Positions 1 through 64,000 of a stretch of 64,000 bases of DNA are shown here, piece by piece. Numbering within the stretch: position 1 is the first letter of the stretch; each line of letters starts with the position of its first letter. Source of the DNA: Methylotenera sp. (lineage in GTDB: Bacteria > Pseudomonadota > Gammaproteobacteria > Burkholderiales > Methylophilaceae); the NCBI GenBank assembly GCA_009693255.1, contig SHXQ01000002.1:1-64000 (forward strand). Reading direction: 5' to 3'. Both the position numbers and the translations under genes were made by a program. The notes below the pieces were generated by a model, which did not search any database, was not told the DNA's origin, and was given only the letters and a program-made list of their open reading frames with translations.

Positions 1-358
1 GTTGCAGGTAGCGCTGAAGAAGCGCCTGATTCACGCCAGCAAAACAAGTGCGTTCTAAGCCAGTAAAGCCCCGTTATTCCTGCATCGCTATGCTAAGTCA
101 AGCGGTGAAAAATCCTAACGCTTATAGAAGACCGCGCTATTTCATGGCAATTTTGCCCGGCATGCCAACTGCTTAATCGCTAAAATATTGGCGCTAGGCT
201 AAGCGCTATTTTAGCTGAACATGAATCCGCCCGGTCTTGTCGATTAGCCATTTAGCGCGTTCATGATTAGTTCCTAAAACCGTTTCATTTACTGTAAAAT
301 TCGCGCACTATTTCCGGCTTGACCACCACCGTAACTTTGATAAAGCCCAACACATTGA

Positions 359-1855
359 ATGATGACAGCAAATAAAGTAGATATCCTGTTAGTGGGTAGT
401 GGCATCATGAGCGCCACACTGGCATCCTTGCTTGCCGAACTAGAGGGCACACTGAGCATGCTGATGGTAGAGCGCTTACCTAGCGTTGCCGCCGAGAGTA
501 CCGACGCTTGGAATAACGCGGGCACCGGCCATGCGGGCTATTGTGAGTTGAATTACACACCAGCAGACGCACGCGGCAAGATTGACATCAAACGCGCTTT
601 GTCGATTAATGCTTCGTTTGAAGTGTCATTACAGTTTTGGTCTTATTTGGTTGAAAGTGGCGCCCTACCAGCCCCCAAAAACTTTATCAACCCGACCCCG
701 CACCTTAGTTTTGTCTGGGGCGATGCCGATGTAAAATTTTTACGACAACGCTATGATTTACTCAAAGCGCAGCACTTGTTTCAAGACCTGGAATTTAGCG
801 ATGATTTTGCAACACTCGCCCAATGGATACCACTTGTCATGCAAGGGCGTGACCAAAGCCAAAAGGTGGCAGCAACCCGCATTAAACATGGCAGCGACGT
901 AGATTTTGGCAGTTTAACGCGCAGTTTGGTGGGCAATTTAGCACAAAAAAACAACTTTAAGCTCAAGCTCAATACCGAAGTAAAAAGCCTAAAACAGCTG
1001 AGTAACGGCCGCTGGCAAGTCACGTTAACGCATTTAAAAACGAAAAAAACTAAAGTCATTGATGCGGGCTTTGTGTTTTTAGGTGCCGGTGGTGGCGCAC
1101 TCAAACTACTGCAAAAATCTGGTGTGCCTGAAAGTCATGGCTATGGCGGTTTTCCGGTCAGCGGTCAGTGGCTGGTGTGCAATAACCCACAGGTGATTCA
1201 GCACCATCACAGCAAGGTTTATGGCAAAGCCGCCTTGGGTGCGCCGCCGATGTCGGTACCGCACCTAGACATGCGCATGATTAACGGTAAGCCCGCCTTG
1301 CTGTTTGGGCCATACGCTGGCTTTACCACCAAGTTCTTGAATGCGGGCTCGTACTTAGATTTAATTAAATCGGTCAAACCGGGCAATATACAGCCCATGT
1401 TGAAAGTCGGTTGTCAGCACACCGATTTAACCCGCTACTTGATTAGCGAGGCGCTGAAAACGCGCACTTCAAAAATCACCGTGTTGCGCCAATTTTATCC
1501 GCAAGCGCTTAAGGCCGATTGGCATTTAGAAAACGCCGGTAAACGCGTGCAAATTATTAAAAAATGTGACATCAAAGGTGGTAAGCTGGAGTTTGGTACC
1601 GAGATAGTGGCGGCGCAGGATGGTAGCATTGCCGCCCTATTAGGGGCATCACCCGGTGCCTCGGTGGCTGTACAAGCCATGATAGAGGTGATAGAGCGTT
1701 GCTTTAGCACACAACTGCAATCTAGCGCTTGGCAAGCTAAAATGAAGGCGCTGGTGCATAGCTATGGCGTATCATTGATTGACAATGTGGACTTGTTACA
1801 CAGCATCAGACAGCGCACCTTAAGCACCCTGCTAAAGCCGGCTTTAGCTGAGTAA
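359..1855 (+). CDS. mqo: Malate:quinone oxidoreductase
   Basis: FAD-dependent peripheral membrane enzyme that oxidises malate to oxaloacetate and passes electrons to quinone, serving the citric acid cycle and the respiratory chain. The 498-residue product has the usual family length. An N-terminal dinucleotide-binding motif [11 protein letters not shown] starts at about residue 12, followed by the family-typical [19 protein letters not shown] block near residue 50. ATG codons at 359 and 362 are both possible starts. The gene is monocistronic here and converges on rlmB, overlapping its end by 12 bases. Identification rests on recognised conserved blocks and is firm. Confidence 0.96.
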
Positions 1856-2596
1856 ACTGCGCTGGCGGCGCACTTCGTACAGACAAATACCACTCGCCAC
1901 ACTCACGTTAAGGCTTTCTACCGAACCAAACATCGGAATCGTCACCAACGCATCGCAGGTTTCTGCTGTGAGACGACGAATGCCATCACCCTCAGCGCCT
2001 AACACAATGGCGATAGGCCCATCTAGCTTAATGTTGAGCAAATTACTCGGCGCATCCATGGTAGTACCCACCACAAAAACGCCTGCCTCTTTAAGTTCGC
2101 GTATGGTTCTGGCTAAATTAGTCACGGCAATAAACGGCACGGTTTCAGCGGCGCCACTGGCCACTTTACGCACGGTGGCATTCAAACCCACCGCCCGGTC
2201 TTTAGGCGCAATCACCGCATGAACACCCATCGCATCGGCTACACGCAAGCACGCACCTAAGTTATGCGGGTCTTCTACGCCATCTAAGATTAAAAAGAAT
2301 GGTGGTTCGGTTAAGTCCGATTCCAAGATGTCGTGTATATCTTTATATGGAATGGGCGTATCGACAACGCGGGCAATCACGCCTTGGTGGCGACCATTCA
2401 TGCCGGCAATACCATCCAACCGACTACGGTCCACTTCCATGGTGCGCACGCCAGCAGATTCAGCCATTTTCAGCAAATCTTTCATGCGCGCATCCATACG
2501 ATCGCGGTCGATTAAAATTTCTTGCACGCTAGCACCGTGTTGGCGCAAACGGCTTAATACGGCATGAAAGCCAAATAAAATACGGGCATCACTCAT
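1844..2596 (-). CDS. rlmB: 23S rRNA (guanosine-2'-O-)-methyltransferase RlmB
   Basis: SPOUT-class methyltransferase that 2'-O-methylates a guanosine (G2251 in E. coli numbering) in the peptidyl-transferase region of 23S rRNA. The 250-residue product has an N-terminal substrate-binding domain starting [10 protein letters not shown] and the three SPOUT motifs: [15 protein letters not shown] near residue 105, [12 protein letters not shown] near 195 and [10 protein letters not shown] near 225, which together form the knotted SAM pocket. It starts 9 bases after the end of rnr on the same strand, the classic rnr-rlmB operon. Confidence 0.96.
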
Positions 2597-2605
2597 GATC
2601 TCACC

Positions 2606-5053
2606 TTAATTTCTGATAGTTAACGCTAAACGCTTGCTTGCTCTTTGGTGACTTTTTTTAGATTTAGTCGGTTTGGCTGGATTTCTAGCCCTGGCTTTTT
2701 CCGCTAATTTTGGCTTTGCGCCTAAGGACAATTTTCCAGCGTGTTTCGCTTTGGCTTTTTCACCAAAATGAGCGCTGGATTTTACAGGTTTTTGCTCGCC
2801 TGCGCGTGATTTATTACCCACCCACGGTTTATGGGGTTCAACATTAACACAATCTTCTAAATTATTGTTTTTATTGACTAAAGAAAAATCTATCTTAGTG
2901 GTTTCTAAATCGACTCGCGCCACTTTAATCGTTAACCTGTCGCCTAGTTGGTAGCGCACCCCGGTACGCTCACCGGCCATTTCATGGCGGGCTTTGTCGT
3001 AATGGAAGTAATCATTGCCCAACTCAGTTACATGCAATAAGCCCTCAACATAGACACCATCTAAGGCGACAAACAAACCAAAACTAGTGACGCCGGCCAC
3101 CGTGCCTTCAAACACCTCGCCAATTTTATCTTGCATGTAAAAGCATTTAAGCCAGTTGGTCACATCACGCGTGGCGTCATCGGCGCGGCGCTCGGTCATC
3201 GAGCACTGGGTGCCCAATTGGCTCCAATCGCCGGCCTTGTATTTTTCACCGTGTAGCACCGCTTTAATAGCACGATGAATCAGCAAGTCTGGGTAACGGC
3301 GTATCGGTGAGGTAAAGTGCGCATACGCCTCGTAAGCCAGCCCAAAGTGACCGAGGTTATCCGGGCTATACACTGCTTGCTGCATAGAGCGCAACAACAC
3401 GGTTTGCAATAACTGCGCATCTGGGCGCGGTCTAATTTTGTCTAATAATTTACCGTAATCTTTAGCGTGCGGCTTATCGCCGCCACCGACACCAAAGCCA
3501 AACTCGGCCATAAAAGTGCGCAATAGCTCGAGTTTTTCTGGGGTTGGGCCTTCATGCACGCGGTATAAGGCGGGGTGCTCATGGGTATGTAAGAAATCTG
3601 CCGCACAGACATTGGCCGCCAACATACACTCTTCAATCAATTTATGCGCTTCATTTCTATGGCTAGGCACGATGCTGTCGATTTTGCCATTATCATTAAA
3701 CACCATAATGGTTTCAGAGGTTTCAAACTCAATGGCACCGCGCTTTTCGCGCTGCGTGAGCATGAGCTGATAAACACTTTGTAAATGCTGCAGATGTGGC
3801 ATTAGCCAAGCATATTCTTGGGCCAATTCGGCGTCTGGGTGTTGCAAAATCTCATGCACTTGCGTGTAAGTCATGCGCGCTTTTGAGCGCATGACGGAGG
3901 GGTAAAACTTATATTGTTTGACGACGCCTAGGCCATCCACCTGCATATCACAAATCATGCACAAGCGCTCTACATCAGGGTTGAGCGAGCACAAGCCGTT
4001 AGATAAAGCCTCAGGCAACATCGGAATTACACGGCGCGGAAAATACACCGAGTTACCTCTATCATAGGCCCCGGTATCTAATGCATCCTTAGGCTTCACA
4101 TAAAAACTCACATCAGCAATCGCGACGACTAAACGCCAACCTTTGCCTTGTGGTTCAGCATAAACGGCATCATCAAAGTCCCGTGCGGTTTCGCCATCTA
4201 TGGTAATCAGCGCCATGTCACGACAATCAATCCGATTTTTGTAATCGCTCGCTTGGACTAATTTAGGGTAGGACTCTGCTAGCGCCACCACCTCTTTGCT
4301 AAATTCATGCGGTAAATTATGTTTACGCAGGGCAATTTCAATTTCCATGCCGCTATCAGCATAATTGCCTAATATCTCCACCACTTTTCCCATCGGTTGG
4401 GCATGAGCTGACGGTTGCGCGGTCAATTCCACCATCACCACTTGGCCGGCTTTAGCCTTCATATCCAAATGATAAGGGATCAATATATCTAAATTGATGC
4501 GCTTATCTTCTGCCGCCACTATCGTCACGCCACTGGTCTGCATGACCCGACCAACCAGCGTTTGCGTGCGTCGTTCTAGCACTTCAACCAACTTACCTTC
4601 AGGCCGCCCTCTTCTGTCTAAGCCGCTCATACGCGCCATGGCGCGGTCGCCATGCATCACTTGCGACATTTCTTTAGGACTTAAAAATAAGTCCTCGCCA
4701 TTACATTTGCCTTTATCATCAGGAATTAAAAAGCCAAAGCCATCAGGATGCCCTTGCACCACGCCAGAAATCAAATCGAGCTTATCGGCAATACACAGCG
4801 CGCCTTTTCTATTTTTAATAATCTGTCCTTGGCGCTCCATGGCGTTAAGGCGCTTATTAAAAATGTCACGCTCGTCATCATTAATGCCTAACAGCACATA
4901 CAGTTGCTCAACACTGACCGGCGCGCACTGCTCAGTCATGGTGCTGAGCACCACCTCACGGCTAGGTAGCGGCGTATCGTAGCGACTGGCCTCACGCTCA
5001 GCGTGTGGGTCATTCATGCGTTTATGGTGGTGCGTTTTTTTTGTCATTGACAA
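2606..5053 (-). CDS. rnr: Ribonuclease R
   Basis: Processive 3'-to-5' exoribonuclease that degrades structured RNA and takes part in RNA quality control. The 815-residue product carries an N-terminal winged-helix/cold-shock region, a central RNB catalytic domain with the acidic signature DGETARDFDDA near residue 285 (metal-binding aspartates), the PDLLIHRAIKAVL segment near 585, and a C-terminal S1 domain near 640-725 (VFEGTVAGVTSFGLFVALDG). The last 85 residues are rich in lysine and arginine, typical of RNase R and thought to help RNA and ribosome binding. First gene of the rnr-rlmB pair. Confidence 0.97.
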   Translation of the reverse strand: MSMTKKTHHHKRMNDPHAEREASRYDTPLPSREVVLSTMTEQCAPVSVEQLYVLLGINDDERDIFNKRLNAMERQGQIIKNRKGALCIADKLDLISGVVQGHPDGFGFLIPDDKGKCNGEDLFLSPKEMSQVMHGDRAMARMSGLDRRGRPEGKLVEVLERRTQTLVGRVMQTSGVTIVAAEDKRINLDILIPYHLDMKAKAGQVVMVELTAQPSAHAQPMGKVVEILGNYADSGMEIEIALRKHNLPHEFSKEVVALAESYPKLVQASDYKNRIDCRDMALITIDGETARDFDDAVYAEPQGKGWRLVVAIADVSFYVKPKDALDTGAYDRGNSVYFPRRVIPMLPEALSNGLCSLNPDVERLCMICDMQVDGLGVVKQYKFYPSVMRSKARMTYTQVHEILQHPDAELAQEYAWLMPHLQHLQSVYQLMLTQREKRGAIEFETSETIMVFNDNGKIDSIVPSHRNEAHKLIEECMLAANVCAADFLHTHEHPALYRVHEGPTPEKLELLRTFMAEFGFGVGGGDKPHAKDYGKLLDKIRPRPDAQLLQTVLLRSMQQAVYSPDNLGHFGLAYEAYAHFTSPIRRYPDLLIHRAIKAVLHGEKYKAGDWSQLGTQCSMTERRADDATRDVTNWLKCFYMQDKIGEVFEGTVAGVTSFGLFVALDGVYVEGLLHVTELGNDYFHYDKARHEMAGERTGVRYQLGDRLTIKVARVDLETTKIDFSLVNKNNNLEDCVNVEPHKPWVGNKSRAGEQKPVKSSAHFGEKAKAKHAGKLSLGAKPKLAEKARARNPAKPTKSKKSHQRASKRLALTIRN

Positions 5054-5109
5054 AACTACCCTTTACTATAAAATTTAAAGCGACTTTTGCTTCATCGCAA
5101 AAGCACTAA

Positions 5110-5194
5110 GCCCAGATGGCGGAATTGGTAGACGCGCATGGTTCGGGTCCATGTGCCTTAGGCTGTGGGGGCTCGGGTCCTCTTCTGGGTACCA
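5110..5194 (+). tRNA. tRNA-Leu-like gene with CGG anticodon (aberrant)
   Basis: The 85-nt sequence folds as a class II tRNA: acceptor 5110-5116 with 5184-5190, D arm with GGAATTGGTAGACGC as in tRNA-Leu, anticodon stem 5137-5141 with 5149-5153 (perfect), long variable arm, T stem 5167-5171 with 5179-5183, discriminator A at 5191 and encoded CCA. The body is leucine type, but the anticodon at 5144-5146 reads CGG, which decodes the proline codon CCG; the usual leucine version is CAG. The T loop is CTCGGGT instead of TTCRANT, the T stem has two G-T pairs, and pair 1:72 is G-T. It is either a decaying tRNA gene or a functional missense tRNA. Confidence 0.72.
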
Positions 5195-5245
5195 GCATTC
5201 TAAACCCCTTGAAGTACATTATCGCACTATTTCTGGCTACGACAT

Positions 5246-5424
5246 TTACATTTTACAGCGGCTAGAAAAGACACGCACCACCATGTCTGGCAGGGCATTG
5301 CGCATGATCGTCAGCGCGGCCGCGCCATTGTCGGTCTCAAGCACCTCATAACAGGCATTCAAGCTTAGGCGGATGAGTTACGCAGATTTGAGTGGTCATC
5401 GACAATCAATATCTTTTTCACCAT
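5246..5424 (-). pseudogene. Response-regulator receiver-domain relic
   Basis: Reading leftward from an ATG at 5424, the sequence encodes MVKKILIVDDHSNLRNSSA followed by a stop. The first beta strand and acidic pair (ILIVDDH) are those of a CheY-like receiver. In another frame, from about 5362 to 5249, it continues as LNACYEVLETDNGAAALTIM and then RNALPDMVV, matching the second strand, second helix and the stretch just before the phosphorylated aspartate. The reading then loses similarity and hits a stop at about 5246. So the remnant is frame-shifted, has an early stop and lacks the phospho-acceptor and everything after it. No full-length copy is seen nearby. Confidence 0.7.
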
Positions 5425-5606
5425 AAGCCATTTTACGTTTAGTGTGACTGCCCAGCATAGATAATAACTAGCACATTACACGAAATTTGATAAAATTAAC
5501 ATCAGCCTACCAGGCTTTAAGCATAATATTTATGCCGCCAATGGTAAAATAAGCGTGCCATAGCATGGCGGTCTAGTAGCAAGAGAATTGTTAAAGGAGT
5601 CTGGCG

Positions 5607-5822
5607 ATGTCACAAAACATAGTATTTGAGTTAAGCACGGCCTATATTGCGCTGTGCAACCTGCTTAAATTAGTCGGCTTGGCCGATAGTGGCGGCCGCG
5701 GAAAAACCATGGTGGCAGAGGGTTTAGTGCAGGTTGATGGTGTCGTTGAGACTAGAAAAACCGCTAAAATTCGTCGCGGTCAAACGGTACAAGTGGCTGG
5801 CCACTTAATCACAGTGAAATAA
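5607..5822 (+). CDS. Small S4-domain RNA-binding protein (YbcJ-like)
   Basis: A 71-residue protein consisting almost entirely of one S4 fold: the LVGLADSGGRGKTMVAEG segment near residues 22-39 and VQVDGVVETRKTAKIRRGQT near 41-60 are typical S4 RNA-binding positions. Small stand-alone S4 proteins such as E. coli YbcJ bind RNA, and their targets are not well defined. The start is supported by AAGGAG about 9 bases upstream (5595-5600). It stands alone and converges on infA. Confidence 0.88.
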   Translation: MSQNIVFELSTAYIALCNLLKLVGLADSGGRGKTMVAEGLVQVDGVVETRKTAKIRRGQTVQVAGHLITVK

Positions 5823-5858
5823 ACCTTTCAATAGGCCGAATCGTTTCAGCCGATGAAA

Positions 5859-6119
5859 TTAATAGGTACGTTTTCTTGGTGTGTAAGTTGCGCCACCGGC
5901 TTCAATATGCCTAAAGGTAATACGGCCATTATTGATATCGTACGGCGATAACTCTAGCGTCACTTTGTCACCGGCGAGAATACGAATGTGATTCTTTTTC
6001 ATCTTGCCACCAGTATAGGCAATTAACTTATGGCCATTATCCAGCGTCACGCGGTAGCGCGAATCTGGCAATATTTCCATCACCACGCCATTCATTTCAA
6101 TGAGTTCTTCTTTAGCCAA
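5859..6119 (-). CDS. infA: Translation initiation factor IF-1
   Basis: IF-1 binds the ribosomal A site during 30S initiation complex assembly. The 86-residue protein is a single OB fold of the S1 type with the family blocks [13 protein letters not shown] at the N terminus, [20 protein letters not shown] in the middle and GRITFRH. It ends with an added tail [12 protein letters not shown] that makes it longer than the 72-residue enterobacterial factor; this tailed form is common in betaproteobacteria, which often hold a second infA copy elsewhere (general knowledge, not visible here). Confidence 0.95.
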
Positions 6120-6417
6120 TGCTTATCTCCAGTAATAGTTTCTCGCGCGCATTATAGTCTTGCGCTGATGATTTAGCAATAAACGCAATCGTAATGCCAA
6201 ACGAGCATTGATTATGCGCCTAGTAGAATAAATTAACTGGCACAACAGACTATTTCTAAAATAAACAGCAAATAACACTTGACAGCTTAAGAGTTTCCCC
6301 GTAAAAAGCAATTTCGGCGTATGGTTGTTTAATTTGGTCTAGTTGTCAAAACTGATTTTTTGTTAAAAACCCATTCATTTAGGGTTGCCTCCCTTTTTTA
6401 AAGTATGGAATAAAGAT

Positions 6418-6621
6418 ATGGCTACAGGTTTAGTTAAATGGTTTAATGATTCTAAAGGTTTTGGTTTCATTACTCCTGATGCAGGCGGCGACGATTTATT
6501 CGCTCATTTCTCAGCAATCGTTGATAGCGGTTACAAAAGCTTAAAAGAAAATGATCGTGTAAGTTTTGATGTTACAGACGGACCAAAAGGTAAACAAGCT
6601 TCTAACATTCAAAAAGCTTAA
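6418..6621 (+). CDS. Cold-shock domain protein (CspA family)
   Basis: Single cold-shock OB-fold protein of 67 residues that binds single-stranded RNA/DNA and works as an RNA chaperone. Both RNA-binding motifs are present: KGFGFI (RNP1) near residue 13 and DLFAHF (RNP2) near 28. The ATG at 6418 is the family start (MATGLVKWF); the open frame runs further upstream, but those residues do not belong to the family. A leader without genes lies upstream, as is usual for csp mRNAs, and a hairpin terminator follows directly after the stop. Confidence 0.95.
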
Positions 6622-6635
6622 GTTACACAGTATCC

Positions 6636-6667
6636 AAAAAAATGGCCCTTCATTGGGTCATTTTTTT
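6636..6667 (+). terminator. Intrinsic terminator after the cold-shock gene
   Basis: An A-rich left arm ending ATGGCCC, a TTCAT loop and a right arm GGGTCAT followed by a run of T form a stem with one G-T pair and a U tail. It lies 15 bases after the cold-shock stop codon. Confidence 0.8.
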
Positions 6668-6719
6668 GCCCCTACCCCCGGCACATGGTTGACTAACCCC
6701 TTATAGCGCCACATTCAAT

Positions 6720-6977
6720 ATGACTACTGCAGATCTAATTGGCTATGCCTCGGCATTTTTAACCACCTTGGCTTTCGTGCCACAAGCACTCCATTCTTGG
6801 GAAACCCGCGATTTATCCGGCGTGTCACTGCCCATGTACAGCTTATTTAGCTTAGGCGTGCTGGGTTGGTTGGTGTATGGACTGCTGATTAGCAGTTGGC
6901 CAATTATTGCGGCCAACAGCATCACCTTAATACTGGCCTGCACGGTGCTGCACTTAAAGCTAAAGCATAAAAGCTAA
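6720..6977 (+). CDS. SemiSWEET-type PQ-loop transporter
   Basis: An 85-residue membrane protein with three predicted helices (about residues 6-24, 40-58 and 62-79). The sequence TLAFVPQALHSWETRDLSGV holds the PQ motif and the loop typical of the MtN3/SemiSWEET family, half-size sugar carriers that work as dimers. The substrate cannot be read from sequence. Its neighbours (cold-shock gene, esterase pseudogene) give no clue to a pathway. Confidence 0.88.
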   Translation: MTTADLIGYASAFLTTLAFVPQALHSWETRDLSGVSLPMYSLFSLGVLGWLVYGLLISSWPIIAANSITLILACTVLHLKLKHKS

Positions 6978-7060
6978 CGCATAAAATAGCAAAAACGCTA
7001 CGCTTAGCTACCTGCGTCAGGCTGAGCAAAGCGAAAAATGACGGATGAAGTCAATACAGC

Positions 7061-7698
7061 TTAGGGCTTGGCCAAAAAACCCAGTTTAATCAGTGCTTTC
7101 TGTAAGTTTTCTGCCGCCGCACGGTAACCCTCGGCATTCTGGTGTATCGCGTCGGACTGCTGGACATAAGGTGTATAGCGAATGACTTGCGGCTAAGGCT
7201 CTTTCAATCGCCAACTATGGCAGATCAGTGGTATTAACTATGGCAAAAAGGTGGCAGCAACTTTTAGGGGTTAAATAGAGAGAATATCGGGTGAATTAAG
7301 TGATTTTAACGCAGATTAGACCCCGTATTTCAGTGCTGGCGGAGTTAAGGGTGGTGCTTATTTTGGCCAACTATGGAAAATTAGTGGTAAATGTTGAATA
7401 AAGTCATTGCCACCCAGAGCAATAATCAATAAATCAATGTGATCAACGGCTAAAATTGCTGGTAGGCGCTCTAGCCCGTTAGCCGTGGTATTGCCAGGCA
7501 CATCTGCATTTACAACATGCCAACCGGTCTTTCTGGCCAGTAAGCTGGCGTAATCCACTACTATTGACGCCAGCGCCAATAGTAGGGCATCACCTAAAAT
7601 GATGGCCTTGGCCTGCGCCGGCATCACCGCATAATGCGGACCACGCCCACAAGCGACCGGGCTAAGGCTAAACACATCGTGCTAAGTAATTTTTTCAT
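7061..7698 (-). pseudogene. Decayed arylesterase/lysophospholipase (TesA-type SGNH hydrolase)
   Basis: From an ATG at 7698 the product starts MKKLLSTMCLALA, a signal peptide, then shifts frame within about 15 codons. The rest of the family is visible in the new frame: KAIILGDALLLALAS, GWHVVNADVPGNTTANGLERL and LLIIALGGNDF. The nucleophile serine of GDSL is alanine here (GDAL). The frame closes at 7358, and a 150-190 base stretch without similarity follows, holding three copies of a 19-base motif. The C-terminal block with catalytic Asp/His (SDAIHQNAEGYR) reappears at about 7061-7160 in another frame. Frameshift, lost nucleophile and insertion/deletion together make it non-functional. Confidence 0.85.
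7213..7387 (+). repeat. Three direct copies of a 19-bp motif inside the tesA relic
   Basis: The motif AACTATGGMARAWYRGTGG (approximate) occurs at 7213-7231, 7236-7254 and 7369-7387, all in the same orientation. Copies 1 and 2 are 4 bases apart and copy 3 lies 114 bases further on. This stretch has no esterase similarity and separates the two surviving parts of the relic. It resembles the short iterated terminal motifs of some IS families, but no transposase is present. Confidence 0.6.
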
Positions 7699-7720
7699 GG
7701 GCCTGTGCTGGCTATGCAGA

Positions 7721-9535
7721 TTACTTGGCTAAGGCATACACCATAATATTATCACCTGCGGTATAGCCAAAAATAGCATTACCTCCTGCCACCACGGCTA
7801 TATATTGCACACCGTCTATGGCGTAACTAATCGGTGGTGCATTCACGCCGGCATCGACCTTAGTTTGCCATAGCAAGGCACCGGTCTGGCTATGGTAAGC
7901 GTTGAAATTGCCGTTACCCTCACCCATAAACAATAAACTGCCACGGGTTGCCAATAGACCGCCCATCAGCGGCTGCTCGGTTTTCACTTGCCAACGCATT
8001 TTTCCGGTCGTTAAGTTAATGGCGGATATCACCCCCCAACGTGGGTCTGTAGTCGGCTCAGTCGAGGCGTAGCGAACGGCGGCGGCATCCTTTGTGGCAG
8101 GCTCTTCTACCAGCGTGTATTTAACCGGGGCGTGTATGCCAGCCACATAGCTGGTTTGGTTATCTTCATCTAAAGCAGTCGGGCTCCAATTAGAGCCACC
8201 TAAAATGCCAGGGTAAAGCACAGTACCGGTTTTAGTGGCTTTGGCAAATAGGTTGTGTTGCGGCACAAAAGCGTCTGACTTCATTAATAGTTTGCCGGTC
8301 GCCCTATCGTTGACATAATACCAACCAGTTTTGCTGGCTTGGCCCACGGCAGGCACGGACTTACCACCCATCTGATAATCAAACAAGACCGGTGGGCTGG
8401 CTAAATCGTAACCCCAAACATCATGTGGCACTTGTTGATAATGCCATTTCAGTTGACCGGTTTCAGTATCCAGTGCGACCAAGGACACGGTATACCAATT
8501 ATCACCAGGGCGAGAAATATCGTTCATTTGCGGCGACGGATTGCCAGTGCCAAAGAATAGCGTATGCGTATTAATATCAATTGCTGGCGTACTCCAAGCT
8601 GAGCCGCCGCCATAACGCCAGGCCTCGGTGTTATTTTTGATATTGGCCTTTTCCGCCGCAATGTCACGGTTGAGGCTAATCCCATCTGAAGTGGTGGCTG
8701 CAAAATTGCCCTCCCAACCTTGGGTGGGAATGGTATCAAACTGCCAAACACGCTTACCGCTATTCACATCATAAGCCGCTAAAAATCCGGGGCGACCATA
8801 ACGGCCATCTACCCCCACTACTGCGCCTAGCGGTGCAGAGGATGTAGGGGTGGCTAAATGCAAGCCATAGCCCACACCGGTGATGCCGATCAGCACCTTG
8901 CCATTAAACACCACAGGCGCCATCGCAACGCCTACGCCCGTGCCGCCATAGGCCTCTTTTGCACTTTTAGCATCTAACTTACTTAATGAACGGGTATTTT
9001 CTGTCAGCGCGGTATCGTCCGCGACATCGATATCCCAAAGTTTTTTGCCACTTTTAGCCTCTAAGGCAATCAATCTCGCATCGACTGTGCCGATAAATAC
9101 CTTGCCGCCACTGACTGCCACGCCTCTATTGGCGGGGCCGCAACACATTTTCCAGTGCGCTCTGCGAGTGTGCTGATAGCGCCACAATTCTTGCCCAGTT
9201 TTTGCATCTAAGGCGACCACATGGTTAAACGGTAAGGCGACATACATCACGCCCTGAATGACAATAGGCGTGGCCTGAAAACTAGCCGCCACGCCAGTTT
9301 TGAATTGCCAAGCCAGTTGCAAATGTTGCACGTTTTGTGGGTTGATTTGTGTCAATGGCGACAAACGCTGATTGGTGAAGTCACGGCCAAAGCTTGGCCA
9401 GTCTTGGTCTACACACGCGGTAGTGGATTGTTTATTGGCTAACCCGCTACAAGACAACAGGGTTAAACAACTGAGTAGCGCAACGCAGTGCGCCGCACGC
9501 GGCTTTAATGTCCAATAGATTGCGGGCTGATGCAT
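7721..9535 (-). CDS. PQQ-type quinoprotein dehydrogenase-like lipoprotein
   Basis: An eight-bladed propeller protein of 604 residues with repeated ALDAKTGQ.LW tryptophan-docking motifs (near 108-118, 158-167, 355-365). The N terminus is a lipoprotein signal with lipobox LLSC ending at C29, so the protein is probably membrane-anchored on the periplasmic side. An adjacent cysteine pair C131-C132 in KMCCGPANRG matches the disulfide that sits over PQQ in alcohol/methanol dehydrogenases. At the usual catalytic W-D-Y-D position the protein has W374-G375-Y376-D377, so the general-base aspartate is not at its standard place, although H371-D372 lies just before. Substrate unknown; no pqq synthesis genes or cytochrome partner in the window. 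Confidence 0.85.
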   Translation of the reverse strand: MHQPAIYWTLKPRAAHCVALLSCLTLLSCSGLANKQSTTACVDQDWPSFGRDFTNQRLSPLTQINPQNVQHLQLAWQFKTGVAASFQATPIVIQGVMYVALPFNHVVALDAKTGQELWRYQHTRRAHWKMCCGPANRGVAVSGGKVFIGTVDARLIALEAKSGKKLWDIDVADDTALTENTRSLSKLDAKSAKEAYGGTGVGVAMAPVVFNGKVLIGITGVGYGLHLATPTSSAPLGAVVGVDGRYGRPGFLAAYDVNSGKRVWQFDTIPTQGWEGNFAATTSDGISLNRDIAAEKANIKNNTEAWRYGGGSAWSTPAIDINTHTLFFGTGNPSPQMNDISRPGDNWYTVSLVALDTETGQLKWHYQQVPHDVWGYDLASPPVLFDYQMGGKSVPAVGQASKTGWYYVNDRATGKLLMKSDAFVPQHNLFAKATKTGTVLYPGILGGSNWSPTALDEDNQTSYVAGIHAPVKYTLVEEPATKDAAAVRYASTEPTTDPRWGVISAINLTTGKMRWQVKTEQPLMGGLLATRGSLLFMGEGNGNFNAYHSQTGALLWQTKVDAGVNAPPISYAIDGVQYIAVVAGGNAIFGYTAGDNIMVYALAK

Positions 9536-9584
9536 GGCAACACTCTTTTCAACTTAAAGATAAACTAATCAACAGACGTCACCT

Positions 9585-9608
9585 AAAGTATACAACCATG
9601 TATACTTT
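9585..9608. promoter_or_regulatory. 24-bp perfect palindrome upstream of the PQQ-type gene
   Basis: Ten-base inverted arms (AAAGTATACA and TGTATACTTT) flank an ACCA spacer, 50 bases upstream of the start codon at 9535. Size and symmetry fit the operator of a dimeric repressor or activator. It could also serve the divergent gene at 9742, about 130 bases away. No regulator gene is adjacent. Confidence 0.55.
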
Positions 9609-9741
9609 TTACCATCGCTTTATATTTAAGCTCGGTACTTAAGGTCATGACTGGATGCTTAAATTTTATCGGGCTAATCACAAAAAATTAAGTCTAGTTC
9701 GGGTTATACTAGCCCAATCAGCTTTGATATTTGGGACTTAA

Positions 9742-10329
9742 ATGAACAATCATATTCAGCAGTTGCTTGGGCAAATTACCGCACTGGAAGACGATCTACG
9801 TAAGGCCCTTAGCGAGCAACCCGCTAGCATGTTTTTCCAAATAAAAGGTAAGCGCGTTGAGTTTGAGCAATCTATCAAAGAAACGCATCGGCGCCTGAAG
9901 CGGAATTTTTTTCGCTGGCTCATTACCGATCGCCCGCAGAACTTGATTACCGGCCCGATTATTTATGCGATGATTATTCCCCTGCTGGTGACCGACCTAT
10001 TCGTTAGTTTTTACCAACTGATTTGTTTTCCGATTTATGGCATCAAAAAAGTACGGCGCTCGGACTACATTATTTTTGATCGGCAACAGCTCCATTACCT
10101 CAATTTTATTGAAAAATTTCATTGCAGCTACTGTGCTTATGGCAGCGGCATGATTGCGTATGTGAGTGAAATTATTGCGCGTACCGAGCAGTACTTTTGC
10201 CCGATTAAACATGCCCGAAAGATACTGGGTACCCATCAGCGCTACGCGCAATTTTTGGATTACGGGGCTGCTGAACACTATGAGGCTAAGCTTGAGGAAT
10301 ACCGCCGCGCATTAGCCAAAGACGCATAA
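9742..10329 (+). CDS. Conserved-looking membrane protein of unknown function
   Basis: I do not recognise this 195-residue protein with confidence. It has a basic, helical N-terminal part (residues 1-60), a hydrophobic segment at about 69-98 that would form one or two membrane helices, and a C-terminal part with HCSYCAYG (C128, C131), MIAYVSEIIARTEQYFCPIKHARK including C153 and H157, and a charged final helix. The CxxC plus later Cys/His could bind a metal or form a disulfide, but this is inference. It diverges from the PQQ-type gene and is followed by 250 bases with no gene. Confidence 0.8.
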   Translation: MNNHIQQLLGQITALEDDLRKALSEQPASMFFQIKGKRVEFEQSIKETHRRLKRNFFRWLITDRPQNLITGPIIYAMIIPLLVTDLFVSFYQLICFPIYGIKKVRRSDYIIFDRQQLHYLNFIEKFHCSYCAYGSGMIAYVSEIIARTEQYFCPIKHARKILGTHQRYAQFLDYGAAEHYEAKLEEYRRALAKDA

Positions 10330-10580
10330 ACTAGCCCTACTGCGTAAAAAAACATAGGTGGCAAGATGGGCTTGGCCATGGAAATTATTTTAGCGCCATT
10401 GATACATGATTTAATGCGTAATCGATAGTGCAAGCCATCCAACAACCTAAGTAAGACATAGCCTCGCCATCCGCCATTGTTTTGCCTGAGCGCTAACTAT
10501 AAGCGCTAATTAAGCGCGCCACTTTTCGCATTCTGAGCACAGCATGATATTCTGTCAGCCTTTCACCTAGGGCATGCATC

Positions 10581-12329
10581 ATGAATACTACAGAAACCTT
10601 TATCCCGAGTAAGGACGCCTCGCTCGAGTCGTCTATACGCACCCTGCAAGGCAAGCTAGAAGCCCTAGGCATTCATGTTGAAGAAAAATCATGGCTCAAT
10701 GAGATTGAAGGCATTTGGTCTGTACACGTGATTGATAAAGATTGCACGCGGCTATTTACCAACGGCAAAGGGGCATCGCAATTGGCGGCGCGCGCCAGTG
10801 CGCTGGGCGAGTATTTTGAGCGGTTAAGCACCAATTATTTTTGGACGCATTTTTACTTAGGCGAAACCATCGCCAATAAAGATTTCGTGCATTATCCGAA
10901 TGAGCAATGGTTTAAGCTCAAGGGCGAGCAATGGCCTAAAGAACTACTCACGCCTGAACTACAAAAGTTCTACAACCCTGAAGGTACAGCGCTTGCCAGC
11001 CAACTGATAGACCTAAACTCAGGCAATAAAGCGCGTGGTATTTGTGCCATTCCCTATACGCGTTTGCGTGATAATACCACTGTACTTTTCCCGGTGAATC
11101 TTATCGGCAACTTATACGTGAGCAACGGCATGAGCGCGGGTAACACCTTGATGGAAGCCCGCACACAAGCGCTGGCAGAGATTTTTGAGCGCGACATTAA
11201 ATACAAAATCATCCGCGAGGGCATTTGCCTGCCTGATGTCCCTGAAGCGATCATTAACCGTTACCCACGCATTGCGACTGGTATTCAAGGGTTACGCGAT
11301 GCAGGTTACGGCATTTTAGTGAAAGATGCTTCATTAGGCGGGCAATATCCGGTGATGAACGTCACCTTGCTGCACCCTGAAGACCAAGGCTGCTTTGCCA
11401 GTTTTGGTGCGCACCCACGCTTTGAAGTGGCTCTGGAACGTGCCTTGACCGAGTTATTGCAAGGCCGTGCTCTAGATAGCTTAAAAGGTTTTGTCGCCCC
11501 TGGTTTTGATATGGAAGAAATCGCTGACTCGCAAAATTTAGAGATTCATTTTGTCGATTCTAGTGGCGTGATTAGCTGGGAATTTTTACGTAGTACGCCT
11601 GATTACGCCTTTGTCGATTGGAACTTTGGTACGACCACACAGGAAGATTATGATTGGTGCGTGAATACCATCCACAATAGCGGTCATGAGGTGTATATCG
11701 CCGACTTTACCCATCTAGGCGTGTACGCTTGCCGTATTTTTGTACCCGGCATGAGTGAAATTTACCCGGTTGAAGAGTTGCAATGGGAGAACAACTCGGT
11801 CGGTAATTTGGTGCGCCCTTTTGCCATCAGACTGCCTACACTTAAACACGCTGAATCTGCCGAATTACTTGAAACCTTGCGCGAGCTAGAGTTGGCCGAC
11901 GAACTGCCGGTGACGACTTTAATCGGCCTATGTGCCGACCCCAATACCACTTGGGTTGATTTGCGTGTGGGTGAGCTTAAAACACTGGCGGCACTGGCTT
12001 GCAACAACATAGACGACATACTCGATGGCTGTGCCTGGATTGCACAATTTAACGAACTTAATGCCGAGCGGGCCAAAGTCTATCGCTGCATCGCCAATCT
12101 AGTGCAAATTAGCGAAGAATTAGTCGCAGAAGGCGCTGAAACTGGTGACACTCGCCTGTATGAAGCTAATCTGCAGTTGCTGTACGGCAAAGCAAACGTG
12201 CAGCTAGCGCAAGCCCTGCTGAATCAAACCGAACAATATTTTGGTTTAGTGCATTTAGGCGAAAATATGCAAGGCAGTAAAATGCACCAACAATTGCTAG
12301 CCGCCTATGGCAAGGTGTGGAAGCGCTAA
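10581..12329 (+). CDS. ycaO: YcaO-domain protein (RimO accessory-factor type)
   Basis: The 582-residue protein matches the stand-alone proteobacterial YcaO in length and block order. The N-terminal region includes NGKGASQLAARASALGEYFE near residue 62-81, the nucleotide-binding part of the YcaO fold; EARTQALAEIFERDIKYKI near 193 and LERALTELLQGRALD near 288 are further family blocks with acidic Mg/ATP-binding residues. YcaO proteins activate amides with ATP; the E. coli homologue has been linked to methylthiolation of ribosomal protein S12. No peptide precursor, cyclodehydratase partner or transporter lies nearby, so a RiPP role is not supported. Confidence 0.9.
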   Translation: MNTTETFIPSKDASLESSIRTLQGKLEALGIHVEEKSWLNEIEGIWSVHVIDKDCTRLFTNGKGASQLAARASALGEYFERLSTNYFWTHFYLGETIANKDFVHYPNEQWFKLKGEQWPKELLTPELQKFYNPEGTALASQLIDLNSGNKARGICAIPYTRLRDNTTVLFPVNLIGNLYVSNGMSAGNTLMEARTQALAEIFERDIKYKIIREGICLPDVPEAIINRYPRIATGIQGLRDAGYGILVKDASLGGQYPVMNVTLLHPEDQGCFASFGAHPRFEVALERALTELLQGRALDSLKGFVAPGFDMEEIADSQNLEIHFVDSSGVISWEFLRSTPDYAFVDWNFGTTTQEDYDWCVNTIHNSGHEVYIADFTHLGVYACRIFVPGMSEIYPVEELQWENNSVGNLVRPFAIRLPTLKHAESAELLETLRELELADELPVTTLIGLCADPNTTWVDLRVGELKTLAALACNNIDDILDGCAWIAQFNELNAERAKVYRCIANLVQISEELVAEGAETGDTRLYEANLQLLYGKANVQLAQALLNQTEQYFGLVHLGENMQGSKMHQQLLAAYGKVWKR

Positions 12330-12343
12330 AGGATCACATTACC

Positions 12344-12805
12344 ATGATTTTAGACACCTTAGCCAACGCAGATCGTTACGCCGCTCTGCACCCGCTGTTT
12401 CCACAAGTATTTTCCTATATGCGACAGACCGATTTGCAAGCACTTAGCCTTGGGCGACACGCAATTTTAAGTGATGCGGCATTTGCCATCGTGCAACGCG
12501 TGGCGGGCCGCAGCCGCGATGCTGCGCAGTTGGAGTGTCATCGCCTATACATCGATATTCAGTTAGTGCTAGATGGGGTAGATGAAATGGGCTGGAAACC
12601 CCTCAGCCATTGCCAGCAACCGGTGAGCGATTATAGTGCTGATGCTGATATTCAATTCTTTCATGACCGGCCTGATGCTTGGCTTGCTACGCCGACGGCT
12701 TCGTTTTGTATTTTTTTCCCAGAAGATGCACATGCGCCACTGGTTGCCAAGCAAAACATTCATAAAATAGTGTTTAAGATTGCGCTGGATGCCAGTCAAG
12801 CATAG
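12344..12805 (+). CDS. YhcH/YjgK/YiaL-family protein
   Basis: A 153-residue cupin-like protein of the YhcH/EbgC family (often linked to sugar or sialic acid metabolism in other bacteria). The family blocks are HRLYIDIQLVLDGVDEMGW (residues about 67-85), FCIFFPEDAHAP and KIVFKIAL at the C terminus. The start is placed at ATG 12344 (MILDTL), which has AAAGGA about 11 bases upstream; longer frames would begin inside the end of ycaO. It starts 14 bases after ycaO and overlaps the start of mnmD, so the three genes may be co-transcribed. Exact substrate unknown. Confidence 0.85.
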   Translation: MILDTLANADRYAALHPLFPQVFSYMRQTDLQALSLGRHAILSDAAFAIVQRVAGRSRDAAQLECHRLYIDIQLVLDGVDEMGWKPLSHCQQPVSDYSADADIQFFHDRPDAWLATPTASFCIFFPEDAHAPLVAKQNIHKIVFKIALDASQA

Positions 12806-13520
12806 CGCCCTCATTGAATGGCGTGACGGCCAGCCTTATGCCAGTGCCTTCCAAGACGTTTATTTCTCTACTGATAATGGTTTACTTGAAACTGAGCACG
12901 TGTTTTTACAAGGCAACCATTTAGCCCGTCGCTGGCAAACTCTACAAACTCAACGCTTTACTATCGCTGAAACTGGTTTTGGCACGGGCTTAAATTTCTT
13001 ATGCGCGGCAAAGCTATGGCTAGCTACTGCGCCTAAAGAGGCCCGTTTGCACTTTATCAGTGTCGAAAAATACCCGCTCAGCTTAGCGGAAATCAGCATG
13101 GCGTTACAGTTATGGCCAAGCCTCATGGACCTAATCGAACCATTTTTAGCGCAGTATGCGCACCTACTCCGTGGCACTAGCAGCATGCTGTTCGACCATC
13201 GCGTTCAACTCAGCTTATGTATAGGCGATGCAACAACGGCCTATCAATCGCACGCCATTACACCGACAAAGCCCGTTATCGACGCTTGGTTTCTAGATGG
13301 GTTTTCACCGGCAAAAAACCCTACCATGTGGCAAGCGGCACTTTTTGAGAAAATGGCCTTGTTGTCCAACAGTAAAACTACTTTTGCCACCTTTACCAGT
13401 GCCGGCGCGGTGCGGCGCGCCTTAACGCAAGTTGGGTTTGCCGTGATCAAGCAAGCCGGGTTTGGTAAAAAGCGTGAAATGTTGTGTGGCCACTTTATTG
13501 GTAGTGCCGATGCGCACTAA
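12789..13520 (+). CDS. mnmD: tRNA (mnm5s2U34) methyltransferase MnmD
   Basis: Equivalent to the N-terminal methyltransferase half of bifunctional MnmC; it methylates the nm5U34 intermediate to mnm5U at the wobble base of several tRNAs. The 243-residue product begins with the family pattern ALIEWRDGQPYASAFQDVYF, has the SAM-binding motif ETGFGTGLNFL near residue 59 and the catalytic-site motif WFLDGFSPAKNPTMW near 166. The ATG at 12789 is preferred over an upstream TTG at 12780. Its end overlaps the next gene, which holds the missing FAD half in another frame. Confidence 0.92.
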   Translation: MPVKHSALIEWRDGQPYASAFQDVYFSTDNGLLETEHVFLQGNHLARRWQTLQTQRFTIAETGFGTGLNFLCAAKLWLATAPKEARLHFISVEKYPLSLAEISMALQLWPSLMDLIEPFLAQYAHLLRGTSSMLFDHRVQLSLCIGDATTAYQSHAITPTKPVIDAWFLDGFSPAKNPTMWQAALFEKMALLSNSKTTFATFTSAGAVRRALTQVGFAVIKQAGFGKKREMLCGHFIGSADAH

Positions 13521-14745
13521 AATGGCTATTGTCATTGGTGGTGGCATTGCTGGGTGTAGTAGCGCCTATGCGCTGGCGCAAAGAGGTATTCAAGTCACCC
13601 TACTAGAACGCCGCGCCAGCATTGCCAGCGAAGCTTCGGGTAATCCGCAGGCCATGCTTTATCCGCGTTTAAGCGGCGATGATACGGCCAGCCAATTTTC
13701 CCTTGCAAGTTATCACTATAGCTTGAATTTTTTTAAAACACTAGATCTATTACCGGCTGATTTTAATGTTTGCGGCATGCTACAACTGGGCTTTAATACC
13801 AGAGAACTGGCACGCATTCAAAAAGTAGCGGCCTATTTTGCATCTGCAGACTGGCTCAACTATGTCACTGCAGACCAGGCTAGCGCATTGGCTGGCATTG
13901 CACTCGCGCATGATGCTTTATATTTTCCACAGGCGGCATGGGTCAACCCGCAATCACTATGCCTGCGCTTAGCTCGCCACAAAAATATTTTAATTAAAAC
14001 ATTAACAAATGCTAATAAACTATTGAAAAATAATGATGTATTTGAAGTTTACTCTAACGATCAATGCATAGAAAAAGCGGATGTTGTTATCATTGCCAAT
14101 GCTAATGAAGCGCAGAATATGGGGCTAGACTTAAACTTAAGAACACAATCGATACGTGGACAAGTCAGCCTAGTAAACGCTAGTGCTCGCAGTAGTGCGC
14201 TTAACACCATTATATGTAGTGATGGCTATCTATGTCCCGCCCAGCAAACACAACATTGCTTGGGCGCTACCTTCTCCACGGAAAATACCGATATCGCGAT
14301 TGATGTCTTAGACCATCAGGCTAATCTCGCCAGACTCAAAGTCTTGTCTATGACTTTGTATGACGACCTCAAAGACCAGATTAGCGGTGGGCGCGTTTCA
14401 TTTAGATGCACCAGTGCTGACTACTTTCCCTTAGCCGGCGAACTATGTGATAGTGCGGCACTAAAATCAAAGCCGCCGCGCCATAATGCTCAAGCCGCCT
14501 CATTGCCGTGGATCAAAGGGCTATATCTCAACATAGCGCATGGCAGCCGAGGCTTTACTAGCGCGCCACTGTGCGCAGAACTTTTAGCCTGTTTCATCTG
14601 CGATGAAACCCCGCCCCTGCCGGACGCACTGGCCGGCTTATTAAATCCAAACCGCTTTCTTTTGCGAAAATTAGGCTTAAAGCGCTTGGCTAAAACTCTG
14701 GCAACTTCGGCTACAACTGGCATGACCCCGCCTATTTCAGGTTAA
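13510..14745 (+). CDS. mnmC: FAD-dependent cmnm5(s2)U34 oxidoreductase (MnmC C-terminal domain)
   Basis: Equivalent to the C-terminal half of MnmC, which removes the carboxymethyl group of cmnm5U34 oxidatively to give nm5U34, the substrate of MnmD. The FAD-binding motif AIVIGGGIAGCSSAYALAQR is at the N terminus, followed by the family block ASEASGNPQAMLYPRLS, and ISGGRVSFRCTSADYFPLAG plus the C-terminal AHGSRGFTSAPLCAELLA. The start may be ATG 13510 (11 bases inside mnmD) or ATG 13522 (just after its stop). In many proteobacteria the two halves are fused; here they are in different frames. The product is about 411 residues. Confidence 0.9.
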   Translation: MRTKMAIVIGGGIAGCSSAYALAQRGIQVTLLERRASIASEASGNPQAMLYPRLSGDDTASQFSLASYHYSLNFFKTLDLLPADFNVCGMLQLGFNTRELARIQKVAAYFASADWLNYVTADQASALAGIALAHDALYFPQAAWVNPQSLCLRLARHKNILIKTLTNANKLLKNNDVFEVYSNDQCIEKADVVIIANANEAQNMGLDLNLRTQSIRGQVSLVNASARSSALNTIICSDGYLCPAQQTQHCLGATFSTENTDIAIDVLDHQANLARLKVLSMTLYDDLKDQISGGRVSFRCTSADYFPLAGELCDSAALKSKPPRHNAQAASLPWIKGLYLNIAHGSRGFTSAPLCAELLACFICDETPPLPDALAGLLNPNRFLLRKLGLKRLAKTLATSATTGMTPPISG

Positions 14746-14754
14746 AATCTAGCC

Positions 14755-16941
14755 ATGCCACAATCCCATTATTTAACTGCACTCAATCTGTATCGCAACG
14801 GCCAACTCAGCCAAGCTGAACAAGTCCTTAAACAAGCACTTGGCTTGCACGCTAAGCATGCTGGTGCATTGCATCTACTGGGGATTATTCACTACCAAAG
14901 CAATCGCGCCAGTGAGGCTGTGCAATATATACAACAGGCATTGGCGATTGAACCACGCAACCTCAATTATCTGAATAACCATGGACTTGCGTTACGCGCC
15001 AACCAGCAAGTTGAGGCCGCCTTAAAAAACTTTCAGCAAGCGCTACTGATAGACGCCAAAGATTTAGATATTCAACTGAATATTGCCAACACCCTGCTAG
15101 CGCTGAATCAATTTGCAGAAGCGGTGGGCTATTATCGTCGGGTCTTACAGGTCTTGGCCAAAAAAGCGGATGCTAATACCGCCAATATACGCGCGGCGCT
15201 AGCGCATTGCTTAAGCACATTAGGTAACCAAGCGCAGACTGCCGGCAACTATCTGCAAGCAGAAACCTACTTGCAGGAAGCCTTGCTTTTTAGTGCTGAG
15301 GGGCATGAGCAACAAGCCAACCTATATTACAACTTAGGCAACGCCCAGCGCGCGCTAGGCAAGACGCTTGAGGCCCGCAAGCACTATCAACAAGCCCTGC
15401 AATTAAGCCCTAATGATGCCGATACTTACAACAATCTAGGCAATGTGCAGCGCGAGTTAGGTCAGCTGGATTTAGCCATGACAAGCTACCAAAAAGCATG
15501 GGCCATTAACCCTAAGCTATACCATGCAAAAGTACATTTAGTGCACCAGAAGCAACATTGCTGTGACTGGCAAGGCTTAGAGGATGACGTGAATGAAATT
15601 CGGCAGTGGCTAAACACTGCCTCTGTAGCACAAATATCGCCTTTTGCCTTTTTGGCGATGCCAGGCACCACTGCGGCAGAACAAAAAATATGCGCCGATC
15701 ATTGGCTAACTAATCGCTACACCGCCCTCTTTGCACAGGCCAAACAGCTTAATTTTAGCTACACAACAGCCGAGCAAGCTAAAAAAATAAAGATTGGCTA
15801 TCTATCCGCCGACTTTAGATTGCACCCGCTGGCTTTTTTAGTCACTGAATTGATGGAACAGCACGATAGAACTCAATTTGAAATCATCGCCTTCTCCTAT
15901 GGTGTTAACGACCAATCCAGCGCTAGAGCCCGCTTAGAGAAAGCCTTTGATCAATTTTATGACATCCGCCATTTATCTGAATTAGACGCGGCTAAAAAAA
16001 TTAACGCCTGCCATATCGATCTATTGGTTGATTTAACTGGCTTTACGCAAACCAGTCGTAGCGGCATAGCCGCGTTACGTCCTGCGCCTATCAATGTCAA
16101 TTGGCTAGGCTTTCCCGGCACTATGGGTGAGATGGTTAGTGGTGAGATGATTAAGGACAAGGGTGCTGGCAAACAGCCCTTATTTGACTATCTAATAAGC
16201 GATGCATGGATTACCCCGCCTGATAGCGCGCCACATTACGCCGAACAACTCGCCTTATTGCCGCATAGCTACCAAGCCAACGATAGCCAACGCCCGCTCG
16301 GCAAAACACCATCGCGCGCAAGTTGTGGCCTGCCGGAAGGCGCATTTGTCTTTTGCTGTTTTAATCAAAGCTTCAAAATTAGCCCTGATGTTTTTGCCGT
16401 GTGGTTGCATCTACTCAAAGCCGCACCGAATAGTGTGCTTTGGCTACTAGACTGCAACCGCTGGGCTAAACAAAACTTGCTTGGCGAAGCTGCTGCATGC
16501 GGTATTGCGCCAGAAAGATTAATTTTTGCCCCTAGGCTTGCCATTGCAGAACATCTTGCCCGCCATGTGCATGCCGATTTATTTTTAGACACGCAACCTT
16601 ATAATGCACACACCACGGCTAGCGATGCCTTATGGATGGGCTTGCCGCTATTAACCTGTATCGGCGATACTTTTTCGGCGCGCGTTGCCGCGAGTTTATT
16701 GCACACGCTAAACTTAATTGAATTGATTACCTATTCATTACAAGAGTATAAAAATAAAGCCCTTTATTTTTACAATCATCCTGAAACACTCGTCGCAATC
16801 AAACAAAAATTACGCGACAACATTGCGCAATCGCCTTTGTTTGATAGCACGCTTTTTGCACGCTCATTAGAACAACGCTATCACGACATGTGGCATTGCT
16901 ATTTAGACGAATTGAAAATTGCAGGCAGCACTAAAGAATAG
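14755..16941 (+). CDS. TPR protein with SPINDLY/O-GlcNAc transferase-like domain
   Basis: A 728-residue protein. Residues about 1-265 are tandem tetratricopeptide repeats (for example ADTYNNLGNVQRELGQLDLA). Residues about 340-720 are a GT41-type glycosyltransferase domain: KIGYLSADFRLHPLAFL, DLLVDLTGFTQTSRSGIAAL, PAPINVNWLGFPGTMG, FCCFNQSFKISPDVF, LDTQPYNAHTTASDALWMG. Bacterial members glycosylate proteins such as adhesins or flagellins, but the target here is unknown. Between PGTMG and the conserved FDYLISD there is an extra stretch of about 15 residues (GEMVSGEMIKDKGAGK), partly built on a repeated GGTGAGATG nucleotide unit. It starts 9 bases after mnmC. Confidence 0.9.
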   Translation: MPQSHYLTALNLYRNGQLSQAEQVLKQALGLHAKHAGALHLLGIIHYQSNRASEAVQYIQQALAIEPRNLNYLNNHGLALRANQQVEAALKNFQQALLIDAKDLDIQLNIANTLLALNQFAEAVGYYRRVLQVLAKKADANTANIRAALAHCLSTLGNQAQTAGNYLQAETYLQEALLFSAEGHEQQANLYYNLGNAQRALGKTLEARKHYQQALQLSPNDADTYNNLGNVQRELGQLDLAMTSYQKAWAINPKLYHAKVHLVHQKQHCCDWQGLEDDVNEIRQWLNTASVAQISPFAFLAMPGTTAAEQKICADHWLTNRYTALFAQAKQLNFSYTTAEQAKKIKIGYLSADFRLHPLAFLVTELMEQHDRTQFEIIAFSYGVNDQSSARARLEKAFDQFYDIRHLSELDAAKKINACHIDLLVDLTGFTQTSRSGIAALRPAPINVNWLGFPGTMGEMVSGEMIKDKGAGKQPLFDYLISDAWITPPDSAPHYAEQLALLPHSYQANDSQRPLGKTPSRASCGLPEGAFVFCCFNQSFKISPDVFAVWLHLLKAAPNSVLWLLDCNRWAKQNLLGEAAACGIAPERLIFAPRLAIAEHLARHVHADLFLDTQPYNAHTTASDALWMGLPLLTCIGDTFSARVAASLLHTLNLIELITYSLQEYKNKALYFYNHPETLVAIKQKLRDNIAQSPLFDSTLFARSLEQRYHDMWHCYLDELKIAGSTKE

Positions 16942-17000
16942 TGTAAAAAATTTATGCTAAAGTCATGCTGAGCATTTTAAAAGACACCTAGGATCACAAT

Positions 17001-18096
17001 ATGGCGGCAATCGACATTAATCCGATTTTAAAATTCATACGGGAACAAGGCGGTTCCGACCTTTTTTAGCACTGGTGCAGCCATCCATTTTTAAGTCGAA
17101 GATTACACGCTGCCGATTAATGCGCAGATCATGAAGCCTGACATGATTAAAGAAATTGCCTACTCATTAATGAGTGCCGAGAAAATTAAAGAATTTGAAG
17201 CCACGCTAAAATGTAATTTTGTCATTGATAAAAAAGACATCGGCCGTTTCCGCATTAGCACCTTTAGGCAGCGCGGTGAGGTGGGTATGGTCGTACGTCA
17301 TATCAAAACAGCTAGTCCGTCAATCGACAGTCTGGGCCTACCCGCCATATTAAAAGACTTAATTATGCGTAAGCGTAGGCTTATTTTAGTGGTCGGTGGC
17401 ACCGGTTCAGGAAAAAGCACCAGCTTAGCGTCTACGATTGATCATCGCAACGAAAATTTCACTAGGCATATCGTCACGGTTGAAAACCCCATAGAGCTCA
17501 TGCATCCGCATAAAAAATTCATCGTCGATCAACGCGAAGTGGACATCGATACGCTGTCTTTTGAAAACGCCTTAAAAAATGCCATGCGCCAAGCGCCTGA
17601 TGTGGTTTTGATCGGTGAAGTTCGTGATATGGGAGGCATGAAAAATGCCATGGCTTATGCTGAAATAGGCCACTTATGCTTAGCGACCTTACACGCGAAT
17701 AATGCCAATCAAGCCCTTGAACGTGCCATCTCATTTTTTCCGGAGGATGCTAAAGCCGGCTTGCTGCTCGGCGTATCAATAAACTTAGTGGCGATTATTT
17801 CTCAGCGCTTAATCTCAGGTAAATTAAGCAAGCGTGCGGCCGCCACAGAAGTTATGATCAACACCCCTTATATAGCTGAACTGATTCAAAAACAAAAACT
17901 GAGCTAAATCAAAGAAACCATGGCGGATAACAATAATATTGGCATGGTGACTTTTGATCAGTCATTATTTAAATTGTTTAGTAACGGCAAAATTGATGAA
18001 GATAACGCGCTAGCAAATGCTGATTCACGCAATGACTTATCGTTAAAAATACGTTTTTCGGCAGAAGGCGCACGCGGTAGCAGTTTTACGGCTTAG
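17001..18096 (+). pseudogene. pilU: Decayed type IV pilus ATPase (pilU-like)
   Basis: From ATG 17001 the reading MAAIDINPILKFIREQGGSD is the PilT/PilU N terminus, but it meets a stop at 17067 after a frame change at a T run. A second stop (17092-17094) follows in the continuing frame. From 17131 the frame is open for 258 codons, with Walker A GGTGSGKST, HIVTVENPIEL (Asp-box Asp replaced by Asn) and the Walker B region DVVLIGEVRDMGGMKNAMA, where the usual RDRET has become RDMGG, then GHLCLATLHANNANQALERA. A third stop at 17905-17907 precedes the rest of the C terminus (GMVTFDQSLFKLFSNGKIDE), ending at TAG 18094-18096. Three disruptions plus altered motifs indicate loss of function. Confidence 0.88.
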
Positions 18097-19031
18097 TCAG
18101 GTTGGTTGCTCGCGGCAAATATTGCGGCGAGCACAATCAAACTGCCGCCTATCCACTCATTGATCGCCATCGTTTCATGCGCCAAATAATAAGAGGCGAC
18201 AGCGGCAACCACTAGCTCAAATAAAAATATAACCGATGCCCGTGTGGCTGGAATTTGCGTCACGCCATATTGCACCAACAGTGTTGCCGCCATGAGCAAC
18301 ATGGCGATGCAGATCATCACCAGCCAGTGCGTTGCCATTAAATCATCGGGTCTAGGCAATGTTCCTTTGCTCAACGAGATAAACAGCAGCGACATTCCAA
18401 AAACACCCAACCACACCGCAAAAGACTTCGCCAGAATAGTGAGATGGGTAGATTGCCGGGTAATCACATTGGTCAGAGAAAAGCCGATGCCCGAAGATAA
18501 TGCCAACCATTCTGCAGTATTCTTTGGCAAGGGCAAGGCACTCACCTGCGGGTCATAGAGCATAATAAATGCCCCCAATAAGGAAATGGCAATGGCGATA
18601 TAGCCCTTTGCATTGGTCTTTTCTTTGAGCCAAAAATGCGCCAGTATCAATGTCCACAACGGTGATAAGTAAAATAACAGCATGACACGCATCACCTCGC
18701 CGTCAATCACCGCTAATACATAAGATAAATTAGTCCAGCCGGCAACAATACTTAAGATAACGATGTTCAGTGGTAATGCAAAAACCCCGCGCCAATGTTT
18801 GGCACAGTAAATAGCCGCCATGAGTGTAGCTATCGCGTAGGTATAAAAACTTGAGGCAACACCAGATATGCCTGCTTGCGCCATCATGCGGTAAGGGAAC
18901 CAAATGATGCCCCAGCAAAGCGCGCCAAACAATAAGCCGAATACGGCTATAGCTTGGCTGGTGACAATGGTTTTGCTTGGTTTGATATTTTCCACGAGAT
19001 GCACTTTAACAGTTTTAATGACTTTGTTCAC
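18093..19031 (-). CDS. DMT-superfamily (EamA) permease
   Basis: A 312-residue integral membrane protein with about ten hydrophobic segments arranged as two EamA repeats (roughly residues 27-160 and 172-310). Typical blocks are LFGALCWGIIWFPYRMM in the first repeat and TRASVIFLFELVVAAVASYY near the end. Members export or import small metabolites; the substrate cannot be inferred. Its stop overlaps by 4 bases the remnant end of the pilU pseudogene on the opposite strand, and it diverges from dapC. Confidence 0.9.
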   Translation of the reverse strand: MNKVIKTVKVHLVENIKPSKTIVTSQAIAVFGLLFGALCWGIIWFPYRMMAQAGISGVASSFYTYAIATLMAAIYCAKHWRGVFALPLNIVILSIVAGWTNLSYVLAVIDGEVMRVMLLFYLSPLWTLILAHFWLKEKTNAKGYIAIAISLLGAFIMLYDPQVSALPLPKNTAEWLALSSGIGFSLTNVITRQSTHLTILAKSFAVWLGVFGMSLLFISLSKGTLPRPDDLMATHWLVMICIAMLLMAATLLVQYGVTQIPATRASVIFLFELVVAAVASYYLAHETMAINEWIGGSLIVLAAIFAASNQPD

Positions 19032-19106
19032 TTTGATTCAGCGCTTTAGCCAAAGTCTATGGCGAATGACTATGGTAACTAGGCGCGCTATATTACAATA
19101 GCGCCT

Positions 19107-20291
19107 ATGAATCCAAATCTTAATTTACTGCAACCTTACCCATTTCAGCGCTTACGCGACTTATTTAAAGGCACTACACCGAACCCCTCATACAGCGCCA
19201 TTAATTTATCAATAGGTGAGCCTAAGCACGCCACGCCAACGCTCATTAAAGAGGCGCTAGTGCAGAATCTGGCAGGATTATCCAGCTACCCAAGCACTAT
19301 CGGCACATTAGCCCTACGTGAAGCAATTTCCAACTGGATTTCACGCCGTTATGGCTTAGCGCCACTCAATCCTGAAACCGCGATATTGCCCGTGACTGGC
19401 AGTCGCGAAGCCTTGTTCGCTTTCGCACAATTGATTATAGACCGCTCAAAAGAAAAGCCAGTAGTGATTTCACCTAATCCCTTTTATCAAATTTATGAGG
19501 GGGCGGCATTTTTAGCAGGGGCTGAACCGTACTTTTTAAATACGCTCCCTGAAAATGGTCACGCGATGGATTTTGCCAGCGTACCGGTTGAGGTGTTAAG
19601 TCGCACACAGTTAGTCTATGTTTGCAGCCCAGGCAATCCTTCTGGCAAAGTCATGAGCTTAGCCCAGTGGCAAGTAATTTTTGACCTCTCTGATCAATAT
19701 GGCTTTGTCATTGCCGCTGATGAATGTTATTCAGAAATTTACTTTGATGAAGCACATCCGCCATTGGGCGCACTGCAAGCCGCGCAGCAGCTTAATCGCG
19801 GCTATAAAAACCTCGTCATATTCAGCTCACTGTCTAAACGCTCTAACGTACCAGGCATGCGCTCCGGCTTTGTGGCTGGTGACGAGAAAATTATCGAGAA
19901 ATTTGCCCTCTACCGTACCTACCATGGCTGCGCAATGAATCCTGCCGTACAAGCGGCTTCTATCGCGGCATGGAATGACGAAGCCCATGTCGTAGAGAAT
20001 CGCACCTTATATGCCGCGAAATTCAAGGCGGTGACGCCATTACTTCAAGATGCCTTAGCAGTTGAAATGCCTGATGCCGCCTTTTATCTATGGGCCAGAA
20101 GTCAACAAAGCGATACCGCACTAGCACTGAAGCTCTATCGTGAATTAAATATTACCGTATTGCCCGGCAGTTATTTAGCGCGCGAAGCGCATGGGCTAAA
20201 TCCTGGAGAAAATTTTGTGCGCTTGGCATTGGTAGCTAGTCTAGACGAGTGCATTGAAGCGGCGAATCGCATTAAAAAAATGTCTTTTTAG
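19107..20291 (+). CDS. dapC: Succinyldiaminopimelate aminotransferase
   Basis: PLP-dependent class I/II aminotransferase of the succinylase branch of lysine and diaminopimelate synthesis. The 394-residue product starts with NLLQPYPFQRLRDLFKG, characteristic of DapC, then INLSIGEPKHATP, the PLP-ring region VIAADECYSEIYFDE (near 210) and the Schiff-base lysine in SSLSKRSNVPGMRSG near 240. The C-terminal NFVRLALVASLDECIEAA is typical. A long palindrome follows the stop codon, shared with the convergent miaA. Confidence 0.93.
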   Translation: MNPNLNLLQPYPFQRLRDLFKGTTPNPSYSAINLSIGEPKHATPTLIKEALVQNLAGLSSYPSTIGTLALREAISNWISRRYGLAPLNPETAILPVTGSREALFAFAQLIIDRSKEKPVVISPNPFYQIYEGAAFLAGAEPYFLNTLPENGHAMDFASVPVEVLSRTQLVYVCSPGNPSGKVMSLAQWQVIFDLSDQYGFVIAADECYSEIYFDEAHPPLGALQAAQQLNRGYKNLVIFSSLSKRSNVPGMRSGFVAGDEKIIEKFALYRTYHGCAMNPAVQAASIAAWNDEAHVVENRTLYAAKFKAVTPLLQDALAVEMPDAAFYLWARSQQSDTALALKLYRELNITVLPGSYLAREAHGLNPGENFVRLALVASLDECIEAANRIKKMSF

Positions 20292-20292
20292 T

Positions 20293-20333
20293 TAAATCAA
20301 TTAATTAACTTCAATAGTTAATTAATTGATTTA
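20293..20333. terminator. 17-bp perfect inverted repeat between dapC and miaA
   Basis: Arms 20293-20309 (TAAATCAATTAATTAAC) and 20317-20333 are exact reverse complements with a 7-base loop. The structure starts 2 bases after the dapC stop codon and reaches into the last codons of miaA on the other strand. It is almost all A/T and lacks a clear T tract, so it may be a bidirectional 3'-end stabiliser rather than a classic terminator. Confidence 0.6.
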
Positions 20334-21249
20334 CTTCATTAAATACCATGTCGTTAAGTGCTGGGTTTAGACAGTCCAACAGCCGTACATCCGCCATGCC
20401 GCGCAACCAAGTAAGCTGCCGTTTGGCTAATTGGCGCGTGGCGAATATACCCCTATCGCACAATTCAGCACTATCATACCCCCCCGCCAAATGTGTTAAT
20501 GCTTGCCGATAACCAACACAACGCATTGCGGTAGATTCAGCTGTGAGTGTAGGATATTTTTCCCTCAGCGCCCGCACCTCATCCACAAAACCAGCAGACA
20601 ACATCTGCTCAAATCGCAAGGCGATGCGATCATGCAGCACTTTACGGTCACTGGGCACTAGGGCAATTTTTAGTAAATGGTACGGTAGGCGCTCGCTGTT
20701 CTGTTGAGCGAATAAACTAGATAAGGTTTCACCGCTGATTTGCTGTACTTCTAAAGCACGCTGTATGCGCTGCGTATCATTGGGCGCTAAGCGTGCGGCA
20801 GTGTCGGGATCAATGGCGGCAAGCTTACGATGCATGGCCGGCCAACCTATTTGTGCGGCTTCTAGGTCCAATGCTGCGCGCACTTGGGGGTCAGCCTCTG
20901 GCAGTCCACTTAAGCCGCCCTCCAGCGCTTTAAAATACAACATGGTGCCACCAACCAATAACGGCACTTTGCCGCGCGCAGTGATATCGGCCATCAAGCG
21001 CAAAGCATCGGTTCTAAAGTTAGCTGCTGAATACGCGCTGGTCGGCTCAATGATATTAATAAGATGATGCGGGGCTATTGCTAATGTTTCGGCGTCTGGT
21101 TTGGCTGTGCCTATATCCATACCCTTAAACACCAAGGCGGAATCTACGCTAATAATTTCTACTGGTAGCTTGGCAACTAACGCAACCGCCGCGCCAGTTT
21201 TACCGCTGGCGGTAGGGCCCATCAGAAATATTGCGGGGCTAGGCATCAT
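20311..21249 (-). CDS. miaA: tRNA dimethylallyltransferase
   Basis: Transfers a dimethylallyl group to N6 of A37 in tRNAs that read codons starting with U. The 312-residue protein has the P-loop [10 protein letters not shown] at residues 11-20, [19 protein letters not shown] near 34-52, [28 protein letters not shown] near 100 and the tRNA-binding blocks [10 protein letters not shown] and [15 protein letters not shown] near 270-284. The last codons form one arm of the palindrome shared with dapC. In many proteobacteria mutL lies between the amidase gene and miaA; here it does not. Confidence 0.97.
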
Positions 21250-21294
21250 GTTTTTTATTTACCGCGCATAAACATTTTATCTAGGTCAGTCATA

Positions 21295-22707
21295 TTACTC
21301 CAATGCAATCTTGCTTTTTGCAAGCGCAGGATTGGTCGCAAAGTACATTTTAATACCGGTCAAAATTGACGCCACCAACTGGTCTTGATAAGACTCATCG
21401 TTCAACCGACGCTCTTCTTCTGGGTTACTAATAAAAGCCGTTTCAATCAGTATTGAAGGAATATCCGGTGACTTTAGTACGGCAAAAGCAGCTTGCTCGA
21501 TATGCCTAGTATGCAGCTTATTAATCTCACCAATCTGACTAAGTACCGCTTTGCCTAGCTTCAAGCTATCTTTAATGGTTGCGTCTTGTGATAAATCAAG
21601 CAAGGTTCTAGCCAACATGGGCTCTTTATCATTCAAACTGACGCCACCGATTAAATCGGATTCATTTTCCTTCTTGGCTAAATAGCGGGCACTGGCGCTG
21701 GTGGCGCCGCGTTCGGATAAGGCAAATACCGATGAGCCTCTTGCGGACTGGTTAGTGAAAGCATCGGCGTGTATAGAAACAAATAAATCTGCTTGCATGT
21801 TGCGCGCCTTCACTACGCGACCGTGTAGTGGGATGAAATAATCACCATCACGCGTTAACACTGCGCGCATATTGGGTTCATTATCAATTTGCTGCTTAAG
21901 TTTCTTCGCGACCATTAAGGTAATGTCTTTTTCACGACTACCCGTTGCCCCAAGGGCCCCCGGATCTTCTCCGCCATGGCCAGGGTCTATTGCAACGATA
22001 ATTTGCCGGCCCACTTTTTTAATTTGCGGGTTATTGTTCTTAGTCGCCGCCTGCTCTTGAGGGCTATTTTGTTCAAGCGTTGAACTGCTAATTAGCGCGC
22101 TTTCATTGCTAGTCAGGGTTACATTTTCCGCCTGATCTGGCGTAGGTGCGACTGCCGTTGTGGCTTGCGGGGCAATCTGCATGGTCAAATCAAGTGCTGG
22201 CGCCGTATTTTCAGGCGATTTAGCCGCCTCTCGTTCAGCTAGCATCTCCATGAGCGGATCTATCATCGGATGTACGTCTAGCACCAATCGGTACTTATAA
22301 GTACCGGTGGGCACTAAAGTAAATGCGTTAGGCTTAGCCGTTGCTTTTAAGTCAACCACGACACGAATGCCTTGCTGAGACTTAGCCGCACGAATCTGCT
22401 TGATATAAGGATCACTCGCCTGAATTTTGTCAGATAAGGATTTGACCGCAGAGTTTAAATCAATATTTTCAATGTCTAAAACAACGCGATCAGGGTTTTT
22501 CATGGCCGTCATTTTGTAAACAAAGGCTTGGTTAGCCTCAAGGGTGATGCGCGTATAGTCTTGTGCAGGCCAAATGCGCGTCGCCGTAACTAGATTGGCG
22601 GCTTGTACCGTTCCTGTTAGTCCTAGCGCCAACAACAATAGCAAGCTTAAATGACGCGTCTTGCAGAGCGACCTTAAGCGCACTTGGGTGTTTTTAAAAA
22701 ACCTCAT
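21295..22707 (-). CDS. amiC: N-acetylmuramoyl-L-alanine amidase with AMIN domain
   Basis: Periplasmic zinc amidase that splits septal peptidoglycan during daughter-cell separation. From ATG 22707 the product has 470 residues: a signal peptide (LSLLLLLALGLTGTVQA), an AMIN domain over about 35-140 that targets the septum, a linker rich in Thr/Ala/Gln/Asn, and an Amidase_3 domain at about 230-455 with the Zn ligands in DPGHGGEDPG, Glu in GSREKDI and His in FVSIHADAF, and catalytic Glu in SILIETAFISN. The chosen start gives an ATGA overlap with the stop of tsaE; a longer frame from 22737 is possible but adds residues before the signal peptide. Confidence 0.94.
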   Translation of the reverse strand: MRFFKNTQVRLRSLCKTRHLSLLLLLALGLTGTVQAANLVTATRIWPAQDYTRITLEANQAFVYKMTAMKNPDRVVLDIENIDLNSAVKSLSDKIQASDPYIKQIRAAKSQQGIRVVVDLKATAKPNAFTLVPTGTYKYRLVLDVHPMIDPLMEMLAEREAAKSPENTAPALDLTMQIAPQATTAVAPTPDQAENVTLTSNESALISSSTLEQNSPQEQAATKNNNPQIKKVGRQIIVAIDPGHGGEDPGALGATGSREKDITLMVAKKLKQQIDNEPNMRAVLTRDGDYFIPLHGRVVKARNMQADLFVSIHADAFTNQSARGSSVFALSERGATSASARYLAKKENESDLIGGVSLNDKEPMLARTLLDLSQDATIKDSLKLGKAVLSQIGEINKLHTRHIEQAAFAVLKSPDIPSILIETAFISNPEEERRLNDESYQDQLVASILTGIKMYFATNPALAKSKIALE

Positions 22708-23204
22708 GACACTGCTGTGGATATGGCCTGTAGGCATTGTTTTCCTAATGGTGAATGCGCCGACACTTTAAGGCTGCGTCCTAAACACTGAGCTATCATT
22801 TTAACGTCAAAAACAATATCGATGTCTGCTATCGGTAAGACATTTTGCGCTTTTTCAGGCCACTCAATGATGCAGACACTTTCCGCATTAAAGTAATCTC
22901 TAAAACCTGCGGACTCCCACTCTTCTTCATCATTAAAACGATATAAATCAAAATGATAAATGTTTAATTTAATGTAGTCGTTAGTATCAACTTGATAGGG
23001 TTCTAGCAGTGCATAAGTTGGACTTTTCACTTTTCCTAGATGACCTAATGCCTGCAATAGGCCGCGCACTAACGTGGTTTTACCTGCGCCTAAATTACCA
23101 TGCAAATAAATGATTAGGTTTGGCTGAATCACTTTAGCTAAAAGTGCTGCAAATGTGAGTGTTGCTGCTTCATCTGGCAAATCAAGTGTAAAATTATTAC
23201 CCAT
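22704..23204 (-). CDS. tsaE: tRNA threonylcarbamoyladenosine biosynthesis ATPase TsaE
   Basis: ATPase subunit that works with TsaB and TsaD to make t6A37 of ANN-decoding tRNAs. From ATG 23204 (MGNNFTLDLPDE) it has 166 residues, with Walker A HGNLGAGKTTLVRGLLQ near residue 36, the SPTYALLEPY switch segment near 62 and HFDLYRF and IIEWPEK near 83 and 112. The start codon overlaps the start codon of queG on the other strand: both ATGs lie in one CATG at 23202-23205. amiC follows with an ATGA overlap. Confidence 0.94.
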   Translation of the reverse strand: MGNNFTLDLPDEAATLTFAALLAKVIQPNLIIYLHGNLGAGKTTLVRGLLQALGHLGKVKSPTYALLEPYQVDTNDYIKLNIYHFDLYRFNDEEEWESAGFRDYFNAESVCIIEWPEKAQNVLPIADIDIVFDVKMIAQCLGRSLKVSAHSPLGKQCLQAISTAVS

Positions 23205-24291
23205 GCACAACACCACCAAATGCAGCAAGCCAGATTTTATACAAATAGCCCATGACATTAAGCTGTGGGGCTTGGCGCTGGGCTTTGATCAGATTGGTAT
23301 TACTGATACAAATCTGCAGACCGCAGAAAAATTGCATCAAGCTTGGATTGCTAAAGGTTTTCATGGTGAAATGGATTATATGGCAAAACACGGAGTGAAG
23401 CGCACTCGTCCTGCTGAATTAGTACCGAATACCTTGCGCGTGATTTCAGCGCGATTGGATTATTTACCGCCCAATGCTTTAGACAGCGAACAGGTATTAC
23501 AAGATCGCTCAAAAGCCTTCATATCACGTTATGCATTAGGCCGTGACTACCACAAAGTCATGCGCAATAAACTGCAAAAACTATCTGAAAAAATTCAATC
23601 CGCAGTCAATCAATTGGAAAACTTCAATTTTGAATATCGGGTATTTACCGATAGCGCACCGGTGCTAGAAGTGGCGCTTGCCGAAAAAGCGGGAATAGGT
23701 TGGCGCGGTAAACACACCTTACTCATCCATAAAGACCGTGGCTCATGGTTCTTTTTAGGTGAAATTTATACCAACTTACCATTAGCCATCGACCAGCCTA
23801 GTAGCAACCATTGCGGCACTTGCCAGCGCTGCATAGAAGTCTGCCCGACTCAAGCCATAGTAGCGCCTTACCAAGTTGATGCCAGACGCTGCATCTCGTA
23901 TTTAACGATCGAACTTAAAACCAGCATTCCACTTGAATTGAGGCCCCTCATTGGCAACCGCGTGTATGGTTGTGATGATTGTCAGCTGTATTGCCCATGG
24001 AATAAATTCGCCGAAATTAGCCGCGAACCAGATTTTTCTATCAAAAATGGTTTAGATAATATGCACTTGATTGAATGTTTTACTTGGTCAGAACATACCT
24101 TCAAAACCAAGCTCGCTGGCAGTGCTATTTATCGCATTGGCTATATACAATGGCTACGTAATATCGCCATCGGCCTAGGCAATGCAGAGGGTTCACCTGA
24201 AGTGATTGCTGCCCTGCAGACGCGCATGCATGATGATTCGGCAATGCTGCGTGAACATGTGGCTTGGGCGCTAGCGCAGCATCAGCATTGA
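23203..24291 (+). CDS. queG: Epoxyqueuosine reductase
   Basis: Cobalamin- and 4Fe-4S-dependent enzyme that reduces epoxyqueuosine to queuosine in the last step of queuosine synthesis on tRNA. From ATG 23203 the product has 362 residues. It shows the family N-terminal part (LGFDQIGI, YMAKHG), the cofactor region with FTDSAPVLEVALAEKAGIG near 160-180, two ferredoxin-like clusters (CGTCQRCIEVCPTQAI and CDDCQLYCPWN) and a short HEAT-like C terminus (LRNIAIGLGNAEGSPEVIAAL). A longer frame opens with GTG at 23155 but lacks family residues. The 5' end lies inside tsaE territory on the opposite strand. Confidence 0.95.
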   Translation: MHNTTKCSKPDFIQIAHDIKLWGLALGFDQIGITDTNLQTAEKLHQAWIAKGFHGEMDYMAKHGVKRTRPAELVPNTLRVISARLDYLPPNALDSEQVLQDRSKAFISRYALGRDYHKVMRNKLQKLSEKIQSAVNQLENFNFEYRVFTDSAPVLEVALAEKAGIGWRGKHTLLIHKDRGSWFFLGEIYTNLPLAIDQPSSNHCGTCQRCIEVCPTQAIVAPYQVDARRCISYLTIELKTSIPLELRPLIGNRVYGCDDCQLYCPWNKFAEISREPDFSIKNGLDNMHLIECFTWSEHTFKTKLAGSAIYRIGYIQWLRNIAIGLGNAEGSPEVIAALQTRMHDDSAMLREHVAWALAQHQH

Positions 24292-24300
24292 CGGGGCAGA

Positions 24301-25491
24301 TTAATCGTCCGCAGTAGATACAATCTTATGGGTACTTAAATCTGCCCCATCAAACTCTGCTTCTTGACCCATACGAATACCCACCATCTTTTTAAGCCCG
24401 CCGTAAACAATAGCGCCGCCTATCAGCGCGGTTGCTACCCCTAAAGTGGTACCGAGCAATTGTGACATGAAGCTGACACCACCCCTGCCACCTAGCCATT
24501 GCGTACCAAAAATACCCACAGCAATACCACCCCAAGCACCACATAATCCATGCAGCGGCCACACACCCAGTACATCATCAATTTTTAAGCGATTTTGTGT
24601 TTGATTGAACGCCCAAACAAACAAGACGCCGGCCATGATGCCCGTGGCTAACGCGCCTAATGGATGCATCACATCTGAGCCAGCACAGACGGCGACCAAA
24701 CCCGCTAACGGGCCGTTATGCACAAAACCAGGGTCATTTTTACCCATAATCAAGGCCGCCAAGGTGCCACCAACCAATGCCATTAATGAGTTAACCGCTA
24801 CTAAACCAGAGATCCCTTGTATAGATTGCGCCGACATCACATTAAAACCAAACCAACCCACCGTCAGTATCCACGCACCTAATGCGAGAAATGGAATGTT
24901 GGATGGTGGATAAGCATGCAAGCGACCATCTTTACTATAGCGACCATTGCGTGCGCCCAATAAAATAACGGCTACCAGCGCAATCCACCCCCCCATCGCA
25001 TGCACCACTACAGAACCCGCAAAATCATGGAACTTAGCGCCGAAAGTGACATTGAGCCAATCTTGAAAACCATAATGATTATTCCAAGCTATTCCTTCGA
25101 AAAACGGATAGACAAAACCAACCAGCGCAAAAGTTGCCGCAAGCTGTGGGTTGAACTTTGCGCGCTCGGCAATACCGCCAGAGACAATGGCTGGAATCGC
25201 TGCAGCAAAGGTTAGTAGAAAAAAGAATTTAACTAAATCGTAACCATTTTTAGCGGCCAATACTTCCGCGCCACTAAAAAAGTTAATGCCGTAAGCAATG
25301 CTATAACCGATAAAAAAGTAAGCAATAGTCGATACTGAAAAATCAACCATAATTTTTACTAAGGCATTCACTTGGTTTTTTTTACGGACCGTGCCTACTT
25401 CTAAGAAGGCAAAACCGGCATGCATGGCTAACACCATGACGGCACCTAATAAAACAAATAAAACATCATTGGGGGTGACTAATTCGGTCAT
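24301..25491 (-). CDS. amtB: Ammonium transporter
   Basis: Amt/MEP-family channel for NH4+/NH3 in the inner membrane, 396 residues with about eleven helices. Family signatures are FAFLEVGTVRKKN near residue 28, FAGSVVVHAMGGWIAL near 155 with the first pore histidine, and VWPLHGLCGAWGGIAVGIFG near 312 with the second. There is no signal peptide before the first helix. A sigma-54-type promoter sits just upstream, consistent with nitrogen control, but no glnK gene accompanies it here, unlike the common glnK-amtB pair. Confidence 0.96.
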   Translation of the reverse strand: MTELVTPNDVLFVLLGAVMVLAMHAGFAFLEVGTVRKKNQVNALVKIMVDFSVSTIAYFFIGYSIAYGINFFSGAEVLAAKNGYDLVKFFFLLTFAAAIPAIVSGGIAERAKFNPQLAATFALVGFVYPFFEGIAWNNHYGFQDWLNVTFGAKFHDFAGSVVVHAMGGWIALVAVILLGARNGRYSKDGRLHAYPPSNIPFLALGAWILTVGWFGFNVMSAQSIQGISGLVAVNSLMALVGGTLAALIMGKNDPGFVHNGPLAGLVAVCAGSDVMHPLGALATGIMAGVLFVWAFNQTQNRLKIDDVLGVWPLHGLCGAWGGIAVGIFGTQWLGGRGGVSFMSQLLGTTLGVATALIGGAIVYGGLKKMVGIRMGQEAEFDGADLSTHKIVSTADD

Positions 25492-25528
25492 ACTGATATT
25501 ACTCCATAATTTTTATGCTAGGAATCTA

Positions 25529-25544
25529 AGCAAATAACGCGCCT
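25529..25544 (-). promoter_or_regulatory. Sigma-54 (RpoN)-type promoter of amtB
   Basis: On the minus strand the sequence reads AGGCGCG-TTAT-TTGCT, against the consensus TGGCACG-N4-TTGCW. The invariant GG and GC are present at the right spacing. The -12 element lies about 38 bases before the amtB start, leaving a leader of roughly 25-30 bases. Confidence 0.65.
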
Positions 25545-25762
25545 ACAATTAAGTCATTGCTGTATATTGGTTACGTCTAGTCAAGCGGCAATTCAATGCA
25601 CAATTATAGCGCACTGTTAGCTGAGTAGCACTGATGCCAAAGTTATTACTTATAGCAAAGAGTTCGGAGAAGTGTCTAGGCTTACTATTAATTCTGATAT
25701 GTTGAAGTAGAGCGACATACCTGCGACATTGGAATGATTGAGGGATAATAAAGGACAATATT

Positions 25763-25942
25763 ATGGCTAACAAAATTGTTATATATAATTCATATGACTT
25801 TAAAAATGAAGGTGCATATTTAAAATTATCATCAACATATCAAGATGCAACACATCAATGGAAATTAGATTTCATTAATGATGTTATTCAAGAATTAGAA
25901 AAAGAAAAAAACTATTTAACTAATAACCTAAATATTTCATAA
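25763..25942 (+). CDS. Small orphan ORF in an AT-rich patch
   Basis: A 59-codon ORF starting ATG 25763 with AAAGGA seven bases before it (25751-25756), a good ribosome-binding site. The product starts MANKIVIYNSYDFKNEGAYL and has a helical, Lys/Glu-rich C-terminal half (INDVIQELEKEKNYLTNNL). Codon use is strikingly A/T-biased (AAA, AAT, TTA, ATT) compared with the neighbours. No family is recognised. It stands alone between amtB and the DUF3301 gene and may be of foreign origin. Confidence 0.5.
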   Translation: MANKIVIYNSYDFKNEGAYLKLSSTYQDATHQWKLDFINDVIQELEKEKNYLTNNLNIS

Positions 25943-26153
25943 CAGCATCTAAATTTTGTTGATCAAAAACTTCACCATGATGAGCAGTCTGCATTGAACG
26001 TCTAATATTGTTATCTTTTTTGCCTTCTGCACGCTATTTTATCCCGCCTTTAGTGCAATATCCGCTTTACAATATTGGGTGCGGCATACATACTTTTGAC
26101 AAAAACTGATACGCACTTTGCGCGCCTAAAAATTAAAAAATGAGTCCTACTGA

Positions 26154-26456
26154 ATGGAATTAATACTATTGCTGATACTGATTGCACTCGCTTGGTTTTG
26201 GCTAGACAGCATGGATAAGCGAGAAAGAGCCATTTTACTAGGCAGTGAACTGGCCGCGCGCTTCAACTTACAATTGCTGGATGAAACTGTTGCCTGTAGC
26301 AAGCTATGGCTTGCACGCAACAGTCGTGGACAGGTGCACTTTCTGCGCACTTACGAATTTGAGGTAAGCGCTAGTGGCGTAGAGCGCTTGAATTGTCATC
26401 TCATACTACTCGGTAATCAACTCGGTAGTTGGCACATTCCACCTTACCAACAATAA
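26154..26456 (+). CDS. DUF3301-type small membrane protein
   Basis: A 100-residue protein with one N-terminal membrane helix (LILLLILIALAWFWLDSM) followed by a soluble domain with AILLGSELAARFNLQLLDET and RTYEFEVSASGVERLNCHL. This layout and the RR.Y.FE.S..G..R pattern match the DUF3301 family, conserved in beta- and gammaproteobacteria and of unknown function. It ends one base before the stop codon of the convergent barrel gene. Confidence 0.85.
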   Translation: MELILLLILIALAWFWLDSMDKRERAILLGSELAARFNLQLLDETVACSKLWLARNSRGQVHFLRTYEFEVSASGVERLNCHLILLGNQLGSWHIPPYQQ

Positions 26457-26457
26457 T

Positions 26458-27195
26458 TCAAAACTCGTACTCAAGCTGCATCCTGACAGTATTATTGGGT
26501 GCTGCCTCACTCACTCCCAATAACCATGCTGCGTTGTATTTAACCGCCCGCTTATTGCCTAGCGCTAATTTACCAAATACAGCTGGTCCAAAACGGTGAT
26601 TTTGCATACTTGAATTATCCCAGTGATTCCATTCGCCCATTTCGCCAAAGCCCTGCGCACCGAATTCCAATGCTGCCTTCATGCGATATTTTACTTGCCA
26701 TTGATAGCCCATTTCCGTGTTGTAATGGTCGTCAGCATCCTTAGGGCCAAACTTTCGCTCAAACAGCACGTTACCGTTCAATTGCAGCTTGCCGAACTCA
26801 GTCTGAAATAATGGGCCAATCTTAAACTCCCAAGGCTCTTGGCCATTATTTAGCGGCGCCTCAAGCTCTACAATCAAGCCCAGATCAGCCACATATTTTC
26901 CAGTTTCGGTGAGTTGAAATTTATTCTCCCATTCGGCCAATGCCAAACCATCGCCGGCCTGACGCTCAGACTTTAAATAAAGCTCAGTAAACCAATATTC
27001 GGTTGCCCCGTAGCCAAAGCCAAGAGAACTGACTGTCTTGCGCGTTCCGTCTTGCTGTTTAGCCGTACCAAACTTAAAGTCAATTTCTTTTTCACCTAGC
27101 TCTACTGTAGGGCTGTACATATAATCAGCGGGGCCTGCCATCGCGCTGCCAAACGATAGTGCGCTAAGACAAAGAATAAGTTGTTGAACCTTCAT
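26458..27195 (-). CDS. Outer-membrane beta-barrel-like protein of the iron operon
   Basis: A 245-residue protein with a clear signal peptide (MKVQQLILCLSALSFGSAMA) and alternating polar/aromatic strands ending in RMQLEYEF, the terminal aromatic of an outer-membrane barrel. I do not recognise a named family. It starts one base after the stop codon of the FTR1 permease gene, so it is almost certainly the third gene of that operon. A role as an outer-membrane component for iron (or another metal) entry is an inference from context only. Confidence 0.82.
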   Translation of the reverse strand: MKVQQLILCLSALSFGSAMAGPADYMYSPTVELGEKEIDFKFGTAKQQDGTRKTVSSLGFGYGATEYWFTELYLKSERQAGDGLALAEWENKFQLTETGKYVADLGLIVELEAPLNNGQEPWEFKIGPLFQTEFGKLQLNGNVLFERKFGPKDADDHYNTEMGYQWQVKYRMKAALEFGAQGFGEMGEWNHWDNSSMQNHRFGPAVFGKLALGNKRAVKYNAAWLLGVSEAAPNNTVRMQLEYEF

Positions 27196-27196
27196 G

Positions 27197-28030
27197 CTAA
27201 ATAACTCCTGATATTTGATTTTTGTTACGGGATTTCCCCGATAATTTCATGCCTATGCCTATGCTAATAAGCACGCTAATGTAGAAAACAATCTGCATCC
27301 CGGCGGGGCGAGCGTCGTAGCCAATTAAACTATGCAACAGCATTCCAGCGATGCCATTTTCTGGAAGCAGCGCTGAGCTATCCCACAATGGCGATGCCAG
27401 GCTAGGCAATAAGTCGGCTTGCACTAAAAATTTTGCTGCGGTTGAGGCCATCCCTGCGGCCAGTAGAAGCACCAAGGCACTTGTGGCAGTAAAGAACCAG
27501 CGCATAGGCACACGCAACAACCCTGCATAGATCGTATATCCAACAACAACCCCAGCAATGGCACCCATCACCCCGCCAGTCAGCATTCCACCAATGCCAC
27601 CGCCTTCTGATGCCGCAATCCCATAAAGGAATAAAACCGTTTCAGAGCCTTCACGCAGCACCGCCAAACCTACCACAACCAGCAAGATAGAGCATTCACT
27701 GCGTCCCTCTCGGATATTCGCACCAACACTATGGGCATGCGCGGCTAACTCCACACCATGAGAAGCCATCCAGATGTTGTGCCAAGCCAGCATCAATACG
27801 GCAACACCTAACACCATCGCGTTAAATATTTCTTGCCCAACACCGCTTGCTAGTGAAGCTAACGTGTCAGTGGATGCCGCCACGAATCCTGAGCCTACCA
27901 AACCAAACAGCAAACCTGCAAGCAACCAAGCTGTACGATTAGGCACATCTCGTGTTGCGGCAGCTACGATGCCAATAATAATAGCCGCCTCAAGCACCTC
28001 TCTAAAAACTATAATTGCAGTTCCAAACAT
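27197..28030 (-). CDS. FTR1-family iron permease
   Basis: Inner-membrane iron permease of 277 residues with seven predicted helices. Both REXXE iron-binding motifs of the FTR1/EfeU family are visible: REVLE at residues 10-14 and REGSE at 126-130. In related systems Fe(II) is oxidised by a partner and passed through the permease. Here the upstream gene encodes a small cupredoxin-like protein and the downstream gene an outer-membrane-like barrel, instead of the full EfeO/EfeB set. Confidence 0.93.
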   Translation of the reverse strand: MFGTAIIVFREVLEAAIIIGIVAAATRDVPNRTAWLLAGLLFGLVGSGFVAASTDTLASLASGVGQEIFNAMVLGVAVLMLAWHNIWMASHGVELAAHAHSVGANIREGRSECSILLVVVGLAVLREGSETVLFLYGIAASEGGGIGGMLTGGVMGAIAGVVVGYTIYAGLLRVPMRWFFTATSALVLLLAAGMASTAAKFLVQADLLPSLASPLWDSSALLPENGIAGMLLHSLIGYDARPAGMQIVFYISVLISIGIGMKLSGKSRNKNQISGVI

Positions 28031-28059
28031 ACTAACTCCTGATTGACTTAAGCCCGGGC

Positions 28060-28377
28060 TTACTTGACAATAATCACACCTTTAGCGGTCGCTTCGTTGA
28101 ATTCGCCAAAAAATGGATAACTGCCAGCCTTTAACGGTCCGATATAAATCGTCGCTTTGCTATTTCCGGCAATTACCTTTTCACGATTCAGTGGATGACT
28201 TTCAAATTCTTCTGCGGTGGCATCTTGGTTGTCAATTAGCAGTTTTATTTTCTGCCCTGCCGGAATTGTTAATTCAGCAGGCTGAAAGCGATGTTCTTTA
28301 ATGATTAATGTGTAATCAGCATCAGCCGCTGTTGCCAGCAGAGGAAGTAGTAGCAAGATAAAATAAAGATTTTTCAT
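28060..28377 (-). CDS. Periplasmic cupredoxin-like protein
   Basis: A 105-residue protein with signal peptide MKNLYFILLLLPLLATA and a cupredoxin fold: LIIKEHRFQPAELTIPAGQK, then ESHPLN, and the C-terminal strands AGSYPFFGEFNEATAKGVII. It resembles the small cupredoxin domain found with FTR1 permeases (EfeO N-domain type). The complete set of type-1 copper ligands (His, Cys, His, Met) is not seen: no cysteine is in the mature part, so it may bind copper or iron differently. The start at 28377 is chosen because longer frames precede the signal peptide. First gene of the iron operon. Confidence 0.87.
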   Translation of the reverse strand: MKNLYFILLLLPLLATAADADYTLIIKEHRFQPAELTIPAGQKIKLLIDNQDATAEEFESHPLNREKVIAGNSKATIYIGPLKAGSYPFFGEFNEATAKGVIIVK

Positions 28378-28401
28378 AGGATATATTTTTAAATTAAGAT
28401 T

Positions 28402-28420
28402 GTTAATGATAATCACTCTT
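28402..28420 (-). promoter_or_regulatory. Fur-box-like site upstream of the iron operon
   Basis: GTTAATGATAATCACTCTT matches 15 of 19 positions of the Fur consensus GATAATGATAATCATTATC. It lies about 25 bases before the cupredoxin start codon, as expected for iron repression of the cupredoxin-FTR1-barrel operon. Confidence 0.7.
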
Positions 28421-28477
28421 ATTTGCAATTGCAATAAGTTTTTTAATATATTTATTTCTAAATGTTAAAATGTAGTT

Positions 28478-29386
28478 ATGAAAAATAATCAAGACAGCCT
28501 ACAACGCTTTGTATTTGAAAGCTCGCCGGTGCGCGGCAACCTTGTTAATCTGACGCAAACGTTACAGCAAGCCCTTAATAAACAAAATCTTGCTACAGGA
28601 CTAAGAAAGTCACTGGGTGAACTTATGGTCGCTAGCACCCTCCTCGCTGCCACGCTAAAAATTAATGGCGCATTGGTTTTGCAAATCCAAAGTAAAGGTG
28701 CATTAAAACTGTTAGTTGTAGAATGCAGTTCGGGCGCTGGCACTGCCCTGAAGATACGCGCTACTGCCAAATGGAGCGGCGAGATTAAGGATCAGCAATC
28801 CATGTTTGATTTAATTGAACATGGCCAATTTATCATTACTCTAGATCCTAAAGATGGTGGCCAAGCCTATCAAGGCATTGTGCCACTAGAGGGGGATAGC
28901 ATCAGCGCCATACTTGAAAACTATATGCTGCGATCAGAACAGATTGACACCAAAATCTACTTATATTGTGACGGAGAATCTGCCGCCGGCATGTTAATTC
29001 AAAAACTACCTGACACCATGAACCAAATGACACAAGCACAAGATGCCGACCTATGGAACCGTGTTGGTCATTTGGCAAGCACAGTGACAGATGATGAGCT
29101 ATTGCATTTACCGACAGAAACCTTACTCACGCGACTATTCGTTGAGGAAAATGTCCGCCTTTTTGAAGCCACGGACACGCAATTCTATTGTAGTTGTACA
29201 CACGAAAGCGTAGCCAATATGCTGCGGATGCTAGGTCATGATGAATTAACTGGCATTATTGAAGAACGTGGCATTATTGAAGTGAATTGTGATTTTTGTA
29301 ACGCACTTTATACGTTTGATAAAGTCGATGCCGCGCAATTGCTAGCGACTGAAACACTAATCCCTAGCAATCCAAAAGTACATTGA
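28478..29386 (+). CDS. hslO: Redox-regulated chaperone Hsp33
   Basis: Cytosolic holdase activated by oxidation. The 302-residue protein has the family N-terminal domain (RGNLVNLTQTLQQAL, GELMVASTLLAATLK) and the zinc redox switch at the C terminus: C238 and C240 (CSC), C271 and C274 (CDFC), a CXC-X30-CXXC arrangement. All four cysteines are intact. It diverges from the iron operon and converges on the TrmH-family gene with only one base between their ends. Confidence 0.96.
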   Translation: MKNNQDSLQRFVFESSPVRGNLVNLTQTLQQALNKQNLATGLRKSLGELMVASTLLAATLKINGALVLQIQSKGALKLLVVECSSGAGTALKIRATAKWSGEIKDQQSMFDLIEHGQFIITLDPKDGGQAYQGIVPLEGDSISAILENYMLRSEQIDTKIYLYCDGESAAGMLIQKLPDTMNQMTQAQDADLWNRVGHLASTVTDDELLHLPTETLLTRLFVEENVRLFEATDTQFYCSCTHESVANMLRMLGHDELTGIIEERGIIEVNCDFCNALYTFDKVDAAQLLATETLIPSNPKVH

Positions 29387-29387
29387 A

Positions 29388-30173
29388 TTAGCCGGTTTGT
29401 CGTTTACGCTCAAACAAGCACACCGCTGCGGCAGCGCCGGCATTAAGTGATTCAACCGCACCAAGCTTACTTTTAGCCATAGGAATAGTAATACTTTTAG
29501 TGGCGGCAGTAATGGTTTTCTGACGCAGACCCGCGCCTTCATTGCCAATGACGAATGCCGTTGCTTGTGTTAAATCTTGTGCATACAAGGATTCGCCAAC
29601 CATGGCAGTGGCATAACTATGCCCATTAAAATTGGCTAGTTCGGCAATTAAATCAGCACGCGCGACCACGGGTAAGACAAATTGCGCGCCCTGCCCGCCA
29701 CGCAAGGATTTTGGCGACCAAGCGTCAGTGCAACTGCTGCTTAAATAAACCACCGCAACGCCGCTGGCAGCGGCAGTGCGTAATAGGCTACCTAAATTAC
29801 CCGGATCTTGAATGTCTTCCAACATCAATACAAAGTTTGGGTTTTCTGGCACGCTTATTTGTGGGATTTTTACCAAAGCAAGTATGCCAGTAGCACTTGC
29901 TACCGGCGTTAGCTCGGCAAACATCAATGTTGGCAACATCATGGTAGAAACATGCTCTAGCGCTTGAATTAAGCCAGTAGCTTCTACACTGCTTTGCCCC
30001 TCAGGAATAATGACCATGATCGGCTCACCAATAGCCGTCATATAAGCCTCGATAAGGTGCACGCCATCCAACAATGTTTGACCTTCACTACGGCGCTCAC
30101 GGGCATTATCCGCCAACTTTTTAAGGTGCTTAAACACTGGATTATCACGAGAAACGATATGTTTAAAAGACAT
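29388..30173 (-). CDS. TrmH/SpoU-family RNA 2'-O-methyltransferase
   Basis: A 261-residue SPOUT methyltransferase. The N-terminal part (IVSRDNPVFKHLKKLADNAR near residue 6) is the RNA-binding region of the RsmB/YsgA-like TrmH branch. The three SPOUT motifs are LEDIQDPGNLGSLLRTAAA near 120-138, FVIGNEGAGLRQKT near 200 and GAVESLNAGAAAAVCLFE near 235. Exact target (tRNA or 23S rRNA) cannot be told; it is distinct from rlmB at 1844-2596. Confidence 0.9.
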   Translation of the reverse strand: MSFKHIVSRDNPVFKHLKKLADNARERRSEGQTLLDGVHLIEAYMTAIGEPIMVIIPEGQSSVEATGLIQALEHVSTMMLPTLMFAELTPVASATGILALVKIPQISVPENPNFVLMLEDIQDPGNLGSLLRTAAASGVAVVYLSSSCTDAWSPKSLRGGQGAQFVLPVVARADLIAELANFNGHSYATAMVGESLYAQDLTQATAFVIGNEGAGLRQKTITAATKSITIPMAKSKLGAVESLNAGAAAAVCLFERKRQTG

Positions 30174-30268
30174 GGGGGTTGTTTACCATTAAAACGCCGT
30201 TTAACCGATATCCGTTTGAGATGCGACTATGCTACGCCTATCAAACGAATGTCGAGGCTAATTATTGA

Positions 30269-31501
30269 TTACTGCCTATTCTTTAGATTTGCCGCAATAC
30301 GCAATCTTAAAGCATTCAGTTTAATAAAGCCGCCTGCATCTTTTTGGTCGTAGGCACCTTTATCATCTTCAAAAGTTGCAATAGTAGAATCAAACAGCGA
30401 GTTAGTATTACTGTCGCGCCCAGTGATAATCACATTGCCCTTATAGAGCTTAACGCGTACCCAGCCATTCACCACCGTTTGTGTATGATCGATGAGCGTC
30501 TGAATGGCAATACGCTCCGGACTCCACCAATAACCGTTATAAATCATGCTGGCATAACGTGGCATTAAGTCATCTTTTAAGTGTGCCACTTCACGGTCTA
30601 AGGTAATTGATTCAATAGCACGATGCGCTTTGAGCATAATCGTGCCGCCTGGTGTTTCATAGCAGCCGCGTGACTTCATGCCGACATAGCGGTTTTCCAC
30701 CAAATCTAAGCGGCCAATACCGTGTTTACCACCAATTCTATTTAAATGTGCCAATAGCTCATGTGGCTTCATTGCTTTGCCATTTAAACTGACGGGATCA
30801 CCATTCACATACTCAATGTCTAAATATTCAGCCGCATCAGGCGCCTTTTCTGGACTAACACTCCAACGCCACATCGACTCCTCAGCCTCAGCGGCTGGGT
30901 TTTCTAAATGACGACCTTCATATGAAATATGCAGCAAATTAGCATCCATGCTATACGGGCTACCTCCTTGCTTGTGCTTCATATCGACTGGTATGCCGTG
31001 CGTTTCAGCATAAGCCATCAACTTTTCACGGCTTAATAAATCCCACTCACGCCACGGTGCAATAATTTGAATGTTAGGGTTTAAAGCGTAAGCACCTAAC
31101 TCAAAGCGGACTTGGTCGTTACCTTTACCAGTGGCGCCATGTGAAATAGCATCGGCATTGGTTTCACGGGCAATTTCAATTAAACGTTTAGCAATTAACG
31201 GACGTGCAATTGAGGTGCCTAATAAGTATTCGCCTTCATACACAGTATTGGCGTGGAACATTGGAAACACAAAGTCACGTACAAATTCTTCACGCACATC
31301 ATCAATATAAATTTCTTTGACACCCGCCGCCTTGGCTTTTGCCCGCGCCGGCTCTAACTCTTCACCTTGACCTAAGTCCGCAGTAAAAGTAACAATTTCA
31401 CATTGGTATTCATCTTGTAGCCACTTCAAAATAACCGATGTGTCTAGGCCGCCAGAATAGGCTAACACGACCTTCTTAATCTCTTTTTTAACAGTACTCA
31501 T
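30269..31501 (-). CDS. argG: Argininosuccinate synthase
   Basis: Joins citrulline and aspartate using ATP in arginine synthesis. The 410-residue protein has the PP-loop [17 protein letters not shown] near residue 13, [20 protein letters not shown] near 115, and [26 protein letters not shown]-type blocks near 175. It lies 3 bases after argF on the same strand in an argD-argF-argG cluster. Confidence 0.97.
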
Positions 31502-31504
31502 TGC

Positions 31505-32419
31505 TTAAACTTTTCCTAATAATAAATATTCCATTAATGCTTTTTGCACATGTAGACGGTTTTCTGCTTCGTCCCACACCACTGACTGACTGCCATCAAT
31601 GACATCTGCCGACACTTCTTCACCGCGATGTGCTGGCAAGCAATGCATAAAGAGTGCATCTTTAGCTGCTATGCGCATCATATCGCTATCCACTTGCCAG
31701 TCGGCAAAATCACGTAAACGCTCTTCATTTTCCGCTTCAAAACCCATGCTCGTCCAAACATCCGTGGTGACCAAGTGAGCGTCACGCGCCGCATCCATCG
31801 GGTCAGAAAACACTTCAAAATGGTCATTGCCATACAAATTGGCGCGCTCAGGCTCTACTTCATAGCCCGGCGGGGTTGAAACATGCACATTAAAATTCAA
31901 CACTTCAGCCGCTTGCAGCCAAGTATTGCAGACGTTGTTGCTGTCCCCTATCCAAGCCACTGTCTTACCTTGAATACTGCCGCGATGCTCAATAAATGTA
32001 AAAATATCCGCCAAAATTTGGCAGGGGTGATATTCATTAGTTAGCCCATTAATCACAGGTACGCGAGAATTAGCCGCAAAGCGCTCAATAATTTCTTGCT
32101 CAAAAGTGCGTATCATCACCACGTCACTCATACGCGAAATCACTTGTGCAGCATCCTCTACTGGCTCACCACGGCCTAGCTGAGAATCACGCGTATTCAA
32201 ATAAATAGCCGAGCCACCTAACTGTTGCATACCCGCCTCAAATGACAAGCGAGTGCGGGTGCTGGCTTTTTCAAAAATCATCACCAAAGTACGGTCTTGT
32301 AGCGGCCAATATTGTTGATACGCCTTAAATTGGCTTTTAATTATTCGTGTACGCTCAAACACATATTCGAGCTCTTCACGATTCAAGTCGTTAAATTGTA
32401 GAAAATGTTTTATTGCCAT
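31505..32419 (-). CDS. argF: Ornithine carbamoyltransferase
   Basis: Forms citrulline from ornithine and carbamoyl phosphate. The 304-residue protein has the carbamoyl-phosphate motif STRTRLSFE near residue 55, the ornithine-side motif HPCQILAD near 130 and HCLPAHRGEEVSADV near 260, where HCLP carries the active-site cysteine. It is the second gene of the arginine cluster; a 75-base gap separates it from argD. Confidence 0.97.
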   Translation of the reverse strand: MAIKHFLQFNDLNREELEYVFERTRIIKSQFKAYQQYWPLQDRTLVMIFEKASTRTRLSFEAGMQQLGGSAIYLNTRDSQLGRGEPVEDAAQVISRMSDVVMIRTFEQEIIERFAANSRVPVINGLTNEYHPCQILADIFTFIEHRGSIQGKTVAWIGDSNNVCNTWLQAAEVLNFNVHVSTPPGYEVEPERANLYGNDHFEVFSDPMDAARDAHLVTTDVWTSMGFEAENEERLRDFADWQVDSDMMRIAAKDALFMHCLPAHRGEEVSADVIDGSQSVVWDEAENRLHVQKALMEYLLLGKV

Positions 32420-32493
32420 AATATTTACCGCATTGATTCCAATGACTTTCAGTAGGTTACTTTAATCTAAATTGATTATATAGCGGGATGTAA

Positions 32494-33675
32494 CTAACTG
32501 TTTAAGAAAGTTTTAATGATTACAGCCAACCGCTGCACCAACTCTTTAGCCTCATTCTCATTCATGACCAATGGTGGTAATAAGCGCACCACATTATCCG
32601 CGGTCACGTTAATCAACAGTTTGGCCGCTAAGGCTATTTTCACCAAATCTCCACAAGGGCGATCTAACTCAATGCCTATCATTAAACCGGCATTACGCAC
32701 TGCAGTCACACCTGGGGTATTTTTAAATTCAGCCGCAAATTCAGAACGAATTAGATTGCCTATTTTTTCGGCATTTTGGCATAAGCCTTCTTCTTCTATT
32801 GCGTTAAGTGTAGCCAGCCCAGCCGCGCAAGCTAATGGGTTGCCGCCAAAGGTTGAGCCATGTTTACCGTAAGTAAAAACTTCCGCCGCTTTACCCCGTG
32901 CAACACAAGCGCCTATCGGCACGCCAGAGCCCAAGCCTTTAGCTAAGCTCATCACATCTGGCTTGATATGGCTATGCTGAAAAGAAAACCAAGTACCGGT
33001 ACGCGCGATGCCGGTTTGCACTTCATCCAGCATTAATAACCAACCATGCGCATCGCAAATTTGACGCATGGCCTCTAAATAGGCGCTCGCCTGTTTGGGA
33101 ATGTTAATACCACCCTCACCCTGCACCGGCTCAACCAAAATAGCGACTACGTTAGCATTGTGTTTCGCAACTTGTTTAACGGCTTCAATATCATCATAAG
33201 GCACCCGAATAAATCCACTGACCAATGGCTCAAAGCCTGCCTGCACCTTACGGTTGCCAGTGGCGGAAAGCGTTGCCATGGTGCGGCCATGAAAGGACTG
33301 ATCCATGACAATAATTTCAGGATTATCAATACCCTTATTGTGACCATACAAACGCGCCAGCTTGATACTGGCTTCGTTAGCTTCGCATCCTGAGTTGCAA
33401 AAAAATACTTTATCCATGCCTGAAATTTCGCACAGTTTATCGGCTAAAGTCGCTTGCTCAGCAATATGATAATAATTAGAGACATGAATAAGTTTAGCCA
33501 CTTGATCGCTAAGCGCTTTCACCAACTTAGGGTGCGCATGACCTAGACCATTCACTGCCACACCAGCAAGTGCATCTAGATATTTATCGCCGTTAGCATC
33601 CCATAACCATACGCCATCACCTTTAATAAAGGTGACGGGCTGACGCATATAGGTATTCATTAAATGATCTGACAT
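32494..33675 (-). CDS. argD: Acetylornithine aminotransferase
   Basis: PLP enzyme that makes N-acetylornithine in arginine synthesis; family members may also act in the lysine pathway. The 393-residue product (from ATG 33675, with AAAGAG upstream) has the cofactor block VFFCNSGCEANEASIKLAR near residue 95, SFHGRTMATLSATG near 135, LLMLDEVQTGIARTG near 220 and the Schiff-base lysine in MSLAKGLGSGVPIGAC near 250. The frame also opens further upstream at 33708, but the ribosome-binding site favours 33675. Confidence 0.95.
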   Translation of the reverse strand: MSDHLMNTYMRQPVTFIKGDGVWLWDANGDKYLDALAGVAVNGLGHAHPKLVKALSDQVAKLIHVSNYYHIAEQATLADKLCEISGMDKVFFCNSGCEANEASIKLARLYGHNKGIDNPEIIVMDQSFHGRTMATLSATGNRKVQAGFEPLVSGFIRVPYDDIEAVKQVAKHNANVVAILVEPVQGEGGINIPKQASAYLEAMRQICDAHGWLLMLDEVQTGIARTGTWFSFQHSHIKPDVMSLAKGLGSGVPIGACVARGKAAEVFTYGKHGSTFGGNPLACAAGLATLNAIEEEGLCQNAEKIGNLIRSEFAAEFKNTPGVTAVRNAGLMIGIELDRPCGDLVKIALAAKLLINVTADNVVRLLPPLVMNENEAKELVQRLAVIIKTFLNS

Positions 33676-33717
33676 AACGCTCTTTAATAACAAATTAAAT
33701 TTCACCACAATAATAGA

Positions 33718-33741
33718 AAACGGCGACTAATGCCGCCGTTT
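33718..33741 (-). promoter_or_regulatory. Hairpin in the argD leader region
   Basis: Eight-base arms AAACGGCG and CGCCGTTT (33718-33725, 33734-33741) with an 8-base loop, followed on the minus strand by TTTTCTATTATT. It could terminate an upstream minus-strand transcript or form an attenuator before argD, 43 bases away. Confidence 0.35.
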
Positions 33742-33928
33742 GAGACTGATCCTGGTCAATTGATCATGCAGCGCGTGCCTAAATTTACACCAGCAGACAA
33801 AGGACGAAAAGAGGACTAGTTATTATTTATATATTATCAATCACACAATATATGTGAGATTATCTGAAAACACCTTAATTGGCAACCCTAGCACTCGCTC
33901 CAGCATTGAATAAACAGTAACTTATCGC

Positions 33929-34867
33929 ATGAAATTAATATTAAAAAAACTACCCGCGAAACTAGCCGGTGCTAGCCTACCTAATTTAGGCAGCTTATGG
34001 ATGTTGGTTGCCGCACTTGGTTTTGCCATTATGGCGGCACTAGTCAAGGTGAGCTCACAGAAGTTCAGCAGTGGCGAGCTGGTATTCTACCGTTCTATAT
34101 TTGGCTTAATGGTCATTTATTGGTATATCTTTAGTAAAAAACTACCCTTAGCCACACCAGTATTAATTAAACAATTGTCGCGCGCCTTAGTTGGTTTTAT
34201 TTCACTTGTGCTATTTTTTTATGCGATCGCCCATTTGCCTTTAGCGACGGCGATTACGCTCAACTACACTTCACCTCTGTTTTTAGCCGTTTTCACCCCA
34301 TTTTTACTGCACGAGAAGCCAAAAAAAGTATTATTTACTGGTCTGATTATCGGTTTTATCGGTATTAGCTTACTCCTTAAGCCGACTATAACTAGTGCAG
34401 ATTGGTTGGCTGGTAGCCTAGGTTTACTTTCTGGCATAGGTGCAGCACTAGCTTATGTGCAAGTAAAACAGCTAGGCAAAGTGAATGAGCCAGACTGGCG
34501 CACGGTATTTTATTTTACCCTAGTGTCTAGCGTAGGCGCAGGTCTGTGGATGCTGTTCGCGGCCCAAGACAGCAGTTCCAGTAGCGTTACTGCTATTCAC
34601 TTTGATCGCTTTCATGCCATTAGCTGGCAAGACTTACCTGTTTTATTGGGCTTGGGGTTTTTTGCCACCATTGCACAATTGGCGATGACGCGCGCCTATC
34701 GCACAGGCGATACGCTTGTCGTTGCCAGCTTAGCCTATGTCACGGTCTTGCTCTCAATCTTATTGGGGGTGATCTGCTGGCAGGAACATCTCAACCCAGG
34801 GGCCTGGATTGCGATTAGTTTGATTGTGCTAAGTGGCATCATCAGTCTACGCAGCGCGCAACCATAG
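33929..34867 (+). CDS. DMT-superfamily (EamA) permease
   Basis: A 312-residue membrane protein with about ten helices in two EamA repeats; the first starts near residue 23 (LGSLWMLVAALGFAIMAALV), the second near 155 (LAGSLGLLSGIGAALAYVQV). Typical blocks are AITLNYTSPLFLAVFTPFLL and the final EHLNPGAWIAISLIVLSGI. The substrate is unknown. It is a different subtype from the permease at 18093-19031. Confidence 0.9.
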   Translation: MKLILKKLPAKLAGASLPNLGSLWMLVAALGFAIMAALVKVSSQKFSSGELVFYRSIFGLMVIYWYIFSKKLPLATPVLIKQLSRALVGFISLVLFFYAIAHLPLATAITLNYTSPLFLAVFTPFLLHEKPKKVLFTGLIIGFIGISLLLKPTITSADWLAGSLGLLSGIGAALAYVQVKQLGKVNEPDWRTVFYFTLVSSVGAGLWMLFAAQDSSSSSVTAIHFDRFHAISWQDLPVLLGLGFFATIAQLAMTRAYRTGDTLVVASLAYVTVLLSILLGVICWQEHLNPGAWIAISLIVLSGIISLRSAQP

Positions 34868-34895
34868 CATTTACTAAGTTATCAATAAATATCTA

Positions 34896-35486
34896 CTACG
34901 GCTTTAAAATAAGGACTTCCTTAACGCCTTCAATAAGCAGTGTAATCTCAATGTCATTGCCGACTGGGCCGTTTGGCTGAGAGGCCCAACCAAAGCCGTA
35001 GTCAGAAGCCTTAATTGCTGTATGCGCCTCAAATCCTACCCGCTGACCACCCCATGGGTCAGAACCAAAACCAAGCACTTTAAAGGGGAATGAAATCTCT
35101 CTGGTGACGCCATGTAAAGTTAGATTTCCAGTAACTATGCCTTCATCATTGCTCATTGCTAACACTTTGCTACTGACAAAATCCATCCAGGTGTACTTGC
35201 CAACATCCAAATATTCTGCCTTATCACGAATATGTGTATCACGCTTGGCGTGGTTTGTATTGACACTCATCATGTTGATTTTGGCTTCCACACTGGACTT
35301 GGATAAGTCCGAGCGGTCAATCAGAATTTTTCCTTTAATGTCTGAAAAAGTACCGGTGGTTTTTGACACCACATGACGAATGGTAAAGCTAGCAAAGGTA
35401 TGGCTATTATCTATACCGTAGACTTCGCTATCGGCTAGCGCCGGAGAATTAACCAGAACAGCAAGTAATATAAGAAATCTCTTCAT
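34896..35486 (-). CDS. YceI-family periplasmic protein
   Basis: A 196-residue protein with a signal peptide (MKRFLILLAVLVNSPALA) and a YceI lipocalin-like domain that in relatives binds isoprenoid-type lipids. Family blocks are GIDNSHTFASFTIRHVVSKT near residue 25, DTHIRDKAEYLDVGKY near 83, GNLTLHGVTREISFPF near 118 and KASDYGFGW near 158. It appears monocistronic, with a normal ribosome-binding site (AGGTGTGA) before its start. Confidence 0.93.
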   Translation of the reverse strand: MKRFLILLAVLVNSPALADSEVYGIDNSHTFASFTIRHVVSKTTGTFSDIKGKILIDRSDLSKSSVEAKINMMSVNTNHAKRDTHIRDKAEYLDVGKYTWMDFVSSKVLAMSNDEGIVTGNLTLHGVTREISFPFKVLGFGSDPWGGQRVGFEAHTAIKASDYGFGWASQPNGPVGNDIEITLLIEGVKEVLILKP

Positions 35487-35744
35487 GTTTCACACCTCTT
35501 TTGTGGTGAGCTGGGTCCGATTTAGCTGACGGGAACTCCGCCTGAATTATGCGGCAATTTGCTTGCTAATGTAAAGCTTACTTCTTGAAATTAGACCACA
35601 GTTAAACCCGAATTTGTCTGTCGGTGGCGCCACTCAAGGCTGCTTAATGGTCTGTGCTGAAGCAGTCAAACGGCTAGGTATTTAATGGCACTACACAGTA
35701 AAAGTGATGCCTTAATTTAATCTGTTAAGTTCATAAAATATATG

Positions 35745-35773
35745 TTGAATAACCTAAAATTTAAGCGTATAAA
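35745..35773 (+). promoter_or_regulatory. Sigma-70-type promoter without a following gene
   Basis: TTGAAT (35745-35750), a 17-base spacer and TATAAA (35768-35773) make a near-consensus promoter facing right in a 478-base gap. The expected start point is near 35780. The downstream sequence ends in a strong terminator at 35936. Confidence 0.6.
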
Positions 35774-35779
35774 TTAATC

Positions 35780-35936
35780 TGTGATTTTTTGGTAAAAAGT
35801 TACTTTCGGAGGATCCACTTATCGGAACTTCTTTCGTTGTTGATTTTTAATGCTTGACCTTATCAGTTTTCTATAACTGACCTAACGGCAGCCCGCAAGC
35901 CGATCAATAACACCGCTAAAAGCGGTGTTATTTTTT
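35780..35936 (+). ncRNA. Candidate small RNA of about 155 nt
   Basis: The stretch between a consensus-like promoter and a perfect intrinsic terminator has no plausible ORF; the longest ATG reading (at about 35850) has only seven codons and no ribosome-binding site. It contains a TCGGAGGATCC segment near 35806-35816 and U-rich stretches, suitable for base pairing or Hfq contact. It does not resemble 6S RNA, tmRNA, SRP RNA or RNase P RNA. The boundaries are inferred from the promoter and terminator. Confidence 0.45.
35906..35936 (+). terminator. Strong intrinsic terminator
   Basis: Perfect 12-base stem (AATAACACCGCT / AGCGGTGTTATT) with an AAA loop and a T tract (TTTTTT from 35931). It points rightward, away from the YceI gene, so it most likely ends the candidate small RNA. 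Confidence 0.85.
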
Positions 35937-35965
35937 AATCATCATCTCTGCGAAATAGTTAAAAT

Positions 35966-36604
35966 TTAAGCGTCCAACAACCCACTACGCATAGCAATAA
36001 GCGCTATTTCTGCCGAGTTGTTAGCATTGAGTTTTTGCTTGATGTTATAAAGATGCGTACCCACAGTGCGTGGACTTAAAAACAAAGTTTCAGCAATCTC
36101 ATTGGTTGTTTTGCCTTTTGCCAGCGCCATAAATACCTCAAACTCCCTCGGCGACAACACATCCACCGGATTTTGATCGCCAGAAAGTTGCTGTATGGCC
36201 ATTTGCTGGGCAATGCCCGCCTCTAAATATTTCTTACCGCTGGCGACAATCCTAATCGCCTTAATCATCTCTTCAGCCGCACTGCGCTTGGTTAAATAAC
36301 CCATAGCACCCGCATTTAACACCCTTTTGGGATGCACTGAATCCTCATGTGCCGAGAGCACTAAAATTTTAGCGGCGCCATCTTTGGCGAGTATGCGCTC
36401 AATCGCTTCTAGGCCGCCAATGCCAGGCATGGTGATATCCATCACCACGATATCAGGCTTATGATCCATGTAGCGCAAAATAGCTTGCTCACCACTCTCA
36501 GCTTCCGCCACCACTTTAATATCGGCGTCAGTCTCTAGTAACATTTTAAACCCCATGCGCACCACTGCATGGTCGTCGACTAGCATGACATTGATTAAAC
36601 TCAT
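35966..36604 (-). CDS. LuxR/NarL-family response regulator
   Basis: A 212-residue two-domain regulator. The receiver (residues 1-120) has the acidic pair D10-D11, phospho-acceptor D56 in VVMDITMPG and the conserved Lys in YLTKRSAAEE near 105. The C-terminal NarL-type helix-turn-helix (about 148-210) has LSPREFEVFMALAKGKTTNE and LSPRTVGTHLYNIKQKL. It lies 23 bases after the sensor kinase gene on the same strand and is its cognate partner. Confidence 0.94.
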   Translation of the reverse strand: MSLINVMLVDDHAVVRMGFKMLLETDADIKVVAEAESGEQAILRYMDHKPDIVVMDITMPGIGGLEAIERILAKDGAAKILVLSAHEDSVHPKRVLNAGAMGYLTKRSAAEEMIKAIRIVASGKKYLEAGIAQQMAIQQLSGDQNPVDVLSPREFEVFMALAKGKTTNEIAETLFLSPRTVGTHLYNIKQKLNANNSAEIALIAMRSGLLDA

Positions 36605-36627
36605 TGTATGGTATCCATTATGTAAAT

Positions 36628-37962
36628 TTATGTGTGTGTGAATTGCGGTATGTTGATATAGATAGCAGTACCGAGATTGAGTTCGGAAACTAAACTAAAG
36701 TGGCCATGAAAACCCTGCACACGCTCGCGCATCCCCAATAAACCAAAATGCTGGGTTTGGTCCACTACCGCCATATTCATGCCAACACCATTGTCTTTAA
36801 TGGTCAGCTGTAGCACATGGGCTTCCATAGCCAATTTAACCTCTATCGAACTCGCCTGCGCATGCTTCAATGCATTGTTGATGGCTTCTTGCACAATACG
36901 ATAAACATTGATATTAAGCATTTCGCCGAGCTGATCTAAATCACCCTCTAAGCTTAGATTAAAACGTATCTGCGGATTCAGATTTTGCCAATAATTGACC
37001 GCATCGCGCAATGTCTCAGCCAGTCCTAAATTATCCAATGCGCCAGGGCGTAGTTTGCGAATAATATTATGCATCCCATCATAAATCTCATTCGCCGCCG
37101 CAACTATGGTTTGGGCGTTATGCGCAATATCAGGTGATTTTCCCTTGGTTTTATTCACTATTGCCACCGCAAAAGTCTTAATCGCCGTCACATACTGCCC
37201 CAGTTCATCATGCAACTCTCGGGCTAAACTACGGCGCTCATCCTCTATATGCGTTTGAATGAGTTTGGTCAGTTGACGGTTTTCTTCTAACTGCCGCTCG
37301 GCAGCCAGCGACTCTGCCATATGGTTGAGACTATGCCCAATACGGTCAAATTCTGGTAATTTGAAGGCGGGTAATCGTGTACTTAAATCTCCTTTTTCCA
37401 TACGGTTAATCGAGGCTAAAATGCGGTTAATTGGCTTGAGAGAATGGCTGAGTAGCGCATACACCAGCACGTTCAGCAACACAAAGAAAACCAAACCAAC
37501 CAACATAAGCTGACTAAAGCCCGACCAAGCCTCTCGAATCGACCCCGCCGCGCTAGATGACACCACTAAGGTGCCATAGCGTATTCTCCGCTCCACGGTT
37601 TCCACGGGTGGCTGCACCAGTTTAACGAACCACAAGGGTGCATGTACGCCAGTTTTATAAGTAGATGCTGGCGAGGTATAAAGCATCACCCCTCGAATAT
37701 CATAAAGCACAATATGACTACTACGCACATAACCGAGCGACTGCAAAAAACTCTGTAACACTTTATCCGTTGGACCATATTCAGGATTGAGCGCAGAGCT
37801 AATAATGACGGTATCTAGTAACTGTACCGTTACCCGACTAGCGGCCTCGACACGCTCACGGATTGAAACTCGCGTGTCATTGACTGAAATCGTACCCACG
37901 ACCAATATAAAGGCCAATGACAACAGGGTAATTAATAAATTTAAGCGAAATTTTAAGCTCAT
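36628..37962 (-). CDS. MoxY-like sensor histidine kinase
   Basis: A 444-residue inner-membrane kinase: first helix at residues 8-26, a periplasmic LapD/MoxY-type sensor segment at about 28-145, second helix near 152-172, HAMP at 173-225, a HisKA_3 dimerisation domain with phospho-acceptor H251 in SLARELHDELGQY, and an HATPase domain with N box QEAINNALKHAQ near 365 and G boxes DNGVGMN and GLLGMRERV. The sensor type is known from MoxY of methanol-oxidising bacteria, but the ligand here is unknown. Operon with the response regulator downstream. Confidence 0.92.
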   Translation of the reverse strand: MSLKFRLNLLITLLSLAFILVVGTISVNDTRVSIRERVEAASRVTVQLLDTVIISSALNPEYGPTDKVLQSFLQSLGYVRSSHIVLYDIRGVMLYTSPASTYKTGVHAPLWFVKLVQPPVETVERRIRYGTLVVSSSAAGSIREAWSGFSQLMLVGLVFFVLLNVLVYALLSHSLKPINRILASINRMEKGDLSTRLPAFKLPEFDRIGHSLNHMAESLAAERQLEENRQLTKLIQTHIEDERRSLARELHDELGQYVTAIKTFAVAIVNKTKGKSPDIAHNAQTIVAAANEIYDGMHNIIRKLRPGALDNLGLAETLRDAVNYWQNLNPQIRFNLSLEGDLDQLGEMLNINVYRIVQEAINNALKHAQASSIEVKLAMEAHVLQLTIKDNGVGMNMAVVDQTQHFGLLGMRERVQGFHGHFSLVSELNLGTAIYINIPQFTHT

Positions 37963-38136
37963 GAACTTTGATGACTTTGTATTTAAGGTCTGTGTAATTA
38001 AGGTTTATGCATTCTAGTTTTGTAGAGTTAAGAGCCGCAGTTGTCATGACAAGTTAACATGTGTAGAGTTTAACAACTTTAATCAAATAGCCCTATAGTG
38101 ATGTTCATTATATAAACCGCTTGGGATCAACAAGAC

Positions 38137-38769
38137 ATGGAAACAGCCTTCATCCTTTATGCCGCTAAGGAAATTCAGCAGGCTATTTTAACCAATGAAA
38201 ACACCTTAGAATCTTTAGACCGTGCTATTGGCGATGGTGACCATTATATCAACATGAAGCGTGGTGCTAACGCCATTATTGGGATAGAAGCGGAATTAGC
38301 ACAGCTTAGTCCTGAGGCAGCGCTAAATAAAATTGGTCTGAAACTTCTCAGCACCATAGGCGGCGCCTCTGGGCCATTACTTGCCAGTTTTTTTATTAGC
38401 ATGGCCAAGCAGTTGCCCAACAACAACAATGATCATGCACATTTAAAATTTGTCCACGCTTTTGCCGCAGGCGTGCAAGCCATTATGCAGCGTGGCAAGG
38501 CTGATTTAGGCGAAAAAACCATGCTCGATGTACTCATTCCGGTATCCAATCAGTGGCTATTACTCGCCCAACAAAATCACGATGTTGCGTTTATCTGCAG
38601 TAGCTTGATCACCACCGCCGAACAAGGCATGTTAGCCACTAAAGACTTAATTGCCAGTAAAGGCCGCGCCGCAGGCTTGGGTGAAAGGGCAATTGGGCAT
38701 ATTGACCCTGGTGCTAAAAGTTGCCAATTGATGATCACCGCCGTGTGCAATTTAATATTAAAATCCTAA
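38137..38769 (+). CDS. dhaL: Dihydroxyacetone kinase subunit DhaL
   Basis: ADP-binding subunit of the dihydroxyacetone kinase, a helical barrel of 210 residues. The metal/nucleotide motif is IGDGDHYINMKRG at residues 31-43 (Y37 at a position that is usually glycine) and a second motif KLLSTIGGASGPLLASFF near 70; DLGEKTMLDVLIPV near 125 and GLGERAIGHIDPGAKS near 182 are further signatures. The dhaK gene follows 65 bases downstream. No PTS-type dhaM is seen, so the phosphate donor (PEP through DhaM elsewhere, or ATP) is open. Confidence 0.92.
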   Translation: METAFILYAAKEIQQAILTNENTLESLDRAIGDGDHYINMKRGANAIIGIEAELAQLSPEAALNKIGLKLLSTIGGASGPLLASFFISMAKQLPNNNNDHAHLKFVHAFAAGVQAIMQRGKADLGEKTMLDVLIPVSNQWLLLAQQNHDVAFICSSLITTAEQGMLATKDLIASKGRAAGLGERAIGHIDPGAKSCQLMITAVCNLILKS

Positions 38770-38834
38770 ACAACAGGCACTACTTTTAGTGACTCTCGCT
38801 TTAGTTAAAATAACAGCTTAACGAAAGAAAAATC

Positions 38835-39839
38835 ATGAAAAAATTTATCAATAAGGTTGATGATATTTTAGTTGAAAGCTTAAGCGGCTTTAGCACCGCG
38901 CATGCTGATTTAGTCAGCTTGCACTTAGACCCCGCCTATATTGAGCGTAAAAATAAAGCCTCTAATAAAGTTGTTATTATCTCTGGTGGTGGCTCTGGCC
39001 ATGAGCCACTGCATGCCGGCTATATCGGCTATGGCATGCTAGATGCGGCCTGCCCTGGCCATGTATTCACCTCCCCTACGCCCGATCAAATGCTAGCGGC
39101 AGCCGAGGCCACACATGCAAATCAAGGCGTATTATTTATTGTTAAAAACTACGCGGGTGATGTGATGAATTTTGAAATGGCTGCAGAAATGCTCGCCTTT
39201 GAAAATGCCACTGTTTACACCAGCGATGATTGCGCGGTCGTGAATAGCACCTACACCACAGGGCGCCGCGGCGTAGCGGGGACAGTCATTGTAGAAAAAT
39301 GTGTAGGTAGCTTGGCAGAAACTGGGGCAAATCTACACGCTTGCAAAGCGCTAGGCGACAAAGTGAATCAGCGCATTTCCAGCATGGGCGCTGCCTTAAC
39401 AAGCTGCACCGTGCCCGCTGCTGGCCGCCCTACTTTTGACATTAGTGACACTGAAATTGAAATGGGCGTAGGCATTCATGGTGAGCCAGGCCGTAGGCGC
39501 GAAGTCATGCGTGAAGCTGATGCTATTATTACTGACTGTGTTGATGCGATTTTGGCTGACTTTCAAGTTAAAAATTTAACCCTAGAGAAAAATAATGAAG
39601 CCTTGCTATTAATTAATGGCTTTGGCGCAACGCCCTTGATGGAGCTTTATTTAATTTACAACATTGCCGCTAAGCTATTCAAACAACATGGTATTAATAT
39701 TTCGCGCTCATTGGTCGGCAACTACACCACCGCACTTGATATGGCGGGCGCGTCTGTCACTTTATGCCTGCTTGATGATGAAATTAAACAACACTGGGAT
39801 AGCCCGGTCCATACCGCCGCTTTGCGTTGGGGGTGCTAA
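38835..39839 (+). CDS. dhaK: Dihydroxyacetone kinase subunit DhaK
   Basis: Substrate-binding subunit that holds dihydroxyacetone covalently on a histidine. The 334-residue protein has VIISGGGSGHEPLHAGYIG at 47-65, IVKNYAGDVMNFEMA at 102-116, and the substrate-binding H215 in GVGIHGEPGRR. The C-terminal LLINGFGATPLMELYL and VGNYTTALDMAGASVTL are complete. The order dhaL-dhaK is the reverse of the E. coli dhaKLM operon. In methylotrophs it could recycle dihydroxyacetone from one-carbon metabolism, which is inference. Confidence 0.94.
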   Translation: MKKFINKVDDILVESLSGFSTAHADLVSLHLDPAYIERKNKASNKVVIISGGGSGHEPLHAGYIGYGMLDAACPGHVFTSPTPDQMLAAAEATHANQGVLFIVKNYAGDVMNFEMAAEMLAFENATVYTSDDCAVVNSTYTTGRRGVAGTVIVEKCVGSLAETGANLHACKALGDKVNQRISSMGAALTSCTVPAAGRPTFDISDTEIEMGVGIHGEPGRRREVMREADAIITDCVDAILADFQVKNLTLEKNNEALLLINGFGATPLMELYLIYNIAAKLFKQHGINISRSLVGNYTTALDMAGASVTLCLLDDEIKQHWDSPVHTAALRWGC

Positions 39840-39843
39840 ATTA

Positions 39844-40665
39844 TTAGCTAACGAAGCGGCTTTGCAAGGCTTCTAAATTAAGTTCATGAAGAATTGCCTC
39901 TAGCCGCGTTTGTGCATTCTTACGTGCTTGGCCGGTATATTTAGCGACAATCAACTCATTCTTCATGGAGTGCTCCCAACCCACCAACTCGGTGACCGTC
40001 ACTTGGTAGCCTGCGGCTTCTAGCTGCAAACAACGTAAGACATTAGTGATTTGGCTACCGAATTCACGCGTATGAATGGGGTGTCGCCAAATCTCACTTA
40101 GTGGCGTTTTAGCAAAACTTTCATTTTTATGTTGCCGCAACACCTCGGCCACCTCAGCCTGACAGCATGGCACTAACACCATGTACTTTGCCTGCTTTTT
40201 TAAACCAAATTGAATAGCATCATCCGTGGCCGTATTACACGCATGCAACGCAGTGACGATATCTACTTTCTCAGGAAGGGTGTTCGATGTAATCGACTCT
40301 TCAACGGTTAAGTGTTGAAAATCCATACGCTCAAAATGTAAATCTGCCGCTAATTGCTTTGATTTCTCGACCAATTCAGCTCGCGTTTCAATGCCAATCA
40401 CTTGCCCTGCGGCGTGCTGCTTAAGCAACAAATCATACAAAATAAAGCCTAGGTATGACTTTCCTGCACCATGATCAACAATCACTGGGTTAGGATTTTG
40501 CAACAGCACTTCATTAAACAAGGGTTCAATAAAATTGACTAAATGATAAACCTGCTTCAATTTGCGCCGACTATCTTGATTAAGCTTGCCATCACGCGTC
40601 AGGATATGCAACGCCTTAAGCAGCTCGACGGATTGATTGGGGCGGATTTCAGTGATTTGTGTCAT
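39844..40665 (-). CDS. SAM-dependent methyltransferase-like protein
   Basis: A 273-residue protein of the Methyltransf_32 type. The SAM-binding start is VIVDHGAGKSYLGFILYDLL near residue 62, followed by VIGIETRAELVEKSKQ and VDIVTALHACNTATDDAI near 125-150 and YMVLVPCCQAEVAEVL near 160. Relatives are annotated as putative RNA methyltransferases or glutathione S-transferase C-domain-like proteins; no substrate is established. It converges on dhaK with a gap of 4 bases. Confidence 0.85.
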   Translation of the reverse strand: MTQITEIRPNQSVELLKALHILTRDGKLNQDSRRKLKQVYHLVNFIEPLFNEVLLQNPNPVIVDHGAGKSYLGFILYDLLLKQHAAGQVIGIETRAELVEKSKQLAADLHFERMDFQHLTVEESITSNTLPEKVDIVTALHACNTATDDAIQFGLKKQAKYMVLVPCCQAEVAEVLRQHKNESFAKTPLSEIWRHPIHTREFGSQITNVLRCLQLEAAGYQVTVTELVGWEHSMKNELIVAKYTGQARKNAQTRLEAILHELNLEALQSRFVS

Positions 40666-40826
40666 GGCGCTATTTTAAGGCAAAAACTCAATAAGGTTAT
40701 TGAATGCAGATAAAAACTTGATTTGTAGTGCTAAATGTTAAAATGTCTGATTAGAAACAAAGAATTTCGCTTCATCATCAACAAATGACGAGGCGAAAAA
40801 GTCAGAATTGATGAGGAAGTAAATAA

Positions 40827-41771
40827 ATGGCAATCCAATGGTATCCGGGTCACATGACCCAAGCACGCAAAAAGGCCGAAGAAACCATGGAGTTTATGGA
40901 CATTGTGATTGAGGTGCTTGATGCGCGCGTGCCAGAAGCCAGCCATAATCCCGTTATCAATGAAATGCGCTTATTTCGCCAGCGCCCCAACCTAAAAATA
41001 TTGAATAAATCCGACTTGGCTGACCCTAAAGCAACCGAGGCTTGGCTCAATTACTTTAACCGACAACCTAACACCAAAGCTGTAGCGCTTTCATGTAAAA
41101 AGCCCGGTGAAGCCAATAAAATCCCTAAACTATGTTTGGCGCTAACACCACACCGTGGCACGCATTTAAAGCCATTACGCATGTTAATCATGGGTATTCC
41201 TAACGTCGGTAAATCTACTTTAATGAACGCGCTATTAAACCGCCGTGTGGCTAAAGTAGGCGATGAACCAGCGGTCACTAAAAGCCAGCAACGCTTTGAT
41301 ATTTCTGAAACCATGAGCATTACTGACACTCCTGGCATGATGTGGCCGAAAATTCAGTATGAATCTGATGGCTACATGCTAGCGGCCAGTCATGCGATTG
41401 GTCGCAATGCCGTCATTGATGAAGATGTAGCGCTATTTTTAGCAGACAATTTACTCAAAAATTACCCTACCCTTATCAATGCACGCTATAAACTAGACAC
41501 CATGAAACATGCAGGTGGCTTTTTAGATGTGCTCAAAATGGATGGGGTGGATTTACTCGAAGCCATCGCCAGACGCCGCTCATACAAACGTCATGATGGC
41601 TTATACGACATGGAAAAAACGGCAGTCGCATTTTTAACTGATTACCGTAGCGGTGCGATTGGCAGAATTAGTTTGGAGACACCCTTAAGTCGTGCCGCGA
41701 TGATGCAGAAAACTTTACCGGTAGAAGCCAATACTAAGCCAGTGCTAGAGACTAAAGATAAACCTGACTAA
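40827..41771 (+). CDS. ylqF: Ribosome biogenesis GTPase YlqF/RbgA family
   Basis: Circularly permuted GTPase involved in late 50S assembly. The 314-residue protein starts IQWYPGHMTQARKKAEE, then has G4 LNKSDLADP near residue 52, G1 MGIPNVGKSTLMNALLNR near 120, G2/G3 with SITDTPGMMWPK near 165 and a C-terminal RNA-binding helix region. The G4-G1-G3 order is the permuted order expected. Its stop overlaps the convergent small gene by 4 bases. Confidence 0.94.
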   Translation: MAIQWYPGHMTQARKKAEETMEFMDIVIEVLDARVPEASHNPVINEMRLFRQRPNLKILNKSDLADPKATEAWLNYFNRQPNTKAVALSCKKPGEANKIPKLCLALTPHRGTHLKPLRMLIMGIPNVGKSTLMNALLNRRVAKVGDEPAVTKSQQRFDISETMSITDTPGMMWPKIQYESDGYMLAASHAIGRNAVIDEDVALFLADNLLKNYPTLINARYKLDTMKHAGGFLDVLKMDGVDLLEAIARRRSYKRHDGLYDMEKTAVAFLTDYRSGAIGRISLETPLSRAAMMQKTLPVEANTKPVLETKDKPD

Positions 41772-42028
41772 TGGTCTTTTTTAACCAACTGCTTGCTAAA
41801 TTCAAGCTCCAACTTGCTTACGCGCTTGGGGGTTTGCGGCCCATAAGCATTCACAAAAGCCACAAAGTCATCTAGCATCATCGCCTCACATAAACGTTCC
41901 GAATCGCCTGCACCAATTGGCAGCACCAAACAAAAAAAACCGCTGCTATTCATGGTCATTGAGTAATGTGGATTGTCGCTACGACGCTTAAGCCTATCGA
42001 TTGCCGCGCTTGCTTTGGTGGATCTCAT
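41768..42028 (-). CDS. Small hypothetical protein
   Basis: An 86-residue protein, basic at its N terminus (STKASAAIDRLKRRSDNPHY) and with a central segment SGFFCLVLPIGAG followed by LDDFVAFVNAYG. No membrane helix or known domain is evident, and I do not recognise the family. It ends inside the last codons of ylqF on the opposite strand and no operon partner is present. It may be a conserved betaproteobacterial unknown. Confidence 0.65.
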   Translation of the reverse strand: MRSTKASAAIDRLKRRSDNPHYSMTMNSSGFFCLVLPIGAGDSERLCEAMMLDDFVAFVNAYGPQTPKRVSKLELEFSKQLVKKDH

Positions 42029-42201
42029 GCAGTATTTATTCCTTGGGTTATCTTGCTTAGTACGATTGGATGCTAAATATTATGGCATGGTTTAGCAATT
42101 CTGGCTGAAGCTTAAGTTTAGATAGCTAGTTGGCGCCTTAAACGCTAAAATCTCAGGCTGAAGTTTTACCGCTGAAATTCAACCTCTCGACTAAGTCACG
42201 C

Positions 42202-44232
42202 ATGCTAAACAGCCTTAACTCGCCGCAGCGCGAGGCAGTCAAATATCTCGATGGCCCTTTGCTGGTATTGGCTGGGGCTGGTAGCGGCAAAACACGCGTG
42301 ATCACGCAAAAAATCAGCTATTTGATTGATGAAGCCGGTTACAATCCAAAAGAAATTGCCGCGATTACCTTTACCAATAAAGCCGCACGTGAGATGCAAG
42401 AGCGTGTCGCAAAACTCATGCAAGGCAAGAGCACCAAAGGTCTCACCATCGCCACCTTTCATTCGCTAGGCTTGCAAATGCTACGGGCTGAGGCATCACT
42501 ACTGGGTTACAAACCGCAATTTTCAATTTTAGATGCTTCCGATAGCTTTAAAATTGTGGCGGATATTTTAGCCACCACCGATAAGCAATTGTTACGTAAA
42601 ACACAGTGGCAAATTTCGGCTTGGAAAAATGCCTTTATTAATGCCGATCAAGCCAAAGCACAAGCCAATGAAGAACTGACCCATGCCGCCGCTAAGGTCT
42701 ATCAGCTATACCAACAAACGCTTAAAGCCTACCAAGCAGTAGATTTTGATGATTTAATAAAACTACCGGTAGAACTGTTTGAACAGCACGAAAGCGCCCT
42801 TAATAAATGGCAACGTAAATTACAATATTTGCTGATAGACGAATATCAAGACACCAACGCTTGCCAATACAAGCTCGTCAAAATGCTCACTGGCGTACGC
42901 GGCCAATTTACCGCAGTGGGTGATGATGACCAAGCAATATATGGCTGGCGGGGTGCTGATGTGGAAAACTTACGCCAACTCACCGATGACTTCAGTAAAC
43001 TTAAAGTGATTAAATTAGAGCAGAACTATCGCTCTACCGCACGTATTTTACGAGCGGCCAACCAAATCATTAGCAATAACCCTAAGCTGTTTGAAAAGAA
43101 ACTTTGGGGTGACTTAGGGACGGGCGATTTAATTCAAGTGTCCGCCGCCATGAGCGAAGAAGCCGAGGCTGAATCAGTCATCATGAAATTACAAGCGCAT
43201 AAATTTGAACATAGAACCAAGTTCCTCGATTACGCCATTTTGTATCGTGGCAACCATCAGGCCCGCATATTCGAGCAACAATTACGCAACCATAAAATCC
43301 CTTACACCGTCTCTGGCGGCCAATCATTTTTTGATAAGGGTGAGATTAAAGATCTAATCAGTTACTTACGCTTAATTGCCAATGAAGATGACGACCCTGC
43401 TTTCATCCGCGCCGCGACCACCCCTAAAAAAGGCATAGGCAACACCACGTTAGAGCGCTTGGGTGAGTTTGCCAGTGCGCACAAAATTTCATTATTTGCC
43501 GCCGCCTTTGAAGCAGATTTTCAAAGTGATGTGGGCAATAAACAATTAGATGATTTACTTAACTTTTGCCAATACATTAATAAATTACAAGCTAGGGCCG
43601 TGCGTGACCCCGCGGGTGAAGTGCTCAACGATTTACTCAGTACCATTCAGTATGAAGCCTTTCTGTACGACAGCGAAGAACCGCGTGCCGCCGAAAGCAA
43701 ATGGTCAAACGTGCTGGACTTTATTGGCTGGCTAACAAAAAAAGGTGAAGCGAGTACGGAATATGGCAATGAAACTGAAGCCAAAAACCTGCTAGAACTG
43801 ACACAAATGGTTTCGCTCATGAGTATGTTAGAAGGCGCAGATGCAGGTGAACCTGATGCAGTCAAGCTATCTACACTGCATGCGGCTAAAGGCTTGGAAT
43901 TTGGCCACGTATTTTTAATTGGCGTAGAAGAAGGCATTTTGCCGCATCGAGAAAGCATTGATGCCGGCGTGCTAGACCCGAGTAAGATTGAAGAAGAACG
44001 CCGCTTGATGTATGTGGGCATTACCCGTGCGCAAAAGTCACTTAATATTTCATGGTGCAAAAAACGCAAACGTGCCGGTGAACTACAAATGTGTGAACCT
44101 AGCCGCTTTATTGCAGAACTACCTAAAGACGACGTGCGCCATTTCGGCAACCCCTTTAACGACCCAGAAATTAGCAAAGACTTTGGCAAATCAAAAATGG
44201 CCAATATTAAAGCCATGTTGGCGAATAAGTGA
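42202..44232 (+). CDS. rep: ATP-dependent DNA helicase Rep
   Basis: Superfamily 1A 3'-to-5' helicase that removes obstacles ahead of replication forks. The 676-residue protein starts LNSPQREAVKYLDGPLLVLA with Q motif and Walker A AGAGSGKTRVI near residue 26, motif Ia ITFTNKAAREM, motif II LLIDEYQDTNACQYKL near 210, motif III GDDDQAIYGWRGA near 238, motif IV EQNYRST, motif V LSTLHAAKGLEFGHVFL near 550 and motif VI EERRLMYVGITRAQ near 597. Length and order fit Rep rather than UvrD or PcrA. Confidence 0.93.
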   Translation: MLNSLNSPQREAVKYLDGPLLVLAGAGSGKTRVITQKISYLIDEAGYNPKEIAAITFTNKAAREMQERVAKLMQGKSTKGLTIATFHSLGLQMLRAEASLLGYKPQFSILDASDSFKIVADILATTDKQLLRKTQWQISAWKNAFINADQAKAQANEELTHAAAKVYQLYQQTLKAYQAVDFDDLIKLPVELFEQHESALNKWQRKLQYLLIDEYQDTNACQYKLVKMLTGVRGQFTAVGDDDQAIYGWRGADVENLRQLTDDFSKLKVIKLEQNYRSTARILRAANQIISNNPKLFEKKLWGDLGTGDLIQVSAAMSEEAEAESVIMKLQAHKFEHRTKFLDYAILYRGNHQARIFEQQLRNHKIPYTVSGGQSFFDKGEIKDLISYLRLIANEDDDPAFIRAATTPKKGIGNTTLERLGEFASAHKISLFAAAFEADFQSDVGNKQLDDLLNFCQYINKLQARAVRDPAGEVLNDLLSTIQYEAFLYDSEEPRAAESKWSNVLDFIGWLTKKGEASTEYGNETEAKNLLELTQMVSLMSMLEGADAGEPDAVKLSTLHAAKGLEFGHVFLIGVEEGILPHRESIDAGVLDPSKIEEERRLMYVGITRAQKSLNISWCKKRKRAGELQMCEPSRFIAELPKDDVRHFGNPFNDPEISKDFGKSKMANIKAMLANK

Positions 44233-44357
44233 TTGAATTAGCAACTGAAGTCCATTGAATACGCCCAGCCTAAGTTATAATGCAACTTCTTAGCGCCTTG
44301 CAGTATTACTTTTACCACCGCGCATAAAACCCACCTGTAGAAATCAAATAAACCACT

Positions 44358-46286
44358 ATGCCTTTTATTACCTTAGATAACGCCTCCTTAGCTTTTGGCC
44401 ATCACGCCCTCCTCGACCATGCCTCGTTTCAATTAGATGCTGGCGAACGTGTGGGCTTGATTGGTCGTAACGGTGCTGGTAAATCTAGCTTATTAAAAGC
44501 CATTGCCGGTACCATTAAATTGGACGAAGGTACAGTATGGCGTGCGCCGAATGTACGCGTGGTCTATGTGCCGCAAGAACCAGAGCTAGACACGAGCCAC
44601 ACTGTATTTGAAGCGGTGGCAGAAGGCTTGGGCGGGCTACAGCAAACCATTATTGATTACCACCAGGTCACGCATGACATGGGTATGCCAGACGCAGATA
44701 TAGATGCGCTGATGACAAAAATGCAGCACTTGCAACATGACTTAGATGTACAAAATGGCTGGGCGGCACAATCACGGGTTGAAACCGTGTTAAGTCGCTT
44801 GAAGCTAGATGCTGATGCACTGGTGTCCACCCTATCTGGCGGCTGGCGAAAACGCGTGGCGCTGGGTCGTGCGTTGGTAGCGGAACCTGAAGTCTTATTG
44901 CTCGACGAGCCCACCAACCATCTCGATTTAGAAGCCATTGAATGGCTAGAAGGCTTGCTATTAGGCTTTACTGGCAGTGTATTATTCATTACCCACGATA
45001 GGCGATTTTTAGACAGTCTAGCCACCCGCATTACTGAGCTTGATCGCGGCATCCTCACGGACTTTGTCGGCAACTTCACGCAGTACCAAGTTAAAAAAGA
45101 AGAGTTAATCGCAGTTGAAGAAATTCATGCTGCAAAGTTTGATAAATTTTTAGCCCAAGAAGAAATGTGGATACGCCAAGGCATTAAAGCACGCCGCACC
45201 CGTAATGAAGGCCGTGTGCGCAGATTAGAAGCCTTGCGCTTAGATAGAGCGGCGCGGCGCGAACGCCAGGGTAACGTCAAATTGAATTTAGATGCCGGTG
45301 AACGTAGCGGAAAACTCGTGGCCGAGCTAGAAAATGTCACGAAAGCTTATGGCGATAGAACCCTGATTAAGAACTTTAGTACACGTATTTTGCGTGGCGA
45401 CAAAATTGGTTTACTCGGCCCTAACGGCATAGGCAAAACCACCTTGCTGAAAATGATTTTAGGTGACATTGAAGCTGATAGTGGCAAAGTAGAACGCGGC
45501 ACTAAAATCAATGTCGCCTACTTTGACCAAATGCGTGAGCAGTTAGATGAAGAAGCGACGCTGGTCGATACCATTAGTCCAGGTTCAGATTTTGTAGAAA
45601 TTGGCAATGAGCGCAAACATGTCATTAGTTACTTAGAAGACTTTCTGTTTCCGCCACAACGCTCGCGCTCTCCTGTTAAGTCACTGTCTGGCGGTGAGCG
45701 CAACCGTTTACTATTAGCGCGCCTATTTGCCCGGCCAGCCAATGTTCTGGTACTAGATGAGCCCACCAACGACTTGGATATTGACACACTAGAACTACTA
45801 GAAAGTTTATTACAAGAGTTTGCTGGCACGCTATTTTTAGTCAGCCATGACCGTGCATTTTTAGAAAATACTGTGACACAAGTGATCGCCTTTGAAGGCG
45901 ATGGCGTACTCACTGAATTTGGCGGCGGCTATGATGACTGGCAACGCTTTACTCAGCAACGCTTACAAGACAGTCGCGCAGAAGAAAAGCGCTTGAGCGA
46001 TTTAGTCCAAACAACAAAAAACCAAGCCAAACAAACGCCTGCTAATCCAGCTAAAGCTGTGGCAAAACTAAGCTTTAAAGAAGAAAAAGAACTCGCAGAA
46101 ATACCCGCGAAAATTGAGCAATTAGAAACCGAGCAAACCGCTATCAACAGCCAACTTGCCGATAGTAAACTTTACAGAACACAAGCTGAGCTAGTTAAAA
46201 CCTTACAAGCGCGGCTTCTTGAAATCGACAATCTGCTGGAAAGGTTACTGGCCAGCTGGGAATCTCTAGACGCAAGAAAAAGCTAA
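44358..46286 (+). CDS. uup: ABC-F family ATPase Uup
   Basis: Soluble twin-ABC protein of 642 residues acting on ribosomes or nucleic acid, not a transporter. The first ABC domain has Walker A GLIGRNGAGKSSLL near residue 33, signature LSGGWRKRVALGRAL and Walker B VLLLDEPTNHLDLEAIEW near 180. The second has GLLGPNGIGKTTLLK near 350, SLSGGERNRLLLARLF and VLDEPTNDLDIDTLELL near 470. A C-terminal coiled coil at about 560-640 (LSFKEEKELAEIPAKIEQLE) is the mark of Uup within the ABC-F group. Confidence 0.93.
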   Translation: MPFITLDNASLAFGHHALLDHASFQLDAGERVGLIGRNGAGKSSLLKAIAGTIKLDEGTVWRAPNVRVVYVPQEPELDTSHTVFEAVAEGLGGLQQTIIDYHQVTHDMGMPDADIDALMTKMQHLQHDLDVQNGWAAQSRVETVLSRLKLDADALVSTLSGGWRKRVALGRALVAEPEVLLLDEPTNHLDLEAIEWLEGLLLGFTGSVLFITHDRRFLDSLATRITELDRGILTDFVGNFTQYQVKKEELIAVEEIHAAKFDKFLAQEEMWIRQGIKARRTRNEGRVRRLEALRLDRAARRERQGNVKLNLDAGERSGKLVAELENVTKAYGDRTLIKNFSTRILRGDKIGLLGPNGIGKTTLLKMILGDIEADSGKVERGTKINVAYFDQMREQLDEEATLVDTISPGSDFVEIGNERKHVISYLEDFLFPPQRSRSPVKSLSGGERNRLLLARLFARPANVLVLDEPTNDLDIDTLELLESLLQEFAGTLFLVSHDRAFLENTVTQVIAFEGDGVLTEFGGGYDDWQRFTQQRLQDSRAEEKRLSDLVQTTKNQAKQTPANPAKAVAKLSFKEEKELAEIPAKIEQLETEQTAINSQLADSKLYRTQAELVKTLQARLLEIDNLLERLLASWESLDARKS

Positions 46287-46334
46287 TGATTGGTGTTTTT
46301 GATAAGCTACTTATCAGCAACTTGTCGATTTAAC

Positions 46335-46410
46335 TGGTGCCCCCGACACGAATCGAACGTGTGACCCTCCCCTTAGGAGGGGGATGCTCTATCCACTGAG
46401 CTACGAGGGC
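46335..46410 (-). tRNA. tRNA-Arg (CCT)
   Basis: A 76-nt cloverleaf on the minus strand: acceptor GCCCTCG paired with CGGGGGC, D arm TAGCTCAGTGGATAGAGCA, anticodon loop CTCCTAA with anticodon CCT for the rare arginine codon AGG, T loop TTCGAAT and encoded CCA. All stems are complete. Confidence 0.95.
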
Positions 46411-46543
46411 AATCCTTAACTAAACATATTTTCTCACACTTCAATACTTTACGAGCAATGAACGTGTTGATTGAGCAACAGTGATTATACACCACTAATG
46501 CTTATAAAAAATTAAATAACATATTGATTTATAACGATATTTT

Positions 46544-46628
46544 TGGTGCCGACGGAGAGACTCGAACTCTCACGACCTAAGTCACAACCACCTCAAGGTT
46601 GCGTGTCTACCAATTCCACCACGACGGC
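46544..46628 (-). tRNA. tRNA-Leu (GAG)
   Basis: An 85-nt class II tRNA on the minus strand with acceptor GCCGTCG, D arm TGGAATTGGTAGACAC, anticodon stem CAACC/GGTTG, anticodon GAG, a long variable arm, normal T loop TTCGAGT and encoded CCA. It follows secG in the tpiA-secG-tRNA-Leu order common in betaproteobacteria and shows how a normal Leu tRNA of this genome looks next to the aberrant one at 5110-5194. Confidence 0.96.
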
Positions 46629-46659
46629 ATTTGACTGAGCTTACGCTCAGTGATTTTGA

Positions 46660-47028
46660 TTATTTTGGTATTTCTTTTGAATTTGCTGGCGTTTCTGAGG
46701 TCGCTGGCAGATGGCTAGACTTAGAATCAACAGGCGTTACTTTAGCCGCATCTATTACACTAGCGGCATTTGCCTTAACTACACTACCACCACTTTCTTT
46801 GTGACTGGCCATGTAAGCCAAGGTCAAACTGGTACTAAAAAATATTAGAACGAAAACAGCTGTTGCACGGCTCATGAAATTAGCTGCGCCAGACACACCA
46901 AACAAACTGCCTGATGCGCCGCTACCAAAAGATGCGCCCATATCAGCGCCTTTACCATGTTGTAATAACACTAATCCAATAACGCCTAGCGCTGCTAATA
47001 CATGAATGACTAATACTAATTTTTCCAT
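46660..47028 (-). CDS. secG: Preprotein translocase subunit SecG
   Basis: Small inner-membrane subunit of the SecYEG channel. The 122-residue protein has two membrane helices (about residues 3-23 and 55-75) with the SecG block LVLLQHGKGADMGASFGSG and a loop GASGSLFGVSGAANFMSR between them, then a variable polar tail. It starts 37 bases after tpiA and is followed by tRNA-Leu(GAG). Confidence 0.95.
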   Translation of the reverse strand: MEKLVLVIHVLAALGVIGLVLLQHGKGADMGASFGSGASGSLFGVSGAANFMSRATAVFVLIFFSTSLTLAYMASHKESGGSVVKANAASVIDAAKVTPVDSKSSHLPATSETPANSKEIPK

Positions 47029-47064
47029 TTTTCACCTCATGCCATTTATTACGTTAGCCAATTT

Positions 47065-47817
47065 CTAGGCTGCTGTAAGGCATATTTTCTCAAATTCTTG
47101 CGCGTTTAACGAACACTTACCGATAAGACCACCGTCTATATCTTGCATAACTAATAATTGTACCGCATTTTGAGGGTTTACGCTGCCCCCATAGAGGATT
47201 TTAAGGCTGACGGCTGCCGATTTATCGAGTGTTGCAACTTTTCCACGAATAAATTCATGCATGCTTTGTGCCTGCTCTGCTGTGGCTGCTAAGCCCGTGC
47301 CTACCGCCCAAATTGGCTCGTAAGACACTATCGCATTAGCAAAAACAGCCGCTCCATAGGTATTAAGTATGGTATCTAATTGCTTGCCTACCACCATTTC
47401 CATTACCCCGGCTTCACGCTCAATTAGCGTTTCACCCACACATAGAATAGGTATTAAGCCATGCGTTTGTGCTTGTATAAATTTAGTGGCAATATTTTCA
47501 TCTGATTCGCAATAAGCGGTTGCACGTTCAGAGTGCCCAATAATCACATAGCTGGCGCCGAAGTCTCTCAGCATGACGGCACTCACTTCGCCGGTAAAAG
47601 GCCCGACCGCGTCTTTACTTAAGTTTTGTGCGCCCCAAGCAATATTGGTATTTTGCAGCATCGCTTGCGCTTGTCCGAGGTATGGATAAGGCACGCAAAC
47701 CACAACATCGGTATTTTTAAGCGCGGACAACTTCTCTATATAGGTCTCAAAAAGCTGTTTATTTGAGGCTAAGTTGCCATGCATTTTCCAATTCGCTACG
47801 ACTAGTTTATGACGCAT
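47065..47817 (-). CDS. tpiA: Triose-phosphate isomerase
   Basis: Interconverts dihydroxyacetone phosphate and glyceraldehyde 3-phosphate. The 250-residue TIM barrel starts MRHKLVVANWKMHGN (catalytic Lys in NWKMHG), has electrophile His in VIIGHSERA near residue 95, the base Glu in SYEPIWAVGTG near 168 and the phosphate-gripping ILYGGSVNPQNA near 205. ATG 47817 has AAGGT just upstream; the frame also opens at 47832. Confidence 0.97.
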   Translation of the reverse strand: MRHKLVVANWKMHGNLASNKQLFETYIEKLSALKNTDVVVCVPYPYLGQAQAMLQNTNIAWGAQNLSKDAVGPFTGEVSAVMLRDFGASYVIIGHSERATAYCESDENIATKFIQAQTHGLIPILCVGETLIEREAGVMEMVVGKQLDTILNTYGAAVFANAIVSYEPIWAVGTGLAATAEQAQSMHEFIRGKVATLDKSAAVSLKILYGGSVNPQNAVQLLVMQDIDGGLIGKCSLNAQEFEKICLTAA

Positions 47818-47898
47818 GTTGACCTTATTCATTAAATTTACAGCCGTGATTTTACGCTTTTTGTGCGCTACTATTGTAAATAATACGCATAAAAACTG

Positions 47899-50130
47899 CT
47901 ATTGATCTACCTCTGGACGCCAGCGCTTAAGCAATAATGCATTAGAAACAACGCTCACACTACTAAGCGCCATGGCGGCCCCTGCAATGACTGGGCTCAA
48001 CAAACCCAGCGCTGCAAGCGGAATACCGACAGCATTATAGACAAATGCCCAAAATAAATTTTGCCTAATCTTGGCATAAGTACGTCTTGAAATATCAATC
48101 GCATCAGCCACCAATGCGGGATTGCCGTGCATTAAAGTAATGCCTGCAGTATGCATAGCAACATCTGTACCATTGGACATGGCAATGCCGACATCCGCAG
48201 CCACCAGTGCGGGGGCATCGTTAATACCATCACCTACCATGGCAACCAAGCCGCCCGCGCGCTTTAATTGCGTCACTATATTGGCTTTATCTTCGGGTAG
48301 CACTTGTGCATACACACGGCTGATCCCCAGTTGCTGGGCGATACTGGACGCACTACCCTGATTGTCGCCAGATATCAGCACGGTTAAGATCTCTTGACTA
48401 TGCAGGCGCTCGACTGCCGTTGCGGCTGTCATCTTAAGCGCATCGCCAAATGCCAGCAAGCCAAGCAATGTTGGTGCGGCAGCAAGCGTTGATACACTTA
48501 ACCAAGAAACGCTGCGCCCTTCTGCTTCTAGCGCCTCAGCACGCACTTTTAATGCTGCCAAATTAACACCCAATTCTTCCATCAAGCGAGTATTGCCTAA
48601 GTGCAGACGCTGAGCACCCACCTCGCCGACTAAACCCCTGCCTGGTAAAGCCTGTAGCGCTAGCGCTGGTTGTAACAGTATTGCTTGTGCTTGCGCCGCA
48701 TTCACCACAGCCTTAGCAAGCGGATGTTCACTACCCACCTGCAAACTAGCCGCAAGCGTTAATACCTGAGCATCATTACCCGTAGTTGATTGCAATGCAA
48801 TCAACTGGGGATGCCCTTCAGTCAAGGTACCTGTTTTATCAAAAGCCACGATTTTAACGGCATGGGCTAATTCCAGCACTTCGGCATCTTTAATCAATAT
48901 GCCATGCTGCGCAGCAACCCCCGCGCCCACCATGATAGCGGTAGGTGTTGCTAAGCCAAGTGCGCAAGGACAAGCAATCACCAACACCGATACGGCATTT
49001 AAGATGGCCACTTGCCAATCCCCACCCAACAGACCCCAAGCCAGAAAAGTAAGCAAGGCGATGCCGATGACTACCGGTACAAAAACAGCGCTCACGGTAT
49101 CCACCAAGCGTTGAATCGGCGCCTTTTTAGCTTGCGCCGACTCTACCAAGCGAACAATACGCGCCAATACCGATTCAGCGCCTACGACTGTAGTACTAAC
49201 ATGTAGCAGCCCCTCGCCATTCACGGCGCCGCCAGTCACCCTATCGCCTATTTTTTTGCTAACGGGTAAATTTTCGCCAGTAATCAAAGATTCATCGACC
49301 TGACTTTCACCTTGCTCCACGCACCCATCCACTGGAATGCGCTCACCTGGGCGTATCACCACCATATCACCAACCATCACTGCGGCAATGGCGAGTTGCA
49401 GTTCTTGGCCATTACGTAGCACGCTCGCTTGTTCTGGGCGTAAGGCATTGAGTGCCCGAATTGCTGCTGTCGTTTGCTTTTTAGCGCGCGCTTCTAGCCA
49501 TTTACCCAGTAGCACCAAGGTGATGACGAGAGTAGAAGATTCAAAGTATAAGTGTTGCATACCAGCATATAGCGGGCTAAATAACAAGTACACGCTCAAA
49601 CCATAAGCCGCCGAAGTACCGAGCGCAACCAATAAATCCATATTGCCTGCGCCAGCCTTTAGTGCGTTCCAACCCGATTTATAAAAACGCCAGCCCAAGA
49701 AAAACTGCACCGGCGTCGCCAATGCCCATTGTAACCAACCCGCCAACTGACCTTGCCAACCCGCCCACTCCGCCAACATAGCGATCAGCAATGGTAAGGA
49801 GAGTAATGCAGAAAGTGCCACAGGCCACCAAAGCTTAGTGGCTAAATGATCAACTTGGATTTGATTAGTCTGCGTAAGATCTACATTGGCGGCATTTATT
49901 TTATTCACTTCCTTGGCTTGATAACCTGCCGCCACGACTGCATCAATCAACTGGTTAAGGTTGACTGTGCTAGCCAAGCCTGACACTTGTGCTGTCTCCA
50001 GCACTAAGTTAACTTCAGCAGACAATACTCCTGGCACTTTAGTCAGGGCTTTTTCCACTCGGTTAGCGCAAGAGGCACAACTCAAGCCGCCTAGGCTAAG
50101 GGTCCATGTGCTATTTAACGGGTTGGTCAA
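47899..50130 (-). CDS. copA: Copper-type P1B ATPase
   Basis: Heavy-metal-translocating ATPase of 743 residues for export of Cu(I) or a similar ion. One N-terminal metal-binding domain has [15 protein letters not shown] near residue 14, the transmembrane CPC motif is in [15 protein letters not shown] near 388, the phosphorylation site is [12 protein letters not shown] near 435, and the HP motif [10 protein letters not shown] and hinge [12 protein letters not shown] near 642 follow. The CPC class favours Cu(I). No copper regulator or chaperone gene is next to it. Co-directional with nnrD and recJ upstream. Confidence 0.92.
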
Positions 50131-50158
50131 CGGTCTATTTTCCTGATCAACTTTCTGC

Positions 50159-50998
50159 TTAAACTGCCTTGCTTGCGTTTAATTGGTTAATGATATTGCG
50201 TGCTTCTAGCGCCACTTCTGAGGCAGTCAATCCAACAGGACCAAGACCTTGGGCAAGCAAAGCATCTGCTGCGGCACCATGCACATAAACGCCTAGTTTA
50301 GCGGCATCTAACGTACTTAGCCCCTGCGCCATTAAGCCTCCAATAATGCCACTCAGCACATCTCCTGTACCACCACTAGCTAGCCCGGGGTTGCCAGTAC
50401 CATTAATAAACCAAGCCCCGTCATGATGCGCACAAATACTGCCAACCCCTTTAAGCACGCAAGTCACGTGCAGTGTTTTTGCTAGTTTTAGCGCACATTC
50501 AGTACGATTATTTTGGACATCTGCAATCGTGCTAGCGAGCAATCTTGCTGCTTCGCCCGCATGTGGGGTAATGACTGTTGCTGCCTGGCGTTTTTTGCAG
50601 ATGGTAGCCAAGTGGGCGTGCTTTGCTATCAAGTTAAGTGCATCCGCATCCATTAACATAGGCACAGCTTGCGCTAACCAAAACTCAAGTAATTCCATGG
50701 CAGCATTTGATTGCCCAAGACCAGGGCCAATGACCAGCGCGTTCAACTGTGCTAATTGGCTTAACTCTTGTGGTGAGCGAAACATAATCTCTGGCTGAAT
50801 TAAATCTACCGTGGGCGCACTTATAGCCAACATTGCCGCATAAACACGCCCAGCACCGCTCAATAGCGCTGCTCGTGCCGCTAAAAGCACAGCGCCTAGC
50901 ATGCCAGCATCGCCGCCAATAATCGCCATACTGCCCAGTACGCCTTTGTGCGTATCAATGTTACGCGGTGGCAAAGCAGGCTGAAACATATTTTGCAC
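50159..50998 (-). CDS. nnrD: ADP-dependent NAD(P)H-hydrate dehydratase
   Basis: Repair enzyme that dehydrates the damaged cofactor NAD(P)HX. The 279-residue product is the stand-alone C-terminal YjeF (CARKD) domain: [32 protein letters not shown]-type start near 20-50 in pieces, [11 protein letters not shown] near 88, [13 protein letters not shown] near 140, [10 protein letters not shown] and the nucleotide-binding [20 protein letters not shown] near 205. The usual fused NnrE epimerase domain is absent and must be encoded elsewhere if present. Confidence 0.9.
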
Positions 50999-51042
50999 CA
51001 GTAAATGAAGATTAGATTGCTCGTTTTTGATGATAGGTCACC

Positions 51043-52782
51043 CTAAAGTGTGCTTTCTATGTATTGCAAATTTAATTGTACTTTTTGTGCGCCATTGTAG
51101 CTATTGGTTTGTAGCTGATATGCGGCTCGAACGGGGCTAGTGAGTAATGCTGGGTGATTAAAATATATCGCATCAATCACTAAAGCTTGATCTATCGTTT
51201 TTAAGGTGAGTTTAAGGTGCTTCTCACCCAACACACGCTGATTAATCACTTCAAATTCGTCATAAAACAAAGGCGGCGCAAAGCCTTGCCCCCACACTTG
51301 ACGCTCTAACATCTGCGCCGTAACAAAGGTCATGTCGCTGGCATTTAAGCTTCCGTCCACTTCCAGCACCGATTCTAAATCCGCCACAGTAATCAGGCTT
51401 TTGACGATCATTTCAAAGCTTTGATTGAATAATTCAAAATCAAGCTGTTTAATCGTCAAGCCTGCCGCCATGGCATGGCCACCAAATTTTAAAATCAAAT
51501 CAGGGTGATGCTTGCTTAGCAAATCCAGTGCATCACGCAAATGCAATCCGGCAATAGAACGGCCTGAACCTTTGAGCAAACCATCTCCAGCATTGGCAAA
51601 AACGATCACGGGGCGGTGATAACGTTCTTTGATGCGCGAGGCTAGAATACCAATCACGCCTTGATGCCAATCTGCTTGGTACATGCTAATTGAACATTGA
51701 TTTTCCACATCAATGTCATCTAAAGATAGGCTTGCCGCCTCTTGCATATCCGCTTCTAGGCTACGGCGCTGCAGGTTTAAATCTTGCAGTTGTTGGGCAA
51801 TTTTTGTGGCTTCAATTTCTGTTTCAGCGAGCAAACATTGAATGCCAAGCGTCATGTCATCTAACCTGCCAGCCGCATTCAAGCGCGGTCCTACGCTAAA
51901 AGCTAAATCTTGCGCGTGCGTGGTTTGGGACTGGCGACCACTGACGCGGAGCAAGGCTAATATGCCTGAAGAACAAGCGCCAGCTCTAATTCTACGCAAA
52001 CCTTGCTCAACTAAAATACGATTATTATCGTCTAGCTTAACCAAATCTGCCACTGTCCCTAACGCCACTAAATCAAGCAATTCACTCAAATTTGGCTCGG
52101 CAGTGCGTGCACGCCCTAGGGCACCTTCTCTGCCTTCGGCATTTACCTGGTAAGCACCACGTGCGCGAAATTCTGCACGTAAAGCCAATAAAGCATAAAA
52201 CATGACGCCAACACCGGCTAAATTTTTACTCTCAAATGTACAGCCGTGCTGATTAGGATTAATAATACAAGCGGCCTGTGGTAGTACTTGACCGGGCAAA
52301 TGGTGATCCGTAATAAGCACCTGTATGCCAAGCGCGTTGGCCGCAGCTACGCCTTCAACACTGGCAATGCCATTATCTACCGTAATAATAAGCGCTGGTT
52401 TTTTCCTGGCGGCTAGCGCTACAATTTCCGGCGTTAAGCCATAGCCATATTCAAAACGATTGGGCACTAAAAAATCTACCTTAGCGCCAAACGCACGCAA
52501 GCCTTTAATGGCAACAGCAGTCGCGGTCGCACCATCAGCGTCATAATCTCCAATGACCAATAGCTGCTTATTCGCTTCAATCGCATCTGCCAATAGCCTA
52601 GCCATGCTTGAATTGTGTGTGAGCGTATCTGGTGGCAGTAAATGACTTAAATTGGCGCTGACTTGCATCACCTCAGTCACGCCCCGCACAGACAGCAAGC
52701 GCGCCATGAGTGCAGAAATACCTGACGCCTCTAGTTGCTGGGCTACTTTGGGTTGGCTCTTACGTTGCACGATTTTTCTCAT
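51043..52782 (-). CDS. recJ: Single-stranded-DNA exonuclease RecJ
   Basis: 5'-to-3' single-strand exonuclease of recombination and mismatch repair. The 579-residue product from ATG 52782 has the DHH-family motifs: VIGDYDADGATATAVAIKGL near residue 70, TVDNGIAS near 130, the DHH signature in LITDHHLPGQ near 150 and a late DHHA1 part with GSGRSIAGLHLRDALDLL and FGGHAMAAGL near 425-450. The chosen start gives an ATGA overlap with the gene before it; a longer frame from 52818 would overlap that gene more. Confidence 0.95.
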   Translation of the reverse strand: MRKIVQRKSQPKVAQQLEASGISALMARLLSVRGVTEVMQVSANLSHLLPPDTLTHNSSMARLLADAIEANKQLLVIGDYDADGATATAVAIKGLRAFGAKVDFLVPNRFEYGYGLTPEIVALAARKKPALIITVDNGIASVEGVAAANALGIQVLITDHHLPGQVLPQAACIINPNQHGCTFESKNLAGVGVMFYALLALRAEFRARGAYQVNAEGREGALGRARTAEPNLSELLDLVALGTVADLVKLDDNNRILVEQGLRRIRAGACSSGILALLRVSGRQSQTTHAQDLAFSVGPRLNAAGRLDDMTLGIQCLLAETEIEATKIAQQLQDLNLQRRSLEADMQEAASLSLDDIDVENQCSISMYQADWHQGVIGILASRIKERYHRPVIVFANAGDGLLKGSGRSIAGLHLRDALDLLSKHHPDLILKFGGHAMAAGLTIKQLDFELFNQSFEMIVKSLITVADLESVLEVDGSLNASDMTFVTAQMLERQVWGQGFAPPLFYDEFEVINQRVLGEKHLKLTLKTIDQALVIDAIYFNHPALLTSPVRAAYQLQTNSYNGAQKVQLNLQYIESTL

Positions 52783-53735
52783 TGCAGATAATCCATCACC
52801 GGCTTTGCACTGCGCCAAAATTTGTAAAGGTCAATCGGCTTAATTTCCACCATTAAGCATTTGTCATAAAAGCCCAAGTTTAAGCTTAACTGTTTTATTT
52901 TTTGATCTTTCAATGCCGCCAATAGTGGGCTAAACCAACTTTCATCTAAATCAGCGTTTGAAGGTAATTGCAGTCGCACCTGCGGTAGAGGCTTTTGCAA
53001 CACCGCCTCTAACTGATTAGGTAAGCTTTGCCATGGCAAACCCGCCCATGTGGCTAGCCCTTGATGAAAAATGCTATTAGCCATCAGCGCAGTTGTATTG
53101 TCGAGCTGGGCTTTAGCTTTTGGCCTACCACCACCACCAGACAGCCAAACGCTATTTACCGCCACTTCTCCCGCGGCCTCACGCGCTGCATTGACAGGAT
53201 GCTCATGTAACAACATTTGCACCTCATTGAGTACCGCCAACCAGCTTGATGAAGATAGCCCTTGCGGTAAAAAATCATGGATATTTTTGCCGATGACGGC
53301 ACTAGGCAGTGTGGTTGTAATTTGCGGCGACTGCATCGACTTTAAATACCAAGCCCCTGAATTACCCAGTAAAAAACTGAGCCCGTCTTGATTAAAATGT
53401 TGATTCAAACTAGCTAGCATAAGCGTAGCATGCTCACGGGCCACGAGCACGGGAATAGGTTCGCCTAGACTAAAACAATCACGCTGCAACAGCAAATGCA
53501 CGGGGTCAGCTCGTAAGTAATAGGCATCACCAACCACCACACCATCCGCTTCAGCAGCAATTGCGGCGATGGGATAATCTGGCGTAAAGGGCAACCCATA
53601 CTGCTGGCAAATGACAGCCTCAAGCGGCAGGTTTAGCCTTTCTACGCGCCCTTTAGCCAGCAATTTCGCCAATGCACTTTGGCTTTGCCACACGGGTAGC
53701 ACTGACGTTAACTCACAATCTATAATTATTTTCAC
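52779..53735 (-). CDS. COG4255-type (RpfE-like) protein of unknown function
   Basis: A 318-residue protein usually found next to recJ in betaproteobacteria and annotated either as RpfE-type regulatory protein or as a putative phosphoglycerate-mutase-like protein. Visible blocks are VVVGDAYYLRADPVHLLLQRD near residue 67-87, VWLSGGGGRPKA near 197 and a C-terminal LDESWFSPLLAAL. Its catalytic function is not established. The stop overlaps the recJ start by ATGA, implying co-translation. Confidence 0.78.
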   Translation of the reverse strand: MKIIIDCELTSVLPVWQSQSALAKLLAKGRVERLNLPLEAVICQQYGLPFTPDYPIAAIAAEADGVVVGDAYYLRADPVHLLLQRDCFSLGEPIPVLVAREHATLMLASLNQHFNQDGLSFLLGNSGAWYLKSMQSPQITTTLPSAVIGKNIHDFLPQGLSSSSWLAVLNEVQMLLHEHPVNAAREAAGEVAVNSVWLSGGGGRPKAKAQLDNTTALMANSIFHQGLATWAGLPWQSLPNQLEAVLQKPLPQVRLQLPSNADLDESWFSPLLAALKDQKIKQLSLNLGFYDKCLMVEIKPIDLYKFWRSAKPVMDYLQ

Positions 53736-53807
53736 GCAATATTCTTAATGTAGTGGTTATAGCTTAGATTTTACTTGCAAGCATGGCTATATGCACATAT
53801 TAATCAA

Positions 53808-53846
53808 CAAAAACCCCAGCAAGCTTAACTTGCTGGGTTTTTTGTT
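53808..53846 (-). terminator. Strong terminator-type hairpin
   Basis: AAACCCCAGCAAG and CTTGCTGGGTTT arms flank a short TTAA-type loop with A-rich and T-rich flanks on both sides, so the hairpin can end transcription in either direction. It ends the minus-strand glycine-zipper gene, whose stop codon is about 12 bases away. Confidence 0.85.
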
Positions 53847-53858
53847 ATAATGGTGCCT

Positions 53859-54512
53859 CTAATAATAACGGCGTTCTCGATATTGCTCGCCATAACGGTC
53901 ATCGCCATCGCGACGATTACCCCAACTGCGATAATCGTCACGCTCATGATGCCCTTGCTGGTTATATCGAATCGGCTCAAGGTAACTTATTTGCGGCGCC
54001 ATACGACTACGTGGCTCTATGATTACATTCACATCAATATACGTACCAGGATGGCTATTTGCTACTGTGGTGTAAGTTCTACCGTTATATTCATAAGTCA
54101 CCAAATAGCCGCTGTTTACTGCCTGCCAATTATCTATTTGATAACAGATTTGCACTGGAACAGACCTAGTACCACCACTATTTTGATTGTTAGCAATGCT
54201 ATTACCAGCAAGCGCCCCTACACCAGCGCCTACTGCCGCCGCCACTACCCGGCCATTACCCTTACCTATTGTATTACCCAGCAGGCCACCTGCAATACCA
54301 CCAATCACCGCACCAGCAATGGAGTTGTTAGCATTATTACTATAAGTTTGTTGTTGATATTCGGTACGACACTCTTGGTGCGGCATATTCACACGTTCTG
54401 TTTGTGGGCTGACTGAAATCACACGGGCCGTATCGCTATACTGATCATCGGCCATGGCAGGCCCAGTAAATACAGCGGCCAATAAAGTTAGTAACAATAA
54501 CTTAACATTCAT
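53859..54512 (-). CDS. Glycine-zipper (2TM) envelope protein
   Basis: A 217-residue product from ATG 54512 with a signal peptide (MNVKLLLLTLLAAVFTGPAMA), a glycine-zipper segment at about 58-105 (AGAVIGGIAGGLLGNTIGKG, VGAGVGALAGNSIA) like the Rickettsia 17-kDa antigen family, then a beta-rich domain with YLVTYEYNGRTYTT and an unusual Asp/Arg/Tyr-rich tail (RRDGDDRYGEQYRERRYY). A longer frame from 54545 is open but precedes the signal peptide. Probably outer-membrane or periplasmic and related to envelope stress; function unproven. Confidence 0.86.
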   Translation of the reverse strand: MNVKLLLLTLLAAVFTGPAMADDQYSDTARVISVSPQTERVNMPHQECRTEYQQQTYSNNANNSIAGAVIGGIAGGLLGNTIGKGNGRVVAAAVGAGVGALAGNSIANNQNSGGTRSVPVQICYQIDNWQAVNSGYLVTYEYNGRTYTTVANSHPGTYIDVNVIIEPRSRMAPQISYLEPIRYNQQGHHERDDYRSWGNRRDGDDRYGEQYRERRYY

Positions 54513-54813
54513 TTTTCCAGAAAAATTCAATTTAAAATAACGCATTTTACTTCTCCTATTTTCTAGCCCATACCTACTAGAACTTGGTTACGCTGATGGT
54601 TAGCGCGATAGATTGATTTTTTATTTTAATCGCTGCGATTTATTCTGCAGATAGTCAGTTAACGCGACTCAGTTCAAATAGGAATACCAAGCAATTGTTA
54701 ACCATATGTAATAATTATTTTCATAATCACCGGCATAGGTAGGCAAACAAGTATTGCCCTTGCAGGCAAGGTTAGGTACCTTTCATTTATTACTGAACTA
54801 AATGATGCGGCTA

Positions 54814-54827
54814 TTGTCAATTGACAA
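54814..54827. promoter_or_regulatory. 14-bp perfect palindrome before the pentapeptide gene
   Basis: TTGTCAATTGACAA reads the same on both strands and lies 19 bases before the start codon at 54846, overlapping where promoter elements would be (it contains TTGACA). It could be an operator, but it is short and A/T-rich. Confidence 0.35.
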
Positions 54828-54845
54828 ACTATTTGAGGAATAATC

Positions 54846-55874
54846 ATGACTATACTCAAACAATTAATACTAGTCTTTGGCTTAAGCTTTACCAGCATTG
54901 CTATTGCTGGCGAGTTTGGCGACCACTGCACTACTGGCTTATTTGATGGGGTGATGATTAAAACCAAATGCGAAATTAATGTGCTTTATGAAAGCAAAAC
55001 TTACTGCTTTGGTAGCAAAGCCTCACGCGAGACATTTTTACTGACCCCCGACACAATCATAGCTAAAGCCACCACCTTTTTTGCTAAAAATGCTGAGCCT
55101 ATGCGCGAAAAAATCAGCCAAGCGGATGCGCTTAAACAAATTAACAGCAGCACTTGCGATTTAAGCAACAAAGATGCCAGTTACTTGGTTTTTAATGGCA
55201 TGAATTTAAGCCATTGTAATATGCAAAATATCAGCTTTTTTGGCGCTGAATTAATGGGGGCTAAATTAAAAGGGGCGAATCTACAAGATGCTTATTTAAA
55301 TTTAGCGCGACTTGAAAATGCCGACTTAAGTGACACCAATCTCACTAATGCTACGATTTTTCAGGCAATTTTTGATAAAACTAATTTCCAAAGCGCCAAT
55401 CTCACCAACGCCCGCATGATAGGCACCTTAGGTAATGTCAACATGAGTGATGCCACCATCATAAAAGGCCGCTTTGGCTTAGATATCGGCAATCAACCGA
55501 TGGGCGCCATGCGTTTTGATGCCATAGGCGGTAAATTTTCCAACAGCAATTTTGAAGGTGCAGACATCAATCGCTCTAATTTCAAGTTTGCCAATTTTAG
55601 AAATGCCAACTTACGTCACACTAATTTATTCCGCGCAGACTTTAGTAAAGCCGATTTAACCGGCGCCGATATTACTGGCGCAAAAATGGGTGAAGCCGTT
55701 TTAGATGAAACGATTATGACCAATGTTAAAGGTTTGGAAGCTATTATTGGTTACGATGAGGCTAAAGGCAAATGTATCGATTGCAAAATCACCGTGAAAT
55801 TAAGCCAAATAGAGATGATGACCGCTGAAAATACAGCCACCAAACTATGTAATGTACGTGGCGCTAGGTTTTAG
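54846..55874 (+). CDS. Secreted YHS-like and pentapeptide-repeat protein
   Basis: A 342-residue protein with a signal peptide (MTILKQLILVFGLSFTSIAIA). Residues 26-100 resemble a YHS-type metal-binding module: C28, C42 and C54 with YESKTYCFGSKASRETFLL. From about residue 118 to 300 the sequence is a pentapeptide repeat solenoid, for example ANLQDAYLNLARLENADLSD and NANLRHTNLFRADFSKADLT. Such solenoids fold into quadrilateral helices; some shield gyrase, but a periplasmic one would have a different job. The last part holds a short Cys pair (GKCIDCKI). Function unknown. Confidence 0.87.
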   Translation: MTILKQLILVFGLSFTSIAIAGEFGDHCTTGLFDGVMIKTKCEINVLYESKTYCFGSKASRETFLLTPDTIIAKATTFFAKNAEPMREKISQADALKQINSSTCDLSNKDASYLVFNGMNLSHCNMQNISFFGAELMGAKLKGANLQDAYLNLARLENADLSDTNLTNATIFQAIFDKTNFQSANLTNARMIGTLGNVNMSDATIIKGRFGLDIGNQPMGAMRFDAIGGKFSNSNFEGADINRSNFKFANFRNANLRHTNLFRADFSKADLTGADITGAKMGEAVLDETIMTNVKGLEAIIGYDEAKGKCIDCKITVKLSQIEMMTAENTATKLCNVRGARF

Positions 55875-55956
55875 ACCGGTCTGTCCATTAGAGAAAAACT
55901 AGTCCCTTCCCCCTTGCAGCGGAGGGGTATGAGCTAAATGAACAATCTCAGTATAG

Positions 55957-57204
55957 TCATGCTTCCTTGTCGCCCACCACTAAATCTGGAATATGCCCAA
56001 AAGCGATGTGCATAGGCGCATCCTTTATGGCGTCATGCGCCCCACCAAAATATATGGTATTTTTACCAAATTTTACATTGAGCGTATCAATGGCATTATT
56101 CAGTTTTTTCTCATTCTCCAGTGGTTCAATTTGAAACAAATCACGCGCCACCTCGTCTGCGGTGACTAAGCCAGAGAACGACACGCCCACAGCAAAGGGT
56201 TCATGTTTGTTTTTTGGATAATGTTGCCAAAACGATTCAAGCGCCCCTATTAGGCGCAAGGTGTTATCCGTTGGCGATATGGCACTTTCCATCCCCCAAC
56301 TGGGGATGGATTTGTACGCAGCACGCGCTCTAAACTTAACCTTAACGCTCATTTTACTAGCTAGTAAATCATAGCTGCGCAGTCGCACGCAGGCTTTTTG
56401 CAATAAACGATGCATAACTGCCTTTGCACCCACTTCATTGCGTTGCAGAGGATGCAACACGTGCGAATGCCCCAAGCTGCTACGTGCACGTTTAACGTAA
56501 TATGGCTCTAAGCCACGGAGCTTGTCATACATGCGCTCGCCTTCTATGCTGCCCCACACTGTTTGCAGTTGCTGACGATTAGCCGCATATAATTGCTCAA
56601 CTGTAGTAATTTTGTAGCGATTCAACCGCGCTTCCATTTGCTTACCAATGCCGTTTAACTCACGCAAGTGCAAGCCATAAAGGCGGCTGGGTAATTCATG
56701 ATGCGCGATCAAAACGCAGCCATCTGGCTTTTGCATATTAGACGCAGTTTTAGCTAAAAAGGTATTGGGCGCAATACCGATGGAGCAACGAATGTAATCG
56801 AATTGTTGGTGTAGTGCCTGTTTAATTACTGCCGCCAGTTTGAGCGCATTTTCAGGTACTTGCTGACTACCCGTCAACCGACACAGCATCTCATCAATCG
56901 AAAGCACCTTTTCTACATGCGTACAGCTTTCTACTATTTCAATCAGCTTATGATGAAATTCCACGTAAATAGGCGGTCTTGCTTCTACAAAAATAATATC
57001 AGGACACAGTTTTCGCGCATCACGTACAAGCGTACCGGTTTTTACACCAAATGCTTTGGCTTCATAACTTGCCGCAATACAACAGGTTGTTTCAGCTATC
57101 ACAGCCAATATACCTATGGGCTTGCCACGCAATTCAGGCAACAGTTGCTGCTCTACCGACGCAAAATACGCGTTAAAATCTACATATAAGGCATTTAATC
57201 GCAT
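55957..57204 (-). CDS. Y-family DNA polymerase
   Basis: Translesion polymerase of 415 residues. The palm has catalytic residues in LYVDFNAYFASVEQQ (D9) near residue 6 and VLSIDEML near 103 (the SIDE Asp/Glu pair). The finger segment includes EAKAFGVKTG, and SIGIAPNTFLAKTASNMQKP near 142 is typical for the family. The thumb HhH region (ELNGIGKQMEARLNR) and little finger follow. It falls between DinB and UmuC types, so a symbol is not given. No umuD or lexA neighbours are seen. Confidence 0.88.
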   Translation of the reverse strand: MRLNALYVDFNAYFASVEQQLLPELRGKPIGILAVIAETTCCIAASYEAKAFGVKTGTLVRDARKLCPDIIFVEARPPIYVEFHHKLIEIVESCTHVEKVLSIDEMLCRLTGSQQVPENALKLAAVIKQALHQQFDYIRCSIGIAPNTFLAKTASNMQKPDGCVLIAHHELPSRLYGLHLRELNGIGKQMEARLNRYKITTVEQLYAANRQQLQTVWGSIEGERMYDKLRGLEPYYVKRARSSLGHSHVLHPLQRNEVGAKAVMHRLLQKACVRLRSYDLLASKMSVKVKFRARAAYKSIPSWGMESAISPTDNTLRLIGALESFWQHYPKNKHEPFAVGVSFSGLVTADEVARDLFQIEPLENEKKLNNAIDTLNVKFGKNTIYFGGAHDAIKDAPMHIAFGHIPDLVVGDKEA

Positions 57205-57315
57205 GATAAAAAGTTAAATTTAATGTAATGTTTTGAACAGAAGATAGACTAACTATTGTAAAGTTAATTGACGAAATTTAAGGCTAATTTCAAAGATAAT
57301 TCAAAGGTGATCTGG

Positions 57316-57852
57316 ATGAATAATGCACAAATTGCAATTTTCGCGGGCGGTTGTTTTTGGTGTACAGAACCAGTATTTAGCCAGCTACGTGGTGTTAGCA
57401 GTGTGGCTTCTGGCTATATAGGCGGACATACGCTTGACCCCAACTACAAGGCGATTTGCAATGGCAATACAGGGCATGCTGAAGCCATACGCATCAGCTT
57501 TGACGCTGAGCAAGTCAGTTTTGAAACTTTATTAGAGGTGTTTTTAGTCTCGCACGACCCAACTACGCCCAATCGCCAAGGCCATGACATCGGCACACAA
57601 TATCGCTCAGCGGTATTCTGCCAAAATGAAATGCAACGTGAGGCCACTGAAAAAATGATTGCGGCATTTAATGCTGCAGCTGTTTTTAAAGCGCCCATCG
57701 TTACGCAAATCAACGGCGCAGATACCTTTTACCCTGCAGAAGACTACCACCAGTATTTTTTTGACAAGAACCCTAATCAGCCTTACTGCATGGCGGTGGC
57801 GGCCCCTAAGGCGGAAAAGATAAGGGCAAGATATGCACAGTTAATTAAGTAG
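57316..57852 (+). CDS. msrA: Peptide methionine (S)-S-oxide reductase
   Basis: Repairs oxidised methionine in proteins. The product from ATG 57316 (AAGGTGAT ahead of it) has 178 residues. The active-site GGCFWC is near residue 11-16, followed by SVASGYIGG, SFDAEQVSFETLLEVFLVSHDP and DIGTQYRSAVF, and the final EDYHQYFFDKNP block. The frame opens earlier at 57268 with TTG, but that extension has no family residues. A fused MsrB domain is absent. Confidence 0.95.
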   Translation: MNNAQIAIFAGGCFWCTEPVFSQLRGVSSVASGYIGGHTLDPNYKAICNGNTGHAEAIRISFDAEQVSFETLLEVFLVSHDPTTPNRQGHDIGTQYRSAVFCQNEMQREATEKMIAAFNAAAVFKAPIVTQINGADTFYPAEDYHQYFFDKNPNQPYCMAVAAPKAEKIRARYAQLIK

Positions 57853-57872
57853 GTGTGCCTTGCACTAGTGGC

Positions 57873-59639
57873 CTACTTCTGCCAAGCATCGCGCAGGGTG
57901 ACTGTGCGATTAAACACCGGCTTAGCTGCTACGCTGTCTTTGCTATCTGCCACAAAGTAACCATGCCGCTCAAATTGGAAGCCGTCTTCTGCATGCGCAT
58001 TTCTTAAGCCCAGCTCTAGTTGTGCAGTAATCACCGTCACTGAATTTAGGTTAAGGTCATTTAAGAAATCTCTATCACCCTCGCCTGGATGCGCCTCCTT
58101 GAACAATCTATCGTACAAACGCACTTCACATTCATAAGCATGCTGAACCGATACCCAGTGGATATTACCTTTGACTTTAACGCTATCTGAACCTGGCGTG
58201 CCCGATTTGGTATCCGGTAAATATTCACAATGCACCACAGTCACATTACCTGTGGCATCTTTTTCGCAGCCGGTACACTGCACTACATAGCCGTAACGCA
58301 AGCGCACCAAGCCATCGGGCACTAATCTAAAGAACCCTTTGCTAGGCTCTTCCATAAAGTCTTCGCGCTCTATCCACAACTCGCGCGTCAACGGCACCAC
58401 GCGCTTACCTAGCTCCGGTTTCAGTGGGTGATTGGGTGCAAAACAGTCTTCTACTTGATCCGCTGGGTAGTTATCAATCACCAGTTTAACCGGATCCAAC
58501 ACGGCAATACGGCGCTCAGCAGACTCATTGAGCACTTCACGCATACAGTCTTCTAGTATGGTGTATTCAATCCATGAGTCCACTTTAGACACGCCAATGC
58601 GATCGGTAAACAACTTAAAGCCTGCGGCAGTGTAGCCGCGGCGACGTGCACCCGCCAAACTGGGTAAGCGTGGATCATCCCAGCCTGATACCTGCTTTTC
58701 TTCTACCAATTGAATCAGTTTTCGCTTAGATAACACCACGTAAGTTAAGTTTAAACGGGAAAATTCGTATTGTTTAGGAAGCGGCTGTGCTAACAAGCCC
58801 GCCTCAGCCAAGCGCGCTAACAACCAATCGTAAAACGGACGCTGATCTTCAAATTCCAGCGTACAAATAGAATGGGTAATCTGCTCTAACGCATCTTCAA
58901 TCGGATGGGCAAAGGTGTACATCGGATAAATACACCACTTATCACCGGTGTTGTGGTGGTGGGCGCGGCGTACCCGATAAATAGCCGGGTCGCGCAGATT
59001 AATATTGGCTGAAGCCATGTCTATTTTTGCGCGCAGAATCAAGCTGCCATCGGCATGTATGCCATCGCGCATTTCACGGAATAACGTTAAATTTTCAGCC
59101 ACAGTACGATCACGCCATGGTGAGTTTTTGCCTACTTCCGTCAGAGTGCCGCGAGTGATACGCATTTCTTCAGCGGTTTGGCTATCGACATATGCATGCC
59201 CATGTTCAATCAAACTTTCTGCGGCGCTATACATAAAGTCAAAATAATTACTGGCAAAATATAAATGACGCTCATGTTTATTTTCCCAGCCAAAACCTAG
59301 CCACTTCACCGTATCCGTAATACTGTCCACGTATTCTTGGCTTTCTTTTTCCGGGTTAGTGTCATCGAAACGCAAATGACAAACGCCAGCGTAATCACGC
59401 GCTAAGCCAAAATTCAAAAAGATAGATTTGGCATGGCCAATATGCAAATAGCCATTGGGCTCAGGTGGGAAACGCGTACGAATTTTTGCAACATCAGGCT
59501 GACCAGTCGCATGATGCGCGGCATCACCTGGGCTACCCGCCCATTTACGTGATTGATATACGCCTTGCTCAAGGTCTTTATCAACAATGGTACGAATAAA
59601 ATTGGAGCCTAAGGGAGTGGGTATTTTTTCAGATGCCAT
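57873..59639 (-). CDS. glnS: Glutamine-tRNA ligase
   Basis: Class I aminoacyl-tRNA synthetase that charges tRNA-Gln. The 588-residue protein has the HIGH motif in RFPPEPNGYLHIGHAKSI near residue 60, DDTNPEKESQEYVDSI near 95, and the KMSKS-type VVLSKRKLIQLV near 310. A C-terminal beta-barrel anticodon-binding domain follows. A long N-terminal stretch (1-55) precedes the catalytic domain, as in many proteobacteria. It stands alone on the minus strand and converges on msrA. Confidence 0.97.
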   Translation of the reverse strand: MASEKIPTPLGSNFIRTIVDKDLEQGVYQSRKWAGSPGDAAHHATGQPDVAKIRTRFPPEPNGYLHIGHAKSIFLNFGLARDYAGVCHLRFDDTNPEKESQEYVDSITDTVKWLGFGWENKHERHLYFASNYFDFMYSAAESLIEHGHAYVDSQTAEEMRITRGTLTEVGKNSPWRDRTVAENLTLFREMRDGIHADGSLILRAKIDMASANINLRDPAIYRVRRAHHHNTGDKWCIYPMYTFAHPIEDALEQITHSICTLEFEDQRPFYDWLLARLAEAGLLAQPLPKQYEFSRLNLTYVVLSKRKLIQLVEEKQVSGWDDPRLPSLAGARRRGYTAAGFKLFTDRIGVSKVDSWIEYTILEDCMREVLNESAERRIAVLDPVKLVIDNYPADQVEDCFAPNHPLKPELGKRVVPLTRELWIEREDFMEEPSKGFFRLVPDGLVRLRYGYVVQCTGCEKDATGNVTVVHCEYLPDTKSGTPGSDSVKVKGNIHWVSVQHAYECEVRLYDRLFKEAHPGEGDRDFLNDLNLNSVTVITAQLELGLRNAHAEDGFQFERHGYFVADSKDSVAAKPVFNRTVTLRDAWQK

Positions 59640-59769
59640 GATGAACTTAACAGTTAACTCAAAATAATTTTGCTTATTTTACACTATAGAACTCAAATCA
59701 ATTGGCATCTGCGCTAACTGTACATTCACAATGCCACGGCTATAGGGCTGTGATAAACTACAATTTCAT

Positions 59770-60762
59770 ATGAACGCACTTACTTTCCCTATATTACGCT
59801 TACTTGCCGATGGAAAATTTCACTCTGGTGAGGATATTGCCCAGCAGTTAAAGGTGTCGCGCGCCACCGTTTGGAATGCTATACAAGAGGCTGAAAAGCT
59901 AGGGGTTGAGATTTTTTCAGTGCGTGGGCGTGGTTATAAACTTTCGCAAGCCGTCACCTTACTAGATGAACAAGCCGTGTTAAATGCTATCGGCGAGCAT
60001 CGCGCATGGTTTAAGTTAGAAGTGCATGACCACTTAGAATCGACCAATAGCTATATGATGAAAAACTTAAGTGGCGGACAAGCCCATGCCAGCTGTGTGG
60101 CAGCTAACCTACAAACTAACGGCCGCGGTAGACGTGGCCGTAGCTGGCAAGCTGGCTTAGGCGCCAGCTTAACTTTTTCTTTATTATGGCGATTTCAATG
60201 CGGTGCATCGGCATTATCCGGCTTGAGTCTGGCGGTAGGCGTTGCGCTGATTCGCGCCTTACATAGCTTAGGTATAGCCCAAGCACAACTCAAATGGCCG
60301 AATGACGTGTTGATTGTAGCGAACAATCAAGCTCCCGGAAAATTAGCGGGCATTTTAATTGAGCTACAAGGCGATATGGAAGGCCCTAGCGCAGCCGTGA
60401 TTGGCGTGGGCATTAATCTAAATCTGCCGACTAAAATAAAACAGCACATTGACCAACCGGCAACCGATATTGCCAGCGTTGCCGGCCGCCAAATTAATCC
60501 CAACGAGTTACTCGGCACCCTACTTAAACACTTGGCTGAAGTGCTGAGCAGCTTTGAGCAACAAGGCTTTACCAGCCTGCGTGATGAATGGATTAAACAC
60601 CACGCCTATCATCAACAGCCGGTCAAAATGTTACACCCTGATGGTAGAGAAACTTTTGGCACCGTCACCAATGTGGCGGATGACGGTATTTTACTCATCA
60701 GCACGCCACTTGGCGAGCAACGTTTTTCATCGGGCGAAATTAGCTTGCGGGCAGCAGAATAA
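59770..60762 (+). CDS. birA: Bifunctional biotin-protein ligase/biotin operon repressor
   Basis: The 330-residue protein has an N-terminal winged helix (residues about 1-62, with GEDIAQQLKVSRATVWNAIQ) that allows repression of biotin genes, and a ligase domain that attaches biotin to acetyl-CoA carboxylase. Ligase motifs are LESTNSYMM near 95, the biotinyl-AMP loop TNGRGRRGRSWQA near 118 and LKWPNDVLI near 178. The SH3-like C-terminal domain is complete. Its stop shares a base with the coaX start. Confidence 0.95.
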   Translation: MNALTFPILRLLADGKFHSGEDIAQQLKVSRATVWNAIQEAEKLGVEIFSVRGRGYKLSQAVTLLDEQAVLNAIGEHRAWFKLEVHDHLESTNSYMMKNLSGGQAHASCVAANLQTNGRGRRGRSWQAGLGASLTFSLLWRFQCGASALSGLSLAVGVALIRALHSLGIAQAQLKWPNDVLIVANNQAPGKLAGILIELQGDMEGPSAAVIGVGINLNLPTKIKQHIDQPATDIASVAGRQINPNELLGTLLKHLAEVLSSFEQQGFTSLRDEWIKHHAYHQQPVKMLHPDGRETFGTVTNVADDGILLISTPLGEQRFSSGEISLRAAE

Positions 60763-61565
60763 TGGTCATTTCATCATTAAATACGGCTCAATTTTTAGCG
60801 ATTGACATCGGCAATACTAGGAGTAAATGGGCCTTATTTGATGCGAGTGGCACCATGCTGAAGCATGGTGCCTGCCTAAATACAGCACTGACAACCTTAA
60901 TACTGCCTAAGGCTAGCCGGGTTTTAGTTTCAAACGTCGCCGGCAATATCATTAAGGCGCAACTTGAAACATTATTAATGGACTATTCGCAGATCAATTG
61001 GCTAATCACACCCTCAGCAGCCTGCGACGTTATTAATCGCTACACCCTCCCAAGCAGCCTAGGTAGCGACCGCTGGGCCGCGCTGATTGCCGCTTGGCAC
61101 ATTAAGCAAACCCCTTGCGTGGTGGTTAATGCTGGCACCGCGGTGACTATAGATGCACTGACCTCAAACAATCATCAGGCGGCGTTTATTGGTGGCTTAA
61201 TATTACCCGGGCTAAACTTAATGCAACAAAGTTTGGGGCAGGCTACTGCACAATTACCAGTAGCCGCCTCATGGCTTGCCGAAGGTGCAAGCACGCCGCG
61301 CCATAAAGTTGTTTTTCCAAAAGATACTGCCGACGCACTATATACTGGGGCTTTGCAAGCGATTACTGGCGCCATTGCCAGTATGTCTCATGCACTACAT
61401 GGGGAATGCAAACAACTGCCTGCCATTATCATTAGTGGTGGCAATGCACAGCAAATAAAGGATAGTCTAATGGGCGAGATGATTGAGCAGGCGTTAATCG
61501 TCGATAATTTAGTCTTACATGGCCTATATTGGATAGACCACTTTATGCAAAGTGAGCAGCCATGA
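60762..61565 (+). CDS. coaX: Type III pantothenate kinase
   Basis: First enzyme of CoA synthesis in bacteria that use the CoaX type. The 267-residue acetate-kinase-like fold has FLAIDIGNTRSKWALF near residue 12, GSDRWAALIAAWH near 103 and NAGTAVTIDAL near 125 followed by FIGGLILPGLNLM. Overlapping starts and stops with birA and the broken SPOR gene show an operon common in betaproteobacteria. Confidence 0.95.
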   Translation: MVISSLNTAQFLAIDIGNTRSKWALFDASGTMLKHGACLNTALTTLILPKASRVLVSNVAGNIIKAQLETLLMDYSQINWLITPSAACDVINRYTLPSSLGSDRWAALIAAWHIKQTPCVVVNAGTAVTIDALTSNNHQAAFIGGLILPGLNLMQQSLGQATAQLPVAASWLAEGASTPRHKVVFPKDTADALYTGALQAITGAIASMSHALHGECKQLPAIIISGGNAQQIKDSLMGEMIEQALIVDNLVLHGLYWIDHFMQSEQP

Positions 61566-62280
61566 AAAAGTTAGTTTACTTATTGCTAGTCATCAATATT
61601 GGCTTATTAAGCTATTTCAACTTAGATCTTATTTTACCCAATACCAACCCGATCATTCGGACGGAAATTAATCCGGAAAAAATAAAAATACTCAATCCAC
61701 AGCAAATAGAAGCCTTGCCGAGTCAACAATCCGCATTGCCAACACCGGCAGTACCGCCCACGCCTAATGCTAATGAACAGAGTACAAGCCCCCTCTAAGC
61801 ACCATACTTGTAGCTAAAACTACTGCCTGTTATGAATGGGGGTGTTTTCAAAAACTAGGGTGACTGAAGCACAAGTGGCTTCATCCAATATGGCTTTACA
61901 AGCCACGATAAAAACACAATCTCCGCTAGAAGCCAAACGTTTTTTTGGTCTATAAATCACCACGTAAATCTGCCGAAGCCACACAGAAAAAGGCTTTAAA
62001 ATTAAAAGTGATGGGCGTTGAAGATCTCTTTGTTGTGCAAGGGGCCAAATGGAAGAATGCAATTTCCTTTGGCGTTTTTGAAGGTGAGCAACTCGCTGCC
62101 AACCTCGTCAAAGAGCTTAAAGCCAAAGGCATAAAAGATATCGCAAAAGCCATAGGCAACCAAGGTAAAGGCCATGCTAGCCTAATATTTAAAGAGGTTA
62201 GCGATGAGAAAGTAGCCGAACTTAAGAAACTAAAAGCAGCTTTCCCAGAAGCAAATCTAAAAGAAGTCACTTGTAATTAA
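61562..62280 (+). pseudogene. SPOR-domain membrane protein interrupted by three homopolymer shifts
   Basis: The first frame (61562-61798) gives a membrane anchor (LVYLLLVINIGLLSYFNLDL) and a Pro/Gln/Asn-rich linker, then stops. A second frame carries the middle part (TTACYEW, then VFSKTRVTEAQVASSNMALQ) and the third (from about 61945) a SPOR domain with DLFVVQGAKWKNAISFGVFE ending at 62280. The joins lie at a C run (61789-61793), a G run (61838-61842) and a T run (61940-61946). Adding one C and one G and removing one T gives one frame of 720 bases, about 239 residues. SPOR domains bind septal peptidoglycan. It could be a pseudogene, a sequencing artefact or slippage-controlled. Confidence 0.82.
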
Positions 62281-62412
62281 GTAAGTCTCATAGCAATCAC
62301 GGCGTAACAGTCTTAATTCAACATTTTTCCAAGATTTTTTAGATAAGCACCGTACTAAACACCTCGTCTTCCACTATAATTTACACATAAAAATACTATC
62401 ATTAAGCACCGT

Positions 62413-63183
62413 ATGAAAATACTAATCTCAAATGACGATGGTTACTTTGCACCAGGCCTGAACATCCTCGCGGAACACATTGCCAAACTAGCCGACATTA
62501 CCGTGGTTGCGCCAGAGCGCAACAGAAGTGGTGCCAGCAACTCACTAACCTTAGATAGACCGTTAAGTGTTAAAAAGGCCGCTAATGGCTTTTTTTACGT
62601 CAATGGCACGCCGACAGATTGTGTGCATATTGCCCTAACAGGGTTGATGGACGGTATGCCAGACATGGTCATTAGCGGCATTAATGATGGCGCTAACATG
62701 GGCGACGATACAATATACTCTGGCACAGTTGCTGCCGCGATGGAAGGTTATTTACTGGGCATTCCATCTATCGCAATATCTATGTCACAGCATAACGCCA
62801 CGCATTTTGAAACTGCAGCAAGAGTTGTTGTGGAGTTGATACAACACCACCAAAAAACTGGCTTCAAATCTGCCACCTTGCTCAATGTGAATGTGCCAGA
62901 TATTCCCTACGATGAACTTCAAGGTCGCGTAGTGACACGCCTAGGCAAGCGCCATAAGGCTGAGCCAGTGGTACAGCTCAAAACACCGCGCAATGAAACG
63001 GTGTATTGGGTGGGGGCTGCAGGGTTGCCCAACGATGGCGGCATAGGCACTGACTTTTATGCGGTAGCGAATAAACAAGTCTCGATCTCACCCATTCAGG
63101 TTGATTTAACTAATCACGCACAACTCACGGAAATTAAAGACTGGTTAGGCCTGGCAAATAACAATTCAAGAAAGCAGCACTAA
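62413..63183 (+). CDS. surE: 5'/3'-nucleotidase SurE
   Basis: Metal-dependent survival protein that removes phosphate from nucleoside monophosphates and related compounds. The 256-residue protein has the acidic metal-binding start [32 protein letters not shown] near residue 36, and [28 protein letters not shown]-type motifs near 90 with the conserved Asn and Ser/Thr. Followed by pcm, in the classic surE-pcm-nlpD order. Confidence 0.96.
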
Positions 63184-63184
63184 G

Positions 63185-63856
63185 TTGGCAATTTCAAGAA
63201 CCTCAGCACAAACTGGCATCGGCATGACATCGCAACGCACGCGCGATCGCATGTTGGTGCGTTTACGCGAACAAGGCATTAAAGATGAAGTGGTGCTTTC
63301 CGCCATCGGCGCTATTCCACGCCATATTTTTGTGGATGAAGCGCTCTCTATCCGAGCTTATGAAGACGTGTCTCTACCCATCGGTTTTGGTCAGACAATT
63401 TCACAGCCTTATATTGTGGGGCGCATGTCCGAAATTTTACGCAATGGCAATGCATTAAATAAAGTGCTTGAAATTGGCACCGGCTGTGGCTATCAAACCG
63501 CCGTACTGTCTAAACTCGCCAAAGAGGTGTATTCTGTTGAGCGCATTCGACCCTTGGTCATGAAAGCCCGCGGTCATTTACGCGAACTCAAATGCATCAA
63601 CGTAAAACTTGGTCATGCTGACGGCAATATGGGCTTAATAGACCTAGCACCATTTGATAGCATTATTGTCACCGCCGCCGCTAGCCACATCCCACAAGAC
63701 TTATTAGATCAGCTGAGTATCGGCGGGCGTTTAGTGATACCGGTTGGCACCGACGAGCAAATTTTATATTTAGTAGAGCGTTTATCGCAGCTAGAATACC
63801 GTCAAACTAAACTAGAGGCGGTAAAATTTGTGCCCTTATTAGGCGGCTTATTATAA
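63185..63856 (+). CDS. pcm: Protein-L-isoaspartate O-methyltransferase
   Basis: Repairs isoaspartyl residues in aged proteins by methylation. The product is up to 223 residues from TTG 63185, one base after the surE stop; an alternative ATG at 63224 ([12 protein letters not shown]) would shorten it by 13 residues. Residues GIGMTSQRT before that ATG are common in relatives, which favours the upstream TTG. Motifs include [20 protein letters not shown] near 60 and the SAM site [19 protein letters not shown] near 95. Confidence 0.93.
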
Positions 63857-63858
63857 CG

Positions 63859-64000
63859 ATGCGTAACGTCCTACTCTTCACTGCATTATGGCTACTAGTA
63901 AGCCTTGTCGGCTGTAGCAGCACCCCTCCGGCATCTGTCATTGACCGTTTGCCAGTGAACAAACCTAGCAAAATTGACCACACTAGTGCAAAAAAGCCAA
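63859..64000 (+). CDS. nlpD: Lipoprotein NlpD-like peptidase (5' part)
   Basis: The window ends in the gene after 47 codons. The product starts with a lipoprotein signal MRNVLLFTALWLLVSLVGCSS, with lipobox cysteine C19, and continues with a Pro/Ser/Lys-rich linker. In the surE-pcm order the next gene is nlpD, an outer-membrane activator of amidases with LysM and peptidase M23 domains, but those domains lie outside the window. Only two bases separate it from pcm. Confidence 0.75.
   Translation, partial: MRNVLLFTALWLLVSLVGCSSTPPASVIDRLPVNKPSKIDHTSAKKP

Follow-up and report, generated by a model that had tools for sequence, protein, structure and literature searches.

Auxiliary tRNAs with C34 that are not needed for decoding are often lost from bacterial genomes, and mutation of the anticodon is among the named routes by which they change (Wald and Margalit 2014, PMC4041420; Leu-CAG is not named in the pertinent passages). 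Anticodon shifts have also been traced by synteny, as tRNA genes in orthologous position that carry another identity and are also altered at position 72 (PMC3923123). The middle anticodon base is the commonest site of change among the identity shifts of that study, 30 of 31 of which are eukaryotic. A survey from 2013 found tRNAs that are nearer to genes with other anticodons in 8 of 416 bacterial species; these cases were interpreted there as adaptive, and tRNAs with low scores were set aside as pseudogenes (PMC3868979). Several species of Streptomyces and Kitasatospora contain tRNA-ProX, in which a proline body carries the anticodon of Ala, Asn or Thr and is served by the dedicated synthetase ProRSx (PMC10365949, PMC11415595). 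Finally, mistranslating tRNA-Ser variants with a proline anticodon have been engineered and selected in laboratory yeast, where loop and G:U changes damp their activity (PMC6827378).

The window examined in this study, a stretch of 64,000 nucleotides from Methylotenera sp., a methanol-using freshwater bacterium, contains a tRNA gene that can be compared with each of these systems. As in the documented auxiliary tRNA losses, a dispensable C34 tRNA appears to be affected, but we observe an intermediate with an altered anticodon instead of clean absence. Like the syntenic shifts, the gene sits in an orthologous position and has a different middle anticodon base and a change at position 72, but its T loop is also damaged. 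It resembles tRNA-ProX in being a bacterial tRNA whose body and anticodon belong to different identities; the proline body, the set of anticodons, the spread over several species and the dedicated synthetase have no counterpart here. The yeast variants similarly combine a class II body, a proline anticodon and loop and G:U changes, but they are laboratory products and derive from tRNA-Ser rather than tRNA-Leu. We consider it probable (approximately 0.74) that the Methylotenera gene is a tRNA-Leu(CAG) gene caught early in loss: dispensable, recently released from constraint and a young pseudogene-to-be. It would thus show an auxiliary tRNA on its way from full function to deletion, flanked by close relatives in which the gene is either intact or deleted.

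Identity of the Gene

The assembly (G000; 1.40 Mb in 24 contigs, 84.7% complete) carries the gene on a contig of 159 kb. ARAGORN calls a tRNA-Pro(CGG) at positions 5110–5194 of the plus strand, a label that we take to be read off the anticodon, as is the behavior of this program. The Rfam tRNA model aligns over the full length of the gene with 38.3 bits, relative to a gathering score of 29. The gene is missing from default, fast-filtered Rfam scans despite this score, and such scans may under-report diverged tRNAs. The sequence reads as a leucine-type body with a long variable arm, a leucine D arm and A73 (tRNA position numbers are our own assignment), and CCA is encoded at 5192–5194. These features had been described in a first-pass annotation of the window, and they are borne out by 93% identity to the tRNA-Leu(CAG) found at the same locus in the nearest relatives.

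In most of the Methylophilaceae loci examined, tRNA-Leu(CAG) lies divergently upstream of rnr. The gene at 5110–5194 has the same placement relative to the ribonuclease R gene at 2606–5053 (minus strand), which is identified by synteny and by its Pfam domains OB_RNB, CSD2, RNB and S1. A SpoU-family rRNA methyltransferase gene, presumably rlmB, lies at 1844–2596 on the same strand as rnr (Pfam SpoU_methylase and SpoU_sub_bind). The matches of the tRNA in genus mates are tRNA-Leu(CAG) genes, with 89–93% identity for one form and 78–79% for a second form that has a different anticodon stem and variable arm. Since the gene occupies the same place divergent from rnr and matches tRNA-Leu(CAG), it is an orthologue of tRNA-Leu(CAG) and not a proline tRNA by descent. 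The label "tRNA-Pro" shows how naming by anticodon can mislead.

The anticodon CGG (5144–5146, plus strand; ARAGORN and alignment) departs from the CAG of this auxiliary tRNA at its middle base, which is G at 5145 and A in relatives (A35G). All 29 relatives' loci put to ARAGORN read CAG. A larger set of 141 loci, in which genomes recur, gave 128 CAG calls and no CGG, in line with the CAG that the first-pass annotation gave for related genes, and CGG is also absent from a collection of 80 named loci. L133 and L166, which are closest to the window on the basis of rnr, both contain an ordinary CAG gene. On the rnr tree, L133 groups with Methylotenera despite its title "Sulfuritalea", and L192, titled "Streptomycetaceae", sits inside Methylophilaceae.

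A pattern combining a leucine body with CGG matched one of 52 genus genomes, namely this one. A form stricter by one position matched no stretch in genome_contigs, where the record itself was possibly excluded, and none in viral_contigs. Hence, unlike tRNA-ProX, the mismatched anticodon shows no conservation across species in these collections. With CAG in place of CGG, the stricter pattern was present in 260 of 398 phylum genomes, so in about one-third of them the gene is either lacking or overlooked by the pattern. A pattern looser by one position that also allows CAG found at least 120 matches in viral contigs; a viral source of the CGG tRNA was rejected because the CGG pattern had no viral match. 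A plasmid search for the locus returned 63 partial-match records, none covering 80% of the query (five rows examined).

Occurrence in a single metagenome assembly is what a sequencing or binning artefact would produce. An artefact would have to account for six separate changes that fall within 85 bases on a contig of 159 kb and leave every scored pair unbroken, in a genome that shares 24 of its 31 other tRNAs exactly with a relative. We therefore regard this explanation as very improbable.

The gene is preceded by a sigma-70-like promoter (TTGACA-16-TAAAAT, 5047–5074, plus strand) that matches the consensus at 11 of 12 positions. The promoter scan returned two sites, relative to 0.4 expected in shuffled sequences, and no terminator-like site. 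The promoter-like sequence is similar in the two relatives compared. Downstream, some 400 bases (5195–5606) contain no convincing gene; a 38-residue minus-strand reading frame at 5246–5362 looks on inspection like part of the receiver domain of a response regulator and is perhaps a remnant. A 71-residue reading frame at 5607–5822 (plus strand) resembles, also by eye, the small S4-domain RNA-binding protein YbcJ. Inspection by eye places sequence related to this reading frame after the promoter in six of seven relatives that lack the tRNA.

Position and Effect of the Changes

Relative to the form common to L133 and L166, the gene contains six changes: A35G, a G to C change in the variable arm, A51G, T54C, A58G and C72T. 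By this comparison, they arose on the gene's own terminal branch. A51G (5169) converts A51:U63 to G51:U63, and C72T (5190) converts G1:C72 to G1:U72. T54C (5172) and A58G (5176) turn the T loop (5172–5178) into CTCGGGT, and the G to C change at 5163 adds one pair to the variable-arm stem GCC-TTA-GGC (5155–5163; all on the plus strand). The first-pass annotation had described the differences as transitions and had pointed to G-T pairs in the T stem and at 1:72. Five of the six changes are indeed transitions, and the variable-arm change is a transversion; G51:U63 and G1:U72 are new, whereas the G-T pair 49:65 is ancestral.

All 23 scored cloverleaf pairs are present, one more than the 22 that form in the relatives' version. 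Six changes without net loss of pairs do not have the look of heavy decay, yet this outcome is not significant: between 10 and 14% of simulated random six-change sets also lose no pairs on balance, so that kept pairing alone is no proof of selection.

The other 31 tRNAs of the genome provide a second reference. Compared with the best copy among loci from G015, G020 and part of G031, 24 are identical, and the remaining seven differ by one (Ala, Lys-CTT), two (Cys, Glu), three (Asp, Val-GAC) or seven bases (Leu-CAA). In the five of these seven that were inspected (Leu-CAA, Asp, Val-GAC, Cys and Glu), the changes spare the anticodon as well as positions 54 and 58 and fall mostly in stems. The seven differences of tRNA-Leu(CAA) (L022; G000 C3:149716-149802) from the single G020 copy are located in the variable arm, T stem and acceptor stem and are mostly paired. 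Because this presumably working tRNA carries seven changes, the count alone is no mark of decay; judging from these sequences, the positions of the changes are.

T54 and A58 are kept in all 31 other tRNAs, in contrast to C54 and G58 at 5110–5194. The full set T54-T55-C56-A58 is found in 30 of them; the T loop of Thr-GGT reads TCCGATT. Among the relatives, 127 of 128 CAG calls (31 distinct sequences, as genomes recur) have the T loop TTCGAGT, which upholds the earlier reading that T54 and A58 have been lost. The sole exception is a degenerate gene, L178, discussed below. An intact tRNA-Leu(GAG) at 46544–46628 (minus strand; ARAGORN and comparison with relatives) served as a control within the window.

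At minimum energy, the bare RNA of the gene is not predicted to adopt a cloverleaf (z = −0.06). Two controls, L034 (the sequence of the nearest relatives, z = −1.20) and L057 (z = −1.24), are predicted to fold into cloverleaves; a third, the presumably working L046, is not (z = −1.44). With one of three controls also lacking the cloverleaf, the predictions lean weakly toward damage.

Charging Determinants and the Meaning of CCG

Leucine identity in E. coli depends on A73, A15-U48, G18G19, A20a and also U54:A58, and not on the anticodon, according to a review (PMC9976931). This supports, for E. coli, the premise of the first-pass annotation that leucyl-tRNA synthetase is indifferent to the anticodon. 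In the gene at 5110–5194, A73, A15-U48, G18G19 and A20a are kept, and U54:A58 is lost.

The first-pass annotation had proposed on this basis that the tRNA, if expressed and charged, would insert leucine at CCG. In an attenuated version of this idea, LeuRS would charge the tRNA weakly via A73 and the D loop, some leucine would appear at CCG, and the C54-G58 T loop together with the G:U pairs would hold mistranslation at a tolerable level. The retained leucine determinants, the promoter-like site and the encoded CCA speak for such activity, and A51G, T54C, A58G and C72T can be likened to the damping changes reported for the yeast variants (PMC6827378). If so, the gene would be the equivalent in nature of those laboratory-selected, damped mistranslators. 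The loss of U54:A58 and the occurrence in one assembly argue against this scenario, and so does the meaning of CCG codons in this genome. In 50 reading frames orthologous to G020, 138 CCG codons were compared, of which 129 aligned with Pro and two with Leu, similar to CCA (203 of 223 with Pro), CCT (166 of 176) and CCC (110 of 115). In 36 reading frames compared with G015, Pro was found in 95 of 104 cases and Leu in none. These reading frames were mechanical predictions covering 458 kb of this genome and 306–320 kb per relative, and the alignment is blind to misreading at the percent level. Since CCG aligns with Pro as often as other Pro codons do, we can rule out a change of the code from Pro to Leu; an identity-changing anticodon can evidently occur in a bacterial genome without a code change.

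Codon usage does not single out CCG either. The log odds for CCG are 0.30 (G020) and 0.32 (G015), relative to 0.04 to 0.39 and −0.10 to 0.49, respectively, for the other seven four-fold boxes. Avoidance as well as specific enrichment of CCG were therefore rejected, as its rise is about that of other G-ending codons. Taken with the dispensability of the gene in the family, discussed below, these observations do not support the proposed insertion of leucine at CCG, and we consider even the attenuated form unlikely, although it is the strongest rival to gene loss.

The same gene could conceivably have been recruited as a proline tRNA. ProRS would recognize G35, G36 and A73, and the tRNA would supply an otherwise missing proline tRNA for CCG. 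The Pro tRNAs found besides 5110–5194 are UGG and GGG, with no second Pro(CGG) tRNA in this assembly, and CCG is used more often than in two relatives. A Pro(CGG) pattern search in the 52 genus genomes matched nothing other than GGG forms, which occurred in 30 of them; the pattern would miss variants. Proline determinants listed in the same review are G72, G35, A37, G36, A73 and G15-C48, with G37, G49 and U17a as additional determinants of E. coli tRNA-Pro(CGG) (PMC9976931). The gene presents G35, G36, A73, G37 and G49, which would favor recognition, but U72 and A15-U48 stand in place of G72 and G15-C48. Furthermore, the rise of CCG is matched by other G-ending codons, and Pro(UGG) is present and can wobble. 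A long variable arm is foreign to tRNA-Pro. A ProRSx-like partner was not apparent, as the 85%-complete genome contains one ProRS over the cut-off and no second copy. Recruitment for proline is thus quite improbable.

Absence and Degeneration of tRNA-Leu(CAG) in the Family

The preferred reading, an early stage of gene loss, draws on the fate of the same locus elsewhere. Among the 80 named loci, 66 contain a full CAG gene, 11 contain no tRNA, one is degenerate (L178), one is cut by a contig end (L149) and one does not cover the position (L206). The tRNA-less loci fall into four separate groups on the rnr tree: L135–L138 with L142; L139 with L141; L154; and L170 with L176 and L196. The tree was built by a quick method with midpoint root, and the four groups are read assuming loss without regain; an automated count, which ignores rows in no group, gives two changes. 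L135–L138 and L142 are sister to the three-member clade of the window (SH-aLRT 99 for the eight). L178 (reverse strand, about 2340–2425), which groups with Candidatus Methylopumilus on this tree, carries a further tRNA-Leu(CAG) at the rnr locus that has degenerated independently, with changes in the D loop and T loop and a 3′ end of TATCA instead of CACCA.

Within the genus, 17 genomes gave no match to the CAG pattern. The rnr locus was recovered from 11 of these: seven lack the tRNA, two contain a CAG gene whose variant D stem had escaped the pattern, and two are cut. The remaining six had no rnr match and are uninformative. Absence here means absence at the rnr locus; whole-genome searches also gave only weak matches for four of the seven (G002, G006, G021 and G027), and G063, G067 and G075 were judged by pattern alone. 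The seven overlap in part with the assemblies behind the named loci (e.g., L097 and L141). A −10-like sequence remains at the locus in all seven. From these sequences we conclude that the gene is missing or degraded at this locus in several other lineages of the family. Genome streamlining has been described for Methylophilaceae (PMC6794327), in passages that do not mention tRNAs.

Together with the loss of the T-loop pair, this distribution favors decay, which the first-pass annotation had raised as the alternative to mistranslation. Points against decay are that the promoter-like site persists, that CCA is still encoded and that no scored cloverleaf pair is lost; any decay is slight.

How the gene may have become dispensable is suggested by the other leucine tRNAs of the genome (GAG, CAA, UAG and UAA); an ordinary tRNA-Leu(CAG) was not found in the 85%-complete assembly. 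CUG would be read by tRNA-Leu(UAG) via wobble, and selection on the CAG gene would have lapsed. We considered cmo5U34 on tRNA-Leu(UAG) as the reason for dispensability and rejected it, since CmoB (TIGR00452) reaches the cut-off in none of the 52 genus genomes. Ordinary U:G wobble or another modification must therefore serve tRNA-Leu(UAG). The wobble-U modification of this tRNA is, across the genus, either made without CmoB or absent.

Age of the Changes and Base Composition

Once selection had lapsed, mutations would have built up, pushed toward G and C by the higher G+C of the lineage. One of them would have created the CGG anticodon and two would have destroyed U54:A58, with the likely result of a transcript that folds and charges poorly. 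The anticodon and T-loop changes may be independent, or the latter may have been favored because they silence a harmful tRNA. The likeness to the yeast damping changes also fits silencing, and T-loop damage may have followed the anticodon change for this reason.

The third-position record of rnr allows an estimate of age. Four-fold sites of this gene differ at 143 of 298 positions from L133 (48%) and at 152 of 294 from L166. Rough arithmetic, which assigns half of a Jukes-Cantor pair distance of 0.77 to this branch and multiplies it by 85, gives about 30 expected changes for a tRNA that has been neutral since the split, in contrast to the six observed. Constraint has therefore lapsed recently or partly remains, and from the sequence the CGG tRNA may retain weak residual activity.

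The direction of change is that of the genome. G-ending codons are commoner here in all eight four-fold boxes relative to G020 and in seven of eight relative to G015, and the compared stretches have a GC content of 44.8%, relative to 42.3 and 42.1% in the two relatives. Where four-fold sites of rnr differ, the window is on the GC side by 71 to 30 (L133) and 80 to 36 (L166). Four of the five transitions in the tRNA are from A:T to G:C, which fits the GC rise of the lineage.
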